64,000 bases of DNA from an uncultured Halomicronema sp. (GTDB lineage Bacteria; Cyanobacteriota; Cyanobacteriia; Phormidesmidales; Phormidesmidaceae), in the NCBI GenBank assembly GCA_937899725.1, contig CALCCA010000040.1, positions 62,001 to 126,000 on the forward strand, given 5' to 3'. Below are positions 1 to 64,000 of this stretch, one piece after another. Below the pieces are notes generated by a model, which had not been told where the DNA came from, searched no databases, and worked only from the letters and a program-made list of their open reading frames with translations. Both the position numbers and the translations under genes were made by a program. Numbering within the stretch: the first letter of the stretch is position 1; each line of letters begins with the position of its first letter.

Positions 1-186
1 GGAAGAAGATTAGCTCAAGCGCGCGGCTGCTCTGCGGTTGAGCCTCAGAGCAGCCCCTAATTGGCTGGGAGACGCATCGAGAGGGCGTTCCCGCTGCTGA
101 GCCGGACTCGACGATCATAAAGGTGTTAGAGGGCGTCAAATTTGGAATCAGCGACAGGCTCCTAGGGCGATCGCCGGAGCCTGCGG

Positions 187-1056
187 TCAAGAAAACACGA
201 CGGTACGGTTGCCATAGACTAGCACTCGGTTTTGCAAATGCAGCCGCACGCCGCGTGACAGCACAATTCTTTCTAAATCTTTGCCTTTGCGAATCAGGTC
301 TTTGACATCATCGCGGTGGGTGATTCGCACCACATCCTGCTCAATGATCGGGCCAGCATCGAGTGCTTCGGTGACATAGTGAGCCGTGGCACCAATAATT
401 TTGACACCTCGCTCGTGGGCGCGATGATAGGGTTGCGCCCCCATAAATGCAGGCAGAAATGAGTGGTGAATATTGACGACATTGGCAAATTGCTGCAAAA
501 AGTCGCCGCTTAAAATTTGCATGTATTTAGCCAGGACGACTAAATCAATGTCGTATTGCTTGAGGAGGGCAAGCTGCTGCGCTTCTTGCTCAGCTCGAGT
601 GGCCTTGCTGATCGGCACGTGGTGAAAGGCAATGTTGAACTGGTCGGCGATGGGCTTCAGGGTCTCGTGATTGCTGATGATGAGCGGAATTTCGGCGGCA
701 AACTCCTGGGCCTGATGCCGCCACAGCAGATCTAGCAGGCAGTGATTTTGGCGACTGACCCAGATGGCCAGGCGCGGCATCGCGTCAGAAAAGCAGAGCC
801 GCCAGTCAGCCTGCAAGGGCTGCGCGATCGCGTTAAAGGCTGGCCCAATTAAGTCACGGGGCAGATTGAAACCCGCCAGACTCCATTCAATGCGCGACAG
901 AAATAGGCCGCTGGCCCCATCACGATGCTGATCGGCATGGATGATGTTGCCGCCATTAGAGTAGATAAAGTTGGCGATTTTAGCCACTAATCCCTGCTGG
1001 TCGGGGCAAGAAATCAGCAGCGTAGCAGCAGGATAAAGCGTTGGTGACGTCGTCAT
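187..1056 (-). CDS. purU: Formyltetrahydrofolate deformylase
   Basis: Hydrolyses 10-formyl-tetrahydrofolate to formate and tetrahydrofolate, balancing the one-carbon pool and supplying formate for purine synthesis; cytosolic. The 289-residue product has the family's usual length and order: an N-terminal ACT domain (LLISCPDQQGLVAKIANFI, about residues 13-80) and a C-terminal formyltransferase fold. The catalytic Asn-His-Asp set is visible in NIHHSFLPAF and in HYVTEALDAGPIIEQD. The ATG at 1056 gives a normal N-terminus directly before the ACT domain. It lies 91 bases downstream of the DUF4340 gene on the same strand, so it may be read through from the ABC operon, but no functional link is evident. 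Confidence 0.95.
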   Translation of the reverse strand: MTTSPTLYPAATLLISCPDQQGLVAKIANFIYSNGGNIIHADQHRDGASGLFLSRIEWSLAGFNLPRDLIGPAFNAIAQPLQADWRLCFSDAMPRLAIWVSRQNHCLLDLLWRHQAQEFAAEIPLIISNHETLKPIADQFNIAFHHVPISKATRAEQEAQQLALLKQYDIDLVVLAKYMQILSGDFLQQFANVVNIHHSFLPAFMGAQPYHRAHERGVKIIGATAHYVTEALDAGPIIEQDVVRITHRDDVKDLIRKGKDLERIVLSRGVRLHLQNRVLVYGNRTVVFS

Positions 1057-1147
1057 AGCAATTGGACCAGTTGGGCCGGTTGAGCCCCTGAACAGCCATT
1101 AACCAGAGTACCTGCAAGCAGCTTTTTGGGCTCCTCTGCAGCTGGGT

Positions 1148-1897
1148 TTAAGAGTCGTCCGACTCGTCAGGGGGCGAGACATCGTCCGACTCAATGGCGT
1201 CATCTGGTTCCTCACCTGCCCCACCATCATCCGTGGGGGCGGCTTCGCTGTCAGGAGCGGCCCCCTCAGGATTAGTCGCGTCTGCAGGATCGGTCTCCTC
1301 CTCAGCGGCGGGCGCTGCGTCGATCACGGCCTGCCACTCTTCTAAAGGGCGATCGACGCCGTTGCGAATATTTTCTGTGACGATGGCGGCGTCGATGTCG
1401 CCGGTGGTTTCAGACAGCGGTAGAGTTTCAGGGTCGATCAGCGCGTAATAGTTACGACCACTAAAATCAGCCGCGCCTAGCACCAGCTGGTGAGTCGTTT
1501 CGTCCGCCAGGGTGAGAGCCACCGTGGCAAAGGGCGCGTCAAAGCCAAACTCGGCCGGGTCACTGGCATCAATTGTCGTAGTCTGTACCAAACCATCGGT
1601 TGTTAAACGACTGAGCAAAAAGGCGATCGCGGCTTCCTCGGCGGGCTGTTGCTGAGGTTGCGTCATCTGCCAAAAGCCTCCTTCGCCCCGCTCAAAGACG
1701 ACGATTTGATCCTGGGTTTCGATGCTCAACCCCACTACGTCGGCTTCTTCAAACTCAAATACTGGGGTCGCGGCGGCATTAGACTGCCCAGTGGTTGACC
1801 GAGTGGGGTTGCTCTGGCGGGCTTGCGTAAACAGCACCACGCCCCCCATCACTAGGGCAGTCGCCACCAAAATTATCGTGCTGCGCTGTAGTTTCAT
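1148..1897 (-). CDS. DUF4340 domain protein of the Gld-type ABC operon
   Basis: A 249-residue membrane-anchored protein with an N-terminal hydrophobic segment (ILVATALVMGGVVLFTQA, residues 9-26), a DUF4340-like extracytoplasmic domain (about 45-190, with DPAEFGFDAPFATVALTL and LVLGAADFSGRNYYA) and a very acidic Asp/Glu/Ala/Pro tail from about residue 195. DUF4340 proteins typically close operons holding GldA/F/G-like ABC exporters, as here: it starts 4 bases after the GldG-like stop codon. Its molecular role is not known; I infer an accessory subunit of the exporter. It is shorter than many DUF4340 proteins, and the acidic tail is low-complexity. Confidence 0.85.
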   Translation of the reverse strand: MKLQRSTIILVATALVMGGVVLFTQARQSNPTRSTTGQSNAAATPVFEFEEADVVGLSIETQDQIVVFERGEGGFWQMTQPQQQPAEEAAIAFLLSRLTTDGLVQTTTIDASDPAEFGFDAPFATVALTLADETTHQLVLGAADFSGRNYYALIDPETLPLSETTGDIDAAIVTENIRNGVDRPLEEWQAVIDAAPAAEEETDPADATNPEGAAPDSEAAPTDDGGAGEEPDDAIESDDVSPPDESDDS

Positions 1898-1901
1898 CGG
1901 T

Positions 1902-3875
1902 TTACCGTCGCCGCCAGGCCATCAAAATTGCCAATGCTAGCCCCGTTGCCGGCAGCACCAACAGCGAAAAAATGCTCAACCCCCAAGCCTGCTGCCCCGT
2001 CATTGACAGGCGGCGATCGGTGACGGTTTTAGGCCGAATCGAAAGGGTGGCATCGCTCTCTTGCCCTAACCAGTTCACCGCATTGAGAAACACGTCGCCG
2101 TTGAGCTGTTGGTCAAAGGAACCATCGATCGCGAAGCTGGTGTTGCCAATCACGACCAGACGAGACTCCTCAGCTAATGGTGCAGTCGCCGTCGGGTCTG
2201 CCGCGTCTTCTTCTGCCAACGGGTCTGCGCCATCGGGAGCATCTAGAGAGGCCGTGTCATCGGGGGCAGCTGCCGGCGGCGGCGCAGCGGAATCGGTTTC
2301 TGCTGCCGCTGCTTCTTCGGGGGTCAGAGCTTCCGCCTCGGGCTCGGGCTCGGCGTCACCGGCTTCATCTGTGACGCTTTCCTCGGTCACGGCGCTATCG
2401 GCTTCTGGGTCAGCAGTCGGGGCGGCCTCAGGCTCAGCGGCCTCAACTGCGGCAGCGTCATCAACGGCGGATTCCGTTTCACTTGCCTCGGCCCCCGGTG
2501 CCGCTGCGTCCGCGTCGCCCTCATTAGACTCAGCGTCCTCGCCCTCATCAGCCTCGGCCGTCACTGGTGCAGGCGTCATGGCAGTGGGATCGGCAGGACG
2601 ACTGAGAGCCACACCCAACACATACGGCCCATCAGCCGGGGCATTGGGGTCAAAATTGAGATCGCCCGTATCCGAAATTGCTTCGGCGCGGCTTTGCGGA
2701 TCGGTTAGCAAGAGCGGCGTGGCGGTAGTGTCAGGCAGCTCTCGGCTTTCGATCGGGCGCGCTAGCGGAAAAAAGGAACGACCATCGCCAAAGTCTTGGG
2801 TAATGGGGTGATCGCCATAGTTGCTCACGATGGGAGCCGCCGGGCCGAGCCCGACAAACTGACCGGCCCCCGAGGTGTCGAGCACCAGTCGATCATCTAA
2901 AACAACACCCCAATCATCGAGCAGGGCATTGAGGCCGCCGTCCGATCGCGGATCAAGCATCAACAGCAGCCCGCCCCCGGCTGACAGATAAGCTTCCAGC
3001 GCCGCCACCTCGGCAGCGAAAAAATCTTGGGCGGGGCCAGCCACGATGACGACATCGGCATCTTCGGGCACCGTGCGCGCAGCGGCCAAATTCAGGGTTT
3101 GCACCTGGTAGTCTTTGCCGGTCAGGGCCGCTACCGCTTGCCCCAGCTGCGCCTCTGGCCCTTCAATCAGCGGTTCGTCATGACCCTGCACAAAGTACAC
3201 CGCCAGGGTGCGATCGCTGACAATTTGGTCTAGAGCATTGGTGAGCTGCCGTTCTGACAGGGTGGCGGCAGCACCCGGATTGGCCGCGTTGGCAGTATTG
3301 CCGATGGTTTGCAAAAAGCGGCGCTCTTCACCCACCACCACAAACACCATGCCCGCTTGGGTTGCCCCAAACGCCTGCGATCGGGTGGGATTTGCCACCG
3401 GATCGACATATTCAAAAGTAAAGTTGTCGCTAACCTGACGATAGCTTTCCAGGAGCTGGACGTCCTGAGGATTTTGCACCGCGTCAAAGACCACGACCTG
3501 CACCGGCACTTCGAGCGCTTGCACAACCGTCTTTGAGGCGGGAGCCAGCGTAAACAGCTGGGTTTCGGTGAGGTCAAACCGGGCGGCATTTTGCACGGCG
3601 ACAAAGTTCACCAACCCGAGAATCACTAGGACTGCGAGGGTGGCGATCGCGGCATTGGTCCCGGCCTGGGTCGAGCGCTGCTGCCAAAACGCCCCCGCTG
3701 ATTTGCCGCTAAAGCTCAACCCCAGCAGCAACAGGGCCACCCCCGCCACAAGCAAAATCGTCGGCAACAGCTGCCAGCCCGAGAGGTTGCCCGCAACGAA
3801 CCCTGCCGTCGCGCTGGCGAGCCCTGGCCAGGTGAGAAACTTGAGCCACTTTTCTGAAACTGCAATTCGTTTCAT
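1902..3875 (-). CDS. GldG-like auxiliary subunit of ABC exporter
   Basis: A 657-residue protein of the ABC-type uncharacterised transport family (GldG/DUF7088 type). There are N-terminal hydrophobic helices (about 15-55 and 75-95), then a periplasmic domain starting at RFDLTETQLFTLAPAS, the hallmark entry motif of this family, a Rossmann-like section (DADVVIVAGPAQDF, LSAGGGLLLMLDPRSDGG), and a C-terminal helix followed by a basic tail (LALAILMAWRRR). Between about residues 430 and 570 lies a long, highly acidic Ala/Glu/Pro/Asp low-complexity insert that is not part of the core fold. It is third in the operon, 52 bases after the permease and 4 bases before the DUF4340 gene. It probably works with the permease and ATPase; the substrate is unknown. 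Confidence 0.88.
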   Translation of the reverse strand: MKRIAVSEKWLKFLTWPGLASATAGFVAGNLSGWQLLPTILLVAGVALLLLGLSFSGKSAGAFWQQRSTQAGTNAAIATLAVLVILGLVNFVAVQNAARFDLTETQLFTLAPASKTVVQALEVPVQVVVFDAVQNPQDVQLLESYRQVSDNFTFEYVDPVANPTRSQAFGATQAGMVFVVVGEERRFLQTIGNTANAANPGAAATLSERQLTNALDQIVSDRTLAVYFVQGHDEPLIEGPEAQLGQAVAALTGKDYQVQTLNLAAARTVPEDADVVIVAGPAQDFFAAEVAALEAYLSAGGGLLLMLDPRSDGGLNALLDDWGVVLDDRLVLDTSGAGQFVGLGPAAPIVSNYGDHPITQDFGDGRSFFPLARPIESRELPDTTATPLLLTDPQSRAEAISDTGDLNFDPNAPADGPYVLGVALSRPADPTAMTPAPVTAEADEGEDAESNEGDADAAAPGAEASETESAVDDAAAVEAAEPEAAPTADPEADSAVTEESVTDEAGDAEPEPEAEALTPEEAAAAETDSAAPPPAAAPDDTASLDAPDGADPLAEEDAADPTATAPLAEESRLVVIGNTSFAIDGSFDQQLNGDVFLNAVNWLGQESDATLSIRPKTVTDRRLSMTGQQAWGLSIFSLLVLPATGLALAILMAWRRR

Positions 3876-3927
3876 AAATGTAATGACGTCGTGATGACCA
3901 ACGGTATAAAAGGAGGCTTAGCCAGCC

Positions 3928-4743
3928 TTAATTGCGCTGAAACCGCAAGGCTTCGATGGACTGAGCCGTCAGAAAAAGTCCTAACAGACTATAGGACAAA
4001 AACAGCACGACGCTGCTGGTGTCGAGAATGCCCTGGGTGAAATCATTGAAATGCTGCAGCATCGATAAATGGTTGAGCGCTGCCCCTAAGCCGCCGGGAA
4101 TCGCGCGAGCCACGGCATCTACAATCCACAAAAAGATCACTAGCGCAAAGGTCAAAATCGCCGCAATAACGGTGCTACTCGTGAGGGAAGAGACAAACAT
4201 GCCCAACGACAAGACGCTAGTGGCCAGTAAGATCAGCCCCAGGTTGCCGACGACTAGCAGGGTCGGAGCCACAGCAGGCTCGGCGGTACCCAGGGCGATC
4301 GCCACGCAAAGCATGAGCGGCAACACCATACCGATATAAAACGTGACCACCGCCAGCAGCTTACCCAGCGCCACGACCCAGTTCATCACCGGTGACGTCG
4401 CTAAGAGTTCCAACGTTCCTTGCTTGCGCTCTTCGGCATAGAGCCCCATCGAGAGAATCGGCAACACAAACAGTGACAGCGAGCCCAAAACGCCCAGATA
4501 TCCCCGCAGAAACTCGTAGGCAACATCCAGCGGGGCCAGGGTAGCCCCACTCTGCAGAGCCTGATCGCGCTGGGCGGTCAGGGCCAACAGGCCCTCGGGG
4601 CTCAACAGCACGAGGACCAAAAAGAAGCCCCCCAGCAGCCAAAAAATGGTGGCAATCACATAGGCCAGCGGTGCCGCAAAGTAGCTCTGTAGCTCCCGCC
4701 GATAGACCGCTAACAAACTGCTGATAATCTGCTTTACTGCCAT
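3928..4743 (-). CDS. ABC transporter permease, GldF-like
   Basis: A 271-residue integral membrane protein of the ABC-2 family with six hydrophobic segments (first at AYVIATIFWLLGGFFLVLVL; later FVLPILSMGLYAEERKQGTLELLATSP, the typical ABC-2 loop with the conserved E-R-K-x-G-T-L-E-L-L run). It forms the membrane channel for the ATPase encoded 27 bases upstream. GldF and related ABC-2 permeases serve in gliding-motility or multicopper-enzyme export clusters in other phyla; in cyanobacteria the cargo is not established. Start ATG at 4743. Confidence 0.9.
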   Translation of the reverse strand: MAVKQIISSLLAVYRRELQSYFAAPLAYVIATIFWLLGGFFLVLVLLSPEGLLALTAQRDQALQSGATLAPLDVAYEFLRGYLGVLGSLSLFVLPILSMGLYAEERKQGTLELLATSPVMNWVVALGKLLAVVTFYIGMVLPLMLCVAIALGTAEPAVAPTLLVVGNLGLILLATSVLSLGMFVSSLTSSTVIAAILTFALVIFLWIVDAVARAIPGGLGAALNHLSMLQHFNDFTQGILDTSSVVLFLSYSLLGLFLTAQSIEALRFQRN

Positions 4744-4770
4744 GACACTCCTGAGAATGACTGCTGAGGA

Positions 4771-5772
4771 TTACGGGGTCTCGGGGGAAGTTGAGGCATC
4801 CGTCTGAGGGGTCGGCGCCGCCGATGATTCGGCCGCTTCTTCGGTCGTCAGGTTGAGAAACACGTCTTCTAAGCTGGCCTGGTGACGGCGCAGCTCGCAT
4901 AGGCCAAAGCCAGCCCGCACCAGCGTTGCCGCGATCGCCTCACCCGGATCACGCGCCGCAGCCTTGAGCGTAAACCGATAGCGCGAATCCATCTGAGTTG
5001 ACGAGGTGGAGAGGGCTACCGAGGCCACTCCCGGCACCGCAGCCAGCGTTTGCTGCACGGCGGCGGGGGCCCCGCGCACCTCAAGGTCATAGCTCACGGC
5101 TCCCGTGAGCTGCTCCATCAGGGCCCCCAGCTGGCCAGCGGCGACCAGCTGGCCGCGATTAATGATGGCGACCCGATTGCAGGTGGCATCAACCTCCGGC
5201 AGGATGTGGGTCGACAGGATGATGGTGTGATCACCCGCCAAACTGCGAACGAGCTCTCGCACCTCGCGATTTTGACGCGGATCAAGCCCGGAGGTCGGCT
5301 CATCTAGCACGATAACTGGCGGATCGTGGACGATCGCCTGGGCGATGCCCACCCGCTGCCGATAGCCCTTCGAGAGCTGGCGGATTAACACGGACTGCTT
5401 TTCTTCTAAGCCGCAGCGGCGAATCGCGTGGCTAACCCGTCCAGGGCGATCGCCCGCCGCAACCCCTTTGATGCGCGCCACAAAGTGCAGAAAGGCCGTC
5501 ACCGTCATATCGGGATACAGCGGCGGGCGTTCGGGCAGGTAGCCAATCCGCTGGCGCACTGCCAGCGAATCAGTGTGCACATCAAACTCGGCCACGCGCG
5601 CCGTGCCGCTGGTAGCCGGCAGATAGCCGGTCAAAATGCGCATGGTGGTCGTTTTGCCCGCGCCATTGGGTCCCAAAAAGCCCAAAATTTCACCCGGCTC
5701 CACGCGAAAGGAGACGGCCTTCAGGGCCACCGTAGAACCGTAAACTTTATGGAGGTCGTCAACTTCAATCAT
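4771..5772 (-). CDS. ABC transporter ATP-binding protein, GldA-like
   Basis: A 333-residue ATPase that energises the ABC-2 permease encoded next in the operon. Visible motifs are Walker A (GPNGAGKTTT, about 34-43), Q-loop region (IGYLPERPPLYPDMTV), ABC signature (LSKGYRQRVGIAQA), Walker B (VIVLDEPTSGLDP) and the switch His (ILSTHILPEV). A C-terminal DUF4162-like region follows and then an Ala/Thr/Ser-rich tail. It is first in the minus-strand operon ATPase-permease-GldG-DUF4340. Putative TATA-like sequence lies just upstream (around 5812-5822), not strong enough to call a promoter. Confidence 0.92.
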   Translation of the reverse strand: MIEVDDLHKVYGSTVALKAVSFRVEPGEILGFLGPNGAGKTTTMRILTGYLPATSGTARVAEFDVHTDSLAVRQRIGYLPERPPLYPDMTVTAFLHFVARIKGVAAGDRPGRVSHAIRRCGLEEKQSVLIRQLSKGYRQRVGIAQAIVHDPPVIVLDEPTSGLDPRQNREVRELVRSLAGDHTIILSTHILPEVDATCNRVAIINRGQLVAAGQLGALMEQLTGAVSYDLEVRGAPAAVQQTLAAVPGVASVALSTSSTQMDSRYRFTLKAAARDPGEAIAATLVRAGFGLCELRRHQASLEDVFLNLTTEEAAESSAAPTPQTDASTSPETP

Positions 5773-6012
5773 GGGCCAAGGAGAGTCCTAACTGGGCTGG
5801 CGCGTTTTACAGTATACGTATAGCGATGTGTGCGATCGGAGGGTTCTACATTAGCAGCTCTCGTTAAAATTGGGCCGATTGCCCAAGGCGCTGCCGTTAA
5901 TTCTGGTGACGTCTGACCCGAGGGCGATCGCGACCCTGGCCAACGCTGACGTACAGTAAGTTCAAATCCTTCCCTCGCCCGCTGACCGCAACCTTGTCTT
6001 TCTCCCAAACCC

Positions 6013-6483
6013 ATGACCGAAACGCCTGATTCGCCCGTTACCGCTGATTCGTCCTTGGATGAGGAACTGCCGATTGGGCCGGGGGCATCTTTTACATTCC
6101 TCTATTACTTCTCAACGGCGGCTTTCATCACCGCTTTGTTCACGGCAAGAACCCTGGGCGTTGGCATCATGACGCCTTTGCCAGTGGAATTTGCGATGGC
6201 AGGCGGTGCCATCGGCAGTGCCTTAGGCGTCATTTTTAACCGCTCCAGTACGCTGACCATGCCGGTGACGAGCCCCAAAAAGTTTCGCCAAGAGGTGACT
6301 CGGGTGCTCGGTGAAATGGGGTACTCACTGCAAGCGACTGAGGGCAGCGTCTCACGCTATCAAAAAGCCAACGCCAGTCGTTTTTTTGCCGGGGATATCT
6401 ACGTGCAGCCGCGACCAGACGCCACGATTTTTGTCAGTCGGGCCAGCAATATTCGCACCCTCAAGCGGCGGCTCTCGCCTTAG
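6013..6483 (+). CDS. Conserved cyanobacterial membrane protein of unknown function
   Basis: A 156-residue protein with an acidic N-terminus (1-25), two hydrophobic segments (about 28-50 and 55-78: FLYYFSTAAFITALFTA and FAMAGGAIGSALGVIF) and a C-terminal soluble domain ending in a basic segment (RASNIRTLKRRLSP). I recognise it only as the kind of small membrane protein conserved in cyanobacteria; no function is assigned. It is divergent from the ABC operon, separated by 240 bases, and has no close partner downstream. Confidence 0.7.
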   Translation: MTETPDSPVTADSSLDEELPIGPGASFTFLYYFSTAAFITALFTARTLGVGIMTPLPVEFAMAGGAIGSALGVIFNRSSTLTMPVTSPKKFRQEVTRVLGEMGYSLQATEGSVSRYQKANASRFFAGDIYVQPRPDATIFVSRASNIRTLKRRLSP

Positions 6484-6891
6484 TCTCAGCAGATTTCTGG
6501 AACCGATCACCCGGAAGGAGCTAGTTGGCACACAGCCCGACGCCCCGGCAGTACGAGTGCTGGCCGGAGCACAGCCCTGATCAACGAATCCTGAAAATTA
6601 GTAGCGTTCACAGACACCCCCTGGCATCCTCGAATTCTGAGAGCAGCTGCATCCCGTTTTTGTAGAACTTTAGAGGTGAGGAGCTCAAACCGGACGCAAC
6701 TGCGTAAATCCTGAGGAGGCAGCAGGCAGGATTGTTTTATGGTGACAAAAGAGAAAGCAAGTGACCGTCCCCTGTCGATCGGTCGGGCCGCCAAGCGGAA
6801 ATGCTGAGCCGGTTGTGCAATCAGCATCTGACCTCTCTGGGTTACCAATGCCGCCACTGTTAAGGATGAGAGAACGAGAGCGATCGCGCCC
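6484..6891. other. Intergenic stretch without a supported gene
   Basis: The 408 bases hold a minus-strand reading frame of 130 codons that looks like a shadow (no family, Arg-rich, odd composition) and no clear terminator or RNA gene. I see nothing else in it. Confidence 0.5.
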
Positions 6892-7137
6892 ATGGCCAAA
6901 AAACAAAAGTTTCCCCACTTAATCGGGTCAAAATGGACAGCGCAGCAAAAAACCTTTGGCTGGCGGCACTTTCACGTCGTCAACCGCAAAAATCAAGACG
7001 GTTTAGTCTTCGCTGAAATGGTGGCCGCCTGCGACCCCGAAGTTCGCTTTTGGGTCAATGCCAAGGGCCTCAAAAATCCGACCGTCTGGACTGCCGGGTG
7101 GAAATCTCGCCAAGAGCAAGCCAGCCTCATTGTGTAA
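6892..7137 (+). CDS. Trp-rich protein, TIGR02450 family
   Basis: An 81-residue small basic protein with the family pattern: an N-terminal K-F-P-H-L-I-G-S-K-W-T segment, central FGWRHFHVV and C-terminal W-x-A-G-W-K-S motif (TVWTAGWKSR). Proteins of TIGR02450 occur in cyanobacteria and gamma-proteobacteria; their role is unknown. The ATG at 6892 begins MAKKQKFPHLIGSKW, the usual start. It is followed 49 bases later by the DUF2605 gene, so the two may be co-transcribed. Confidence 0.88.
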   Translation: MAKKQKFPHLIGSKWTAQQKTFGWRHFHVVNRKNQDGLVFAEMVAACDPEVRFWVNAKGLKNPTVWTAGWKSRQEQASLIV

Positions 7138-7186
7138 AAAATTGTTAAGCTACAGAAGCAGCACGTTGAGACAATTTTCTTAAGTT

Positions 7187-7516
7187 ATGTTCTCTCCCGA
7201 CTCTTCGCACCCGCCCGAGCAGCCCTTAGTACAGACTGTGCTGGAGCCTCTGCTCGAAGACTTTGAGTACTGGTTTGGTGAAACCCTAGTGCTCCTGGCT
7301 TCTGTGCCCGCCCAGTGCCTTGAGCCCGATGAGCGAGCAGCGCTCACGACGCAACTGATGACGGCGCAACAAGAGGTGGCGACGGCCAAAGCCCTCTTGC
7401 TGGCGACGGATGGTCAAGCGGGCGTCGATATCGCGATCGTCGGTCAGTGGCACCGACTGGTCAGCCGCTGTTGGCAGACCTCCCGATACGTTCGCCAGCA
7501 TCGTCAAGCCGATTAA
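7187..7516 (+). CDS. DUF2605 domain protein
   Basis: A 109-residue soluble protein matching the cyanobacterial DUF2605 family: LVQTVLEPLLEDFEYWF...LL near residues 14-35, then a helical middle and a C-terminal VGQWHRLVSRCWQTSRYVR. Function unknown. DUF2605 and DUF2973 genes commonly sit side by side in cyanobacteria, and a DUF2973 gene follows here, which supports both calls. Start ATG at 7187. Confidence 0.88.
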   Translation: MFSPDSSHPPEQPLVQTVLEPLLEDFEYWFGETLVLLASVPAQCLEPDERAALTTQLMTAQQEVATAKALLLATDGQAGVDIAIVGQWHRLVSRCWQTSRYVRQHRQAD

Positions 7517-7750
7517 AGTGCGAACCGAGCAGTCTCTGGTTTCAGTTCTGGCCCTCAACTTTGGAGCCATCCCCAGTGCTCGAACAGTGGCAAAGTTGTC
7601 TCAAAATCAACGTTTTTGCCGATGACCTAAAATTGAGCGGCGGCTTTCGATAAACTGAAGCTAGAGATGCGTTGCGATCAATCTGCTCTATTCGTTTGGT
7701 CATCCAACCTTTCCATTGCAAAGCCCTTAGGGAGCAACCTTTACAAAACT

Positions 7751-8050
7751 ATGCTGCACGCTCTTTATCTCGTTGCCTTCGCAGTTTTGTCGGCATTGGC
7801 GATCAGTAATCTGATTCGCAATATCATGATGTTCGGCACTGATGCCCGCCGCGACCCGCGTCAATCCGCCAACAAATCATCGAATCGTTCGACACCTCAC
7901 CCCGAAATGCTGAATGACAAAGGGCAGGTTTTGGATGAACCGCTGTTAGTAATGAAGTCCATCTCGCTCGAAGATGCCCGTGAGCAGCTGGATGCCCTTT
8001 ACGATGGGTCTTCGAATGGGGCTGACAGTGCGGCTGACGAAGAGGCCTAG
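7751..8050 (+). CDS. DUF2973 domain protein
   Basis: A 99-residue protein with a single N-terminal membrane helix (LHALYLVAFAVLSALAISNLI) and a soluble tail that contains the family segment PHPEMLNDKGQVLDEPLLVM, then an acidic end. I placed the start at the ATG at 7751 rather than upstream at 7667 because the family begins MLHALYL and the upstream 28 codons show no coding character. It is the usual partner of the preceding DUF2605 gene. Function unknown. Confidence 0.88.
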   Translation: MLHALYLVAFAVLSALAISNLIRNIMMFGTDARRDPRQSANKSSNRSTPHPEMLNDKGQVLDEPLLVMKSISLEDAREQLDALYDGSSNGADSAADEEA

Positions 8051-8457
8051 CAACGAGCACGAACGCTGGAGGCGATCGCGAGATTAGGAGGTCGGGCAAG
8101 AGCGGTTGCCGGGTCTCAGGCGAGCCCTTGGGCAATACCCTTTCCTCGAAAATCGAAATGGCTACACCAGTCAGCTTAATTTGCCTTGATGGCTAAATGA
8201 GCTGACTGGTGTTGATCTGAGCAGAGCTGTATGGCAAACCTCAGTCCTCCTGCTGAGAGTGGTTCAACTCGCCCCATTCGCCCCTCCCCAGAGGGGAAAG
8301 AAACGAAGGTTGGCTTAACCCGAACTGGCGTTCAATTAGGTCAGACATTCGAGATTGCTGAAGTCGCCATGCGACGAGCCTCCCAATTTCGCATTTCGAT
8401 CGCCGTATTCTGTCGGGTCTTGCCCTGCGCGACGGGTATTCTACTTTGCTCCTCAAT
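8051..8457. other. Convergent intergenic region with a long hairpin
   Basis: The region separates the plus-strand DUF2973 gene from the 3' end of the minus-strand surface operon. Apart from the hairpin at 8165-8211 I see no gene in it. Confidence 0.5.
8165..8211. terminator. Possible bidirectional terminator hairpin
   Basis: A perfect 12-base inverted repeat (CACCAGTCAGCT at 8165-8176 and its complement at 8200-8211) encloses a second, bulged stem (ATTTGCC with GGCTAAAT). It lies between convergent genes. No T-tract follows on either strand, so it may be an mRNA 3'-end stabiliser rather than an intrinsic terminator. Confidence 0.45.
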
Positions 8458-11400
8458 TTAAGGCAGACGCACGCGGAACCGAATCGCCCCAAACTGATTG
8501 GCCGGTACGTCAAAGGCACCCGCCACCACGCCACCGCCAGCACCAACGCCTAAACCACCAGTGGGGCCGGGTGGCCCCAGCGGAAAGCTCCCCGGTGCCG
8601 AGAGACAAGAACTCTCTAACGGCGCGCCGGGCGATCGCCCCTGCACCCGCGACCCGCCGCCGAAGAATAGCGGCGGCGATAGCGGTCTAACTGACGAGAG
8701 CTGCAGCCCCGCTGCGGTATTGAGCACGCTGGGGGGCTGCAGCTCATCACACACCTGCACCTGATTCACGGTGCTGCCACCGTTGTTCCAGAAGTAAATG
8801 GTGTATTCCACTTCGTCATCGGGCTCAAGGGCAAACCCGGTCGGCAAGGCCACAATACCCGGCAGAGAGTTGCCGCCCCCCAGGGCCGAATTCAGCGCAT
8901 TGTCATCGATAAACCCAGCTTGGTCGTTAAATTGAGTGAGCCCAGTGACCGCCACTGGTGCGCCCTGTCGGAAAACATTGCTGATCCGTTTGACCACGAC
9001 GAGATTGGGGCCGGTGTTGACAAACAACGTCGTCGGCGTGTTGTTGTTGTTCGGGTTGCCGTCGTTGTCAGGGTCAACATCGTTGCCATCTTGAGAGACA
9101 TCCGTCACTGGATCGCCGCCGCCGAGGGGCGTGCCGCTGGCCTCCGCCACGTTTTGCGCCTCCAAGATGCCATCGTTGAGACCGTCAACTGACGGTCCCG
9201 CGCCCGTTGCACCCAAGTCAGCCTGCACCGTCACGACGACCGTCGCCGATTCTCCTGGGGCCAATTGATTCGCACTGGTGGCATCAAACAGCGTTGTGAC
9301 CGATACCCCGTTATAAGCAGGATTGGCGACCGGCGCGATGGCGGGTGCCCCCGCCGGAAAGCTGACCGCCACATTCTGGACGGTAAAACTATCCGCGCGG
9401 TTGAAGGCGTTCGTAATCAAAACCGCCTGCAAATCTTCCGTGAGCTGCACATTGTCCAACGCGATGGTGCCGGTGTTGACGACGGTGATGGTGTAAGCAA
9501 ACTCATAGGTCGTTCCCCCCACCAACGTAGCCGGACTGACGGACTTAGAGACGCCAATGCTGGGAATACGAATGCGGTTCGGCACATTGTTGTTCGTGGG
9601 ATCACCATCTCCATCGGGGTCAACCTCGCTACCCGCTTGAGACACATCCGTCACCGGGCCGCCGCCCGGGGGCGTCCCGGTAGCGGTAGCACTGTTGTCA
9701 ATATCGACGCTGTTATCAGAGGACAGATCTAAGCGGGTCGTAATCGTGATGGTGGCGGTGTCACCGGGATTAAAGTTGCTGCCGGTGCTAAACAGGCCAA
9801 CATCCGCATTGCCGTTATAGGCCCCGTTGAAGGTGGGGGCCGTGCCGGAGCCGGTAAAGGTGATGGGGTTGGTCAGGGTGACGCTGACGATGCTATCGGC
9901 CCCATCGCTGGGCGCACCGTTAACGGTGGGATTATCAACAAAAACCTCTTGCAGATCTTCAGCAATTTGCACGTTGGCTAGGGGCGTGTTGCCAGTGTTT
10001 CTCACAACAAAGGTGAGATCGACATCAAACAGGCCGGGGGAACCAGCAACGGGCCGCAGCGCCGAGTTGGTTTTGGCCAGGCCAATACTCGGAGCTGGAA
10101 TTAGCGTCCGTTTTACCACGGACTGGGGAGCGGGAGTCGCCACTGCACCCGGCACCCCCTCATCGACGGCCTGCTGTCGCACCCGAGCATCGATAAAGGA
10201 GGTGCCGGTAACCGTGGTGACATCGATCGCTGGTGCCCCCGGCTGGGGCGTGACACACAAAAAGAAGGTAGCCGCTTGGCCTGGCACCAAAATGCCCGTA
10301 TCGATTGCGCCGTCGCCATCGCTATCGGTTAGGGGGTTGCCGTTAACATCTCGAAGCTGGGCGACGACGTTGGGGTCGGTGCCGGTAGCAACCAAATTCA
10401 CAATGTCGTTGGTAAAAAAGTTGTTGGTCACCGTAAACGGATGACACACTTCGTTGCCAATGGTGGTAGTCAACGTGGTGTCTTCGACGATAGTAAAGTT
10501 GCCTGCTCGAATCGGCGGCCCATCAAGTACCGGTAACTCCCGCAAATTACTATTCGCTTCCAGAATCGTTTGGTTATCGTTGTTATAGTTGTCAACTACA
10601 AAATCCCATCGCCCCGCATTGGCAAGGGGGTCGGCACTGATGTCGATCACATCGGCCCCCACGTTAAGGTTGCCGCCACCATTCCAAACTGCGTTACCAC
10701 TGGTACTGCCGCCAGTGACCGCACCCGTGGGCGAAGTATAGGAGACGGTCACGTTTGTATCAAACTGATTGTCTAGGTCAAAGTTGCGGAGCTGCAGCTC
10801 ATCCGTATCCGGGCCGATTAAAAAGAACAAACGAATCCTCGTCTCTGCTGCTGCCCCGTTGAACTGAAAGCTGCCTCGAAGCTGGCCAATCAGCAGATCG
10901 TCAACGGGGACAACGATATCGAAAGAGTTGTCATCGTTGTTAAGGCCAGGCGTGTTATCACCCAGGATTGGGATGCCTCCCGTTTCACTCGTCACCGTAT
11001 AGGTGCCGGGTTGAGTAATACCGGCAAAGGTGAAGTTACTGCCATCGGGCGAGCCGGTAGGGAAGTCAGCTGTTTGAATAATATTGCCCGCCGGGTCAAG
11101 CAAGCGGAATCGAGTGGGGTCCTCAGGGCCATCCACCTCGTCAGGCACACCATTGCTCTCACCATCTTCAATGGTGATGGCCACACTGCCTCCAGCGGCA
11201 TCAATATCAGCTTGGGTGATATCGATCAGAAAGCGGTGCAGCGGATCGGTACTCGCCGTTGTCGTGTTCGTGTACCAGTCGCCAATATCAATGTCTCTCA
11301 AGGGAGCACTGGTTTGAAAGTCGAGGTCGGGAATGGCTGGTAATCGGGTCTGGGCGATCGCACTGGTAGTCGTGGCGAGGGTGGCGAGGGTAGCTAAACT

Positions 11401-11523
11401 CAACGTGCCAGCCAGACGCCTAGGGGCAAACCACCGGTTAACGAGTGAGAAAGGAAGATGGACAGAAAACACAGCTTCTTTCCTGAGCAAGGGAAACTCA
11501 AAATGAAAACATGAGCTCACCAT
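8458..11523 (-). CDS. Large secreted DUF11-repeat surface protein
   Basis: About 1021 residues with a signal-peptide-like stretch (LAGTLSLATLATLATTTSAIAQ) after a long basic N-region. The mature part starts with a beta-rich domain containing Asp-rich calcium-like loops, followed by at least three DUF11-type beta-sandwich repeats, recognisable by ...VDLTFVVRNTGNTPLANVQIAEDLQ and ...YTITVVNTGTIALDNVQLTEDLQ and DPDGDGDPTNNN linkers. It ends in a roughly 180-residue C-terminal domain nearly identical to that of the upstream neighbour, including CDELQPPSVLN and the last strand FGAIRFRVRLP. DUF11 repeats form extracellular stalks; the likely role is surface display. I chose ATG 11523 over GTG 11538; the real start could be further in because the N-region is unusually long. 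Last gene of the operon, after a 163-base gap. Confidence 0.82.
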   Translation of the reverse strand: MVSSCFHFEFPLLRKEAVFSVHLPFSLVNRWFAPRRLAGTLSLATLATLATTTSAIAQTRLPAIPDLDFQTSAPLRDIDIGDWYTNTTTASTDPLHRFLIDITQADIDAAGGSVAITIEDGESNGVPDEVDGPEDPTRFRLLDPAGNIIQTADFPTGSPDGSNFTFAGITQPGTYTVTSETGGIPILGDNTPGLNNDDNSFDIVVPVDDLLIGQLRGSFQFNGAAAETRIRLFFLIGPDTDELQLRNFDLDNQFDTNVTVSYTSPTGAVTGGSTSGNAVWNGGGNLNVGADVIDISADPLANAGRWDFVVDNYNNDNQTILEANSNLRELPVLDGPPIRAGNFTIVEDTTLTTTIGNEVCHPFTVTNNFFTNDIVNLVATGTDPNVVAQLRDVNGNPLTDSDGDGAIDTGILVPGQAATFFLCVTPQPGAPAIDVTTVTGTSFIDARVRQQAVDEGVPGAVATPAPQSVVKRTLIPAPSIGLAKTNSALRPVAGSPGLFDVDLTFVVRNTGNTPLANVQIAEDLQEVFVDNPTVNGAPSDGADSIVSVTLTNPITFTGSGTAPTFNGAYNGNADVGLFSTGSNFNPGDTATITITTRLDLSSDNSVDIDNSATATGTPPGGGPVTDVSQAGSEVDPDGDGDPTNNNVPNRIRIPSIGVSKSVSPATLVGGTTYEFAYTITVVNTGTIALDNVQLTEDLQAVLITNAFNRADSFTVQNVAVSFPAGAPAIAPVANPAYNGVSVTTLFDATSANQLAPGESATVVVTVQADLGATGAGPSVDGLNDGILEAQNVAEASGTPLGGGDPVTDVSQDGNDVDPDNDGNPNNNNTPTTLFVNTGPNLVVVKRISNVFRQGAPVAVTGLTQFNDQAGFIDDNALNSALGGGNSLPGIVALPTGFALEPDDEVEYTIYFWNNGGSTVNQVQVCDELQPPSVLNTAAGLQLSSVRPLSPPLFFGGGSRVQGRSPGAPLESSCLSAPGSFPLGPPGPTGGLGVGAGGGVVAGAFDVPANQFGAIRFRVRLP

Positions 11524-11686
11524 GAAAACTGACAACACACCCGGCTTATTTCAGCAGATTTACGAAATGGCCTGACGGCTGATCAATCCTCAGTGATGGG
11601 ACTTCCTGTACAACTCAACAGATATTCAACCTCGACACAGCTGCGGTGGGCAATCAACCAACGACTAACCGCAGCTATCCTTTCGC

Positions 11687-14500
11687 TTACGGCAGTCGAA
11701 CCCGGAAGCGAATCGCGCCAAACTGGTTGGGCGGAACGTCAAAGGTACCCGCCACCACCCCCCCGCCTGCGCCGACGCCCAAGCCGCCAGTGGGGCCGGG
11801 TGGCCCAAGCGGAAAGCTGCCCGGTGCCGAGATGCAGGAATTATCTAATGGGGCACCAGGGGATCGGCCCTGGACTGCAGTGCCGCCCGCCGCAAATGTG
11901 GGAGCCCCCAGTGCACCGACCGGAGACAATTGAAGCCCAGCATTGACGTTTAGGACGCTCGGTGGCTGCAATTCATCACAGAGATTCAACTGCTGAACGA
12001 TGCCACCGCTGTTGTTCCAGAAGAAGAGCGAGTATTCCACCTCATCATCCGGTTGCAAAAACACATTGTTTGGCAAGGTAAAGAGACCCGCAAGCTGATT
12101 GCCTCCCCCTAAAGCAGCATTCAGGGCCACATCGTTATTGTTCAGGTCATTGGGTTGGTCGTTAAAGGCATTGATGCCCGTAATATCGACCGGAATGCCC
12201 TGTCGAAACACATTTGTAATGCGCTTGACCAAAACCAGGCCAGTACTGGGCGAGAACTGAATCTGTGTCGGCTGGTTGTTGTCGGCTGGATCACCATTAT
12301 TGTCAGGGTCAGCAGCCGTCCCAGATTGGGAAGCATCGCTGACCACCGGGGTGCCAGGAACGACGCCAGGGCCACTGGGGGTACCGGTAGCGGTGGCGGT
12401 ATTCTCAGCGAGTACCGTGCCATCGTTTAAGGGACCAGCCCCCCCACTACCGAGATCGGCGCGCACGGTAATCACCACCGTGGCCGTATCGCCCGGATTA
12501 AAACTGTTAGGAACACCCGCATCGAATACTTGGATGTCGTTGACCGCATCATAAGTCGTGGAAATCGTCGGTGCGGTGCCGGTAACACCCGTGGCATCGA
12601 GGGTAGGAGCACCCACGAGGACAAAGCTATCGACGCGGTTAGTGGCATTGGTGATCAGGGCGTCTTGTAGATTTTCCTGCAAGGCCACGTTGTCAAGGAT
12701 TGTACTGCCGGTATTTGTAACTACGATAGTAAAGTCAAACTCAAACTCAGTGGTGTTGGCGACCGGCCTCAGAGGGCTGACGCTTTTCGCCACACCAATG
12801 CTGGGAAACGGAATCTGCAGCGGCGTTGGGTCGCTGTTGTTGCCCGGATTGCCATCACCATCGGGGTCAACCTGGTCGCCATCTTGGGAGAGATCCGTCA
12901 CCGGGGGACCACCCGTGGCCGGGTCGCCCGCCGCTGAAGCTTGGTTTTGGGCAATCAAGATGCCGTCATTGAGGGGGGGCGGGCCGCCAATGACCGTGCC
13001 TAACGTCACGCGAACCGTCACGGTAACCACAGCGGTATCGTTAGGATTAAAGCTGTTTCCGGCAGCAAACAGCGCGGTATCGCCCACGCCGTTGTAACCT
13101 GCGTTGATAGTGGGGGCGGTGCCAGTTACACCCGTGGCATCCACAGTCGGCACACCTTGAATCACAAAGGAATCGGCCTGATTGGCCGCACTTGTAATGA
13201 GGGCGTCCTGCAGGTTTTCGGTGATTTGTACATCAGTGAGAGCCACATTGCCTGTATTGGTGACTCGCAAGATGATGTCGAAGTCAAAAACACCGGGGGT
13301 ACCCGTCGTTCTGGGCAGTGAATTGTTTTTGGCTAGACCGATGCTCGGGGCGGGCGGCTCTCGTGTGAAGGCGGCTCCACCCGCGATCAGATCGAGACCA
13401 CCCGCCGTTGTGCCATTGGTATTCGTGGGAAAGCTATTGAAGTTTACGGCATTAGCATCCGTAATTGCCGCTTCGTTGGGAAAGAGGGAGTAGCCAAAGA
13501 CTGTGCGATCGGCAGCAGGCCCTGGGAATAGGCTAACCAGGCTAAAAAACCGGCCGCGAATATCTTGAGGCGGATTGACGAGGTGAGAAGGCCGAAAAAT
13601 GGGTGGCGTATTATTAAGGATGTCATCTTGACGAGCTACCGCTGTACTGATGTTGGCCGCCGAGGCTCCTGCCCAAGCTATGTTGTGGGTCTGTAGTGGC
13701 CCGTAGGCGGCAGGATTACCAGCGCCATCTAAAGCCGTGATCGCGGCAATTTTGAAAGAATCATTGCCCCCTCGATCCATAATCAGAAAGCCAAAATCAT
13801 CGCTGCTGGCAGCCGGAATCGTGATCCCCGCGTCAATGATGTAGTCAACTCGCTCAATATTGTTCCGAGTTTCCTCATCACCACCAGTGTCGTTGTTAAA
13901 AATATTGTCAATCCCGCGATTGATCACTAAACCCAACAGAGCATCCTCGAGGCTGGTTGCCTCTTGAGGATTAATATTCAAAGTGCCATTGGTGCCCGTG
14001 ACCAGACTGCCAGTGTCATATTCAAAGAAGAGCTGATTGCGATTAAACGGTACGACCGGTGATCGCCGAAACACGACGCGATCGGCTAACCCGTTGGTTG
14101 CTGGCAAAATAGTTCTAGCCGGTGCGAACACACTGCCAGCGACGACGATGCTATCAAGCTGAAGATTGTTACCCGCCCCAAAGGTAAGGTTGGTGACGGC
14201 TCCAGGGACATCACAATCGGGTAAATCGGCGGCGTCATCGTTACAAGGATTTGCGTAGGGGGTGTTAGGGAAGTTCGTAGCGGGAGCCAGAACGTTTGTG
14301 GTATTAAACGTCGCGACTGCTTCGTTGGCGATCGCGGCGGTGGGAAAAATGATGAAACTAGCCAGGAGCACCAAACAGAACTTTGCCCAGGTTTGGCTAA
14401 TGGCGATCGCTCGTTGTCTGTAGAACACGCGTTGATTCATTGAACTGCTGGCTAATCGGGTAGGTAGATGGCAATCAAAAACAAAGACAGCGCTGAACAT
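11687..14500 (-). CDS. Large secreted DUF11-repeat surface protein, paralogue
   Basis: About 937 residues. A hydrophobic signal segment (FCLVLLASFIIFPTAAIA) precedes a unique N-terminal beta domain (about 45-400), then two or three DUF11 repeats (FDIILRVTNTGNVALTDVQITENLQ; FDFTIVVTNTGSTILDNVALQENLQ) with D-P-D-G-D-G-N-P linkers. The C-terminal 180 residues almost match the downstream paralogue, to the final FGAIRFRVRLP. The ATG at 14500 overlaps the stop of the OmpA gene by one base (TGATG), matching the coupling seen at the other junctions; an internal ATG at 14440 would give a shorter signal N-region and remains possible. Confidence 0.82.
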   Translation of the reverse strand: MFSAVFVFDCHLPTRLASSSMNQRVFYRQRAIAISQTWAKFCLVLLASFIIFPTAAIANEAVATFNTTNVLAPATNFPNTPYANPCNDDAADLPDCDVPGAVTNLTFGAGNNLQLDSIVVAGSVFAPARTILPATNGLADRVVFRRSPVVPFNRNQLFFEYDTGSLVTGTNGTLNINPQEATSLEDALLGLVINRGIDNIFNNDTGGDEETRNNIERVDYIIDAGITIPAASSDDFGFLIMDRGGNDSFKIAAITALDGAGNPAAYGPLQTHNIAWAGASAANISTAVARQDDILNNTPPIFRPSHLVNPPQDIRGRFFSLVSLFPGPAADRTVFGYSLFPNEAAITDANAVNFNSFPTNTNGTTAGGLDLIAGGAAFTREPPAPSIGLAKNNSLPRTTGTPGVFDFDIILRVTNTGNVALTDVQITENLQDALITSAANQADSFVIQGVPTVDATGVTGTAPTINAGYNGVGDTALFAAGNSFNPNDTAVVTVTVRVTLGTVIGGPPPLNDGILIAQNQASAAGDPATGGPPVTDLSQDGDQVDPDGDGNPGNNSDPTPLQIPFPSIGVAKSVSPLRPVANTTEFEFDFTIVVTNTGSTILDNVALQENLQDALITNATNRVDSFVLVGAPTLDATGVTGTAPTISTTYDAVNDIQVFDAGVPNSFNPGDTATVVITVRADLGSGGAGPLNDGTVLAENTATATGTPSGPGVVPGTPVVSDASQSGTAADPDNNGDPADNNQPTQIQFSPSTGLVLVKRITNVFRQGIPVDITGINAFNDQPNDLNNNDVALNAALGGGNQLAGLFTLPNNVFLQPDDEVEYSLFFWNNSGGIVQQLNLCDELQPPSVLNVNAGLQLSPVGALGAPTFAAGGTAVQGRSPGAPLDNSCISAPGSFPLGPPGPTGGLGVGAGGGVVAGTFDVPPNQFGAIRFRVRLP

Positions 14501-16557
14501 CACTCGATCTGGAGATCGGTTTCGACAGCTTCAAAGATGATTTCGACGCCTTGGGTATCACTAAACTCAAACTCAACGCGGCGATCGCGGGCGTAATCTA
14601 ACCGGGTGCTGCCGGTGGTGCGGCGCTGAGTTTCTCCGAGGGGAATGATGCGCATGCGCTCGGGGGCGATGCCCTGACGCACCAAATAGTCGCGAGCCGC
14701 CAAGGCGCGGCGCTCACTCAGAGCCTGGTTGTAGGCGTCACTGGCCCGGGGGTCGGTGTGGCCCCGCAGTTCGACCACGAGCGAGGGGTAGGTAATCATC
14801 GCCGCCGCGATTTGGTCAAGAATCTGGGCGCTGGCCGCACTGATATTCGACTGATCGAGGGCAAAGTGGACGTTACGCGGTACCCGTAAGCGAATCGGCT
14901 CAGGCGGTGGCTCTGGTGGCGGCGGCTCCACGGCCACCGGCGGAAAGCAGGTAGCATCGTAGGGAGCAGGCGTGGGTGAGGGGGCGGGGACCTGGCCATC
15001 AGCCCCGGCGACGCTAATCACCGGTGAGGGTTCGGAGGTGCCATAGAGCGGATCGGAGGCGATCGCGCTGACCCAATCACTCGCCCCGGTCTCCCAGGTA
15101 AAAGCAAAGTTGCCTTCATCATCAGCGGTGGTCGTCATCAGCGGTTCGCTGAGGGGACTGTAGACACCGGTATGATCTTTAACGCGATACAGATCAACGC
15201 TGCTGCCGGGGTCGGCCGAGCCAGTAAGGGTCAAGGAATCGCCCGCGTCAGCAAAGGTATAGGCCGTAAACTCGGGGGCGTTGATCGCCCCGTTGGCCGT
15301 ATCGGTGCGGCGATGGTGGGAGTTCCGCAGTGGGTTGGGGCCATCAGCCCGCTGAAAGTTCACGACGGCATCCCGTCGAGCCGCCAGATCAATGCTGAGG
15401 CCGTCGAGCTGCGTAAACTCGTTGTCGCGAATTAGGTTGCGATCGCTGAGGGGATAGGCTGCAACGGCAACCCCCGCGCCCGGCTGATAGCCGATCGTAT
15501 TGCCTAGCAGCTGATGTCCGCGCCCCATGACATACACAGCAGGCCGCTCAAAGCGCCGACCGTTAAAGATCACATCATTGTCTTGAATGACGGTGCTGCC
15601 CTCGGGCTTAAAGAGAAAGATGCCGCTGCCGTCGTTGGCACAGACCAGATTATTGGTGATGGCAGCGCCCTCTAAATCCCCTTCTAACCGCACGCCGTCG
15701 GGCATGCCCGCGACGCCGTTGGCGATGATGGCGTTGCCGGTGAGCTGCAGCCCAGCCGCCCGAAACCCAGTGAGCACGCCGCTGCCCTCATGGTGTTGAA
15801 TGAAATTATCGGCTACCCGCACGTCAACGCCGTTGAACACGACGATGCCAAAGGCCGATCGCTGATCGGGAATCGACTCATCGGGCCGGAACCCCAACCA
15901 GTTTTTCTCAATCACGGCTTGTTGGGTGGCCTGGGTGGGGTCATCGAGGACAAAGGTCTCAACCGCCGGGGCAGCGGGGCTAGAATCGGCTGGCGGCGGC
16001 GCATTGGCGATAAAAATATCGGCAGCGGGAGTGGTCAAGGTCGCCCGCGCCGCTGACCAAAAGCCGTAGAGGTTGAGTCCGCGCACGGTGATGTTATCGC
16101 CGGCCACCGTGAGCCCGCGAAACACTTCGCTGCCGGGCGCTGGCGTGAGACTCACCACCGGTCGCGGAATCTCAGGCAAATAGGGCAGTGCTTCGCCATA
16201 GCCTGGTTGAGTGGTGCCGTCGATAGTTAAACCAGTAGCCACCAAGGGCGGCAGCAAACCAGTGAGCAAAATGGTGGTGTCATCAGCGGGCAGATCAAAG
16301 GCAATACGGCTCTCGGCTGCTGGGGTGACTTGGGCCTGCTCCAAGGTTGAGAGGGCCGTCACGGGCAGGGTGCCGTTGGCGATCGCGATCGCCTCGCGCA
16401 GGGTCAGCGCCTCATCGGCGATCGGCGCACCGTCAGCGGCACTATTGACGGTAATGTCAAAACTCGTCGGGGGCTGGGTTGAGTCTTGCGCTTGGGCGGC
16501 CAGCGCCACCAGACTCAGACTCGGGCTCAGAGCAAGAACGGTCCACAAGGTTTTCAT
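14500..16557 (-). CDS. Beta-helix protein with C-terminal OmpA domain
   Basis: A 685-residue exported protein with an N-terminal signal peptide (residues 1-23, LVALAAQAQ). Residues about 30-440 read as a right-handed parallel beta-helix with repeated short N-x-I/V turns (ITVRGLNLYGF, AGLQLTGNAIIANGV, AITNNLVCANDGSGI). A short beta-sandwich (about 440-520) and a Pro-rich linker follow, then an OmpA-like peptidoglycan-binding domain (about 570-670). The key residues of the OmpA fold are present: GHTDPRAS...LSERRALAARDYL with the Asp and Arg that grip diaminopimelate. It likely tethers the surface assembly to peptidoglycan. It is coupled to the upstream barrel gene by TAATG and to the downstream gene by TGATG. 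Confidence 0.85.
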   Translation of the reverse strand: MKTLWTVLALSPSLSLVALAAQAQDSTQPPTSFDITVNSAADGAPIADEALTLREAIAIANGTLPVTALSTLEQAQVTPAAESRIAFDLPADDTTILLTGLLPPLVATGLTIDGTTQPGYGEALPYLPEIPRPVVSLTPAPGSEVFRGLTVAGDNITVRGLNLYGFWSAARATLTTPAADIFIANAPPPADSSPAAPAVETFVLDDPTQATQQAVIEKNWLGFRPDESIPDQRSAFGIVVFNGVDVRVADNFIQHHEGSGVLTGFRAAGLQLTGNAIIANGVAGMPDGVRLEGDLEGAAITNNLVCANDGSGIFLFKPEGSTVIQDNDVIFNGRRFERPAVYVMGRGHQLLGNTIGYQPGAGVAVAAYPLSDRNLIRDNEFTQLDGLSIDLAARRDAVVNFQRADGPNPLRNSHHRRTDTANGAINAPEFTAYTFADAGDSLTLTGSADPGSSVDLYRVKDHTGVYSPLSEPLMTTTADDEGNFAFTWETGASDWVSAIASDPLYGTSEPSPVISVAGADGQVPAPSPTPAPYDATCFPPVAVEPPPPEPPPEPIRLRVPRNVHFALDQSNISAASAQILDQIAAAMITYPSLVVELRGHTDPRASDAYNQALSERRALAARDYLVRQGIAPERMRIIPLGETQRRTTGSTRLDYARDRRVEFEFSDTQGVEIIFEAVETDLQIE

Positions 16558-19500
16558 TAGATATCTCCAGCGCTCGGTGCATCGGTGACAGCAGCGGGGG
16601 ATGCCGTCAAGTCATCAGCCGGCGAGGCGTCAGTCGGCGGCTCGTCCGCCGCTGACTCAGCCGGCGTCGAATCATCAGCCGTTGTTTGGTCAACCGTGTC
16701 ATCGTCAGCGGACGTCCCGGCTTCGGGGGCTAATCCGGCCGTCGGGGTGGCCTCATCTCCCGGCGTGGTGGCCGTATCGACATAGGATTCTTCTTGCTGA
16801 GCGGGGCTGACCGGCTGCTGCAGGCCAAAGTCATTCAGCAGCTCATTCACCTTGAGCTGAATGCCCAGATAGGGACCGCTGGCTGATCGATAACCGCCAC
16901 CAAAGCCGTCATTGTCAACGCTGCCAAAGCTGTAGCCCACCCCGACCCGCAGATCAGGCGTCAAATAGTAGCCCAGCTCCAGGGAGGTGCCGACTTCATT
17001 GAAACTGGCTTCAGGCTGAGTGATGTAGCGTACCTCGCCCAAAATATCCCAGCGATAGGCAAACTGATAGGCCGTGCGGAACTGCATCAGGTGAATCGAG
17101 TTCGAGAACCCGAAATCTTCCGCCAGCGTCGCATCGCTAATCCGGAAGGCGTATTTGCCGTAAAACTCCCACTGCCAGTTGGGCGCATAAATCGCTTCCA
17201 AAGCGAGGGTGTGATCCGAGGAGCTAATGCCACTATCAATCAGCAGCGTATCGGGCGTCGTCGATGGGTTACGCCGGTATTCGTAGCTCATCAGCGCGTT
17301 CCACTGGTCGCTGATCGGGTTGCGATAGGCCATGCCCAGCTTCAGGTCAATCGAGTTGCCCAGATTGCCGGTAATTTGCTGGTTCGCAAAGTTAGCCTGC
17401 TGATAGCGAAACAGCGTGGTCAGGGAATTGGTAATCTTGCCTGCCGCTGCCGCCGTGAGGACAGTGTTGCTGCCCACCGATGAGTTCCGATGCTCAATCC
17501 GCGCACTGGCTTGAAAATCAGGATTCGCCGTATATTCCAAGCCGACGGAATAGGAGGTGCCGCCAAGAATGCCGAGGGCGCTGGCCCCCGCCCCGACGGC
17601 GTAGGGCTGCTCAAACTGTTCACCCGCTCCCGTTTCATTAAAGGCATCGTCAATCACGTGCTCAATGCCCACGGTGGCTCGCAGACCGGGGGCCAACACA
17701 ATGCGGTGATTCAGCCCCAGAGCGGCCTGACCAATTAACCCACCGTAGCCGCCAATGATAGAGTAGCGGCTCGTCAGCGAGGTATTTTCGCCCAATTCAT
17801 AATCCACCAGCGTATCCAGACTGGTGATGTTGCGCAGTTCATCGCCGCCAATAAACTGCTGCGACAGGCGCATGGTGACGCCTGGCTGCACCGCCCAATC
17901 CAAGGCGAGGGTAGTGCGATCGGGATACAGGGTGTCACTATCGCTGCCCACATTGATTTCGCTCTGGGCACGGAAGCTGAGGTCAGGCGAGATAGGAATC
18001 GCCAACTGCGGCACAAACTGCTGGGAGTTGGTCGTTTCATTGTCGAGGCGATCGCGGCGGTTGCGGCTGACATAATCGAGCCCGATGTTCACCGTGCCGA
18101 TTTCCTGCCAGACACCAGCTCGATAGGTGGTCAGGGTATTGTCTACGCGCTCACCCGGCTCCGAAAACTGGCCCGGATTAAAGAGGTCTACCGCGTCCGT
18201 CGTCACCTCAGGCGCACGGCCACGATTAATCTCTTGATCAAACTGGGCGTTAAGGCGGGTCGTCGGCCCAACTTGAGCATTGACCCCGGCGCCCCAACGC
18301 GTTTGACCAGGGCGAAAGCTCGTCGTCGCCGTGTTGGCAAACCCGCTATCGGCGCTGCGCAGATAGGCGCGCCCCTGCACGGTGGGCGCAAACAACGCCC
18401 CCTGAGCTTCTAAGCGATAGGCACTGCCGTCGGCGGATTCGCCAAACCGATCAAAGGAGGACCGGGCATATTCTCCGGTGAAGTAGCCGGTGTCGCCGAG
18501 GGGAATCTGCAGGTCGGCGCCGTACAGCGAGAAGTCTTGGTCGCCCTGATCTTCCGATAGCCAGGTGACGCCGGCCCAGCCGCCGAGGGTCGGTTGCCCC
18601 GCTTTAAAGTTGTACTGCAGCCGCCCCGCATAGAGACTGCCATCGCCACCCCCATCATCCACTTCGTAAGTAGCGACAATCCGACGGACTAGGGTTTTGC
18701 CGAGGGGGTCAACCGACGTGCGATAAATGGGCTGACGAAACAGCAGCGTGCCGCGATCGTAATCAATCTCGTAGTCGCTAACCCGGTTCAAGGCTTGCCG
18801 CTCAATTACCGTGCCGGGACGATTAATTTCTTCGGTTTCGATAAAGACGTTTTCACTACCGGGGAGGATGACCCGCCGCGAGAGGAAATAGAAGCCGCTG
18901 GTGCCATCGGGGGCGATCGTATCGCGCTGAAAGGGCCGCAGATTGTTGGCATACATCGCCGTCAGCTGCAGGTTGCCCAGCGTGTAGTTGCCCTTAAAGC
19001 CGTGCAGCTGACGCGTGATCGCCGTAAACTCTTGGGACGATCGCGCAAACTCCGAAGTCTCGTAATCTCCCCACATGAAGTAATCGACCTCGCCGCCGGG
19101 TACCAGCGCATCGCGCTGAAACCGCACAAAGAAGCTATCGATCGAGGGCGTTAGATAATCAACCTGAGAGCTATCGCCGTAGACCGGGTAGGTATTTTCG
19201 CAAAACTGGTCATCGCGAAACAGGCGGTTGCCATCACAGGTTTCATTCAGGGCGCGGCGGGTATTGAGGGCACCGGTAAACTGCCAATCGCCCAGGGTGC
19301 CGGTGGCAAATAGCGCCGCCCCCAAATCAAACTCCGTGTCGCCAATATCGTCAGGGTTGAGAAAGTCCTCAAAGCTGCCCCAAAAGTTGGTGCCGCCCGG
19401 CCCAATGCGCAGATCAACAACGCCGGAAACCAATGAAGGCCGGAGGTTAGTGACAAACTCAACCTGGGTGAAGGTTTCGAAATCGGGGAGTGGCTCTAAG

Positions 19501-20234
19501 ACGATGGGTTCGTCTTCCCCCAGCACGGCAGCGGCGGGGGCAGCCGCCCGAACGCGCACCTGCTGCGCCTCAAGGGTGGACTGCAACACCGCCTCAAACT
19601 GACCTTGGCGAGCCAAGACTTGGAACCCGGCGCTGTCGGTATCGTAGTCGGCCCCCTGAAATTCGCCGGCACCGGTGGTAAGCGTCACCACCACATCGCG
19701 GGGAATGGGGGTTCCGGCAGGATCAAGGATGCGCCCCTCAAATCGCACCGTTGATCGCTGGTTGGCGGGGATAACGGGACTGGTGAGCGCAGTGAGTTCA
19801 ATCGTGAATGCCGGCTCGGTAGCCGCTGGGTCTGCCGCATTGGGGGGAATCGGGGGCACCGGAGTGGGGTTAGACTGAGCCGTTAGCGGCCCGTCTGCCG
19901 CCTCGGCTCTCGTTTCGGCAGCGAGCGCCAGATCCGTGAGCGTGGCCGGTCGCAAGTTACCGGTCAACGCCGGCGAGGGGGCATCAGCCGCCGGCCACGG
20001 CGAGCCATCGGGAACCAACTCAGACGTGGGCTCGGGGGGTGAGGTCGTTGCCCGAAGGGTTGCTGCTTCGGCGCCCGCAGTAGCGGTGGTTGGTTTGAGC
20101 TCTGCCTTACGCCTCGGACGAGTCGCGGCATCGGTGGGGCCTTCGTCAGTCGATTGAGCGTTCGCGACGCCCAACATATCCGTGGCGATCGCGCTGATCA
20201 TCAGCCAGCCAATCATGGCAATGAGGGTTTTCAT
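16557..20234 (-). CDS. Predicted outer-membrane beta-barrel protein with Ig-like domain
   Basis: A 1225-residue exported protein. It has a signal peptide (residues 1-26), an Ala/Thr/Pro-rich spacer (27-140), an Ig-like domain (about 143-245; STVRFEGRILDPAGTPIPRDVVVTLTT), then a very long run of alternating amphipathic strands rich in Tyr, Gly and Asn (about 270-1130), such as GVGYSFGSVDNDGFGGGYRS, as expected for a large barrel. The C-terminus is an unusual acidic Thr/Ala/Asp tail of about 85 residues rather than a terminal aromatic strand. I infer an outer-membrane platform, perhaps exporting or anchoring the DUF11 proteins encoded with it. It is coupled to both neighbours by one-base overlaps. 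Not assignable to a named barrel family from the sequence alone. Confidence 0.78.
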   Translation of the reverse strand: MKTLIAMIGWLMISAIATDMLGVANAQSTDEGPTDAATRPRRKAELKPTTATAGAEAATLRATTSPPEPTSELVPDGSPWPAADAPSPALTGNLRPATLTDLALAAETRAEAADGPLTAQSNPTPVPPIPPNAADPAATEPAFTIELTALTSPVIPANQRSTVRFEGRILDPAGTPIPRDVVVTLTTGAGEFQGADYDTDSAGFQVLARQGQFEAVLQSTLEAQQVRVRAAAPAAAVLGEDEPIVLEPLPDFETFTQVEFVTNLRPSLVSGVVDLRIGPGGTNFWGSFEDFLNPDDIGDTEFDLGAALFATGTLGDWQFTGALNTRRALNETCDGNRLFRDDQFCENTYPVYGDSSQVDYLTPSIDSFFVRFQRDALVPGGEVDYFMWGDYETSEFARSSQEFTAITRQLHGFKGNYTLGNLQLTAMYANNLRPFQRDTIAPDGTSGFYFLSRRVILPGSENVFIETEEINRPGTVIERQALNRVSDYEIDYDRGTLLFRQPIYRTSVDPLGKTLVRRIVATYEVDDGGGDGSLYAGRLQYNFKAGQPTLGGWAGVTWLSEDQGDQDFSLYGADLQIPLGDTGYFTGEYARSSFDRFGESADGSAYRLEAQGALFAPTVQGRAYLRSADSGFANTATTSFRPGQTRWGAGVNAQVGPTTRLNAQFDQEINRGRAPEVTTDAVDLFNPGQFSEPGERVDNTLTTYRAGVWQEIGTVNIGLDYVSRNRRDRLDNETTNSQQFVPQLAIPISPDLSFRAQSEINVGSDSDTLYPDRTTLALDWAVQPGVTMRLSQQFIGGDELRNITSLDTLVDYELGENTSLTSRYSIIGGYGGLIGQAALGLNHRIVLAPGLRATVGIEHVIDDAFNETGAGEQFEQPYAVGAGASALGILGGTSYSVGLEYTANPDFQASARIEHRNSSVGSNTVLTAAAAGKITNSLTTLFRYQQANFANQQITGNLGNSIDLKLGMAYRNPISDQWNALMSYEYRRNPSTTPDTLLIDSGISSSDHTLALEAIYAPNWQWEFYGKYAFRISDATLAEDFGFSNSIHLMQFRTAYQFAYRWDILGEVRYITQPEASFNEVGTSLELGYYLTPDLRVGVGYSFGSVDNDGFGGGYRSASGPYLGIQLKVNELLNDFGLQQPVSPAQQEESYVDTATTPGDEATPTAGLAPEAGTSADDDTVDQTTADDSTPAESAADEPPTDASPADDLTASPAAVTDAPSAGDI

Positions 20235-21244
20235 TACCCTTGCTCCTCCCCAAATGCGGGTGTGACCCCAAAGTTCATCCGTGCCAGTCCGCCTGGCGAT
20301 AACCGCACCAGCCGAGACTGGCTATTGTCTGCAAGTCGGTAAAGATTCGGAGCGAGGGTATAACCCGGCAGGCTGGTCAAATCAAGCGTGCCGACGCGGT
20401 TCCCCGATAAGACGTTAATCACCGAGAACAGTCCATCCGGGTCAGTCAGAATCCGATTGCCATCATCCAAAAAGACGATGGCGTTAGGCACGCCCGGCTC
20501 ACCGGCCTGCTGCTCGCCGTCAAAGTTTTTATCCACAAACACGCGACCCACCAGGGTGCCGCAGTCGGCCAAAATACCGGGCCGAATGGCCAGCTCGTAG
20601 GTGGCCGTGCTGCTAGCCCCCGGGGTGATCGCCTGCGCCACGTTACGCCCTGAGCCGCGCACCGCATCGGGGGTTGCCAAGGCCGCATAAACCACCGATA
20701 ACTCTTGCCCCGGCGCAAGTGAAGCACCGCCAAAATCGAGGGTAAAGGTGCGGTTACTGGTGGTCACATTGGTGAACTGCAGTGGGGTGGTGTTGACCGA
20801 GTCTTCAATAAACTGCATTCCTAGCGGCAGCTCGTCCACGATGGTGATCGGGCCAGCGGGTTGATCGGAGGGATTGCGAACCAGCAATCGATAAACGACC
20901 ACGTCACCGGGTTCGGCAGCCCCCCGATCAGCAGTTTTGATAATAGTCAAAGCCGCCGATGAGGCCCCACTCGCCTGCAGGGTAGTCGGATTCGACTGCA
21001 CCGATTGAACGGTGCCTGCGGCGTCAGTGAACTGCGCCCCAGCCTGGTTTTCAACATTAGTTGTTTGGCCATACGCCGGGGCAAAACCCCACCGAGGCGT
21101 ACTGTTGGCCCAAGCTAGTAGCTGCACCAGCAAAAACGCGATCGCAGCGACCAAAAAGTATTTGCTTTTACGAAAACCGGCTAGGCGCCTAAACAATTTC
21201 GCAATGCGATCGAGAATGGAATTAATCCAAACAAGTTGCGACAT
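20234..21244 (-). CDS. DUF11 and SdrD-B-like secreted protein, first gene of surface operon
   Basis: A 336-residue protein with one membrane segment near residues 29-46 (FLVAAIAFLLVQLLAWA), either an uncleaved anchor or a signal peptide with a long basic N-region. Then comes a DUF11-type domain (about 95-215; IIKTADRGAAEPGDVVVYRLLVRNPSDQ) and an SdrD-B/CNA-B-like domain (about 225-325; GRVFVDKNFDGEQQAGEPGVPNAIVFLDDG) with the Asp-rich calcium-type loop. The stop TAA overlaps the ATG of the barrel gene (TAATG at 20232-20236), preceded by GGG, so the two are translationally coupled. This is the promoter-proximal gene of the operon. Confidence 0.85.
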   Translation of the reverse strand: MSQLVWINSILDRIAKLFRRLAGFRKSKYFLVAAIAFLLVQLLAWANSTPRWGFAPAYGQTTNVENQAGAQFTDAAGTVQSVQSNPTTLQASGASSAALTIIKTADRGAAEPGDVVVYRLLVRNPSDQPAGPITIVDELPLGMQFIEDSVNTTPLQFTNVTTSNRTFTLDFGGASLAPGQELSVVYAALATPDAVRGSGRNVAQAITPGASSTATYELAIRPGILADCGTLVGRVFVDKNFDGEQQAGEPGVPNAIVFLDDGNRILTDPDGLFSVINVLSGNRVGTLDLTSLPGYTLAPNLYRLADNSQSRLVRLSPGGLARMNFGVTPAFGEEQG

Positions 21245-22435
21245 TCTTTTAAAGAGACAACGTCCACACCCTCACACCGCTTACCCTCAGAAAGCCGCAA
21301 AGCTTTCCTCGGAAGCGATCTTTACCTGACACACAACCATGATGGTAGATAGCCTGTCCGTGCTCATTCAGTAGCTAACGAACGAAACTAAACTTTTGGC
21401 CTCTAAGCGTATAGCAGAGACGCCAGTCAATATACCTCATAAAATCTCAGGCAAAAATAAATTCATTCTGATTACAGGGGAAATATCGCATGAAACCCAG
21501 CCCTACCAAGGTGAATGAGGTACTTAATTTTTTTTAATCAAGCACTCTTGAACAGTGGAAAACCGCCCCAAAACGATCTGGCCGTGCCGATGCTGGGAGT
21601 AAATACAGCGCTAGAAAATGCCTAAACCGAAGCGTTTAGGGCGTCAAAAGCTATCTCGAAGAACCTTCAAAAAGAGATGGATTAGGGCTCGAAGCAAATT
21701 TGAGTTTACCGACCCTAGAATCACCTCAGCAGGCTCTGGTTAACGGGGCTCAAGCACGACTTTGAAGCAGCGTTGATTACTCTGCCGTAGCTCCGATGCA
21801 GTCAGCCACTGCCGCTTGCAGTCAGCCACTGACTGAACGCAATACGCCTAAATTCCACCCATGAACGACCAGTCGGCAAATGAGACCTGAAGGTCCAAAG
21901 AACGGTGTATTTCACAAGTCACCACGACCCGTAACTTCGGTGAGGACTTGCCCTTTTAGCCACAAGCATTTGATGCACCAACTAATTTTAGAAGCTAACT
22001 CAGGCAGTCGCCCGCCCGCTCAGCAGCCCGGTTTTGCCCTAGCCAATCAGCGCGCTCATGAGGTCAGCGGCCGAGCGATCGCCCGCAGTTCCTGCCATCC
22101 ACTCATGTTTGCCCCAGCTTTATCAGCGGCGATCTGCCCAGATGATAGTCGTATTAGCGCCGGTTGGCACATGATCTAACATCCCAGCCGGGTTGAGCTT
22201 GAGCGTTGTCTATATCAATTTCTGTCTGTGAGTTCGAGGGGCCTATTGTCACCGTCAGTAATCGAAATCAGTCCCCCTCAATCAGCGCTGAACTGGGTGG
22301 CCCGATCGGCCTCGACGTTGCCCGCTGCCCACGCGCCGGCGATCGCCCATAAAAAAGTCCCTGACGACCCCATTCCCACTGGCGAAAACGCCGCAGGCTA
22401 GGGGCAATCAGAGACTGTGTTCAGGACTTTAGAGA
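21245..22435. other. Long gene-free region upstream of surface operon
   Basis: About 1.19 kb. The AT-rich part near 21360-21540 is the natural place for the promoter of the minus-strand surface operon. A 15-base direct repeat (TGCAGTCAGCCACTG) occurs at 21797 and 21817, a 20-base period. A 99-codon plus-strand frame at 21880-22179 has no family features and no good ribosome site, and I do not call it. Confidence 0.5.
22352..22428 (-). terminator. Possible terminator of cyclase operon
   Basis: On the minus strand, AAAGTCCTGA just after the DUF6492 stop can pair with TCAGGGACTTTTTT further down, closing a loop of about 55 bases that holds a small inner hairpin (GGCGTTTTCGCC). The T-run is right, but the long span makes it tentative. 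Confidence 0.35.
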
Positions 22436-23458
22436 TTAAACTGGGGCCGGGGGTTCCACCATGCGCGGATTCCAGCGCGATCGTGACTCCTCGATATGCA
22501 TGTTTTTCTCATCCTTTTTCAGATGCCGAGGGCTACTTTCGAAGGAGAGAGAAGACGGCAACGGGTCGGTGCCGTATTTCGCCTGAATAAAAGCAGACAC
22601 GACTTCGTAACTGGGAGAAAACGGCTCGTCGCCTAGCTCAGACAACGCCGGGCTGGATTTCAGCGTGGCCGAAAATAACCCTGTACCATCATCAAAGAAC
22701 CGCTCTGTGGTCGCCCCGTAATCCCCATAGGGATGAAACGCCAGATCCGCCGGCGCAATGGCCGCTACCCAGGAGGAGTAGATCCAATATTCGCCATAGG
22801 TGCCGAACTCATTGGCCGATCGCATCATCAGCTTGAGCCAGTGTTCCGTAGAATCGTAGTAAGCCTGCACCCGCTCGGCCATTGCCCGCAGATGCGACTG
22901 TTTGAACCACATGTGATGGGGAATGAAGGTCCCCGCCACGTCTGTGATGGGTGCCACCTTCAACACCGAGCGAATCCAATTAGCCCAGGTATCCACGATT
23001 TTGGCGTTGCCGGTTTCGTTACTCTGCAACAGGGCAAAAGTATGCTGAACCGTACCACCAACCTCTTGAAAAATGGGCCAGGTAGCCACAGGCAGCAGGT
23101 CGCTGTCCCACACCAGGTACCATTCGCTGAGCCCCGGAATGCCTTCGTAAGCGCCCAGTTTTAACAACTGTTGGTAAAACCAGCCGGGCGTATACAGCGA
23201 TTCCCCCAGATCCAACTCGGCACAAATCGTGTCTTTAGAGAGGCCCACCCGATTAAAGAACGGCTCCTCTTCATGCACCACGATAGGGGCGGTTTGCCAA
23301 CGTTGGGCCTGCTCGCGGAGCGGCTCAGCCTCAGTCGTCGGCGTAATGATATGGATAGTGCGGGGCTGATAATGCTGAGTCAGACTCTCCATAACTGCCC
23401 GTGTATTCCACCTCACTTTAAAGAGGGGAATCACAAAATCGAACGTTTCAGTTGGCAT
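22436..23458 (-). CDS. DUF6492 family protein, glycosyltransferase-like
   Basis: A 340-residue soluble protein. The N-terminus (FDFVIPLFKVRWNTRAVMESL...IHIITP) looks like the first Rossmann half of a GT-A nucleotide-sugar enzyme, and VWDSDLLPV (D118-x-D120) resembles the metal-binding DxD motif. These features fit DUF6492, a family of unproven function usually placed near glycosyltransferases. It starts only 3 bases after the stop of the cyclase gene, so the two form an operon. I infer that it acts on the cyclase product, for instance adding a sugar. Confidence 0.75.
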   Translation of the reverse strand: MPTETFDFVIPLFKVRWNTRAVMESLTQHYQPRTIHIITPTTEAEPLREQAQRWQTAPIVVHEEEPFFNRVGLSKDTICAELDLGESLYTPGWFYQQLLKLGAYEGIPGLSEWYLVWDSDLLPVATWPIFQEVGGTVQHTFALLQSNETGNAKIVDTWANWIRSVLKVAPITDVAGTFIPHHMWFKQSHLRAMAERVQAYYDSTEHWLKLMMRSANEFGTYGEYWIYSSWVAAIAPADLAFHPYGDYGATTERFFDDGTGLFSATLKSSPALSELGDEPFSPSYEVVSAFIQAKYGTDPLPSSLSFESSPRHLKKDEKNMHIEESRSRWNPRMVEPPAPV

Positions 23459-23461
23459 AGA

Positions 23462-25225
23462 TTATGCGATCGCCTCCGGCATCGACGACAACGCCTCGGC
23501 TTCTGCGGGCGTGTGATGTGCAATGGTGGATGGATCCTCTAAGCCCACTTCACTACAGAGGGAATCGATGCCGCCTCCGGCCCGCGGATACTCAGCGCAG
23601 ATTGCCTGATATTCCGAAACGGCGATAATCAGCTCGTCCTGGGTCATCTCATTCAGGTAACCACACTGACCAATAGCCCCTTTCGGCAGAGGAGCGACTA
23701 GGTTGTTGCCGCGCTTTTGCACAATTTTTTCTTGAGCGGCCCACATGAGGTCGCGCTCCAGCAGAATGTCGCTCCACAGGCTGAGGCCAAAGGAGCTGAT
23801 CAAGTTCAGGATGCGCTCAAAGTCGGCTTTGCTGATCCACTCATGGCGGTAGCTGACGTAAGCGCCAAAACCCATGCCAATCGAGACCGCGTGGCCGTGG
23901 AGCAACCCAGATGCAATTTCAAACCCCGGAGACCAGGTATGGCCATAGGCATGGGGGCGACACTGATGAGTTTCGTACAGGTTGTCGTACTCAGCCTCAA
24001 CATAGCTGCGCATCGCCGCACCCAAGATTTTCTGTGACAGTTCACCGATGGGGGCATCGGCTGGGCAGTCTAAAGCGCCAAAGCGAGTGGTAATGAGTTC
24101 TGGACCCGCTTGCTCTAGGTAAGCAAACAACTCAGCATCTTTGACAACCGCCATTTTGATGATTTCCGCTACGCCGTGACGCAGCCAGCCTTCCTTCAAC
24201 GTCTTGAAGAAAGTGCGATCAGTGATGGAAAGCACCGGCGCATGATAAGCCCCAAATAGGTTCTTGTAGCCAAAGCCGTCGCAGCAAGTCCGCGGCGAAG
24301 GCCCGGCATCAATACCCGCCACAATCGAAGTGGAAAGCATCACGTAAGGCGTGTTGCGGTGGTAAAGCGCACAGGCCAAACCGCCCGTATCAGTCAGCAC
24401 ACCGCCGCCAATGATCAGCACCGGCTCATTACGCGAAACGCCTAAGCGCTTGAAGTCGCCCAGCATCCGTTCAACGGTATGAATCCCCTTATCCACTTCC
24501 ATCGCCCGGTAGACCAGCTTGTCTAAGTGGATGCCGTGATGCGCAAAGTAATGCTCGACCTGTTCGCCATAGAAGCGCTCAACGTTTTGGTCGATCAGAC
24601 AAACGCACCGTCCAGCCGCAATATACGTGTCACGCAGAATCGGCTGCTGAGGGTCCAAGACGTTCTCGAGCACACGGATGGAAGTAAAGGTGCTGGCGGT
24701 CATGACGGCTTCGACCGTTTGATCATCGTCGGTACTGACGACGTACCCCTTGCTGTGACGGTAGCTAGAGGTGGGATGAATCGCATGGGGATCAGTCTCT
24801 ACCAGGTGCTCAGCTAACTGTCGGTAGTAATCTCCCTCAGAACCTTGGACTAAGACTTGCAGCAGCTTTTCTTGACCGAGGGGCGATTGTCGAATTTGGT
24901 CAGCCCACTTGAACCATGCCGCACCCACCGCCACATCAAAGGCACCCAGCAGTTCAGACAGCAAGTTAGAAAAGTGACTTAAAGAACTGTTTAAGCAACT
25001 GCGCAGACGACGGCAAGCCGCTAACCCTTCGATCGCACCCGCATTCGCAAACTCTTGCCCTAACTCTGGAGCAAACGCTGGGGCATTAATCAATACCAGC
25101 AACAGTTCTCGGAAGGGCGAACTTGCGAAAAGTTGCTCAGTCGCATGTTCCAAGTCTTTATCAACTAAGGATTGGCTGTCATATGCTGCGATAAAGGCCT
25201 TCACTGCCGAAGTAGTCAATGTCAT
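23462..25225 (-). CDS. Sugar-phosphate cyclase, sedoheptulose-7-phosphate-cyclase-like, with N-terminal extension
   Basis: A 587-residue protein of the dehydroquinate-synthase superfamily. The NAD-binding GGGVLTD motif is at about 274-280. The three zinc ligands appear as Glu354 (HGVAEIIKM), His429 (YGHTWSP) and His443 (LLHGHAV). The segment GHTWSPGFE has Pro where dehydroquinate synthases have the second His of GHTFGHAIE; that change is typical of sedoheptulose 7-phosphate cyclases (EEVS, EVS, DDGS). The segment GIDAGPSPRTCCDG differs from the usual GLIDASV-type motif, so I do not assign the subtype. Residues 1-180 form a helical extension absent from normal cyclases of about 400 residues. 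The ATG at 25225 suits the family better than the upstream frame. No MysB/C mycosporine genes are adjacent. Confidence 0.8.
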   Translation of the reverse strand: MTLTTSAVKAFIAAYDSQSLVDKDLEHATEQLFASSPFRELLLVLINAPAFAPELGQEFANAGAIEGLAACRRLRSCLNSSLSHFSNLLSELLGAFDVAVGAAWFKWADQIRQSPLGQEKLLQVLVQGSEGDYYRQLAEHLVETDPHAIHPTSSYRHSKGYVVSTDDDQTVEAVMTASTFTSIRVLENVLDPQQPILRDTYIAAGRCVCLIDQNVERFYGEQVEHYFAHHGIHLDKLVYRAMEVDKGIHTVERMLGDFKRLGVSRNEPVLIIGGGVLTDTGGLACALYHRNTPYVMLSTSIVAGIDAGPSPRTCCDGFGYKNLFGAYHAPVLSITDRTFFKTLKEGWLRHGVAEIIKMAVVKDAELFAYLEQAGPELITTRFGALDCPADAPIGELSQKILGAAMRSYVEAEYDNLYETHQCRPHAYGHTWSPGFEIASGLLHGHAVSIGMGFGAYVSYRHEWISKADFERILNLISSFGLSLWSDILLERDLMWAAQEKIVQKRGNNLVAPLPKGAIGQCGYLNEMTQDELIIAVSEYQAICAEYPRAGGGIDSLCSEVGLEDPSTIAHHTPAEAEALSSMPEAIA

Positions 25226-25264
25226 CACAAAATACCTGAAAAGACGTAGGCAACAATTAGCCAA

Positions 25265-25709
25265 GGCACATTAGATCACCTTGCTTTACGCAAATTAACA
25301 CAATCGCTCACATAGAGCTTAAAAGAACATTACAGATCCAGGGATACGCCCAGTGATATGGTGATAGGTTAAGAGATAGTAAGGTTGTTCTGCTGATTTT
25401 CTCTGGTGCTAGAAATTGAACTGGCTATCTATCAGCGCTCCATCTTCAATTACCCCCCTACTAGATGAGAATGCAAGAGTTAAGGATTGAGGACTTTACG
25501 CATTTGCATAGATTTCAAGAAACTGCCGATACGCCATTCTCTTGAGCATGAGGCGAGAGCGATCCGTGAGTGATCGCAGTTGTTACTGAGTTGCCATGTT
25601 TAGCTTCTGCACGCATCATCGACTCGGTGAAACCCCTTTAACATTCCTCCCTATCCTCGTAATTTAGTCACGACAAACGTTTGGCGTAATCAGGTTATGG
25701 CCTCTATTG
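25265..25709. other. Divergent intergenic region
   Basis: About 440 bases between the minus-strand cyclase operon and plus-strand ribD; it must hold both promoters. The AT-rich part near 25270-25400 is the likely cyclase promoter. I could not fix -10/-35 boxes with confidence and see no riboswitch fold (no FMN-element sequence) before ribD. Confidence 0.45.
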
Positions 25710-26816
25710 ATGAGCGATCCTTCTATCACTGACGTTGCTTGGATGCAGCGATGCCGACAGCTTGCCAGCCAAGCCGCAGGCAAAACGTCGCCCAATCCCC
25801 TAGTCGGTTCAGTCGTTGTGCAGAATGAACAGGTCGTAGGCGAGGGGTTTCATCCAGGGGCGGGGCAGCCCCACGCCGAAGTGTTTGCCCTCAGAGCGGC
25901 GGGCGATCGCGCCCACGGAGCCACGCTTTACGTCAATTTGGAGCCCTGCAATCACACCGGCCGCACCCCGCCCTGCACGGCAGCGATTATTGCGGCAGGG
26001 ATTGAACGAGTGGTGATCGGCATGATTGACCCCGACCCACGGGTCTCGGGCAGCGGCGTGCAGCGGTTGCAGCAGGCCGGCATTCGGGTGACCACCGGCG
26101 TCGAAGAGAGCGCCTGTCAGCGATTGAACGAAGCCTTCAGCCACAGCGTGATCCACCAGCGCCCCTTCGGCATTTTGAAATATGCCATGACCCTAGATGG
26201 CAAAATTGCCGCCACTGGAGGGCATAGCACCTGGGTCACGAGTCCGGCAGCTCGCGCCTGGGTGCATCGACTGCGCAGTCAGACCGACGCCGTCATTGTG
26301 GGCGGGCAAACGGTGCGGCAAGATAATCCTCACCTCACGAACCACGGTCAGGGCGATCGCTCACCGCTGCGGGTCGTCATGAGTCGCACCCTAGAGTTGC
26401 CGGAGCAGGCGCACCTGTGGGAGCAGCAGGCCGCCAAAACGCTGGTGTTTTGCGGGGCGGCGGCGGCGGCCTCACGTCAACAGGCGCTAGTGAAGCAAGG
26501 CGTTGAAGTGGTGGCCTTGCCCCAGTTAGAACCTATCCACATCCTCTCAGTGCTGCATCAGCGGGGCCTGCGATCGGTGCTGTGGGAATGTGGCGGTCAG
26601 CTCTCGGCCCGCGCGATCGCACAACACTGTGTCCAAAAAGTCTGTGCCTTTATTGCCCCCAAAATCATCGGTGGCCCTGCAGCGCCGACGCCTATCGGTG
26701 AACTCGGACTCACAAAAATGCCGGAGGCGATCGCCTTAACCGATGTCACCATCGAAGCGATCACCCCCGACCTACTCATTCAGGGTTATGTGAACGTGGC
26801 CTCAGAGCGTAACTGA
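25710..26816 (+). CDS. ribD: Bifunctional riboflavin biosynthesis deaminase/reductase
   Basis: Catalyses two steps of riboflavin synthesis: deamination of 2,5-diamino-6-ribosylamino-pyrimidinone phosphate and reduction of the ribosyl side chain. The N-terminal deaminase (1-145) shows the zinc motif HAEVFALRAA and PCNHTGRTPPCTAAI with His, Glu and two Cys. The C-terminal reductase (about 150-360) begins RPFGILKYAMTLDGKIA and includes VIVGGQTVRQDNP and WECGGQLSA. 368 residues is the usual length. ATG at 25710 is chosen over the in-frame TTG at 25707. It stands alone, as rib genes often do in cyanobacteria. Confidence 0.95.
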   Translation: MSDPSITDVAWMQRCRQLASQAAGKTSPNPLVGSVVVQNEQVVGEGFHPGAGQPHAEVFALRAAGDRAHGATLYVNLEPCNHTGRTPPCTAAIIAAGIERVVIGMIDPDPRVSGSGVQRLQQAGIRVTTGVEESACQRLNEAFSHSVIHQRPFGILKYAMTLDGKIAATGGHSTWVTSPAARAWVHRLRSQTDAVIVGGQTVRQDNPHLTNHGQGDRSPLRVVMSRTLELPEQAHLWEQQAAKTLVFCGAAAAASRQQALVKQGVEVVALPQLEPIHILSVLHQRGLRSVLWECGGQLSARAIAQHCVQKVCAFIAPKIIGGPAAPTPIGELGLTKMPEAIALTDVTIEAITPDLLIQGYVNVASERN

Positions 26817-26865
26817 GTCCGCTTTCGCAGGGCTCTGCGCTCTCCAGAACCGACATTTTCGCTAA

Positions 26866-26915
26866 GGGTTGGGCAATACCCAACCCCGACAATCGGGCGG
26901 CTATTTAAAAGCCGC
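26866..26915. terminator. Two tandem hairpins between convergent genes
   Basis: GGGTTGGG-CAATA-CCCAACCC (8-base perfect stem, 26866-26886) is followed by GCGGCT-ATTTAAA-AGCCGC (26897-26915). They lie between the ends of ribD and the thioredoxin gene and probably stop transcription from both sides, although T-tracts are short. Confidence 0.5.
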
Positions 26916-26918
26916 TCC

Positions 26919-27302
26919 CTAAACTTCACGAAAGGGTTGAATGCGAAACGCCTGCTGCAGGGCATAGCGATCGAGATTTAAATGCTGCAGGTAATCGGTC
27001 AGGGCCGAGCGTAAATCATCCCGACTCTTTAAGCCTTCGATGCGGTGATAGACTTGCCCCTGTTGAAAAATCAGCAGCGTGGGCAACGTCGTGAGGCGAT
27101 ACTGATTGGCCAGCTTGAGATTGTCGTCGGCGTTGATATCAACTAACCGCAGATTGCCGAGCCACTCATCTTGCAAACTCATTAGCAGCGGCTCGACCAG
27201 TCGACAAACCCCGCACCAAGGAGCCCAAAAGTGGACGAGAACGGGAACCGGTGATCCCAAGACTTCAGCTTCAAAAGTCGATTCGTCAGTCGTCAAAGAC
27301 AT
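26919..27302 (-). CDS. Thioredoxin-family protein
   Basis: A 127-residue thioredoxin fold with the redox motif WAPWCGVCRLVEPL (about residues 26-39), where Val replaces the usual Pro of WCGPC, and the cis-Pro segment RLTTLPTLLIFQQGQ. It carries a C-terminal extension of about 25 residues (LQHLNLDRYALQQAFRIQPF) compared with standard thioredoxin. Similar extended thioredoxins occur in cyanobacteria; the CGVC motif should alter redox potential. Single gene, convergent to ribD. Start ATG at 27302. Confidence 0.85.
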   Translation of the reverse strand: MSLTTDESTFEAEVLGSPVPVLVHFWAPWCGVCRLVEPLLMSLQDEWLGNLRLVDINADDNLKLANQYRLTTLPTLLIFQQGQVYHRIEGLKSRDDLRSALTDYLQHLNLDRYALQQAFRIQPFREV

Positions 27303-27948
27303 AGGTTTGTAAAAGAGAGCATAAAAAATTTACTTTTCATTTCATTGTATAGGAGTCGGGTCGGCATTATAGAGATTCGCAGTCACTTTGTCGGCGTCCG
27401 ATAACATCATGCAAGTAACGAAAGATTAACTAAGTATTTTTACTCGTTAGGTTGGTTACAGCGCCATTCACTTGATCCCTACCTGGTTTGGTGCCAATTG
27501 CGGTGAGACTACAGCCGAAAGCTCACTGTACTGGCCAGAGAAATGTAACGTATCTTTGAATTCCTTTTCAGTTTGTTTTGGTTTTACTGAGAAAACTCTC
27601 TGGCGGGATCAGATAAAGTTCACAGAGCCCAGTTGGCAGCACATCCCCTTGATCTCGCCACCCTACGATTGCCCCTAAGAGTGTCCGTGGTGAGTCGGCA
27701 AGTCGGCAGGAGCAACCTCTCAGGTCAGAGCCGGTAGGGAAGCCGTGAGCGATTTTAGCGATCACCCGCAGCCACCCCTCGTTCGTCATTGCGAGCGTCA
27801 TTCTCCTCAACACAGAGCGATGAGGAAAACGCGATTGTCGTTCTCAAAGAATACCGGCTCTGGGGCAGGAGCCGCTCACTACTCGCGACCAGGGCCTGTC
27901 GTCCCGTATTAACGACATAATGAGGCTAGTTTTTTCGATGCATGGTTC
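27303..27948. other. Intergenic stretch without a supported gene
   Basis: About 650 bases between the thioredoxin gene (minus) and the aminotransferase gene (plus). Short frames on both strands near 27470-27810 lack family features. The AT-rich 27310-27450 part probably contains the thioredoxin promoter. Confidence 0.45.
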
Positions 27949-29208
27949 ATGTCTGCTTCTATCCTGACGGCCCCCTCTCCCCTTGACCTTGATTATGTGC
28001 GATCGCACTTTCCGGCCCTAACTCAAGGCTGGACTTTTTTGGACAATGCCGGTGGCTCGCAGATTCTGCGGCCCGTTGTCGAGCGCATCACCGAATTCCT
28101 CTACGATTCCAACGTTCAGCTGGGCGCTTCCTACGCGGTCTCGCAGACGGCTACGGCGCGGGTCGAGCAGGGCACGGCGGCGATGGCGACGCTGATCAAT
28201 GCTGCCGCTGCCGAAGAAGTGGTGCTGGGGCCAAGTTCCTCTGCCCTGTTTAGAATTTTGGCTCACTGCCTGGGGCAAACCCTACAGCCGGGAGACGAAA
28301 TCGTGGTGACCAACTGCGATCACGAAGCCAACATCAGCCCCTGGATGGAGCTGCAGCGGCTGGGCATCACCGTGAAGACCTGGCGGGTGAATCCCGACAC
28401 GCTCGACCTGGCGATCGCTGACTTAGAGGCCCTGCTGACCTCACGGACTCGCTTGGTCGCCGTCACCCATGTCTCTAACGTGCTGGGCACCATCAACCCG
28501 ATTCGGCAAATTGCCGATCGCGTCCATGCTCACGGGGCGCTGCTCTGCGTGGATGGCGTCGCCTATGCGCCCCACCGCCGTGTTGATGTGCAGGCGCTGG
28601 ATGTCGATTTCTATGTGTTTAGCCTCTACAAGGTATATGGGCCGCACTTGGCAATGCTCTACGGCAAACGGGAGCACCTGTTGGCCCTGCCGGGATACAA
28701 CCATTATTTTGTTGAGCCCACGGCGATTCCTTACAAGTTTCAGCCCGGGGGCACCAGTTACGAACTCAGCTACAGCGCGATCGCGATTCCCCAGTATTTG
28801 CAAACGCTGGCACAGCATCATCTCGGGCCAGCCGCTGCCGCGACAGCGACCGGCCAGCTTGATCAGGCATTTGCGCTAATTCAAGATCATGAGGCTGCAC
28901 TGGCAGAACGGCTACTGAGTTTTCTGCGCAGCAAACCCAACGTGCGCCTGATCGGTCGGCCAGAGGCAGAGGCAACTCAGCGAGTGCCGACAATCGCCTT
29001 CACCGTAGACGGCCTGGCCAGCGACCAGATTCCACCGCAAATCGACCCCCACAACATCGGCATTCGCTCGGGCCATTTCTATGCTCTGCGCCTGATCGAA
29101 GCTTTGGGCCTGCTGTCGCAAAACGGCGTGGTGCGCGTCAGCATGGTGCACTACAACACGCTGACAGAGTGCGATCGCCTCATTCAATTGTTCGACGAGC
29201 TGTTCTAG
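27949..29208 (+). CDS. Class V aminotransferase, cysteine-desulfurase-like (TIGR01976 type)
   Basis: A 419-residue PLP enzyme. It begins PLDLDYVRSHFPALTQGWTF and FLDNAGGSQILRPV, as in the VC1184/TIGR01976 subfamily. The PLP Lys lies in YVFSLYKVYGPHLA and the aspartate in CVDGVAYAPH. True cysteine desulfurases carry a catalytic Cys in a R-T/S-G-H-H-C-A loop; here the equivalent loop reads IRSGHFYALR, with Tyr in place of Cys. So it probably does not mobilise sulfur as SufS or IscS do, and the substrate is unknown. Single gene; the start ATG is consistent with family length. Confidence 0.85.
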   Translation: MSASILTAPSPLDLDYVRSHFPALTQGWTFLDNAGGSQILRPVVERITEFLYDSNVQLGASYAVSQTATARVEQGTAAMATLINAAAAEEVVLGPSSSALFRILAHCLGQTLQPGDEIVVTNCDHEANISPWMELQRLGITVKTWRVNPDTLDLAIADLEALLTSRTRLVAVTHVSNVLGTINPIRQIADRVHAHGALLCVDGVAYAPHRRVDVQALDVDFYVFSLYKVYGPHLAMLYGKREHLLALPGYNHYFVEPTAIPYKFQPGGTSYELSYSAIAIPQYLQTLAQHHLGPAAAATATGQLDQAFALIQDHEAALAERLLSFLRSKPNVRLIGRPEAEATQRVPTIAFTVDGLASDQIPPQIDPHNIGIRSGHFYALRLIEALGLLSQNGVVRVSMVHYNTLTECDRLIQLFDELF

Positions 29209-29483
29209 GGGCAGTTATTCATGACCGGTCAATTGGCGGACAAACATCGAGTTCGATGAAAAAGGTGCGGTCATACATTCGGTGGAGGGCGGTGGGTCGG
29301 GCAGCTTTCCAGTCAGGAGTTTTAAGCGATCTTTTGAGCGCTGACCTACCCTACGCGGCGTCTATTTTTCAGAGCAACCTAGCGTGATCGTGGGGCTGAT
29401 GCCAATGCTCTGCAAGCAGACGACAACTCTGCCCCTCGGCCCCGCCGCTCCCCGGCATGGTCAAAATTGCCTCGGCAGTCCGA

Positions 29484-31919
29484 TTACTGAGACTGGCCAT
29501 TAGCCGGCTCTAGCGCCGCGATCGCCAGCGTGGTCTTAATCACCGCATCGGGGTTAAGGCTAATCGAGTCAATCCCCTGCTCCACCAAAAAGCGAGCAAA
29601 TTCGGGATAGTCGCTGGGGGCCTGACCACAGATGCCAATCTTGCGGCCAGTGGCTTGGGCCGTGGCAATGACTTGGGCCACTAGCCGCTGCACCGCTGTG
29701 TCCCGTTCGTCAAACAGATGGGCTACCAGAGCCGAGTCGCGATCGAGCCCCAAGGTGAGCTGCGTGAGATCGTTCGAGCCGATAGAAAAGCCGTCAAACA
29801 CCGTAGCAAACTCATCCGCCAGGATGACGTTGCTGGGCAGCTCACACATGACGTAAACCTGCAGGCCATTCTCCCCCTGCACCAAGCCGTGCTGCGCCAT
29901 TTCGGCCAGCACGCGCCGCCCCTCATCCGGCGTGCGGCAAAAGGGCACCATCAAAATGATGTTGGTCAGCCCCATATCGTCACGCACTCGTTTCAGCGCC
30001 TGACATTCCAAGGCAAATCCCGCCTTGTAGCGATCGTCATAGTAGCGAGAAGCCCCGCGCCAGCCAATCATCGGGTTTTCCTCACTGGGTTCAAAGGCTT
30101 TGCCGCCGAGTAGGTTGGCATATTCGTTGCTCTTAAAATCGGACAGACGGACGACGACCGGCTTGGGATAAAACGCGGCGCCAATAGTGCCAATGCCCTG
30201 GGCCAGCTGATCGACAAAATATTGGGGCTTGTCGTCGTACTGCTCCGTGAGGCGGGCAATTTTGCGTTTGGCCGTGCTGTCAGTCAGGGTATCGAAGTTG
30301 AGCAGCGCCAGCGGATGCACCTTGATCTGGTTGGCGATGATGAATTCTAGCCGGGCCAACCCCACCCCCGCATTGGGCAAGGCCGACAGGCGAAAGGCGA
30401 TCTCCGGGTTGCCGACGTTCATCATGATCTGGGTGCGGGGCTGGGGCATCTCATCCAGCGGAGTCTCTTCGACCCGGTAAGGCAGTTGCCCGGCGTAGAC
30501 CTGGCCTTCTTCGCCCGCCGCACAGGAAACCGTAATTGGCTGCTCGGTGCGAATGACACTGGTCGCATCGCCACAGCCGACGATCGCCGGAATGCCTAAC
30601 TCGCGCGCAATAATCGCGGCGTGGCAGGTGCGGCCGCCCTGATTGGTGACGATCGCCGCCGCCTGTTTCATAATCGGTTCCCAATCTGGGTCAGTTTTGG
30701 CCGTGACCAACACCTCCCCCGGCTGAAACTGGTCAATGTCGGCCACTGACAAAATGACGCAGGCCGGCCCAGCCCCAATCCGCTCGCCGACGGCCCGCCC
30801 GGTGGTCAAAATGGGCGCGGTCACGGGCGACTCTAACTGATAAGCCTGCAAAACGTTGCTAGCCTTTTGCGACTGCACCGTCTCGGGGCGGGCCTGCACG
30901 ATGAATAACTCTCCGGTTTCACCATCCTTGGCCCACTCAATATCCATCGGCGAGTCCACACCTCGGATCAGACTGTAGTGATCTTCGATCTGACAGGTCC
31001 ACCGGGCCAGCTGCAGCACTTCGGCTTCCGTAATGGCAAAGCGCTGTTGCTCTGCCCGCGACACCGGCAGATTTTTCACCAGTTTGGTGCCGCCAGTGTT
31101 GTACACCATCCGCAGGGCTTTGCTGCCCAAGCGCTTACTGAGAATGGGACGATGCCCGGTTTTGAGCGTGGGTTTAAACACGCGATATTCGTCGGGGTTG
31201 ACGGTGCCCTGCACCACGTTTTCGCCCAAGCCATAGGCGGCGGTAATCAGCACGGCATTGTTGAACCCCGTCTCGGTGTCGATGGAAAACATGACGCCCG
31301 ATGCGGCCAAATCAGAGCGCACCATTTTTTGCACACAGACCGATAGCGCCACCTCAAAGTGGTCAAACCCTTTGGTCTGACGATAGGAAATGGCGCGATC
31401 GGTAAATAGAGAAGCAAAGCATTTTTTGCAGGAGGCAATCACCTCCGCCTCACTATGGACATTGAGATAGGTTTCTTGCTGACCGGCAAAGCTGGCATCG
31501 GGCAAGTCTTCGGCGGTGGCACTCGATCGCACAGCCACATCGGTGTCAACGCCATAGCGATGGCCCAAATCTCGATAGGCGTCGCGAATGGCAACTTCCA
31601 ACTCGGCGGGAAAGGGCGCATGCAGGATCAGCGATCGCGCGGCTTCACCCCGCTGCTGCAGATTCTGAACGTTATTGATATCCAGGTCGGCAAAGAGCGA
31701 TCGCAGGGTGGTTGCCAGGTCATTGCTGGCAATAAAGTGCCGATAGGCCTGGGCCGTGGTGGCAAATCCCATCGGCACGTTGATCCCCTGAGGCGTCAAC
31801 TGCTGAATCATTTCTCCCAAGGAGGCATTTTTGCCACCGACAATCGGCACGTCATCTAATCGAATCTGGTCTAACCAAAGCACGAATTCCTGATCGGTTT
31901 GCACGAGCTGAGAAACCAT
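29484..31919 (-). CDS. ppsA: Phosphoenolpyruvate synthase
   Basis: Converts pyruvate, ATP and water to phosphoenolpyruvate, AMP and phosphate, a gluconeogenic step. The 811-residue protein has the three domains in order: ATP-grasp pyruvate-phosphate-dikinase N-terminus (1-350, with VGGKNASLGEMIQQL and DVAVRSSATAEDLPDASFAGQQET), swivelling phosphohistidine domain (GGRTCHAAIIARELGIPAIVG, with the catalytic His) and the C-terminal PEP-utilising barrel (PNAGVGLARLEFII, SIGSNDLTQLTLGLDRDS). I moved the start to ATG 31919 (MVSQLVQTDQEFVLW) because the upstream 39 codons do not resemble the family. Confidence 0.95.
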   Translation of the reverse strand: MVSQLVQTDQEFVLWLDQIRLDDVPIVGGKNASLGEMIQQLTPQGINVPMGFATTAQAYRHFIASNDLATTLRSLFADLDINNVQNLQQRGEAARSLILHAPFPAELEVAIRDAYRDLGHRYGVDTDVAVRSSATAEDLPDASFAGQQETYLNVHSEAEVIASCKKCFASLFTDRAISYRQTKGFDHFEVALSVCVQKMVRSDLAASGVMFSIDTETGFNNAVLITAAYGLGENVVQGTVNPDEYRVFKPTLKTGHRPILSKRLGSKALRMVYNTGGTKLVKNLPVSRAEQQRFAITEAEVLQLARWTCQIEDHYSLIRGVDSPMDIEWAKDGETGELFIVQARPETVQSQKASNVLQAYQLESPVTAPILTTGRAVGERIGAGPACVILSVADIDQFQPGEVLVTAKTDPDWEPIMKQAAAIVTNQGGRTCHAAIIARELGIPAIVGCGDATSVIRTEQPITVSCAAGEEGQVYAGQLPYRVEETPLDEMPQPRTQIMMNVGNPEIAFRLSALPNAGVGLARLEFIIANQIKVHPLALLNFDTLTDSTAKRKIARLTEQYDDKPQYFVDQLAQGIGTIGAAFYPKPVVVRLSDFKSNEYANLLGGKAFEPSEENPMIGWRGASRYYDDRYKAGFALECQALKRVRDDMGLTNIILMVPFCRTPDEGRRVLAEMAQHGLVQGENGLQVYVMCELPSNVILADEFATVFDGFSIGSNDLTQLTLGLDRDSALVAHLFDERDTAVQRLVAQVIATAQATGRKIGICGQAPSDYPEFARFLVEQGIDSISLNPDAVIKTTLAIAALEPANGQSQ

Positions 31920-32755
31920 AGATAAAATCCTCTTTAATGAATTGACCACAGGGTCATTTTTTACTTTCCAAAAGCAATAAAAAACGACGTTTGTGTTTTT
32001 ATTACTTTGCCAATGCACAGTGTAATCAGCAGCCACTAGAGACTGGCGCTGATCGGCTTAATTTTTCGGCAGGCAAGCGCTTCGAAAGGAGAAGCGATCA
32101 TACCGATAAATTTTATTTCCCTAAACTAATAGTTTAATTCTATAAAAAAGGATAAGTCTATTAGAGATCACCAAACAAATCTTTGCTTAGACAGAAAAGT
32201 TCCTTAAGCCTAAAAAACTCTCTGTACATAATTTTCAATCAGCGGTAAATGCTTGAGAAAGCAGCCATGAAAACAACCGCCACGTGGGGTGGGGCAGGCT
32301 CCAAGCGTTGGTGTTATACCAATTCTCTGAAACTGGACTACAGATCTGCCTTGCGACTCCGCTCCAGGAACGTCGGCGGAGCGGAGTCGTCAGCCCCACA
32401 GGCAGGCCAGGCCAACCCGCAGTGTCTCCGATTGGGAGAAAGCCGACTTGTCTGGGTCGCTGTCGCTGCCCCCTTAAAAAGGGAGCTATTCCACGCCTGA
32501 ATTGGGCTGCCCCCTTTTGAAGAGGGTTGGGGGGATCGCCCCGGCAACTACTCTATATGTAGTCCAAGCTCAGAGCATTGATATCAGCCTGTCCAAAAAG
32601 CAATCGCTGCCAAGGTCTGCCCCGAAAGCGGTTCGACCCACCGTCTCCAACCGCTGTGTAGCCGCACTTTTTCCGTCGTGGGAGGGTCGCGCCCGCGTCA
32701 TGGGCCCTCGCTCATCATCAGCGTCCCGCTCGCTGAGGGTGGCCACGACCAACCC
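31920..32755. other. Long intergenic region with a MITE-like element
   Basis: About 840 bases between ppsA and the metallophosphoesterase gene. The AT-rich 32100-32240 part probably carries the ppsA promoter. The remainder is dominated by the MITE-like repeat at 32314-32586. No credible coding frame. Confidence 0.5.
32314..32586. mobile_element. MITE-like element with imperfect terminal inverted repeats
   Basis: A 273-base segment bounded by roughly 28-base inverted repeats: the left end reads TTATACCAATTCTCTGAAAC then TGGACTACA (32314-32342), and the right end, reverse-complemented, reads GATATCAATGCTCTGAGCTT then GGACTACA (32559-32586); about 22 of 27 positions agree. It encodes nothing and contains C/G-rich runs (CCCCCTT..., GGTTGGGGGG). 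It looks like a non-autonomous transposable element; no parental transposase is in the window. Confidence 0.5.
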
Positions 32756-34147
32756 CTATAGCATGAGCGAGGGCAGCTCTGACCGAGTCCAGGTCTCTTG
32801 AGCGTACTCAGCCACAAAGGGCCGCACGACAAACTGGGGACGATCACCCGCCTGCACATCAATCCGCAGAAACGAGTAGGGCAGGCGCTTTTCGGCTCCC
32901 GCTCCTTGACGACCGACAAACAGCTGTGATTTCGCCACCACGCGAGTATCGACGCCGTCGGCTTCTTCCACGGTGGTGGTGTCGGGATGTTGCGATCGCA
33001 GCCGCGCCCCGCTGCCGCCACACACGAGCCAGTTCAACTCGCGATCACCGTGGCCCGTATCGACGGTGCGCAAATATTCAAAACAGTGGGCATGGCCGCT
33101 CAACACCAGATCAATGAGGGGCGTCGGCGCCTCATTGCCGACCCGCTGCACCACGGCATCAAGCACCCACCGCAAATGCCGCCGCGCCGACAAACAGGCA
33201 GTTTCGTGCAGCTTCGTCACTTCGGTGATGTAGGGTGGGTGGTGCAAATAGACGATACGGCCCCGCACCTGAGGATTTTGCAGCGAGGCCACAAGGCGAT
33301 CGCGCAGCCAACACAGCTGTGTCCAGTCGATATTTGCAGGGAGATCCGACCCCAGTTCACGGGCGGCCAACACCGGGGCACCGTCGATCTCAACCGGACG
33401 GTTAAACGTGCTGGAATCGAGCCCAAAGAAATCAATATCGCCATAGCGAAACTGATAGTAGCGATTGGGCAGCCGGGTAAAGCTGCCCGGCTGGTAAGTC
33501 AGCGCTTGGCCCGTTTCGGTAGCGGTGGTGTAATGCTGCTGCAGGTGCGCCGTCAGCTGTTCGGGCGATAGCTCTCGCAAATAGTCTAAAAACACGCGGG
33601 CGTAGGTGTCACCAGTGGCCGAACCGCGCAGCGTCACATTTTTAGTCACCGGCACGTTGAGATATTGGCGCAGGGGCCGCAGCGCCGCCACCAAAAAGCC
33701 ATAAAGTGTCGGCAGATTGTAGTAGTCGTGATTGCCGGGTACCGCCAAAAAGGGCTGGTTGAACAGCAGCCGACAATAGCTGGGCAGTTGGTCGCGATCG
33801 CCCGTCACTAGCCACTGCTGATAGGGCTCGATAAAGTTGGCGGCGTACAGATCAGGCGACCCCATTTGATACACCACGTCGCCGGTATGCAGCAAAAAGC
33901 GACAGTCGGCTTGCTGAGTCGCCAGATAGTCGGCCACGACCTGCTGGGGATGGCCAAAGGGCTGAGGCCCAAAGCCGCTATCGCCCATGACTAAAAAAGA
34001 AAAGGCTGACGTTGTCGCCAGCCCATCTGCTATCTGTAGTCGAGTTTGGTCAATCGCTCGCTCGCGCATCGCTTGAGCATTCCAACGCACTCGCGATCGC
34101 ATTTTTTGAATCTTTTGTGAAATCGGCGGATCGAGTAAGAATCCCAT
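32756..34147 (-). CDS. Metallophosphoesterase
   Basis: A 463-residue calcineurin-like phosphoesterase. The metal-site signatures are in order: MGDSGFG (first motif), LHTGDVVYQMG, PGNHDYYN, a later YLHHPPYI and LSGHAHCFE. Together they build the two-metal centre. No signal peptide or membrane helix is obvious, so it probably acts in the cytoplasm; the substrate is unknown. I set the start at ATG 34147 (MGFLLDPPISQ) because the preceding 61 codons are Cys/Arg-rich and unlike the family. It is a single gene. Confidence 0.88.
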   Translation of the reverse strand: MGFLLDPPISQKIQKMRSRVRWNAQAMRERAIDQTRLQIADGLATTSAFSFLVMGDSGFGPQPFGHPQQVVADYLATQQADCRFLLHTGDVVYQMGSPDLYAANFIEPYQQWLVTGDRDQLPSYCRLLFNQPFLAVPGNHDYYNLPTLYGFLVAALRPLRQYLNVPVTKNVTLRGSATGDTYARVFLDYLRELSPEQLTAHLQQHYTTATETGQALTYQPGSFTRLPNRYYQFRYGDIDFFGLDSSTFNRPVEIDGAPVLAARELGSDLPANIDWTQLCWLRDRLVASLQNPQVRGRIVYLHHPPYITEVTKLHETACLSARRHLRWVLDAVVQRVGNEAPTPLIDLVLSGHAHCFEYLRTVDTGHGDRELNWLVCGGSGARLRSQHPDTTTVEEADGVDTRVVAKSQLFVGRQGAGAEKRLPYSFLRIDVQAGDRPQFVVRPFVAEYAQETWTRSELPSLML

Positions 34148-34224
34148 AGCAAGGTGGCGCACATTGCCTTTGCACTCTAGCCATTGTGTCGAGCAATTGC
34201 CAAGATCATGGGAGCACAAATTCA

Positions 34225-34263
34225 GCGAAAACAATGATTGTCTGCGGGTGATCAGACAATCAT
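34225..34263 (-). terminator. Rho-independent terminator
   Basis: An 11-base perfect stem (ATGATTGTCTG at 34234-34244 with its complement at 34253-34263) and an 8-base loop, followed on the minus strand by TGTTTTCG. It ends the small zinc-ribbon gene; a T-run also follows on the plus strand. Confidence 0.65.
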
Positions 34264-34277
34264 TTTTCCTATCTGCC

Positions 34278-34478
34278 CTAACCATCAGGAAATTGCCAGC
34301 ATGACAGCGTTTCGACATTCTTACTGCCACAGGTGCATTGCACCTCGTGGGCAGACGCTACCCACTCGCGATCGCAGACGCGACAATGACAAAACACGTT
34401 GTTGTCGTCGGCCTGCTGTAGGCCAAACCGCCACTGCTGTAGTTCGTCCGGGGTGAAATGAGAGGCGGAATCAGTCAT
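34278..34478 (-). CDS. Small zinc-ribbon-like protein
   Basis: A 66-residue protein with four Cys in two pairs (C-H-C-R-V-C around residues 34-39 and C-T-C around 53-55) that can bind one zinc, as in rubredoxin-like zinc ribbons. The N-terminus (MTDSASHFTPDELQQW) is normal for a soluble small protein; an upstream in-frame start at 34568 adds implausible sequence. Function unknown; it is followed closely by a strong terminator. Confidence 0.65.
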   Translation of the reverse strand: MTDSASHFTPDELQQWRFGLQQADDNNVFCHCRVCDREWVASAHEVQCTCGSKNVETLSCWQFPDG

Positions 34479-34787
34479 GAGCGGTACTGCTTTTAGGACG
34501 AGAATTGGGTTGGAGCATTGAGTAGAGGGCCATCGCCACTCGAAACCCCACAATCGAAACTTACTCAAGGCGCTGTCTGCATCATGATAGGTAGAAAGCC
34601 CTAAATTATTGTCGGGGGTGTCATCGCCTAGCGTGACGCACCAAAGCCAACCCTGGCATGGCGACCGACTTATCTCTGTGGGCCGCGAGCAGTCGGGTTG
34701 CCACTATCCCGTGATCGCTTGGTAATCAGCAGAGCGAGCGATCACGGTGGATGCAGCTCGGCAAGGTGAAGAGTCGTCTGTCGCTGA

Positions 34788-35681
34788 CTAGGATGCAGTC
34801 GTGCTGATCAAAAGCCAGATGCCCCCGATCGCCACCAACACCCCTAAAACCGCCCTGCCGGTGACGCGATCGCCCAGTGCTACCGCCAGGGGCAACACAA
34901 ACAACGGACTGGTGGCCAAGAGCGCTTGGGCAATGCCTGCCAGGGTGTATTTGAGCGAAATTTGCTGCAGCCAAATGGCTAGATAGGTGCCCAAAAAGGC
35001 CGCGATTACCAGGTAGGGCAATAGCTGCCGCGATTTAAGCGGCTGCAGCTGCGCCCCCACCTGGCCGCGCCAGCTAATCAAGCCCACCAAAACGAAGCCC
35101 CCGGCGGCAATACGCAGCAGCCCACTCCAGAGCGGATCAACCAGACTGTCGGCCAGCGCTCCACGCGACATTACCGCGCCACTGGCCTGACCGATCGCCG
35201 CCAAGACGCCCCAGATAATGCCCGCCCGCGTCGAGCCGGAGGTCGGGTCACCGCCCGGCACCCGTTCCGCAATCACCCAGGCGACCCCGAACACCGTGAG
35301 AAAAATACCGCCCCAAGCGATCGCGCTCAGCTGTTCGCCCAAAAACAGCAGCGCTATCAGCGCCGTTAGCGGGGGCGCGAGGGATTCCATTAGTAAAGCT
35401 CGCCGAGCGCCCAAACAGTTGATGGCGTTGAAATAGGCCGTATCGCCCAACCCAATACCCACCGCCCCACTGAGCAATAGCCAAAAGACTGCGGTCGGCG
35501 GCAACTCCGCCTCAAGGCGCGGGCGCAGCAGTAGCGTCAAGAGGATGAAGGCGATCGCGATGCTGCCCTTGGCCAGATTTAAGACTGGCGGACTGATCGA
35601 TTTACCCAAGCGCCCAAAAATGACCGTCGATAAGGCCCATAAAAAAGCCGCCGTTAGGGCGGCAATCTCCCCTCCTAGCAT
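34788..35681 (-). CDS. DMT-superfamily transporter (EamA repeats)
   Basis: A 297-residue inner-membrane protein with ten hydrophobic segments arranged as two EamA repeats (first starting AALTAAFLWALSTVIFGRLG; second at AGIIWGVLAAIGQASGAVMSRGAL). These transporters export or import small metabolites such as amino acids or nucleotides; the substrate cannot be predicted. Stands alone between unrelated genes. Start ATG at 35681. Confidence 0.9.
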   Translation of the reverse strand: MLGGEIAALTAAFLWALSTVIFGRLGKSISPPVLNLAKGSIAIAFILLTLLLRPRLEAELPPTAVFWLLLSGAVGIGLGDTAYFNAINCLGARRALLMESLAPPLTALIALLFLGEQLSAIAWGGIFLTVFGVAWVIAERVPGGDPTSGSTRAGIIWGVLAAIGQASGAVMSRGALADSLVDPLWSGLLRIAAGGFVLVGLISWRGQVGAQLQPLKSRQLLPYLVIAAFLGTYLAIWLQQISLKYTLAGIAQALLATSPLFVLPLAVALGDRVTGRAVLGVLVAIGGIWLLISTTAS

Positions 35682-35732
35682 CGCCGCCCGCTGCCCGCTT
35701 TGAGATGTTGACCCGGCTTTTGCTGAGTGGCT

Positions 35733-36125
35733 CTAGCGTCGTCCGTAGTAGGAAACTTCAATATCTGCGTACCAGCCTGGCCCCATATTTTCGTAAAGAA
35801 AGACTCGTTCAACCTGATAGTAAACCCCATCGTGAAACAAGCAATCGCCCACTCGTGGGATGATGGGATAAGTCGCAAACCACAGCGCATCTTTAACCGG
35901 CGCTTTAGGGTTGGTGCTGCGAGCTGCGAGATAAAAGATTTGCACCTTATAGATGCCCGCAACCGCTGAAGAGGAGGCTGGCGGTAGGGCCGGTAGTGAC
36001 GAAGACGATTTTTTGCTTCGCTTCGCTCGGGGCTTGCGCTTCGGCTTTTCTGCTAGTTCCGATGAATCTTTTTCGAAGTCGTCTTCCACGGTGTTCAGGG
36101 GGATAAGTGCGATCGCCTGTGGCAA
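35733..36125 (-). CDS. Conserved hypothetical protein with basic N-terminal region
   Basis: A protein of up to 130 residues. Residues 20-55 form a Lys/Arg/Ser-rich disordered region (KPKRKPRAKRSKK), and a beta-rich domain follows (IYKVQIFYLAARS...WFATYPIIPRVGDCLFHDGVYYQVERVFLYENMG). I know no function for it. The reading frame opens with TTG at 36125; GTG at 36089 (giving MEDDFEKDSSE) is an alternative start. Monocistronic. Confidence 0.62.
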   Translation of the reverse strand: MPQAIALIPLNTVEDDFEKDSSELAEKPKRKPRAKRSKKSSSSLPALPPASSSAVAGIYKVQIFYLAARSTNPKAPVKDALWFATYPIIPRVGDCLFHDGVYYQVERVFLYENMGPGWYADIEVSYYGRR

Positions 36126-36587
36126 TCATAAAAAATCTTTTGAGGTTCGCAACGACTAACACTCAACTTTCCAGACAAACGCTACATTTTGTGTACATAT
36201 GCGAACCGATGTCGCTATGTAGTGTTTCGGTGCTAATGTCTAGGCAAATGTCCCTGTGCGATGAAAACGACGGCTTTATTCACTAGAGGCATTTAACTCA
36301 GCTACTCATTTTGATTTATGAGGCGTTGTCGCATCGGGCGCTCGTGGCCAAGTCGCGACAGGTTTCTGAATCCTTTTTCGTGATCGCGTCGAATTGGTTT
36401 AGCAGCGCAAGTCTTGTGCTCATGCGACCCTGCCTGCCGAGGCAGAGTCAGGGGTTCGACCTTATCTCACTTTTTTGACCGGGTCTACAGGCCCCTAATC
36501 GATGGGAGTAGTCTATGTCGCCAATGGGGTGGCTATCGGCTGCTCTTTGGTTTTGCTATGTTGATCACCTTTACCCCCTTTACCCTA
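36126..36587. other. Divergent intergenic region without a supported gene
   Basis: About 460 bases between two divergent genes. It contains a T/A-rich segment with TGTGTACATATG near 36190 that could serve a promoter, but I find no complete box pair, hairpin or RNA gene. Confidence 0.4.
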
Positions 36588-36812
36588 ATGACTTATCAAA
36601 ATAAACTGCGCCCTTGGTGCATTGTGCAGCAGCTGCCTGAGATGAAGCGCGTCATTATTGACCGGTTTCGTCATTATCAAGATGCTGATGCGCGCGCTAA
36701 GTTTTTGGGTGATAAAACCCCGAGCGCTAGCTTTGTCGTATTGTTTGCGCCTGATGCTCCGGCCGTGGCCGCTACCCCAGCCGTGCCCGATGCCGTCGCC
36801 CCGGCTCACTAA
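36588..36812 (+). CDS. Small conserved cyanobacterial protein
   Basis: A 74-residue protein starting MTYQNKLRPWCIVQQLPEMK, a pattern common to a small cyanobacterial family of unknown function whose members read LRPWCIVRL...RFRSRSDADGY...FVVVFDP. Here the equivalent parts are VIIDRFRHYQDADARAKFL and FVVLFAPD. The C-terminal 20 residues are Ala/Pro-rich. I moved the start to ATG 36588 because the family begins there; the frame opens earlier at 36414 without coding signal. Confidence 0.65.
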   Translation: MTYQNKLRPWCIVQQLPEMKRVIIDRFRHYQDADARAKFLGDKTPSASFVVLFAPDAPAVAATPAVPDAVAPAH

Positions 36813-36990
36813 TGGATGATGCCGTTAGCGTCCTGCCAAGGTGCTGGCAGGACGCAGAGGCTCATGGGAAACATCGCAGCCGTCAGCAGTCTGGTTAGAG
36901 CAAGCTGGTTGAGCCCCCTGAATCGGCCTAGCGATGCCGATTCCCGACCTTCGAGGGTATTCTGCTATCAGCGATTTAGCCGCCGTGGCC

Positions 36991-37167
36991 TTACCGGATG
37001 CGCTGCAAGCTGGTGATGACACCCGCGCCGATGGTGCACAGCAGCAGCACCCAAATCACGATTCCTGGCAAAAAGGAAAACAGGGTAACGCCGCGCAAGC
37101 TCCAAACCAGTAAGGTCAACACCAGTAGACCTAAAAATACTTGAGTCGGAATGGATAGCTGTCTCAT
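36991..37167 (-). CDS. Small membrane protein, probable tandem paralogue
   Basis: A 58-residue protein with two hydrophobic helices (VFLGLLVLTLLVWSLRGVTLF and LPGIVIWVLLLCTIGAGVIT) and a basic end. Its layout, helix-LRG-helix-VWxLLL-G-x-G, resembles the gene just upstream, so the two look like diverged tandem duplicates. The start may instead be ATG 37185, which overlaps the upstream stop as ATGA. Function unknown. Confidence 0.5.
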   Translation of the reverse strand: MRQLSIPTQVFLGLLVLTLLVWSLRGVTLFSFLPGIVIWVLLLCTIGAGVITSLQRIR

Positions 37168-37181
37168 CAGAAGCTGAGTCC

Positions 37182-37376
37182 TCATCGAGCGGAGCGAATG
37201 CCGCCTAAAATGCCGACGCCGAAGGATAGCAGCAAGAGCGCCCACACCACATACTCAGGGATTTGCTTAACCCAGCCGAGGCCGCGCAAGATTAAGAGCG
37301 CCGCCCCCAAAACCAACATCACACCGACGATGTTGAGCACAATCATGATTGCTAGGGTGTTCGAGTTTCCGCGCAT
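37182..37376 (-). CDS. Small two-helix membrane protein
   Basis: A 64-residue protein with two hydrophobic segments (LAIMIVLNIVGVMLVLGAALLIL and YVVWALLLLSFGVGILGG) separated by RGLGWVKQIPE and ending in a basic tail (IRSAR). It is followed directly, or with an ATGA overlap, by a similar small gene. No known family recognised. Confidence 0.55.
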   Translation of the reverse strand: MRGNSNTLAIMIVLNIVGVMLVLGAALLILRGLGWVKQIPEYVVWALLLLSFGVGILGGIRSAR

Positions 37377-37501
37377 AGCACTGCCAACTCACCAAGAAGC
37401 GCTCTCATTGTGCCATGTTGCGTCGTTGTCATTGCGCTGAGTTTGGCCAACCCGACAGTTTCTCAACCTGCACCCTGGCAACCACTGCCGGTTGCCTGAG
37501 G

Positions 37502-37954
37502 TCACGTCTGCGGTTTTAACCACAGGGCATAGTGATGAAATTCCGTATTCTGCTGATAGCCCAATGATTCATACAGGGCCTGAGCGGCCGTGTTCTCAGC
37601 CTGAGTAGCGAGCACCAGTCTAATGGCACCGGTCGACTGGGCAAAGGTCGCCGCCGCCTGCAGCAGTTGTCGAGCCCAGCCCTGGCGACGATCGCTCGCC
37701 GCGACATACAAATCATTCAAAATCCAGATGCGCTGCAGGCTGACGGACGAAAAGCTGGGATAAAGCTGCGTAAACCCCACGACCTGTGCCGCCGCGATCG
37801 CGGCGAAAATCACCGAATCCTGCTGTTGCAGGCGCGCGCGCAGAAAATCAGCGGCGGCAGCGCGATCGGTCGGCTGACCGTAGAACACCCGATAGTCATC
37901 AAACAATCGAGCCACGGCGTCTAACTGGTCTAACTGAGCGCGAATAATGGCCAT
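37502..37954 (-). CDS. GNAT-family N-acetyltransferase
   Basis: A 150-residue acetyltransferase with the acetyl-CoA motif A in RRQGWARQLLQAAATFA (about 93-109), a preceding beta-strand (IWILNDLYVA) and the late motif AQALYESLGYQ typical of GNAT enzymes. The acceptor is unknown. Lies just downstream of trmH on the same strand, with a 65-base gap, so they may be co-transcribed. Confidence 0.85.
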   Translation of the reverse strand: MAIIRAQLDQLDAVARLFDDYRVFYGQPTDRAAAADFLRARLQQQDSVIFAAIAAAQVVGFTQLYPSFSSVSLQRIWILNDLYVAASDRRQGWARQLLQAAATFAQSTGAIRLVLATQAENTAAQALYESLGYQQNTEFHHYALWLKPQT

Positions 37955-38019
37955 GATGGGGGGGGCTGTAAAGGGAAATCGACAAGTAAAGAAGGGAAGA
38001 GTCTCATCAACCGCCTGGG

Positions 38020-38724
38020 CTAATACGCATCGGCTGCGGGCTCACGCGGTTGAGATAAAAAATAATTTTCTAAGGCTTGACCATGCTGCGCCGACTGTCG
38101 GAGCCACTGTAATCGCAGGTCAAGCCGGTCGCGATCGCTGAGCTGCCAATTATCCCCCTGTTCCCGCAGGCGTCGCGTCAGCGTGTACAGGCAGAGCGCC
38201 GCGCTGACCGAGACATTGAGACTTTCGACAAACCCCACCATCGGAACTTTGAGCTGTCGGCCCGCCAGCTGCAACGCCTGATCCGACAGACCATAGCATT
38301 CACTGCCAAAGCAAATCGCCAGTTTTTGATCTAGGGGCAGCGTTTCTGGGGTGTACGCGTCATCGTGAGGGGTCGTGGCCACCAGCAAATAGCCCTGCGA
38401 TCGCAACTGGTGCAAACAGTGCGCCGTATTGTTCTCATGGGGTTCGCGATGCTGGTGTAGCGTGATCCACTTTTTGGCTCCAGAGGCGGCGCCTCGGCGC
38501 GTCTTAAAAGTGTTGAAATTTTCGACCACATGCACATCTTGCAGGCCTAGGCTCTCACAAGTCCGCAGTAGCGCACTGGCATTGTGGGGGTCGTGAAAGT
38601 CTTCAGCCACGACCGTAATTTGGCGAGTGCGGTGAGCCAACACAGCATCCATTTTGGCTCGCCGCTCAGGAGTTACAAATCTTTCCAAATAAGCCATGAC
38701 GGCTTCTGGTGAGTCTGGGTGCAT
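38020..38724 (-). CDS. trmH: tRNA (guanosine-2'-O-)-methyltransferase
   Basis: SPOUT methyltransferase that methylates the ribose of G18 in tRNA. The product matches TrmH: YLERFVTPERRAKMDAVLAHRTR at the N-terminus, VVAEDFHDPHNASALLRTCESLGL (motif 1), AICFGSECYGLSDQAL (motif 2) and VGFVESLNVSVSAALCLY (motif 3, knot). I used ATG 38724; TTG at 38745 and ATG at 38697 are alternatives, the latter giving the plain MAYLERF start. The family call is firm. Confidence 0.92.
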   Translation of the reverse strand: MHPDSPEAVMAYLERFVTPERRAKMDAVLAHRTRQITVVAEDFHDPHNASALLRTCESLGLQDVHVVENFNTFKTRRGAASGAKKWITLHQHREPHENNTAHCLHQLRSQGYLLVATTPHDDAYTPETLPLDQKLAICFGSECYGLSDQALQLAGRQLKVPMVGFVESLNVSVSAALCLYTLTRRLREQGDNWQLSDRDRLDLRLQWLRQSAQHGQALENYFLSQPREPAADAY

Positions 38725-38971
38725 CGGTTTACCCACAAACGGCAACAGGGTTTCGTCGCCGAGATAGCAGATTAAGCCTGACTATCAGGGCAGTTGGGCT
38801 GACCGGTCAAAGGCGCTTGCAGCTGATTCCAGCGCCGCGCTAGGGGCCGCTAACAGGCGGCGCTTGTGACCAGAGGATAATCGGCTGCGAAGTATGCCCG
38901 GAGCCCGATGGCGACGTTTGAGTCGTTAGGTTATCCTATTAGCACTCTACTTATATAGCTACTGAGTTTTT

Positions 38972-38987
38972 GGAGGCAATCGCTATC
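38972..38987 (+). promoter_or_regulatory. Ribosome site that decides the infC start
   Basis: GGAGG at 38972-38976 lies 8 bases before ATC (38985-38987). An earlier ATC at 38979 is only 2 bases away and a TTG at 38970 precedes it, so the later ATC is the best start. Confidence 0.6.
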
Positions 38988-39506
38988 GTTAGAAGAAGAC
39001 TAGACAATCGCCGCGTTCGCCCAGAGCAACCTAACATCAATCGCAATATCAGAGCCCAACAGGTATTGCTGATCGACCACGAGAATGAAAATCGTGGCGT
39101 AACTGACACTCGCGATGCCATCAGCCTGGCAGAAGAAGTTGGTCTTGACTTGGTGGTGGTTTCTGAAGGCAAAGAGACGCCTGTCGCAAAGATTCTTGAC
39201 TACGGTAAGCACCAGTATCAGCAGAAAAAGCGGCAGAAACAGAGCGCCAAGCCGACGATGAAAGAGGTCAAGCTCCGCCCTAATGTCGACGATTCAGACT
39301 ACGGCATTCGGATTGAGCGCGCCACCGAATGGCTCGACAAGGGCAACCACGTAAAATTTCAGATTCGGTTGCGGGGGCGTGAGCACCAGCATCGCGATCG
39401 CGCCCGTGAGCTGCTCGAACGCATCGTTCAAGATTTAGACAAAGTTGGCAAGGTGCAATCCTTCGACACCAAGTCTCTCATCGTGCAGCTGGTGCCTGAA
39501 TCTTAA
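38985..39506 (+). CDS. infC: Translation initiation factor IF-3, probable AUC start codon
   Basis: IF-3 binds the 30S subunit and checks start-codon pairing. The product has the N-terminal domain (NINRNIRAQQVLLIDHENENRGV...DLVVVSEGKETPVAKILDYGKHQY) and the C-terminal domain (KEVKLRPNVDDSDYGIRIERATEWL...VKFQIRLRGREHQH). No in-frame ATG or GTG precedes this. An optimal ribosome site GGAGG (38972-38976) sits 8 bases before ATC at 38985 (ATC GTT AGA AGA), giving 173 residues. A TTG at 38970 overlaps the ribosome site and is unlikely. IF-3 genes in many bacteria use AUU, AUC or AUA to allow autoregulation, so AUC fits. Confidence 0.9.
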   Translation: MVRRRLDNRRVRPEQPNINRNIRAQQVLLIDHENENRGVTDTRDAISLAEEVGLDLVVVSEGKETPVAKILDYGKHQYQQKKRQKQSAKPTMKEVKLRPNVDDSDYGIRIERATEWLDKGNHVKFQIRLRGREHQHRDRARELLERIVQDLDKVGKVQSFDTKSLIVQLVPES

Positions 39507-39529
39507 ACAGCTTCCTAACGTCATGCTTT

Positions 39530-39567
39530 AGAGGGATGTCGGCGATCGCCGACATCCCTCTGTTTTT
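39530..39567 (+). terminator. Rho-independent terminator with HIP1 at its tip
   Basis: A perfect 32-base palindrome (AGAGGGATGTCGGCGA and its complement, 39530-39561), centred on GGCGATCGCC, followed by GTTTTT. It ends infC, 23 bases after the stop codon. Confidence 0.85.
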
Positions 39568-39704
39568 GGGAAAGAACATCACCAAAAGTTACACTTCTCC
39601 CTCGAAACATGAACAAACACTTCGTACCGCTGAAAAGTGTGGGCTAGATGCAGTAACCTGAATTCAGGTTGAAATCTAAAGCAAACCTTAAGAGAGTAGA
39701 GCGC

Positions 39705-39911
39705 ATGAATCCTCATCTGCTACGCCAGCTGTGGGCTTTAATCGAAAGCTCTCAAAGTCATCGGATCTTGAGCCTAGACGACAGCAGCTTGGTACATTGG
39801 CTGACTGACCAAGTCTCAGGCGAACGTTCCCTTGACTCGATTGAGACAGATAGTCTCAACTGCTATATCCGCAGCCGCATTCCCCTGATTAGAGATATCG
39901 CCCAAAGCTAA
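39705..39911 (+). CDS. Small hypothetical protein
   Basis: A 68-residue soluble protein (MNPHLLRQLWALIESSQSHRILSLDDSSLVHWL...). It starts at ATG 39705 after a plausible AGAG ribosome site; the frame is open upstream to 39669 but with no better start. The segment LVHWLTDQV and the end RIPLIRDIAQS look like a small regulatory-type helix bundle, but I do not recognise a family. Confidence 0.55.
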   Translation: MNPHLLRQLWALIESSQSHRILSLDDSSLVHWLTDQVSGERSLDSIETDSLNCYIRSRIPLIRDIAQS

Positions 39912-40503
39912 GGGCTGCGATCGTTTGCATTGCCTCCGGATGGCTTGCCCGCCTCATTTTCGCCCCCGAGTTAATGAAGTGAATGCGGGCTTAGTCATAC
40001 GGGGCTTCAAATGGGTCGGTTACGACGACATCGGGCGGAGCATTACGGCTTCGCTTAGCGAACTACAGCATTGTTCACGGATCGCCCCTAACCCAATATC
40101 TAGTTGACCGCCACCGATGGCCGGTTTGGGCCAGGTTGGCAGCTCAATGCAATTCGAGCGATTAGCGGCCGTAGACTGGCGATCGGCCCGCGATGGAAAA
40201 GTTAACCTCCGCGATCGCCCGTCATCCTCAAGATTGCTGGATGCGCTGTTGAGACCTCATCCGCTGCTGCCTGTCCAGCCCGCTAGCGGCCACGATATTT
40301 TTAGTACAGTCTCTAAAATTACCCACATTCACCGCAGGTCACGCACACAAACCCCAAAACGTGTTCTACGATACAAAAACATTTCGTCATGCATTGGAAT
40401 GTTAAGCGAGATTAGCCTACTTGCTGACGGCAATAGTGTTGCTTTCATTGAAAGTAGCCAAGCCAGGCATGTGTTTGTGATGAGTTAGTAAGGTGTGTGA
40501 ATA
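39912..40503. other. Intergenic region without a supported gene
   Basis: About 590 bases. Two short plus-strand frames (39925 and 40117) lack coding character. The AT-rich part at 40300-40500 is the likely promoter zone of the binding-protein gene. I looked for an NtcA site; TGTTCTACGATACA near 40360 has the wrong spacing. Confidence 0.4.
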
Positions 40504-41586
40504 ATGAAAAAATGGGGCTTTTTGGGACTGGCACTTGCCCTGACCCTAACCGCAGCCTGTGGCGGTGCAACGACTGATACTGCCGCTGAGGGTGGCGATG
40601 GCGCTGATGGCGCTGAAACCACGGCGGCTGATGGCGGTAGTCGGCTAGATGCAGTCATTGCCCGCGGGCAACTGGTCTGCGGTGTTGACGGCGGTATTCC
40701 TGGATTTAGTTTTGTTGATGAAGGCGGTACTTATTCGGGTCTAGACGTCGATGTTTGTCGCGCCGTGGCGGCAGCCCTATTCGATGATCCGGATGCCGTT
40801 GAGTATCGTCGTCTCGACTCGACCGAGCGATTTACCGCTCTGTCTGGCGGTGAGGTTGACATGCTCTCTCGCAACACCACCTGGACGGTGAGCCGTGATA
40901 CTCAGGTAGGTATGGAGTTTGCTCCCACGACCTTCTATGACGGTCAGGGCATGATGGTGCGTACTGATGCCGGCATTGCTACCTTAGAAGATTTTGGCGG
41001 CAAAGCGGTTTGTGTTGAAACCGGCACCACAACTGAGCTGAACTTGACCGACCAAATGCGGAAGCTAGGCGTCGAGTTTGAGCCGGTGGTGTTTCAGGAT
41101 GCAGACGCGGCCTATGCAGCCTATGACGAAGGTCGATGCGAAGGCATGACCTCAGACAAGTCACAGCTCATTGCCCGTCGGAGCACTTTGCCTAGCCCCG
41201 ATGACCATACGCTGTTAGAAGTCACGATGTCTAAAGAGCCCCTAGGGCCGTTGACTGTGAACAACGACTCGGCCTGGTTTGACGTGGTGAAATGGGTGAC
41301 CTACGGCCTCTTCCAAGCTGAAGAGTTCGGCATTACTTCGGCCAATATTGGTGATTTTGCCGGTAGTGATGATCCCAACATTGCTCGCTTCCTCGGTGAA
41401 GAGGGCACGCTCGGCGACGACATGGGGATTTCGAACGACTTTATGGCTCGGGTCGTTACCCACGTGGGTAACTATGGCGAAATCTATGAGAGCAACCTGG
41501 GGCAAGACTCCCAGTTTGGCCTTGAGCGCGGTCAAAATGCGCTCTGGACTGAAGGTGGCTTGATGTACTCGCCCCCCTTCCGTTAA
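40504..41586 (+). CDS. Amino-acid ABC transporter periplasmic binding lipoprotein
   Basis: A 360-residue lipoprotein: signal peptide with lipobox LTAAC (Cys at about 19), an acidic Gly/Ala/Asp-rich tether (20-45) and a type-3 solute-binding fold that begins RLDAVIARGQLVCGVDGGIPGFSFVD and has the GLDVDVCRAVAAALF run of polar amino-acid binders (AapJ/BztA class; NatF of Anabaena is the nearest named cyanobacterial type). It delivers neutral or acidic amino acids to a permease, but no permease or ATPase is in the neighbourhood, so it is encoded apart from its partners. Confidence 0.9.
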   Translation: MKKWGFLGLALALTLTAACGGATTDTAAEGGDGADGAETTAADGGSRLDAVIARGQLVCGVDGGIPGFSFVDEGGTYSGLDVDVCRAVAAALFDDPDAVEYRRLDSTERFTALSGGEVDMLSRNTTWTVSRDTQVGMEFAPTTFYDGQGMMVRTDAGIATLEDFGGKAVCVETGTTTELNLTDQMRKLGVEFEPVVFQDADAAYAAYDEGRCEGMTSDKSQLIARRSTLPSPDDHTLLEVTMSKEPLGPLTVNNDSAWFDVVKWVTYGLFQAEEFGITSANIGDFAGSDDPNIARFLGEEGTLGDDMGISNDFMARVVTHVGNYGEIYESNLGQDSQFGLERGQNALWTEGGLMYSPPFR

Positions 41587-41648
41587 TGCTTTAGCGGTCG
41601 TCCGCTAGCTTCTAAGAGATTCGTCTCTCAGCGTGAAGCACGCTGCTT

Positions 41649-41687
41649 TACCCAGGTCTGCCAAACATTGCAGACCTGGGTATTTTG
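41649..41687 (+). terminator. Rho-independent terminator
   Basis: A 13-base perfect stem (TACCCAGGTCTGC at 41649-41661 with its complement at 41670-41682) and an 8-base loop, followed by TTTTG. It ends the amino-acid binding protein transcript. Confidence 0.8.
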
Positions 41688-42002
41688 TGGCTTAAAGATT
41701 CCAGCTTGCACCGGGCCGCGATCGCAACGCTCAGCACTCGAACACCTGAGGCCATCTGGGCAGCGCCGAAGAGTCCTGAGGCGAAGATTGACAGGCTTTA
41801 TTTCAGAACATTGGTCGGGGGACTGCCAGCCGTCAGCTCGGGAACAGAGGCGGCAAAACCTATCACCAATCGCAGTTCAATCAAGCCCTGCCAGATTGCG
41901 GCAATCTTGAGTCCTAATTGGGCGTTCCGACCGCCATAGGCTGTAGGGTCTGGCCTGGCTCGAAGGGTATTCTGCCATCCACCTTGACCGCTAACTTCAA
42001 GC

Positions 42003-42046
42003 TAAAAAAATCCCCCAAGCTGACGCATAGAAGTCAGATGGAGGAT
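42003..42046 (-). terminator. Rho-independent terminator of psaI
   Basis: On the minus strand, CCTCCATCTGAC pairs with GTCAGCTTGGGG around an 8-base loop (one internal mismatch), directly followed by a run of seven T. It lies about 40 bases past the psaI stop. Confidence 0.65.
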
Positions 42047-42086
42047 CGTTTGGTGTAGCCAAAGATTAGGGTTTGAGTCGCTTTAT

Positions 42087-42203
42087 TTAGACATCGGGCA
42101 GTTCGTCGCGCTCGATGTAAAGAAACAAAAATGCCATCGCAGCGGCGGGAAAAACGATGCCGACTAGAGGCACCAAAATGGAAGGAAGAAAAGAAGCTGC
42201 CAT
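42087..42203 (-). CDS. psaI: Photosystem I subunit VIII
   Basis: A 38-residue thylakoid membrane peptide: [20 protein letters not shown] then [18 protein letters not shown]. The N-terminus, the single membrane helix and the FLYIE-x-(D/E)E end match PsaI, which sits at the trimer-forming domain of photosystem I next to PsaL and PsaM. A ribosome site (AGGA) lies 8 bases before the ATG at 42203. psaI is often next to psaL in cyanobacteria; no psaL is in this window, so it is a single gene with its own terminator. Confidence 0.95.
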
Positions 42204-42574
42204 ATAAATATTCCTATCACTCAAAACAGTGCGAGAAGCCTGATAGCACTGAGCCAGCACTCAACGACCTCACCGATTAGCCTACTGTGAAACGGTCAGA
42301 CATACTGCTATTTCTCAACGTCGTCATGGCATTTCTTAACGTTTTGAAAACTTCAGCAAGACATCGCGCTGGCCCTGCTGCTTGGGGCACCTAAGAGCAC
42401 TCTGATCCTATGCGTGTCTGCAAAGTAGCTCTGCCGTCTTGTCCTCACTGGACTGGTGACTGTGACCACAGCCTCGCTCGCGGCATTGTCGCCCCAGTGA
42501 CATCATCCCCCCTCTCACCAGCTACCGGCTGGGGGCAAGCTTAGCCGACCTCGGCAACCAGCCAGAGTGTCAGT
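42204..42574. other. Intergenic region upstream of psaI
   Basis: About 370 bases. The psaI promoter should be within 42204-42340; I could not assign unambiguous boxes. No gene or strong hairpin seen. Confidence 0.4.
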
Positions 42575-44680
42575 CTAAATGACGTCATCATCATCGATGG
42601 CCGGCAGGTTGGCCGGGGCGATCGCGCGCACCAGGGTGGTTTTATAGCTCTCTTGCTGGGTCGCCAAATCGATCGCGATCGCTTCAAAGGTTGCTTCAAC
42701 ACTGCCTAAGGGCACCTGTAATTTTAAAAATGCCGTCTGCTCACCAGCGTCTGCCGGGGTCCAGTTCATCAGCCAGCGGGGCCGGTCTACCAGCGTGCGA
42801 CTTTGCATATCGGTGACCCATACCTTGACCGCCAATCGCCGGGGATAGGCCGGTAGGCGGATCGTAATGGGCAGCGGAGCACCGGCCACCAATTCACTTT
42901 GCGGCAAAACTAAAGTGGGGATGGGTACTGTCCCCAAATCTTCCAGGTCGGGGTCTTCGGGGCGCAGCACCTCAACGTAAGAAACTTCGGTCGCGGCTTC
43001 GGCATCGGAGGGGGAGGCAGCGAGTTCCTCCGATTCGTAAACGACCACCTCGTAGTTGGGCGGGCGATTGTTGATCGCGTCACCGCTCTGGGATGGCTCA
43101 CCAGACAGCGATCGGGTAGCGGCCATGGGGGCACTGGGGAGTTCGAGCCCCGCCGCTTCGAGTTGGGCCTTGTGGTCAGCGGCAGCTTTTTGCGCTTCTT
43201 CCGCTAGAGCACTGAGCCGGGTCCAAAAGCGACTTTGATAATCTGGCTGAAATGTTGGCAGCGTCTCTTCGGGGGCAGGCACCGAGGGGGCGACTGGGGG
43301 CGCCGGCTGGGGCCGCCGCGATCGCCCAAAGGCGGGCAGCTCGACCGCCGGGCTAGACGTCGCTGGGGCGGCAGGACTCGGGGCCTCGGGGGCCGCTGGG
43401 GCTGGGGTTGAATCGGCCGCCGGTGGTTCAGGCGTTGCTGGGACTGGGGTCGGGCTGGCGGCTTGGGGGCGATCGCCAGACAGCAGTGGCAAACTGGGTG
43501 CCCCAATAGCTTTCTTATCTAGGGGCCGGTAAATGACCGGGGGCAAGGTCAGCCCGGTTGAGGGCAAATAAACCAGTCGAAACGGGATTTCCCGAGGTGC
43601 CGGGGAGGCAAGGTCAGGTTGGCGATCACCATCGGCGTCTCGACTATCGTCCGTGGGGGTCAGTGAGCCGTCGGTTTCAGTGGCGGGCTCATCGGCGTCA
43701 CTCACCGCGTCGCCGAAGGTGGTTTCTGGCGATCGCTCCGCTTGGTTGGCCACAACCTCCAGCAGCGCATCGAGATTCAGCGTCACCGTAAATCCCTGAA
43801 TAGCTAGGATTTGGGGCGGCTCGGAGGCCAGCCAGAGGCTGAGTTCACCGACCAGCAATCGAGTCGAGAGCTGAGCGGGCAGCTGCAGGGGCATTTCAAA
43901 GCGACTAGGCAAGGTAGCCATCGATTGGGCCTGCGTGGCTTGATGCACCACAGCGCCGGTCTCGGGATTGCGCATCTGCACCCACAGAGTGCCTGCACTG
44001 GCCAATCCTTCAACCTGAGAGAACGTGGTGATCTGGCCCTGCAAGATGAGGTCAGTCTGGGCATGGGCAACTAGCGCCTGATGCTGCAGCTGCAGGCGCA
44101 GCGGCAAATCTTCTAAAGGGGGCGTCGTTTCAGCCAGTTTTGTCGCTGCCGTCACGGCAGCATTGACGACGGGGGCAGAGGTTGAGAGGGTGTCCTCAGC
44201 TGACTGTGCGGTTGAGGGAGCAGAGCGTTCACCAGCGCTGGCAGAGGTCTCTGCCGGAGTCTTCGCGGCTAGCTGTTCCGCCAGGGTCGCTTCATCCAGC
44301 TCAATATCCCAATATTCCACCCCAGATTCGATGGCCAGCACCTGTAGCTGTACACCATATTCGCGGGGCTGGTCTGAGGCGGTGTCAGTCGGCAGATCGG
44401 CAGTGCAGTGAATAGTCCAGCGCCCCGGCGAGAGATGCGTAAAGGGCATCACCACCATGAGTCCGCTGGGATTCGTCTGGCCGACCCGTTGGCGAGTTTT
44501 GGGTTGCGGCGGCAGTTGCGCGGTCAACAGCTGGCTTAATCGAATCGTGATCGGCGTATCGCAATAGCTGGTGTGAGCGATAACGCGGTATCGCCCTTCA
44601 GAGATCTCAACGTGGGCAGTCTCCAGCGGCAGCCAGTCGTGATCGCCCTCTTTTTGTAGCAAAAACTCCCAATACGCCAT
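42575..44680 (-). CDS. Large Pro/Ala-rich protein of unknown function
   Basis: A 701-residue protein without signal peptide or membrane helix. The N-terminus (MAYWEFLLQKEGDHDWLPLE, 1-140) and a middle part (about 190-300, LPLRLQLQHQALVAHAQTDLILQG) look like beta-sandwich domains. A long Pro/Ala/Glu/Thr low-complexity stretch (about 330-560) follows, then a C-terminal beta domain (LVLPQSELVAGAPLPITIRLPAYPRRLAVKVWVTD). I do not recognise a named family; the arrangement suggests a conserved cyanobacterial protein with a disordered linker. ATG at 44680 is chosen over TTG at 44686. Confidence 0.7.
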   Translation of the reverse strand: MAYWEFLLQKEGDHDWLPLETAHVEISEGRYRVIAHTSYCDTPITIRLSQLLTAQLPPQPKTRQRVGQTNPSGLMVVMPFTHLSPGRWTIHCTADLPTDTASDQPREYGVQLQVLAIESGVEYWDIELDEATLAEQLAAKTPAETSASAGERSAPSTAQSAEDTLSTSAPVVNAAVTAATKLAETTPPLEDLPLRLQLQHQALVAHAQTDLILQGQITTFSQVEGLASAGTLWVQMRNPETGAVVHQATQAQSMATLPSRFEMPLQLPAQLSTRLLVGELSLWLASEPPQILAIQGFTVTLNLDALLEVVANQAERSPETTFGDAVSDADEPATETDGSLTPTDDSRDADGDRQPDLASPAPREIPFRLVYLPSTGLTLPPVIYRPLDKKAIGAPSLPLLSGDRPQAASPTPVPATPEPPAADSTPAPAAPEAPSPAAPATSSPAVELPAFGRSRRPQPAPPVAPSVPAPEETLPTFQPDYQSRFWTRLSALAEEAQKAAADHKAQLEAAGLELPSAPMAATRSLSGEPSQSGDAINNRPPNYEVVVYESEELAASPSDAEAATEVSYVEVLRPEDPDLEDLGTVPIPTLVLPQSELVAGAPLPITIRLPAYPRRLAVKVWVTDMQSRTLVDRPRWLMNWTPADAGEQTAFLKLQVPLGSVEATFEAIAIDLATQQESYKTTLVRAIAPANLPAIDDDDVI

Positions 44681-44956
44681 AGCCAACCCTGCGCCAGCAA
44701 GTCCAAGGTTTCAGCAGTATAGCGGTCATCCTAGCGACTTACAGAAATTCCAGCAAATGTTTGTCTTTTATTCAGAGCTGCCATCCGCTAGCAGCTCAAT
44801 ATCGGTCCGGCAACGGTTTCAGCCCCTAACTTTTGTTGTCAAGGATTGTCGAGTAGATGCGATCACACTCGTCCCACGAGATTTAGTGATTGACGGCGGA
44901 CGCGTCCTCGCTGCTTTACCCTCAGGCTGCGGCTCAGGAGCCGGCCTCCCTGATTG

Positions 44957-46243
44957 TCAAGACGCTTGGCGAACCGCTGCGATCTTGTGCTTCAGCTCAG
45001 CGGCAGCGGCACCGAGAGAGGCTTGACTCAGCGCCACCTGTTCGCCCGAGCCCAACCACTTGAGTTGCATGATGCCCTGCTCGGCTTCGGCTTCGCCCAC
45101 AATCACGCACAATACCGCTCTACTGCGATCGGCGCGCTTAAACTGCTTGCCAAAGGCAGAACCGCTGAGATCCATCTCAACGGCTAACCCCACCTGCCGT
45201 AGCGTTTGGGCAATATTCAACGCTTTGCCCTCAGCGGCCTCGCCCCGAGAAACCACGTAAACATCCATCGCGGTGGACGGCTCAACATTGAGTTGTTTGA
45301 GCAACAGCGTCAGCCGCTCTAACCCAATCGCCCACCCGATCGCAGGTGTACTCGGGCCGCCGAGCTGAGCCATCAAGCCGTCGTAGCGACCGCCCCCACA
45401 AACAGTTGCCTGAGCGCCCAAATCCGCCGACTGAATCTCAAACGCAGTGTGGGTGTAGTAATCGAGCCCGCGCACTAGGCGGGGATTGAGCTGATAGGCA
45501 ATGCCTAAATCGGTCAGCCCCTGCTGCACGCGGTCAAAGTGGCGCTGCGAGTCAGCCGCCAGGTAGTCCAACAGGTTGGGCGCAGTTTGAACGATCGCCT
45601 GGGTGCGTTCATTTTTGCTATCCAAAATGCGAAGGGGATTGGTGTCTAGCCGACTTTGGGAGTCGCTGTCTAAATCGGCTTTGTGGGGAGTCAAAAAATC
45701 GACTAGGGCATCGCGATAGCGTTGGCGATCGTCGCCATTGCCAACGGAATTGAGATCCATCGTGAGAGATTTCAACCCCAGCGTTTGCAGCAGCGTGGTG
45801 GCGATCGCAATCACTTCGACATCGGCGCGAGGATCAGCACTCCCGACCAGTTCTACATCCAACTGGTGAAACTGGCGCTGCCGACCGGCTTGCGGCCGCT
45901 CATAGCGAAAGGCTGGCCCTACATGCCACAACCGCAGCACGCTGCCCTGCGACATCAGAGAATGCTCGTTAACCGCTCGGGCTAAACCCGCCGTAATTTC
46001 TGGCCGCAGGGTGATCGAGCGCCCCCCGCGATCTTCAAAGGTATACATTTCTTTGCCGACGACGTCGGTCGCCTCGCCAATGCCCCGCTCAAACAGGCCG
46101 GTCTGTTCCAACAGAGGGGGGCGAATTTCGCGATAGGCGGCGCGGTAGAGCAGCTCCCGAGCTGTGGCCTCAACCCACTGCCACAGCGGCGTCTCGTCGG
46201 GCAAAATATCGCGCGTGCCGCGCAAAGCCTGCATGGGTGTCAT
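44957..46243 (-). CDS. hisS: Histidyl-tRNA synthetase
   Basis: Charges tRNA-His. The 428-residue class II synthetase shows the N-terminal LRGTRDILPDE, motif 2 (LRLWHVGPAFRYERPQAGRQRQFHQLDVE), the HisRS-A/B motifs (LVRGLDYYTHTAFE and CGGGRYDGL), motif 3 (AIGWAIGLERL) and a C-terminal anticodon-binding domain (MDVYVVSRG...). Length is normal. Start ATG at 46243 (an in-frame ATG at 46234 would also serve). Its immediate neighbours are unrelated. Confidence 0.96.
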   Translation of the reverse strand: MTPMQALRGTRDILPDETPLWQWVEATARELLYRAAYREIRPPLLEQTGLFERGIGEATDVVGKEMYTFEDRGGRSITLRPEITAGLARAVNEHSLMSQGSVLRLWHVGPAFRYERPQAGRQRQFHQLDVELVGSADPRADVEVIAIATTLLQTLGLKSLTMDLNSVGNGDDRQRYRDALVDFLTPHKADLDSDSQSRLDTNPLRILDSKNERTQAIVQTAPNLLDYLAADSQRHFDRVQQGLTDLGIAYQLNPRLVRGLDYYTHTAFEIQSADLGAQATVCGGGRYDGLMAQLGGPSTPAIGWAIGLERLTLLLKQLNVEPSTAMDVYVVSRGEAAEGKALNIAQTLRQVGLAVEMDLSGSAFGKQFKRADRSRAVLCVIVGEAEAEQGIMQLKWLGSGEQVALSQASLGAAAAELKHKIAAVRQAS

Positions 46244-46345
46244 AACGTCATCATCTCTTGCAAAATCGGGGCGGGCGATCGCGCCAGCAGATTTACTATG
46301 CGGCCCTAATCACCCCTGAATCACTGAATAGAACGTGGTGATCGC

Positions 46346-46696
46346 CTACTTACCAAGGGTCTCCCAATGGCCGTAGCGATCGCCATAATGGGTCAAAATG
46401 GCCTCGGTTTGGGGCTGACAGCGAGCCGCCGCTGCAGCGTCATAGCGAATCCAGATGCCGCCGACCTGGCTTTGTAAATAGTCAAACTCTTTCGCCGTCT
46501 GAGGGAGTAAGCCCGTGTTGACCCCTGCAATTTGGCGCAGATGGGCCGCCACCTCGCGATAAACCGCCAGCGGCAAGCGCGGACTGTGCAGCCGATACTC
46601 AACCTGCTGAGGCACCGCTGGGCCGCTCGCCTCAGCGTCGCCGGTCGCCATCTCGGACGGGCCGGTCATATCGGGTTTTTCTAAAGAATCAGCCAT
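46346..46696 (-). CDS. Conserved hypothetical protein downstream of pedR
   Basis: A 116-residue soluble protein. After a Gly/Ala/Glu-rich head, the conserved-looking core reads VEYRLHSPRLPLAVYREVAAHLRQI...FDYLQSQVGGIWIRYD. I know no function. It begins at ATG 46696, five bases past the pedR stop, so the two genes form a small operon, suggesting a related job. The longer frame from 46729 overlaps pedR and lacks support. Confidence 0.65.
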   Translation of the reverse strand: MADSLEKPDMTGPSEMATGDAEASGPAVPQQVEYRLHSPRLPLAVYREVAAHLRQIAGVNTGLLPQTAKEFDYLQSQVGGIWIRYDAAAAARCQPQTEAILTHYGDRYGHWETLGK

Positions 46697-46700
46697 GATT

Positions 46701-46988
46701 TCAGGAAGTCGCCCCATTGTCAGCACCACTCGGCAACGGGCAGCAGTTGACGTCGTTAATACACACCTTGCCCCACTGCAGCGCCCACCTGACCAGCGCG
46801 ACGCGGTTGCCGGTGGCAGTTTTCGTCAAAATATTGCTGACGTGATTATCCACCGTGCGCTTGCTAATTTCTAACTCGTCAGAAATTTCTTGATTGGTCA
46901 GGCCGGCGGCGACCCGCTCGACGATCTGCAATTCTCGTTCCGAGAGGGTGCCGTAAGCCTGAACGTCGGAAGACTTGCTGCCTGTCAT
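46701..46988 (-). CDS. pedR: Small LuxR-type redox regulator, PedR-like
   Basis: A 95-residue single-domain transcription factor with the GerE/LuxR helix-turn-helix: LSERELQIVERVAAGLTNQE and ISDELEISKRTVDNHVSNIL (about 15-54). PedR of Synechocystis (about the same length) senses photosynthetic electron transport through a thioredoxin-reducible conserved Cys near residue 80. This protein carries Cys76, Cys82 and Cys83 in the same C-terminal stretch (WGKVCINDVNCC), which supports the match. I infer that it adjusts photosynthesis genes to light. First gene of a two-gene operon. Confidence 0.78.
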   Translation of the reverse strand: MTGSKSSDVQAYGTLSERELQIVERVAAGLTNQEISDELEISKRTVDNHVSNILTKTATGNRVALVRWALQWGKVCINDVNCCPLPSGADNGATS

Positions 46989-47385
46989 GATCTCAAAAGA
47001 AAATTTGTGTATATATGCTCACCAGTCTACTGTCTTGCGCCTGTCAAGGCTGCAGAAAAGTGGAATTTGTGTGGACGTGTTCCCCTCAAAGCCAAAGGAT
47101 GATTGCGCTTTGAACGATGACAGGGCGGCGCTGCTGGTTCAACTTTGTCGGCTCAACCGTCCGTGAGAGAGAATTCTGACACCGCCGCCGCATTTTCGGG
47201 TTGGCGGATTTATCACAGCTCCCTGAGACCAGACGACCAATCGGTTTTCTTGGCAGTAGTCTCCCGATCCTTTGACGGTTATCCACTTGGAACTCTCAAG
47301 CATGAACCTTAAACCCCAGTCATTCCCCTTAGATCATTACTAACTGTGAGCCTTAAATCCAAGTCACCGTCTGCCCGCTAACGCT
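46989..47385. other. Intergenic region upstream of pedR
   Basis: About 400 bases. It holds AT-rich sequence (ATTTGTGTATATATG) just before pedR, a likely promoter zone. I find no gene and no clear terminator. Confidence 0.4.
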
Positions 47386-47796
47386 TCAGAACTGGGTGCA
47401 CTGATCACCCTCGCAAGTCGGATAGGCCGACTCATAAACGCCTTCGCGGCCCCCAAGGAGCTGGTAGCGATGATCACGAATGAAGGCGTAAAATCCATCG
47501 CCGCCCGCTTTGGCCCCTGGCAGCGCTCGGTAGGCCTGCACAAAGAGATTTCCCAAAGGCAGCAACCGGCCAATTTCTTCAGCGGCGTCGCTGCCCTGCC
47601 AGCGCTGGGTCGGAGCAGTTTGATCCAGCAAGATCATGCCCTGCTCGCAGTCTTGTGGCGAAATCTGCCACTGCTGCAGCGTGGCGGTCTGCTGCATCGG
47701 CACGTATTGAAGCTGTTTGCCCTGGTCAAGCTGCTCTAGCAGACGGACGAGGGTGACACACAAATTGCAGGTGCCATCATAAATCACTGTGTACAT
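47386..47796 (-). CDS. DUF393 (DCC-family) thiol-disulfide oxidoreductase-like protein
   Basis: A 136-residue protein with the DCC motif YDGTCNLCVTLVRLLEQLD (residues 6-24), which holds a C-x-x-C-like pair next to the acidic start. The rest (LLPLGNLFVQAYRALPGAKAGGDGFYAF) matches the family. Proposed role is thiol-disulfide exchange, not proven. The start is placed at ATG 47796 (MYTVIYDGTC) because the upstream 30 codons do not fit the family. Divergent from the pst genes. Confidence 0.85.
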   Translation of the reverse strand: MYTVIYDGTCNLCVTLVRLLEQLDQGKQLQYVPMQQTATLQQWQISPQDCEQGMILLDQTAPTQRWQGSDAAEEIGRLLPLGNLFVQAYRALPGAKAGGDGFYAFIRDHRYQLLGGREGVYESAYPTCEGDQCTQF

Positions 47797-47888
47797 GGCA
47801 AAAGCGCGATCGCGACGTTTATAGCCTAAAAGATTCCTCCCCAAAACGGGAAGGACGGGCAGGCATGGGGACCGGCTCCCAGACAAAA

Positions 47889-47930
47889 GGTTAAGCCAGT
47901 CTTAAACAGACCTTTACGCATTGTCTATAC
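47889..47930 (+). promoter_or_regulatory. Candidate Pho box upstream of pstC
   Basis: Four TTAA-like half sites at exact 11-base spacing: GTTAA (47890), CTTAA (47901), CTTTA (47912) and GTCTA (47923). Cyanobacterial Pho boxes are direct repeats of C/TTTAA-type octamers with 3-base gaps. The last two copies are degenerate. Confidence 0.45.
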
Positions 47931-48086
47931 GATGCCAGCGAGCGTTCCTGTATCTTGCTGTTAGCTAAAGCCATATCCAGACCGGTGCTGCCTGCTGCAG
48001 CCATTGAGGATATTCGCGGCAAAGGATTTATGGGTTGCCGATCGCCGCCAATTCTCAACCGAAAACTTCTCTTCCTACAGTTGCTA

Positions 48087-49118
48087 ATGTCCGCTGAAAC
48101 GCCCTCGCCAAAGAACGTCCACCTTTGGCAAGCCAACTATAAAAGCGCCAAAACTCTGGAGACAATCATCCGAGTGCTTTGCGGTTTTTTTGCCGTGATT
48201 TCCATTGCCACGACCGCTGGGATCATTGGCACTCTGGTTTTTGAAACCATCGAGTTTTTCCAAGAAGTTCCCCTATGGCAATTTCTGACTGATACTCGTT
48301 GGACGCCGTTGTTTGCCAGCAAGCAATTTGGCATCTTTGTGCTGATGAGTGCCACCTTATTGACCTCAACCATCGCCATCTCGGTGGCGGTGCCGCTGGG
48401 GTTGCTCTCGGCCATCTTTCTCAGCGAATACGCCTCCACCCCCATGCGTAAAACTCTCAAGCCCCTGTTAGAGGTGCTGGCGGGGATTCCTTCTGTGGTG
48501 TTTGGGTACTTTGCGTTGTTGACGGTCACGCCGTTCTTACAAGAAATCTTCGATTTTGTCAGAACGCCGATTCCGATTCCGGCGTGGCTCGATTTTTTGC
48601 CATTCACTCAGTACTATGAGCCTGATTTTTTCTTAGAGCTGCCGTTTCCCTACCTGGAAGGATTCAACGCCTTAAGTGCCGGGCTGGTATTAGGCATCAG
48701 CATTACGCCGCTCGTCGCCTCGCTGAGTGAAGATGCGATTTATTCGGTGCCTCAGGGGTTACGCGATGGAGCCTACGCCCTAGGCGCGACCAAGCGCGAA
48801 ACGATCTTGGCGGTCGTGATTCCAGCGGCGCTGTCCGGTATCGTGGCCTCGATTATCCTGGCGATTTCTCGTGCCGTGGGCGAAACCATGATTGTGACGT
48901 TGGCGGCGGGGCAAAACCCTAACCTGGGGTTCAACCCCTTTGTGCCGGTGATGACGATGACCGCTTATATCGTACAGGTCAGTCTCGGCGATACAGCAGT
49001 GGGGACGCTGCCCTACAAAACGATCTTTGCCGTTGGCATGACGCTGTTTTTGATGACGCTGACACTCAATATTTTCAGCTTTTGGTTTGTTCGCCGATTC
49101 CGCGAGAGGTACGAGTGA
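48087..49118 (+). CDS. pstC: Phosphate ABC transporter permease PstC
   Basis: Inner-membrane channel subunit of the high-affinity phosphate importer. The 343-residue protein has six main membrane helices; the first is [27 protein letters not shown]. The typical permease EAA-like loop is [22 protein letters not shown]. It starts at ATG 48087 ([14 protein letters not shown]); the upstream frame from 47955 has no coding signal. It overlaps pstA by one base (TGATG at 49116-49120). Confidence 0.92.
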
Positions 49119-50044
49119 TGACATTTGAAAGCATCACAGACGCTCAGGCCGAGGCCAATTTGGTGACAGCTGAAGCGAAATTTCAGCCCAACTTAGCGGG
49201 GCGCTATCGATTAGATGCAATCTTTAAAGCGGCCACGATCGCGGCGACGACCATCGCGATCGCCGTTTTAGCCTGGCTGATGTTCGATGTGCTGCTCAGC
49301 GGTGTCGGTAGCCTTGACTGGAGTTTTCTCACCAGCTTTCCGTCCCGTCGACCTGAGCAGGCGGGTATTCTGTCAGCCCTAGTGGGTACTGGCTGGGTGA
49401 TGTTTTTGGTGGCCGTCTTTTCGTTTCCGATCGGGGTGGGCTCAGGCCTGTTTCTCGAAGAATTTTCCGACGACAACTGGTTTGCCCGATTCATCGAAAT
49501 CAATATCAGCAACCTGGCTGGAGTGCCCTCAATTATTTATGGTCTGTTGGGACTCACGGCCTTTGTCATCATCCTCGGCGACTGGACCGGTGGCCGCAGC
49601 ATTTTGACCGGGGCCTTAACTTTAACCCTGTTGATCTTGCCCATCATTATCGTCGCCACCCGCGAAGCGCTGCGAGCGGTGCCCGACAGTATTCGCCAGG
49701 CAGGCTATGCCTTAGGGGCCAATAGCTGGCAGGTGATTTGGAGCCATACGCTGCCAACAGCGTTTCCCGGCATTTTGACCGGGGTGATTCTGGCTCTATC
49801 GCGGGCGATCGGGGAAACTGCCCCCCTGATTACGATTGGAGCCTTAACCTTTATCCCCTTCCTCCCCGAGGGGCCGCTTGATCCTTTCACGGTGCTGCCG
49901 ATTCAAATTTATAACTGGGTAAGCCGCCCCCAAAAAGACTTTCACGACCTAGCAGCTTCTGGCATTATCGTGCTGCTCGTGGTTTTACTAGTGATGAATT
50001 CCTTCGCAATTTTTCTGCGAAGCCGATTTCAGAAAGCTCGCTAA
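49118..50044 (+). CDS. pstA: Phosphate ABC transporter permease PstA
   Basis: Second channel subunit of the Pst importer, 308 residues with six membrane helices (first: IAATTIAIAVLAWLMFDVLL) and the EAA-like loop ALGANSWQVIWSHTLPTAFPGI. Family segments FSFPIGVGSGLFLEEF and GVPSIIYGLLGL are present. The start ATG overlaps the pstC stop; pstB follows after 63 bases. Confidence 0.93.
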   Translation: MTFESITDAQAEANLVTAEAKFQPNLAGRYRLDAIFKAATIAATTIAIAVLAWLMFDVLLSGVGSLDWSFLTSFPSRRPEQAGILSALVGTGWVMFLVAVFSFPIGVGSGLFLEEFSDDNWFARFIEINISNLAGVPSIIYGLLGLTAFVIILGDWTGGRSILTGALTLTLLILPIIIVATREALRAVPDSIRQAGYALGANSWQVIWSHTLPTAFPGILTGVILALSRAIGETAPLITIGALTFIPFLPEGPLDPFTVLPIQIYNWVSRPQKDFHDLAASGIIVLLVVLLVMNSFAIFLRSRFQKAR

Positions 50045-50107
50045 AGCTCTCTTAACCTTTTCATTGCAAAGTTGGTGTACTCTCTTGCTGTTGTTTGCGA
50101 TCTAATT

Positions 50108-50929
50108 ATGTTGCAGGACACTTCATCCCCCGCTGTTTCTAGCGCTGCTATTTCGGTTGAAAAACTCAACGTTTATTACGGCTCCAATCTGGCCGTTCGT
50201 GATGTTTATCTAGACATCCCTCGCAATCAAATTGCAGCCTTTATTGGGCCGTCTGGCTGCGGCAAAAGCACCGTGCTGCGATGCTTTAACCGGATGAATG
50301 ACCTGATCGCAAGTGCCCGCGTTGAAGGCACCATTCGCTTTGAAGGGATGGATATCTACCCCAGTGGCGAAGCGGCTAAAAACTTCGACCCGGTTGAGCT
50401 GCGCCGTCGCATCGGCATGGTGTTCCAAAAGCCCAACCCGTTTCCCAAGTCAATTTACGAAAACATCGCCTGGGGAGCCCGCATCAACGGCTATCGCGGC
50501 GATATGGATGAACTGGTAGAGCGCTCTTTGCGCGGCGCGGCCATCTGGGATGAAGTTAAGGACAAGCTGAAGGAAAGTGGTCTCGCCCTCTCGGGCGGAC
50601 AGCAGCAGCGTCTGTGTATTGCGCGGGCGATCGCGATTGAGCCAGAAGTCATTTTGATGGATGAGCCCTGCGCCGCTCTTGACCCGATCTCAACCCTCAA
50701 AATTGAGGAGTTGATGTCGCAGCTCAAGGAGAAGTTCACCATTGTGATCGTGACCCACAACATGCAGCAGGCTTCTCGCGTGTCTGACCGCACCGCTTTC
50801 TACAACGCAGAAGCGACTGATGCCGGGGGCAAGGTGGGGTACTTAGTCGAGTATGACGACACCGAAGTCATCTTTGGCAACCCTAAAGAAGAATACACCC
50901 GTGACTATGTCTCGGGCCGCTTTGGCTAA
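50108..50929 (+). CDS. pstB: Phosphate ABC transporter ATPase PstB
   Basis: Energises phosphate import. The 273-residue ATPase has Walker A ([20 protein letters not shown]), the PstB-specific [19 protein letters not shown], signature [14 protein letters not shown] and Walker B ([16 protein letters not shown]). Ends with the usual [12 protein letters not shown]. Start ATG 50108 (MLQDTSSPA) is chosen; the earlier frame start at 50072 lacks support. Last pst gene here: no pstS or phoU is adjacent. Confidence 0.95.
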
Positions 50930-50965
50930 GGCTGACTGACTGCACCGATAAATTCAGTCGGAATG

Positions 50966-51002
50966 ATGAAGGGTTCGAGGCGATCGCTCCGAATCCTTTC
51001 AT
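50966..51002 (+). terminator. Hairpin after pstB with HIP1 at its tip
   Basis: ATGAAGGGTTCG pairs imperfectly with CGAATCCTTTCAT around a GCGATCGC tip. No strong T-run follows, so it may stabilise the mRNA end rather than terminate. Confidence 0.45.
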
Positions 51003-51146
51003 CGTTTCGGCAAACCGCGTTGACTCATCTCACGATGCTGAGAGTGCTTTGGCTCAAGCGCTCTCTTCTAACGCAAACCGTAGTTGCCCTCCTCAAGGTC
51101 TCTGAAGTAGTGATTTGACAGGCGTCTCAATGTTCTGACCTCCAAC

Positions 51147-51515
51147 AGACCTCTTGCAAATTAGCGCCAGCAAGTTTTAGCAAGATGAGGAGACATCAGA
51201 ATCTTCCAACAAAAACGTTTCCTGATGATGAAATCCACAATAGCAAACCCTCTTTCCAATCAGCACTTCAAGCGTCAGTTCGGAGTCTCCAAGAAACTCT
51301 TTAGGCGGATGGAGACTCCGAACTGACGCCATACGGAGACCGAACCCAACACCGGGAGCTAAGCCCAAATTATGCCTGGAGAAACGGGTGCTGGTAAATT
51401 TGGCATATCGTCGCCGTTGCTATGGGCTACGCTGCAGTCTCATCGCGGCCATCTACAACCATGAACGGTCACAGGTTGCTTGATGCGGCAGTTTCTGATT
51501 AATCTGCAACAAATC
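51147..51515 (+). mobile_element. Decayed IS5-family element, copy 1
   Basis: A 369-base remnant of an IS5-like element (DDE_Tnp_4 type) with imperfect inverted ends: AGACCTCTTGCAAATTAG at the left and, reverse-complemented, AGATTTGTTGCAGATTAATC at the right. The transposase start remains (MKSTIANPLSNQHFKRQFGV...) and so does the C-terminal YGLRCSLIAAIYN-like tail (cgttgctatgggctac...ggccatctac), but the catalytic middle is gone. It matches the copy at 56664-57272 in the same orientation. Confidence 0.75.
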
Positions 51516-51528
51516 TATTAGTCAGCAG

Positions 51529-51762
51529 CTATTGCAGACCATCGAGCATGGCCACGATCAAGATCGCGCCAACGAGACTGGTACAAGCTTTCCAAAAGAC
51601 AGTCCAGAGAACCTGATAAATTGGTAAGAGTGCTTCTCCTGCGCCAAAGATGCCCGCTAGCGCTAGTAACACAGTGCAGCTAAACATTGTGACAAACAGG
51701 ATTTTGAGCAAATGCCCAATTAGCCGCAGAAGCGTATCGTAAGTATTGATGGGTTGCCGCAT
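51529..51762 (-). CDS. Small membrane protein of unknown function
   Basis: A 77-residue protein with two or three hydrophobic segments (LLKILFVTMFSCTVLLALAGIF and FWKACTSLVGAILIVAML). A near-perfect ribosome site (AAGGAGGTG) lies 7 bases before the ATG, the best in the island, so it is probably well translated. It lies 53 bases downstream of the NfeD-like gene on the same strand and may be co-transcribed with it. No family recognised. Confidence 0.65.
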   Translation of the reverse strand: MRQPINTYDTLLRLIGHLLKILFVTMFSCTVLLALAGIFGAGEALLPIYQVLWTVFWKACTSLVGAILIVAMLDGLQ

Positions 51763-51815
51763 TTATTTCACCTCCTTGTGGCCTCAAGCGCCAAAATTTT
51801 GAACAGGGTTACCGA

Positions 51816-52079
51816 TTATCTGACAGTGACAAACCAGGTGTTCCCCTGGCGCGTTATCGGTTTCACAACAGTGCCAGCAGCAATGTAGAAATTGTTTACT
51901 GATTGGGCGTTCCACTCAGTAGCTTGATACCGCACCCGCCCCGGCTGCCCTGGCCGAATCGCGCGAGTCAGGCGAGCTGTCTCAGTGACTCGAGAGAGCG
52001 ACTGTGAAGTTGCTACAAATTTCGGCTGATTACGGTTCTCAGACTGACGCCGGTTTGTGTTACGAAAACTTAGCCGCAT
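51816..52079 (-). CDS. NfeD-C-like small protein
   Basis: An 87-residue protein. The C-terminal half (PGQPGRVRYQATEWNAQSV...YIAAGTVVKPITRQGNTWFV) matches the OB-fold of the NfeD C-terminal domain, which binds stomatin-like proteins. The N-terminal half is basic and disordered, with no membrane helix, so this is the domain alone. Start ATG 52079; the earlier frame (52094) begins with TTG. It is divergent from the STAND gene, with the phased repeat array in between. Confidence 0.6.
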   Translation of the reverse strand: MRLSFRNTNRRQSENRNQPKFVATSQSLSRVTETARLTRAIRPGQPGRVRYQATEWNAQSVNNFYIAAGTVVKPITRQGNTWFVTVR

Positions 52080-52171
52080 GATGACTATCCTCAATGATTT
52101 TCAGGAAGCCTCTGTTTCTCGGGGCTTCAGTCACCATCATGTCGGCGGCATCAAGGGCTGCCCAGACCGTC

Positions 52172-52299
52172 TGTCACTTTCCCAACTCTCTGCAAAAGGG
52201 GTCATTTCCCGTCACGATCTGTCATCTTCTTGTCAGGTTATGTCACCTGATGTCACTCAGTGTCAGGTTTATGTCAGCAGTACAGCGGCTAAACGTCAC
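52172..52299. repeat. Array of helically phased TGTCA motifs
   Basis: GTCA cores start at 52173, 52201, 52211, 52221, 52232, 52242, 52252, 52262, 52273 and 52295. From 52201 to 52273 the steps are 10, 10, 10, 11, 10, 10, 10 and 11, about one helical turn each. Seven of the ten have the full TGTCA. It is a direct (not inverted) array on one face of the DNA in the 288-base divergent region between the NfeD-like gene and the STAND gene. Likely a binding platform for an oligomeric regulator. Confidence 0.8.
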
Positions 52300-52367
52300 A
52301 TTTTTTTCTGAAAATTCACGGTAAACTCTCCCCATAATTCGGGATAAGTGAGTCTACCAGCCAGTTG

Positions 52368-55040
52368 ATGATACAGGGAGATGATTTCGGGGAAATCCTC
52401 GAAGCAATTGTTCGCTGCTTACAAGACGAAGGCCAGCCCACACTGACGCAGATCGAGCGACATCTGCTGGAATATTTTTGTAGGCAGCCGCATTTGACCT
52501 ATCCGGAGATCGCGGAAGACCTTGGTCGGCGCGAAGCCCGTGAGTTTAGGGCAGGGTATTTGCGTAATGTAGGGGCCAGGCTACGTCAAACATTATCGAC
52601 CCTCACAGGTGTCAAGCTTGAGAAACGCAACATGAGAGAGCGGCTGCACGAATGGCATAGCCGTAACTCTCTGGAGTTGGTGGGTCAAGCCGAAGCCATT
52701 GAATATCTGACGCGCCAGCTTTACAGCAGTCCGCATCAACTCATTTGCGTGAGCGGGCTGCCCATGGTCGGCAAAACTGATCTGGTGCAAATCGTCATCT
52801 CGACACTGATGAGTCAACAGCGCTCAACCGATCACGGGAATTTTATCCTGCACTGGGTGGAAGCAGAAACTGCCCAGACGGTCGCCACCCTTTATCAACA
52901 CGTACACAAAAACCGCCATGATGCTCAGTCAAGCGATCTCGATCAGCTAGAGGTAATGGCGCTGCTAATTGATGAGTTACGAGATTACCCACTCCTCATC
53001 ATTTTGAATGATGCCGATATTCTTTATGAACCCGGGCAACTGGCTGGCGTTTTGCGGGAGAGTAGCGGGTATCATCGCTTACTGCGCCAGATGGTAAATG
53101 ATCCGACCCTCAAAGGTCGCTTGGTCTGGGTCAGCCGGGTTCTTCCACAGCCTCTAGAGGCTAACCGAATCACGCTTTACAAACATCGGGTATTACCGCT
53201 CTCAGTCGAGCAGTTACTGACATTATTAAACCGTCGCCGACTCTTCAAAGAGGCCACTGAGAAACAGCATCAACTCATTGAGTTTTGCGGCGGCAATCCC
53301 GGTCTGCTGCTAGTGGCGGCTCGTAAAGTCCGAGAGTCTTGCGGCGGTCAAGTTGATATGTTCGTTAGAAATCCACTGCGATACCTGAGCCAGGAAGGAG
53401 AATATTGGCGGCAGGCGATCGCAGTTATCTCTGAGATCGAACAAGTTCTCTTAGTCTGGTTGTTGCTGCGTCCCTGGTCGTATGAGGGCATCATGGCACT
53501 GACTCTGCCGGGTATCACGGATGGGCAACGGATACAGGCCCTCGAGTCACTGAGAAAGCGGGATTTTATTCTTGAGCAAGACAACGAGTACCATTTGCAT
53601 CCACCTTATCTTCGCTATGTAGTAGCGGCTTGGCTAGTCGAAACGGTTGGTACTAAAATCCTCGAAAAACAAGGCTTCACTGGCATCCGCTATCCCCTTA
53701 CTCTCCCGCAGGGAGCTGCGTGGCGACGTCAATGGCAGCAGCAGCAGGTGCTTGAACCGTTAGCTGGGGTCATTAAAAACGAGTATTGGAGTCGAGCGGC
53801 GCAGCAAGAGCTATTTGCAGAACTACTGACAGCAATGTCGATTGAAAGACAGGCATCCCCACGCCAGGACTACAGCTATGCCTTAGGTACTCTGCTCACA
53901 ATCGCGATCGCCCTTGGGCTGCAGCTCACACAGCTAGCGCTCAACGGGCAGACCATGCGCCAGGTCGACTTATGGGGAAAATCACTGAATGGCTTGCAGG
54001 CCAGCCATTGTCGGTTTGTTGAATCGGTCTTACCAGTTTGTTTCGAAGGTCTGTTAGCGGCAGATATGTCAGCGGATGGGCAAGCCATCTCAATTGGCGA
54101 TAGCACCGGAAGGGTCGGCTATTGGGTGCGCTCGGGGGAAACTTTTCGACTGCACAAGTATCATCGTTTTCGAACGCTACCCGGCCATTCCGTTGCGATC
54201 ACGGCGCTTTCCATCAATCAGAGAGATGTCGTGGTGATGGCGACTGATACCAGCGTTTATCGTTGGTGGACGGGCGATCAGGCTCACCCCGCTAAGCAAA
54301 CGGCTGTTGATGGTCTGGTGCGCCAGTTGGCCCATAGCGGAGACTATATTGCTGCCGGTCTACAGGATGGCAGTATTTGGGTATACGATCGCACCACCTT
54401 ATCGTCAGGCCATCAACGGAAACATGTTGGGGCCGTTAGTATTCTTTCGTTTGATCCAGATGGGTTTGAGCTGGTGAGTATCGGTCATGGCAACCGCGCT
54501 TTGCGCTGGGATCTGACGGCCAATCCTATGCCCGCTATTCAAGACGTTTTGCCGACTGACGGGCGCATTTTGTGGTCAGTCCATTGGCGAGAGGGGCAGT
54601 TGCTATTAGCGGGCACCCGAGAGGGAATTCCTGCCGTCAAGTGGGGCGAAACTTTGTGGCAAACGCTGCCAGGGGTGAAGGCAATCGGCAGACTAGCGTT
54701 TAGCCGCAACACCGATTGGTTGGCAGGGTGCGATTACCAGGGTGGCTTTCACCTTTGGAATCAGTCGTTTGAAGTCGTCCTCCAGATAGCCTTGCTAGAG
54801 TCCTGTCCTGAGAAGATGGTCATCAGTAATGATGGCAAGAGCTTGCTGACGGTTAATACTCATTACAACGGCAGCCAAGCGGATTCTTGTATCCAATTAT
54901 GGGATGTGCAGGTGGGGCATCTCCTCTGGGAAATTACCACTAGCCAACCATCCCTGGCCTCTCTCTCATTAGAAAGTGCTGTAGGGCTTTCAGCTGCTGA
55001 GCAGCAGCATCTCCAGGAATTCTCGGAGCCGCAGGCATAA
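52368..55040 (+). CDS. HTH, STAND NTPase and WD40-like repeat protein
   Basis: An 890-residue signalling protein. An N-terminal winged-helix-like domain (about 25-100; LTQIERHLLEYFCRQPHLTYPEIAEDLG) resembles the vWA-MoxR-associated (vMAP) HTH. Then comes a STAND/NB-ARC-type NTPase with P-loop GLPMVGKT (about 130-137), Walker B-like LLIILNDADIL and the FCGGNPGLLL segment typical of NB-ARC sensor regions. A hydrophobic helix (LGTLLTIAIALGLQLTQLAL, about 504-523) is followed by six or seven WD40-like blades (IAAGLQDGSIWVYD, SIGHGNRALRWDL, WLAGCDYQGGFHLW, CIQLWDVQVGHLLW). Such proteins act as signal-triggered switches in cell death or phage defence. ATG 52368 is used; TTG 52365 precedes it. The target is unknown. 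Confidence 0.85.
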   Translation: MIQGDDFGEILEAIVRCLQDEGQPTLTQIERHLLEYFCRQPHLTYPEIAEDLGRREAREFRAGYLRNVGARLRQTLSTLTGVKLEKRNMRERLHEWHSRNSLELVGQAEAIEYLTRQLYSSPHQLICVSGLPMVGKTDLVQIVISTLMSQQRSTDHGNFILHWVEAETAQTVATLYQHVHKNRHDAQSSDLDQLEVMALLIDELRDYPLLIILNDADILYEPGQLAGVLRESSGYHRLLRQMVNDPTLKGRLVWVSRVLPQPLEANRITLYKHRVLPLSVEQLLTLLNRRRLFKEATEKQHQLIEFCGGNPGLLLVAARKVRESCGGQVDMFVRNPLRYLSQEGEYWRQAIAVISEIEQVLLVWLLLRPWSYEGIMALTLPGITDGQRIQALESLRKRDFILEQDNEYHLHPPYLRYVVAAWLVETVGTKILEKQGFTGIRYPLTLPQGAAWRRQWQQQQVLEPLAGVIKNEYWSRAAQQELFAELLTAMSIERQASPRQDYSYALGTLLTIAIALGLQLTQLALNGQTMRQVDLWGKSLNGLQASHCRFVESVLPVCFEGLLAADMSADGQAISIGDSTGRVGYWVRSGETFRLHKYHRFRTLPGHSVAITALSINQRDVVVMATDTSVYRWWTGDQAHPAKQTAVDGLVRQLAHSGDYIAAGLQDGSIWVYDRTTLSSGHQRKHVGAVSILSFDPDGFELVSIGHGNRALRWDLTANPMPAIQDVLPTDGRILWSVHWREGQLLLAGTREGIPAVKWGETLWQTLPGVKAIGRLAFSRNTDWLAGCDYQGGFHLWNQSFEVVLQIALLESCPEKMVISNDGKSLLTVNTHYNGSQADSCIQLWDVQVGHLLWEITTSQPSLASLSLESAVGLSAAEQQHLQEFSEPQA

Positions 55041-55398
55041 AAGAACGCGCGAAACTTTAGATTTCTATGGGCAGACGGTTAAAAAACCGCAATTGAGACT
55101 TGCTTTCTAAACTAAATTTGTTGATAATTGCACCTAAGCGCAACAATCCATCTCTACGGAGTCATGTAAGTTTGGCAGCCCAAAACGGTGTTCTCTGAAA
55201 CACTGAGGTTTGATTTTCACTTAGCAAGGTTTTCTGTATCTTTCATATCAGTCTCGAGAAGCCGCAGTCGTTAGGGCTGTCTATGTTCTGCTATTTGCAG
55301 GAATTCTCAATTTCTTCTTCATCAAGGATGTCACGATTTCAATCGAGATGTCACCGCTTTATATAGGGATGCTATTACCGTCTGCGAGATCAGGAATA
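55041..55398. other. Intergenic region with two GATGTCAC copies
   Basis: About 360 bases between the STAND gene and the 419-residue gene. GATGTCAC occurs at about 55327 and 55347, 20 bases apart (two helical turns), echoing the phased array upstream of the STAND gene. No separate gene seen. Confidence 0.5.
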
Positions 55399-56658
55399 AT
55401 GCCCGACGCTACAGACTTCGACATCGTTTACAGCTTTATTCGAGACAAGGTTCGTCCACCGATTGATCAGCCCACCAGCGAGGTAGTTTATAACCTGTTG
55501 GTGCACAAGCAAGCTGATCGCTCTGTCGTGACAGCACTTGATCGCATCGTCAAACATTCCAACTTTGATGGTGAAGCAGGATTACTGTTTATCAATCGGT
55601 GTGTCTATACCGCAATTAACCTGCTGCACTTGGATGCCCAGCGTCACGACGACCTGAAGCGGCTGGTAAAAAAGCTGGCAGCAGCTCCTGAAAATGGCAT
55701 GAACGTTACGACCAAACGGCTGCGCCGGACGCTGCGACGTTATGTAGAAGATGACAAGTATCAATGCGTGTTACGGCAGGCTAGACTCTATCGCAACCCT
55801 GAGGAAGAAGAGGCAACGGTTCTGGGTGATCTATTCCCGGAATACAGCTTTCTCTATCTGAATGCCGGTTTTACTAGTGATATTGAGAAGTGTGACGAGC
55901 CAGTACAGTTAGCTGCTGATAACCGTCAGCGCTCCAGGTTAAAGAATGGTATGCGGCACCGGAAAGAAGAAAGAATCTACAAAGTCCGACAGGCCTTGCA
56001 TTTCTATTGGGATCGTCGTAAACAAGGCAACCTGAGACCTACGGATAACCCCACCCGTCTGACAGAAGAAGAACTCAATAGGGGCATCCGTTTCTATCAC
56101 ACTCGTAAACGAAATAGCTTCAAAGAACATGCGCAGCAGTTTATGAATCGTGATGGACCCGGATATACCGTTAGCGATTGTCGAGGTGCAGTCTTGGAAT
56201 ATATGGAGCGTCCGTTGCAAGTGCTGCCGCCTCAGCATCGAGATCGCTTTAGAGAGGATTTTCATCGGGCTTTAGAAACGATGGAAACTACTGGGGGGTC
56301 GATGCAAGCAACAGTGATTCAGGCTTTCAAGAAGATTCTGGATAGGTTGCTATTTGCAGGATATGAAGCGCGTAGAGCTCATAGTGCCATTGAGAAGCAC
56401 GTTAGTGCGGTTTCACCACTCAACTTTTCCGCTATCTTATTGAGCCTGGTACTGGGGTGTCCAATGATCCTTCACAAGCTAGAAGAACGATTGACGGCTC
56501 TGTATATTCACTATGAAAAAATGGCTATCGAATCGCTCCCGTGGCTGGTGAAATTCTTCGAATATATCCATCTGGCGTTGGTGATGAATTCACGCTATCT
56601 CATGATTCACGACCCACGGGAGACTGAACGCATTCCACCCTCGGTGATTTGGCCTTAG
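55399..56658 (+). CDS. Hypothetical protein downstream of STAND gene
   Basis: A 419-residue soluble, mostly helical protein. I see no known domain. The N-terminal part contains LLFINRCVYTAINLLHLDAQRHDDLKRL and a basic run (TKRLRRTLRRYVEDD); the middle is strongly basic (RQRSRLKNGMRHRKEERIYKVRQALHFYWDRRK). A short hydrophobic stretch (FSAILLSLVLGCPMIL) occurs near residue 355. ATG 55399 is chosen because AGGA lies 6 bases upstream; ATG 55348 is the alternative. It follows the STAND gene on the same strand with a shared repeat word upstream, so I infer that it is its partner, perhaps the effector. Confidence 0.7.
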   Translation: MPDATDFDIVYSFIRDKVRPPIDQPTSEVVYNLLVHKQADRSVVTALDRIVKHSNFDGEAGLLFINRCVYTAINLLHLDAQRHDDLKRLVKKLAAAPENGMNVTTKRLRRTLRRYVEDDKYQCVLRQARLYRNPEEEEATVLGDLFPEYSFLYLNAGFTSDIEKCDEPVQLAADNRQRSRLKNGMRHRKEERIYKVRQALHFYWDRRKQGNLRPTDNPTRLTEEELNRGIRFYHTRKRNSFKEHAQQFMNRDGPGYTVSDCRGAVLEYMERPLQVLPPQHRDRFREDFHRALETMETTGGSMQATVIQAFKKILDRLLFAGYEARRAHSAIEKHVSAVSPLNFSAILLSLVLGCPMILHKLEERLTALYIHYEKMAIESLPWLVKFFEYIHLALVMNSRYLMIHDPRETERIPPSVIWP

Positions 56659-56663
56659 CAGTA

Positions 56664-57272
56664 GACCTCTTGCAGATTAGTGCCAGCAAGTTTTGACAAA
56701 ATGAGGAAACATCAAGATATTCCAACAAAAACAATTCCTGATGATGTACTACACAATAGCAAAATCCCTTTCCAATCAGCACTTCAAGCGTCAGCTCGGA
56801 GTCACCAAGAAGCTCTTTGAGCAGATGGTGACGCCCTTGAAGCCAGCGTGGAGAGCGGCCCCAACACTGGGAACTAAGTTCAAGTTATACCTTTGTTTGG
56901 GGTCGCCAACGATTGCGCAGCGTTTCCAGCTTCGGGTATCCACTTTCATCCTCCTACCACTATCCAGAGCCTACAAGATGAAGGCTATCAGGGGATTCAG
57001 AAGTGCCATAACAATAGTCAATTGCCCCTCAAGAAACCTTGGATCGACCAGTTGAGCGGTGGGTGAGGATAAGGCTAGCAACCGGGCCTTGGTCCGTGAG
57101 CGCATCGGCATTGAGCATATCAATCGACGCTTAAAGACCTTCAGAATCTTGGCGGGATGTTACCGGAATCGTCGCTGTCGCTATGGGCTATGCTGCAATC
57201 TCATCGCGGCCACCTATTACATCATGAACAGTCACAGGTTGCTTGATGCGGTAGTTTCTGATTAATCAGCAA
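56664..57272 (+). mobile_element. Decayed IS5-family element, copy 2
   Basis: A 609-base remnant with ends like copy 1 (AGACCTCTTGCAGATTAG on the left; TTTCTGATTAATCAGCAAGA on the right). It keeps the transposase N-terminus (MMYYTIAKSLSNQHFKRQLGVTKKLFEQM) and, in another frame, the C-terminal catalytic tail (RERIGIEHINRRLKTFRILAGCYRNRRCRYGL), including the Glu of the DDE triad. Frameshifts and loss of the middle (normally about 250 residues in total) make it a pseudogene. It lies in the same orientation as copy 1, bracketing the STAND island. Confidence 0.75.
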
Positions 57273-57322
57273 GAGAGCTAACCTCCGCATGCCGCGTTTT
57301 GCTACGAAGATTGAGCCTGCGA

Positions 57323-57365
57323 TCGATGGTGGGAGATGAGTCCGAGGCTCATCTCCCACCATCGA
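57323..57365. repeat. Perfect 18-base inverted repeat
   Basis: TCGATGGTGGGAGATGAG (57323-57340) and its complement (57348-57365) around a 7-base loop. It lies just downstream of nfu and 50 bases after the right IS5 remnant. Possible terminator or RNA hairpin without a T-run. Confidence 0.7.
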
Positions 57366-57377
57366 CATGAATTGCTC

Positions 57378-57420
57378 CTGAGGTTGAGCAGGTGGTGTTA
57401 CACCACCTGCTCAACCTCAG
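57378..57420. repeat. Perfect 20-base inverted repeat overlapping the nfu stop codon
   Basis: CTGAGGTTGAGCAGGTGGTG (57378-57397) and its complement (57401-57420) around TTA, which is the nfu stop codon read on the other strand. The right arm is the last seven codons of nfu, so the gene end is copied inverted next to itself. Probably folds the mRNA 3' end. Confidence 0.75.
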
Positions 57421-57637
57421 CAATTTCTGGAATGAACTCGCGTAGGCGGCGCTCAATGCCCATGCGGAGGGTCATTGCCGAACTCGGGCAAGAGCCACAG
57501 GCTCCCTGGAGCCGGAGACGCACGGTCGGGCCATCAATTTCGACCAGTTCGACATTGCCACCGTCGGCCATGAGATACGGGCGCAATTCATCCAAAACGT
57601 TTTCAACGTTGTCTTGGGTCAGGGCCAAAGTCTGCAT
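57398..57637 (-). CDS. nfu: NifU-like iron-sulfur scaffold protein
   Basis: A 79-residue single-domain Nfu protein that carries a [4Fe-4S] cluster to targets such as photosystem I. The motif [23 protein letters not shown] holds the two Cys (C-x-x-C), preceded by [26 protein letters not shown]. Length and start match cyanobacterial NfuA. Its stop codon is buried in a perfect hairpin. Single gene. Confidence 0.94.
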
Positions 57638-57718
57638 AGTTGTCTGCCATCCATTGTTCGTAAGCGGATACCACCCATTCTACGAATAGAGTGGGTGATT
57701 GGGGCGATCGCATTTACC

Positions 57719-58309
57719 CTACAAATTTTCAATGGTTTGACTAGAAACTGTCGAGGTCGGCATCAATAAAGACTCCAACGTGGTCAATACCTCTTGACTA
57801 TGAATAGCTGGACGCACGCCTAGAAACCGCTCTCGCATCACGCCATCGGGGTCAATCAGGTAGGTATGCCGCAGTGATCGCCCGGTCAGCCACGAGCCAT
57901 ACGCTTTACTGACACTGCCATCCTCATCTGACAACAAAGGAAACTCAATGCCTTCAGCGGCACAAAAACTCTCATGAGAGCTGACATCGTCAACACTGAC
58001 GCCAATGATTTCGGCATTCAGAGTTTGAAATTCGGGCCGACTCTCTTGAAACCGACGTGCTTCTAAGGTGCAGCCCGACGTGCCATCTTGAGGATAAAAG
58101 TAGAGGACAACCCAACGCCCTCGGTAGTCAGCGAGGGAGATTTCGCCCGCCCCCGAGTTGGTGGGCAAGGTAAAAGTCGGAGCCATCTCCCCAATGGGCG
58201 GCTGTGCCCCCCCCAACGCCAACGCCTCGGGCATCATGAGCCCCCAGGTTAGCCATGCCCAGGTGCAGATACACAGGTGAATCAACCACTGGCGACGAGA
58301 AAGTACCAT
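57719..58309 (-). CDS. PrxQ-type peroxiredoxin with signal sequence and no usual resolving Cys
   Basis: A 196-residue peroxiredoxin that reduces peroxides with a Cys thiol. The N-terminus (HLCICTWAWLTWGLMMPEALAL) is a signal peptide or membrane anchor, so it acts in lumen or periplasm. The peroxidatic motif FYPQDGTSGCTLEARRF has Cys80, but position 85, normally the resolving Cys of PrxQ (C-x4-C), is Arg. Cys116 (ESFCAAEG) might take that role. The rest matches Bcp/PrxQ (DEDGSVSKAYGSW). Single gene, 80 bases after nfu on the same strand. Confidence 0.88.
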   Translation of the reverse strand: MVLSRRQWLIHLCICTWAWLTWGLMMPEALALGGAQPPIGEMAPTFTLPTNSGAGEISLADYRGRWVVLYFYPQDGTSGCTLEARRFQESRPEFQTLNAEIIGVSVDDVSSHESFCAAEGIEFPLLSDEDGSVSKAYGSWLTGRSLRHTYLIDPDGVMRERFLGVRPAIHSQEVLTTLESLLMPTSTVSSQTIENL

Positions 58310-58370
58310 TTGCGAAGAGATTCCTAAACGTTTGACAAAAGTCTAGGATCTAACAAATGGTCGGGGTTAA

Positions 58371-58571
58371 TCAAGAGGATGATTGCTCAGATGATGAATT
58401 ATCGCCAGTTTCTGGGGGGACTGACCGTCGTTTGCGAGGCGTAAATACCTGCTTAGCCAGCTGACAACATTGGGTCGCCGTCATCAGGGTGATCCAACGG
58501 CCTGAGTGCGGGTCACGATAAGCCCAAAACGGATTGTTGCGTGGTTCTGGTTTGAGCGATGAATCGGTCAT
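58371..58571 (-). CDS. Small hypothetical protein
   Basis: A 66-residue soluble protein with an aromatic core (NNPFWAYRDPHSGRWITLMTATQCCQLA) and a Ser/Glu-rich tail. I do not recognise a family, though the core is typical of short conserved cyanobacterial proteins. The ATG at 58571 is used; the ATG three codons earlier (58580) is possible. Divergent from cruP. Confidence 0.55.
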   Translation of the reverse strand: MTDSSLKPEPRNNPFWAYRDPHSGRWITLMTATQCCQLAKQVFTPRKRRSVPPETGDNSSSEQSSS

Positions 58572-58697
58572 GGGTCCCAATCAAAAACAAGCTCCCTGGC
58601 CCAACAGTCCTAAGACCATTGATTTATTCAATTGTTCCTCTTTCACTGCAGGCAAACCTGCGACAAATTACTGAACTTCAGCGGCACTTTCTCGACT

Positions 58698-60266
58698 ATG
58701 GTCTCGGTAAATTCCCAAAATACGGCTCACTGGCTGTCACAGCTGCCACAAACGCTCGCGGGGTTACGCGCCGTTGACGATCGCTGGCGACAGTATCGTC
58801 ATGGCGAGACTCCGGTGCCTCAGGTCGCCAGCATCGCCACCGAGGCCTTACCCTCGGTTGATTGGGATGTTGTCGTCAGCGGTGGCACGCTCGGCATTAT
58901 GATCGGCGCCACGCTGGCGCAACGGGGCTGGCGGGTGGCCGTGTTAGAGCGGGGCACCCTTCGAGGCCGCGATCAAGAATGGAATATTTCTCGTCAGGAA
59001 CTGCAGGAACTGGTCGAACTGGATTTGCTGAGCCCAGCGGAACTGGCAACCGCGATCGCCACTGAGTACAGCCCAGCCCGCATTCAGTTTGGTGAGAGTG
59101 AGCCAGTCTGGGTCGATGGCGTGCTCAATATCGGGGTTGATCCGGTCTATCTACTCGAAGTGCTCAAGCAGAAGTTTTTGGCTGCCGGTGGCACGCTGGT
59201 AGAGCAAACGGCCTTTCAACAAGCGATCGTCCACCCGAACGGCGTGGCGGTTAAAACGACGACCGAGACCTACCAGGCGCGCTTGCTCATCGATGCCATG
59301 GGGCACTTTTCACCCCTAGTGCAGCAGGCGCGTCAGGGCCAAACGCCGGATGGGGTTTGTTTGGTCGTCGGCACCTGTGCCGCCGGTTATTCCGCCAATG
59401 ACACCGGTGATTTGATTTATTCTTTCACTCCGATTCGTCAGCAGTGCCAATACTTTTGGGAGGCCTTTCCCGCTCGCGATGGCCGCACTACGTATCTGTT
59501 TACTTATCTAGATATCCATCCTGACCGCGTTGGGTTAGAGGCCCTGTTTGATGAGTATTGGGAACTCCTGCCCGATTACCAACAAATTGCCTTGGCTGAG
59601 TTGGACATCAAGCGGGCGCTGTTTGGGTTCTTTCCCTGCTATCGTGAGAGCCCTCTGCAGTATCCTTGGGGCCGCATGTTGCCAGTCGGCGACAGCAGCG
59701 GTAGTCAGTCGCCCCTCAGCTTTGGCGGCTTTGGTGCGATGATTCGACATTTGGCCCGGCTCACCACTGGCCTTGATGAAGCGCTGCGAGAAGATTGCCT
59801 CAGTGCCGAGGCGTTGAGCTGGCTGCAGCCCTATCAGCCGAATTTATCGGTCACCTGGCTATTTCAAGAGTCGATGCGTGTCGGCATGAATCAACATCTC
59901 CCCCCGGAGCACATCAATCGGCTTCTAGGAACGATTTTTGGCGACATGGCAGCTTTGGGCGAGGCGACGCTCAAGCCCTTTTTGCGCGATGTTGTCCAGT
60001 TTCCCGCGTTGGCCAAAACACTGCTGAGCACTTCGGTGAAACATCCGGCTTTGGTAGCGCAAATTTTGCCCCAGGTAGGGGTCGGCGCGATCGCTCGCTG
60101 GCTGCCCCATTACGGTGCTCTGGCCGGGTATGCCGCACTGCAGCCCCTGTTTAAGGCTGCCAGTCCATTGACCGCGGCCCTTTCGGCTGAGCAACAATAT
60201 CGGTACCATCGGTGGTTAGATGCACTGCAGTACGGCACCGGTAGCGACTATAAGGGAATGCCATGA
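58698..60266 (+). CDS. cruP: CruP-type lycopene cyclase-like flavoprotein
   Basis: A 522-residue FAD-dependent enzyme matching CruP, the paralogue of the lycopene cyclase CruA in cyanobacteria and plants. The Rossmann motif VVVSGGTLGIMIGATLAQRG (about 41-60), LRGRDQEWNISRQELQ, LIDAMGHFSPLVQQARQG, VGTCAAGYSAND and GDSSGSQSPLSFGGFGAMIRHL are clear family segments. Plant CruP is linked to oxygen-stress-dependent carotenoid epoxide levels; whether it cyclises lycopene is debated. ATG 58698 (MVSVNSQNTAHWL) is chosen; the frame upstream has no coding pattern. It overlaps the SirB1 gene by four bases (ATGA). Confidence 0.9.
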   Translation: MVSVNSQNTAHWLSQLPQTLAGLRAVDDRWRQYRHGETPVPQVASIATEALPSVDWDVVVSGGTLGIMIGATLAQRGWRVAVLERGTLRGRDQEWNISRQELQELVELDLLSPAELATAIATEYSPARIQFGESEPVWVDGVLNIGVDPVYLLEVLKQKFLAAGGTLVEQTAFQQAIVHPNGVAVKTTTETYQARLLIDAMGHFSPLVQQARQGQTPDGVCLVVGTCAAGYSANDTGDLIYSFTPIRQQCQYFWEAFPARDGRTTYLFTYLDIHPDRVGLEALFDEYWELLPDYQQIALAELDIKRALFGFFPCYRESPLQYPWGRMLPVGDSSGSQSPLSFGGFGAMIRHLARLTTGLDEALREDCLSAEALSWLQPYQPNLSVTWLFQESMRVGMNQHLPPEHINRLLGTIFGDMAALGEATLKPFLRDVVQFPALAKTLLSTSVKHPALVAQILPQVGVGAIARWLPHYGALAGYAALQPLFKAASPLTAALSAEQQYRYHRWLDALQYGTGSDYKGMP

Positions 60267-61093
60267 GCCCATCTCTTGCCCGCGATCGCTTCACGCAAGC
60301 AGTTCAGCGCCCTGACGAAGCGATCAACTTGGGTCTGGCTGCCCTCTACATCGCCCAAGAGGAATATCCAGAGCTCGATTGCGGCGCTTATTTGCGACGC
60401 TTGGACACGATGGCCGACGAATTGCGGGAACGGTTACCGGCGGAGGCTTATCCCCTCAAAATGATTCGTGCGCTCAATCACTATTTGTTTGAGACCCAGG
60501 GTTTCGTCGGCAATAGCCAAGACTATTACAACCCGCAAAATAGTTTTCTAAACCAGGTTCTAGACCGACGGACGGGGATTCCCATTACGCTATCCCTGGT
60601 CTATTTGGAACTCGCCAAACGCATTGACTTCCCGATGGCGGGGGTGGGCATGCCAGGACATTTTCTAGTCCGGCCCACGTTAGCCGACATGGCCATCTTT
60701 GTAGATGTATTCCATCAGGGGGAAGTCCTGTTTGAGGAAGACTGCCGCGATCTCATCAGAACGCTATACGGCGCCGATGCCAGAATGTTGCCGCAGCACC
60801 TAGAGGCGATCGGTGCAAAACCCTTCTTGGCGCGCATACTCACCAACCTCAAGATGATTTATCTGCAGCGGCCTGATATTCCTCGAGCCTTGGCCGCAAT
60901 TGACCGCATCCTGTTACTCATTCCCAACTCTCTAGCCGAACGCCGCGATCGCGGGCTCATTTATTACCGTGAGGGCAAACTGTTGAAAGCTCGCGACGAC
61001 CTCAAGTACTACTTGCTCAATCATCCTGACGCACCTGACACCTTTGAGATTCAACAGTTGATTAGCCAGATCAATATGCTCCTAGGCAGCTAA
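60263..61093 (+). CDS. SirB1-family transglutaminase-like protein with TPR
   Basis: A 276-residue protein with the transglut_core2 domain: DYYNPQNSFLNQVLDRRTGIPITLSL (about 90-115) and GVGMPGHFLVRP, then a TPR-like C-terminus (IPRALAAIDRILLLIPNSLAERRDRGLIYYREGKLLKA). Members often are pseudo-enzymes or peptidases of unclear role. The start overlaps the cruP stop (ATGA), so it is co-translated with cruP, a gene pair worth noting. Confidence 0.88.
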   Translation: MSPSLARDRFTQAVQRPDEAINLGLAALYIAQEEYPELDCGAYLRRLDTMADELRERLPAEAYPLKMIRALNHYLFETQGFVGNSQDYYNPQNSFLNQVLDRRTGIPITLSLVYLELAKRIDFPMAGVGMPGHFLVRPTLADMAIFVDVFHQGEVLFEEDCRDLIRTLYGADARMLPQHLEAIGAKPFLARILTNLKMIYLQRPDIPRALAAIDRILLLIPNSLAERRDRGLIYYREGKLLKARDDLKYYLLNHPDAPDTFEIQQLISQINMLLGS

Positions 61094-61543
61094 AGTTAGC
61101 GGTGGCGGTTTTGCTGCAGGTCAGGTAAGCCAGTTTTGCCCACTGGGTCGCACCACCATTCGTGACCGCCGTTCATATTCGGCGCGCGATCGCCCATGAA
61201 TTCTTTTTCTGGCATTCGTGGTTATGAGCGCTCAAACAGCATCATACCCGTTCTCAGTGATCGGACTCCTGATGCAATCTTGGCCATGCGGGGAAGCCGA
61301 GGGGCAGGGGAGCCAGATCGGTAGCCTGGTTTTAGAGCATCGGTATCAAATAACGGCTTGATGCCCGTCTCCCAAGTTCCTACATGAGGCCGTCACTGCT
61401 GAGGAGGCCCGAGTTGGCTACCACGCTGGCTGAGGAGCAGGCGGCTTAAAATGTTCTCATTGACACTTCACGAAATTCTTCGGTATGATTAGAGCTTGTG
61501 AAATCAACCAAACACCACCCATTAAAGTTAACTTGACGACCCA
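61094..61543. other. Intergenic region upstream of the str operon
   Basis: About 450 bases. It holds the strong promoter at 61460-61489; the rest contains no supported gene or strong hairpin. Confidence 0.5.
61460..61489 (+). promoter_or_regulatory. Sigma-70-type promoter of the str operon
   Basis: TTGACA (61460-61465) and TATGAT (61484-61489) with an 18-base spacer, both near consensus. The start of transcription should be near 61496, giving a 48-base leader before rpsL. It is the best promoter match in the window. Confidence 0.8.
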
Positions 61544-61918
61544 ATGCCAACAATTCAGCAGCTAGTTAGAAGCGAACGTACAAAGCTAACCGATAAAACT
61601 AAGTCCCCGGCGCTCAAGAGCTGTCCTCAACGTCGTGGGGTCTGCACCCGTGTCTATACAACGACACCGAAAAAGCCTAACTCAGCACTGCGGAAGGTGG
61701 CTAGGGTTCGTTTGACATCTGGTTTTGAGGTCACTGCATATATTCCGGGTATTGGTCACAACCTACAAGAGCACTCTGTGGTCATGATTCGGGGCGGTCG
61801 GGTCAAAGATCTACCGGGCGTTCGATACCACATCATTCGCGGCACGCTAGACACTGCCGGAGTCAAAGACCGTCGACAAGGACGCTCCAAGTATGGTGCC
61901 AAAAAGCCCAAAGAGTAG
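61544..61918 (+). CDS. rpsL: Ribosomal protein S12
   Basis: 124-residue small-subunit protein at the decoding centre. The diagnostic segment [18 protein letters not shown], holding the Lys whose changes give streptomycin resistance, has the sensitive wild-type Lys. [20 protein letters not shown] follows. First gene of the str operon. Confidence 0.97.
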
Positions 61919-61968
61919 ATTTCCGCCGATTCTTTGGCAGTCAATCTTTGACCCCATTTTCATAGGAC

Positions 61969-61996
61969 GGGCATCGCTTGCATCGCAATGATGCCC
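61969..61996 (+). promoter_or_regulatory. Hairpin between rpsL and rpsG
   Basis: GGGCATC and GATGCCC form a 7-base stem around a 14-base loop in the 139-base gap. There is no T-run, so it may be a processing or translation-control element rather than a terminator. Confidence 0.35.
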
Positions 61997-62057
61997 TCCT
62001 CATAGCTCAAACAATTGATCTTCGTAATTATCTAGCTAAAGCATTGAAAGGATAACC

Positions 62058-62528
62058 ATGTCTCGCCGTACTTCTGCCCAAAAGCGTGTCGTTCCCCCTG
62101 ATTCGGTTTATAACAGCCGTCTTGTCAGCATGATGATTCGTCGCATCATGCTAGATGGCAAAAAATCTGTGGCTAGCCATATCGTCTACGATGCGTTTAC
62201 TGTCATCGCCGAACGGACGGGTTCCGATGCCCTTGAGGTGTTTGAGGAAGCCGTTCGTAATGTAACCCCGTTGGTCGAAGTCAAGGCGCGGCGAGTGGGA
62301 GGGGCGACCTATCAGGTGCCCATGGAAGTTCGCCAAGATCGCGGCACCGCGCTTGCTCTACGGTGGATCACTCAGTTTTCGCGTAGCCGGGGCGGCAAAA
62401 CGATGGCGATGAAGTTGGCTAATGAGCTGATGGATGCGGCTAATGAAACAGGGAGTGCTGTGCGCAAGCGTGAAGAAACTCACCGGATGGCAGAAGCTAA
62501 CAAAGCCTTTGCTCATTACCGATACTAG
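62058..62528 (+). CDS. rpsG: Ribosomal protein S7
   Basis: 156-residue small-subunit protein that nucleates assembly of the 30S head by binding 16S rRNA. Family segments [23 protein letters not shown] and [24 protein letters not shown] are present. An AAAGGA ribosome site lies before the ATG at 62058. Second gene of the str operon. Confidence 0.97.
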
Positions 62529-62624
62529 GTATCTCAGCCTGACGTTTGCCGCCTCAGACGTTTAATTTTCAAAACGATAGACTAGGCATCGTGGGTTAGT
62601 CTCGCTATGGCTAAGGAGACCACC

Positions 62625-64000
62625 GTGGCACGTACGACTCCGTTAGAACGCGTTAGAAATATTGGGATTGCCGCTCACATTGACGCGGGCAAGACCACCA
62701 CGACTGAGCGTATGTTGTTCTACTCAGGAGTGGTACATAAAATTGGTGAAGTCCATGAGGGTACTGCGGTAACCGATTGGATGGAACAGGAGCGCGAGCG
62801 CGGCATTACGATCACGGCGGCAGCGATCAGTACGGAATGGCGCGATCATCGAGTCAATATTATCGATACGCCAGGGCATGTCGATTTCACCATTGAGGTG
62901 GAGCGTTCGATGCGGGTGTTAGATGGCGTGATTGCCGTCTTTTCCTCGGTGGAAGGGGTACAGCCTCAGTCAGAAACAGTCTGGCGACAGGCGAATCGCT
63001 ATACGGTGCCAAGAATTGCTTTCGTCAACAAAATGGATCGCACCGGGGCTAACTTCTTTAGGGTTCATGAGCAGATTCGCGATCGCCTCAAATCTCCTGC
63101 AGTACCGATCCAAATTCCCATTGGCGCAGAAGAGGTGTTCGGTGGTGTCGTTGATTTGGTCAGAATGCGCGCGCGCATTTACAACGATGACCTCGGCGTA
63201 GACATGACGGATACGGAGATTCCGGAGTCAGTTCAAGCGATCGCTGAGCAGTATCGGGTTGAACTGCTAGAGGCGATCGCCGAGACCGACGACACCCTGA
63301 TGGAAAAGTATTTGGAAGGGGAGACGCTTTCTGAAGCTGAAATCGTGGCGGGGATTCGTCGAGCAGTTTTGACGGGTGCCATGGTTCCCATGCTCTGCGG
63401 GTCAGCCTTTAAGAACAAGGGGGTGCAGCTATTGCTCGATGCGGTGGTTGATTACTTGCCAGCCCCTATTGACGTCCCCCCGATTCAAGGGCTCTTACCG
63501 AGTGGTGGAGAAGTCAAAAGGCAGGCTGATGACAGCGAACCCTTTGCTGCACTGGCTTTCAAAATCATGGCTGACCCTTATGGTCGGCTCACCTTTATCC
63601 GGATTTACTCCGGCGTACTGGCTAAAGGCAGCTACGTTCTCAACGCGACCAAAGATAAGAAAGAGCGAGTTTCTCGTCTGATTATCATGAAAGCGGATGA
63701 GCGGATTGAAGTTGATGAGCTCCGAGCCGGTGATTTAGGGGCAGTTCTGGGTCTTAAGGATACGTTTACTGGGGATACTATCTGTGATCCCAGTCAGCCT
63801 GTGATTCTGGAATCACTGTATATTCCAGAGCCAGTCATTTCGGTGGCGGTGGAACCCAGAACCACTCAGGCGATGGAAAAGCTTTCGAAAGCGCTGCAGT
63901 CACTCTCTGAAGAAGATCCGACTTTCCGAGTCAGTGTTGATCCGGAAACCAACCAGACTGTTATTGCGGGCATGGGCGAACTTCACCTGGATATCTTGGT
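62625..64000 (+). CDS. fusA: Elongation factor G, cut by the window end
   Basis: Drives ribosomal translocation using GTP. The first 458 codons are present. GTPase motifs are HIDAGKTTT (G1), RGITITAAA (G2), DTPGHVDF (G3), [10 protein letters not shown] (G4) and GSAFKNKG (G5). GTG 62625 ([14 protein letters not shown]) is the family start, with AAGGAG 7-8 bases before it; ATG 62607 would add six residues. At about position 107 the segment reads [11 protein letters not shown], where many EF-Gs have VFCSVGGVQPQ. A tuf gene is expected just beyond the window. Confidence 0.96.

Follow-up and report, generated by a model that had tools for sequence, protein, structure and literature searches.

Helically phased arrays upstream of cyanobacterial HTH-STAND genes, probable operators of STAND regulators

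Upstream of a cyanobacterial gene encoding an HTH-STAND-WD40 protein lies a row of short DNA words spaced one helix turn apart, and similar rows precede many genes for the same class of protein across cyanobacteria. These arrays are probably operators on which the encoded proteins assemble cooperatively to control their own genes, an interpretation to which a probability of about 0.68 is assigned, while binding itself and the sign of regulation are inferred. In the window, that is the whole stretch of 64,000 nucleotides that was analyzed, GTCA cores are located on the forward strand at 52201, 52211, 52221, 52232, 52242, 52252, 52262, 52273 and 52295 (array 52201–52299), with steps of 10, 10, 11, 10, 10, 10, 11 and 22 bp. 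A tenth core at 52173 belongs to an outlying TGTCA (52172–52176, forward strand), 28 bp upstream of the first phased core and therefore off the 10–11-bp ladder, and its membership is uncertain. Seven of these ten cores extend to TGTCA (52172, 52220, 52231, 52241, 52251, 52261 and 52272), six of them being consecutive and contained within 57 bp (52220–52276).

The phase vector of the cores is maximal at a period of 10.25–10.5 bp (0.93–0.94), falling to 0.56 at 11 and 0.03 at 9. While six TGTCA are chained at 9–12-bp steps in the real sequence, none of 200 first-order Markov simulations of the window gave a chain above two, and no other pentamer of the window makes a 10/11-bp chain longer than two. 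GTCA occurs on average 0.57 times per 100 bp on the forward strand, and this 96-bp stretch with nine cores is the densest in the window. In the 7-Mb genome, a three-unit TGTCA chain occurs only here, whereas two-unit pairs elsewhere are close to the control rate (24, of which five are in this array, against 16 in the control). Importantly, the spacers between the six TGTCA share only 27% identity, so the array is not a fresh tandem duplication or slippage product and the cores look selected.

The downstream gene (52368–55040, forward strand) encodes a protein of 890 residues from an ATG at 52368, or from a TTG at 52365. This protein contains a Walker A motif (GLPMVGKT, residues 130–137) whose pattern G..GKT is invariant in the seven proteins compared, and WD40/β-propeller matches at about residues 568–869. 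Matches to AAA_22, AAA_16, NACHT and NB-ARC are weak and below cut-off for the window protein, but clear for other family members. Its N-terminal HTH-like domain (about residues 1–98; 52368–52661, forward strand), the proposed binder of the array, has no Pfam family above cut-off, so that the name vMAP-HTH given to it in the sequence-only reading could not be confirmed. It nevertheless matches the N-terminal HTH-like domain of a large, unnamed cyanobacterial family with a probability of 99.5 and an E-value of 2.3e-22. The domain has no solved or confidently modelled structure: two AlphaFold models were of low confidence (pLDDT 59 and 57) without meaningful fold matches and were not used, a profile search of the PDB gave only chance-level hits, among them LuxR-type response regulators and a sigma factor, and a profile comparison with a LuxR-like protein of the window was not significant (probability 7%). 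A search of a defence library likewise gave no convincing match. On the reverse strand, a divergent ORF of 92 residues (51816–52094) has a weak NfeD C-terminal match, below the Pfam cut-off, and homologues of the STAND gene do not all have a divergent neighbor at this position. Just downstream of the STAND gene, an ORF of 436 residues (55348–56658) has no Pfam match.

The six closest homologues of the protein are 26–38% identical and come from the same GTDB family. Arrays similar to that of the window are clear upstream of two of them (loci designated L022 and L026), which carry TGTCA(G) words at about one-turn or multiple-turn spacings, and degenerate in the four others, L027 carrying TGTTGG words and L023–L025 degenerate versions. 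Summed 4-mer self-matches of the seven upstream regions, window included, peak at lags 10, 11, 20 and 30–31, with smaller peaks at 26 and 43. Scans of genome contigs returned none for the window protein and two loci for its own-genome paralogue, and one alignment was too variable to scan with.

In order to test the wider family, an HTH alignment containing none of the window group was built, and the domain was found in 57 of 96 genomes drawn across the class, with up to 13 HTH matches in one genome. The family members that were checked carry NB-ARC/NACHT modules behind this domain, except one short ORF with no match. Upstream regions of 175 distinct genes, chosen by protein match and not by array although some loci had been seen earlier, were examined. 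Exact 6-mer repeats occur at lag 10 in 50 sequences, against 9 in a stretch 650–900 bp upstream and 6 inside the genes; at lag 11 in 25, against 6 and 7; and at lag 20 in 26, against 5 and 7. With a run criterion, 61 of 175 upstream regions have repeats at 10/11 bp, against 7–11 of 175 in three controls and a mean of 17.6 (maximum 25) in composition shuffles. The corresponding Fisher p value, about 1e-12 against one of the controls, is optimistic since some of the 175 genes are related, but the contrast between lags within the same sequences does not depend on that. About 60% of the family genes show no array by the strict test, and 0 of 10 of the shortest ORFs show one, although this test also misses weaker arrays: L105 (GTCAGAAAAAGTCAG) and the own-genome L106 and L217 carry GTCAG-type repeats by eye, L217 with a period of 9.

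Interestingly, the word differs by subfamily: AAAACTCAGG in the own-genome paralogue L159 and in L042, L044, L048 and L203, AAGGTCGGAT in L072 and L119, AAAAGTCATA in L030, L031 and L045, AAGTTATATAA in L068 and L132, TCAGGTAAAA in L186 and L190, AGTCGG in L158 and L164, and TGTCA in the window, L022 and L026. Pooled units give GTCAGAAAA, better than shuffled units (210 against 159–182), and the window core GTCA is thus close to the family core. TGTCA is only one version of a word that varies within the family and was rejected as a class-wide code, other TGTCA arrays in relatives having no such HTH within the flanks retrieved. One of the loci examined, L007, on a 4.7-kb contig (G021:C376) without the HTH, carries several TGTCACGCGC-type direct repeats and looks like an unrelated iteron- or operator-like cluster. 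Similarity of word and HTH correlates only weakly, is not specific for the recognition helix and is lost after removal of related pairs, so no read-out code is claimed.

In three groups (L042/L044/L048/L159/L292, L057/L058 and L030/L031/L045), a –10-like TA[AGC]ACT hexamer begins exactly 16 bp after the start of the last core. In the window, L022 and L026, a similar hexamer (TAAACT, TATCCT and TAAACT, respectively) is located 26–27 bp away, one turn further, the TAAACT of the window (52322–52327, forward strand) lying 27 bp after the start of the last core. No –35-like partner exists here, and no ordinary sigma-70 promoter was found in 51700–52700. A class-wide histogram of the spacing shows only a modest excess at 16–17 and 25–27 bp. 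Between the own-genome paralogue and its counterpart in Oscillatoria sp. CS-180 (59% protein identity), the three units and TAAACT are conserved while the upstream flanks diverge, and a Halomicronema MAG copy agrees.

Collectively, these data support the proposal of the sequence-only reading that the array is an autoregulatory operator of an oligomeric HTH protein, since arrays are not absent upstream of homologues and no transposon end was found. In the mechanism inferred here, each GTCA core is a contact site for one HTH subunit, and several subunits sit side by side on one face of the DNA, ending just upstream of a promoter with a –10 but no –35. The binder would be the product of the downstream gene: once the WD40 sensor is engaged, ATP-driven oligomerization of the STAND module would bring many weak HTHs together, so that occupation of the array works as a switch. 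Activation is the likelier sign because the promoter lacks a –35. Some of these regulators may act beyond their own gene, as hinted by two CTCAG(G/A)AAAATTCAG units, the word of the paralogous STAND gene, located about 190–240 bp upstream of a conserved predicted membrane protein of 244 residues in three species (L228/L293 in genome G005, L233/L294 in G001 and L235/L295 in G004), a possible second target. An array of AAGGTCTGATC units (L264, G184:C1:131665) lies in an intergenic region about 1.5 kb beyond the end of an HTH-STAND gene that has its own AAGGTCGGATC array, upstream of an ORF that reads as a pyruvate-formate-lyase activase.

Among the alternatives (ALTERNATIVES), a separate DNA-binding protein shared by cyanobacteria and co-regulating HTH-STAND genes remains possible, although unlikely. 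The pooled unit is fairly uniform across the family, word–HTH covariation is weak, and words of the CTCAGG and AAGGTC type also occur near a few other genes, and similar words upstream of a few genes without the HTH. However, the common feature of the genes is the HTH itself, and different words coexist in one genome (TGTCA in the window and CTCAGG in L159). Furthermore, 10 of 12 STAND-WD40 genes without this HTH show no phased repeats, the two exceptions carrying an N-terminal HTH or HTH-like region of another type. Phased repeats, e.g., GGCTGACTTatGGCTGACTT, are indeed found upstream of L043 and L047, two STAND-WD40 genes with another type of N-terminus (Cro/C1-like in L043). That the repeats work by DNA shape, through A-tracts phased with the helix which bend the promoter, is very unlikely. 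While many family units contain AAAA once per turn, the repeated part in the window is TGTCA and the spacers are not A-tracts (TCTTCT, GGTTA, CCTGA, CTCAG and GGTTTA), and AAGGTCGGATC arrays also lack them.

The two other possibilities raised by the sequence-only reading, a transposon end and a plasmid-type iteron set, are rejected. Although ends of Tn7/Tn402/CAST-like transposons may hold several TGTCA words, there is no inverted copy of the array within 50.9–57.5 kb, no other TGTCA ladder in the window and, by inspection, no transposase among the ORFs of 44–64 kb, and arrays sit in the promoters of homologues in unrelated contexts. Perfect inverted repeats were noted at 51272–51329 and 57323–57420 (20 nt with an 18-nt loop; 18 and 21 nt with loops of 7 and 1 nt), their purpose being unknown. 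Directly repeated, phased short words also resemble iterons, but the locus lies on a 162-kb contig with ORFs that read, by inspection, as rpsL, rpsG and hisS and with no rep gene seen, and arrays elsewhere are tied to HTH-STAND promoters. An RNA element was likewise rejected, with no Rfam match in 51000–53500.

No description of phased operators before cyanobacterial STAND genes, and no described output for these proteins, was found in the papers searched, which did not include most of the subscription literature. A conserved operator in their promoters would make these proteins, of which cyanobacteria carry many per genome, transcription switches. More tentatively, a large cyanobacterial class of STAND proteins without a known output could be self-controlling switches, each assembling as a sensor-triggered, NLR-like oligomer along its own promoter array with one subunit per helix turn, the word diverging between paralogues so that many such switches coexist in one genome.

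Each part of the proposed mechanism has precedents, in PimR and AfsR and in MalT. The cyanobacterial NTPase conflict systems (VMAP-ternary and related), to which the name vMAP-HTH points, are also multidomain NTPase proteins abundant in cyanobacteria and of predicted conflict function, but no vWA or MoxR partner is shown here, and the descriptions consulted mention no phased operator upstream of such genes. In the SARP-LAL regulator PimR and in AfsR of Streptomyces, a DNA-binding domain is fused to a STAND-type ATPase, and the operators consist of two or three short direct repeats (heptamers) with an 11-bp or 10-bp period, bound cooperatively on one DNA face in a promoter region (PMC5930380, PMC3367932). 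The array of the window similarly has direct repeats with a 10/11-bp period near the promoter. However, SARP has an OmpR-like winged HTH, whereas the window protein has no Trans_reg_C or BTAD match and its N-terminal domain belongs to a different, unnamed HTH-like family; in addition, its sensor is WD40, and the array is longer (nine cores) and lies before the regulator's own gene. MalT of E. coli is a STAND activator whose ligand- and ATP-dependent oligomerization is needed for cooperative binding to several promoter sites (PMC10427625). MalT binds DNA with its C-terminal domain and controls the maltose genes, while here the C-terminus is WD40-like without a GerE match, the HTH is N-terminal and the evident target is the own gene.
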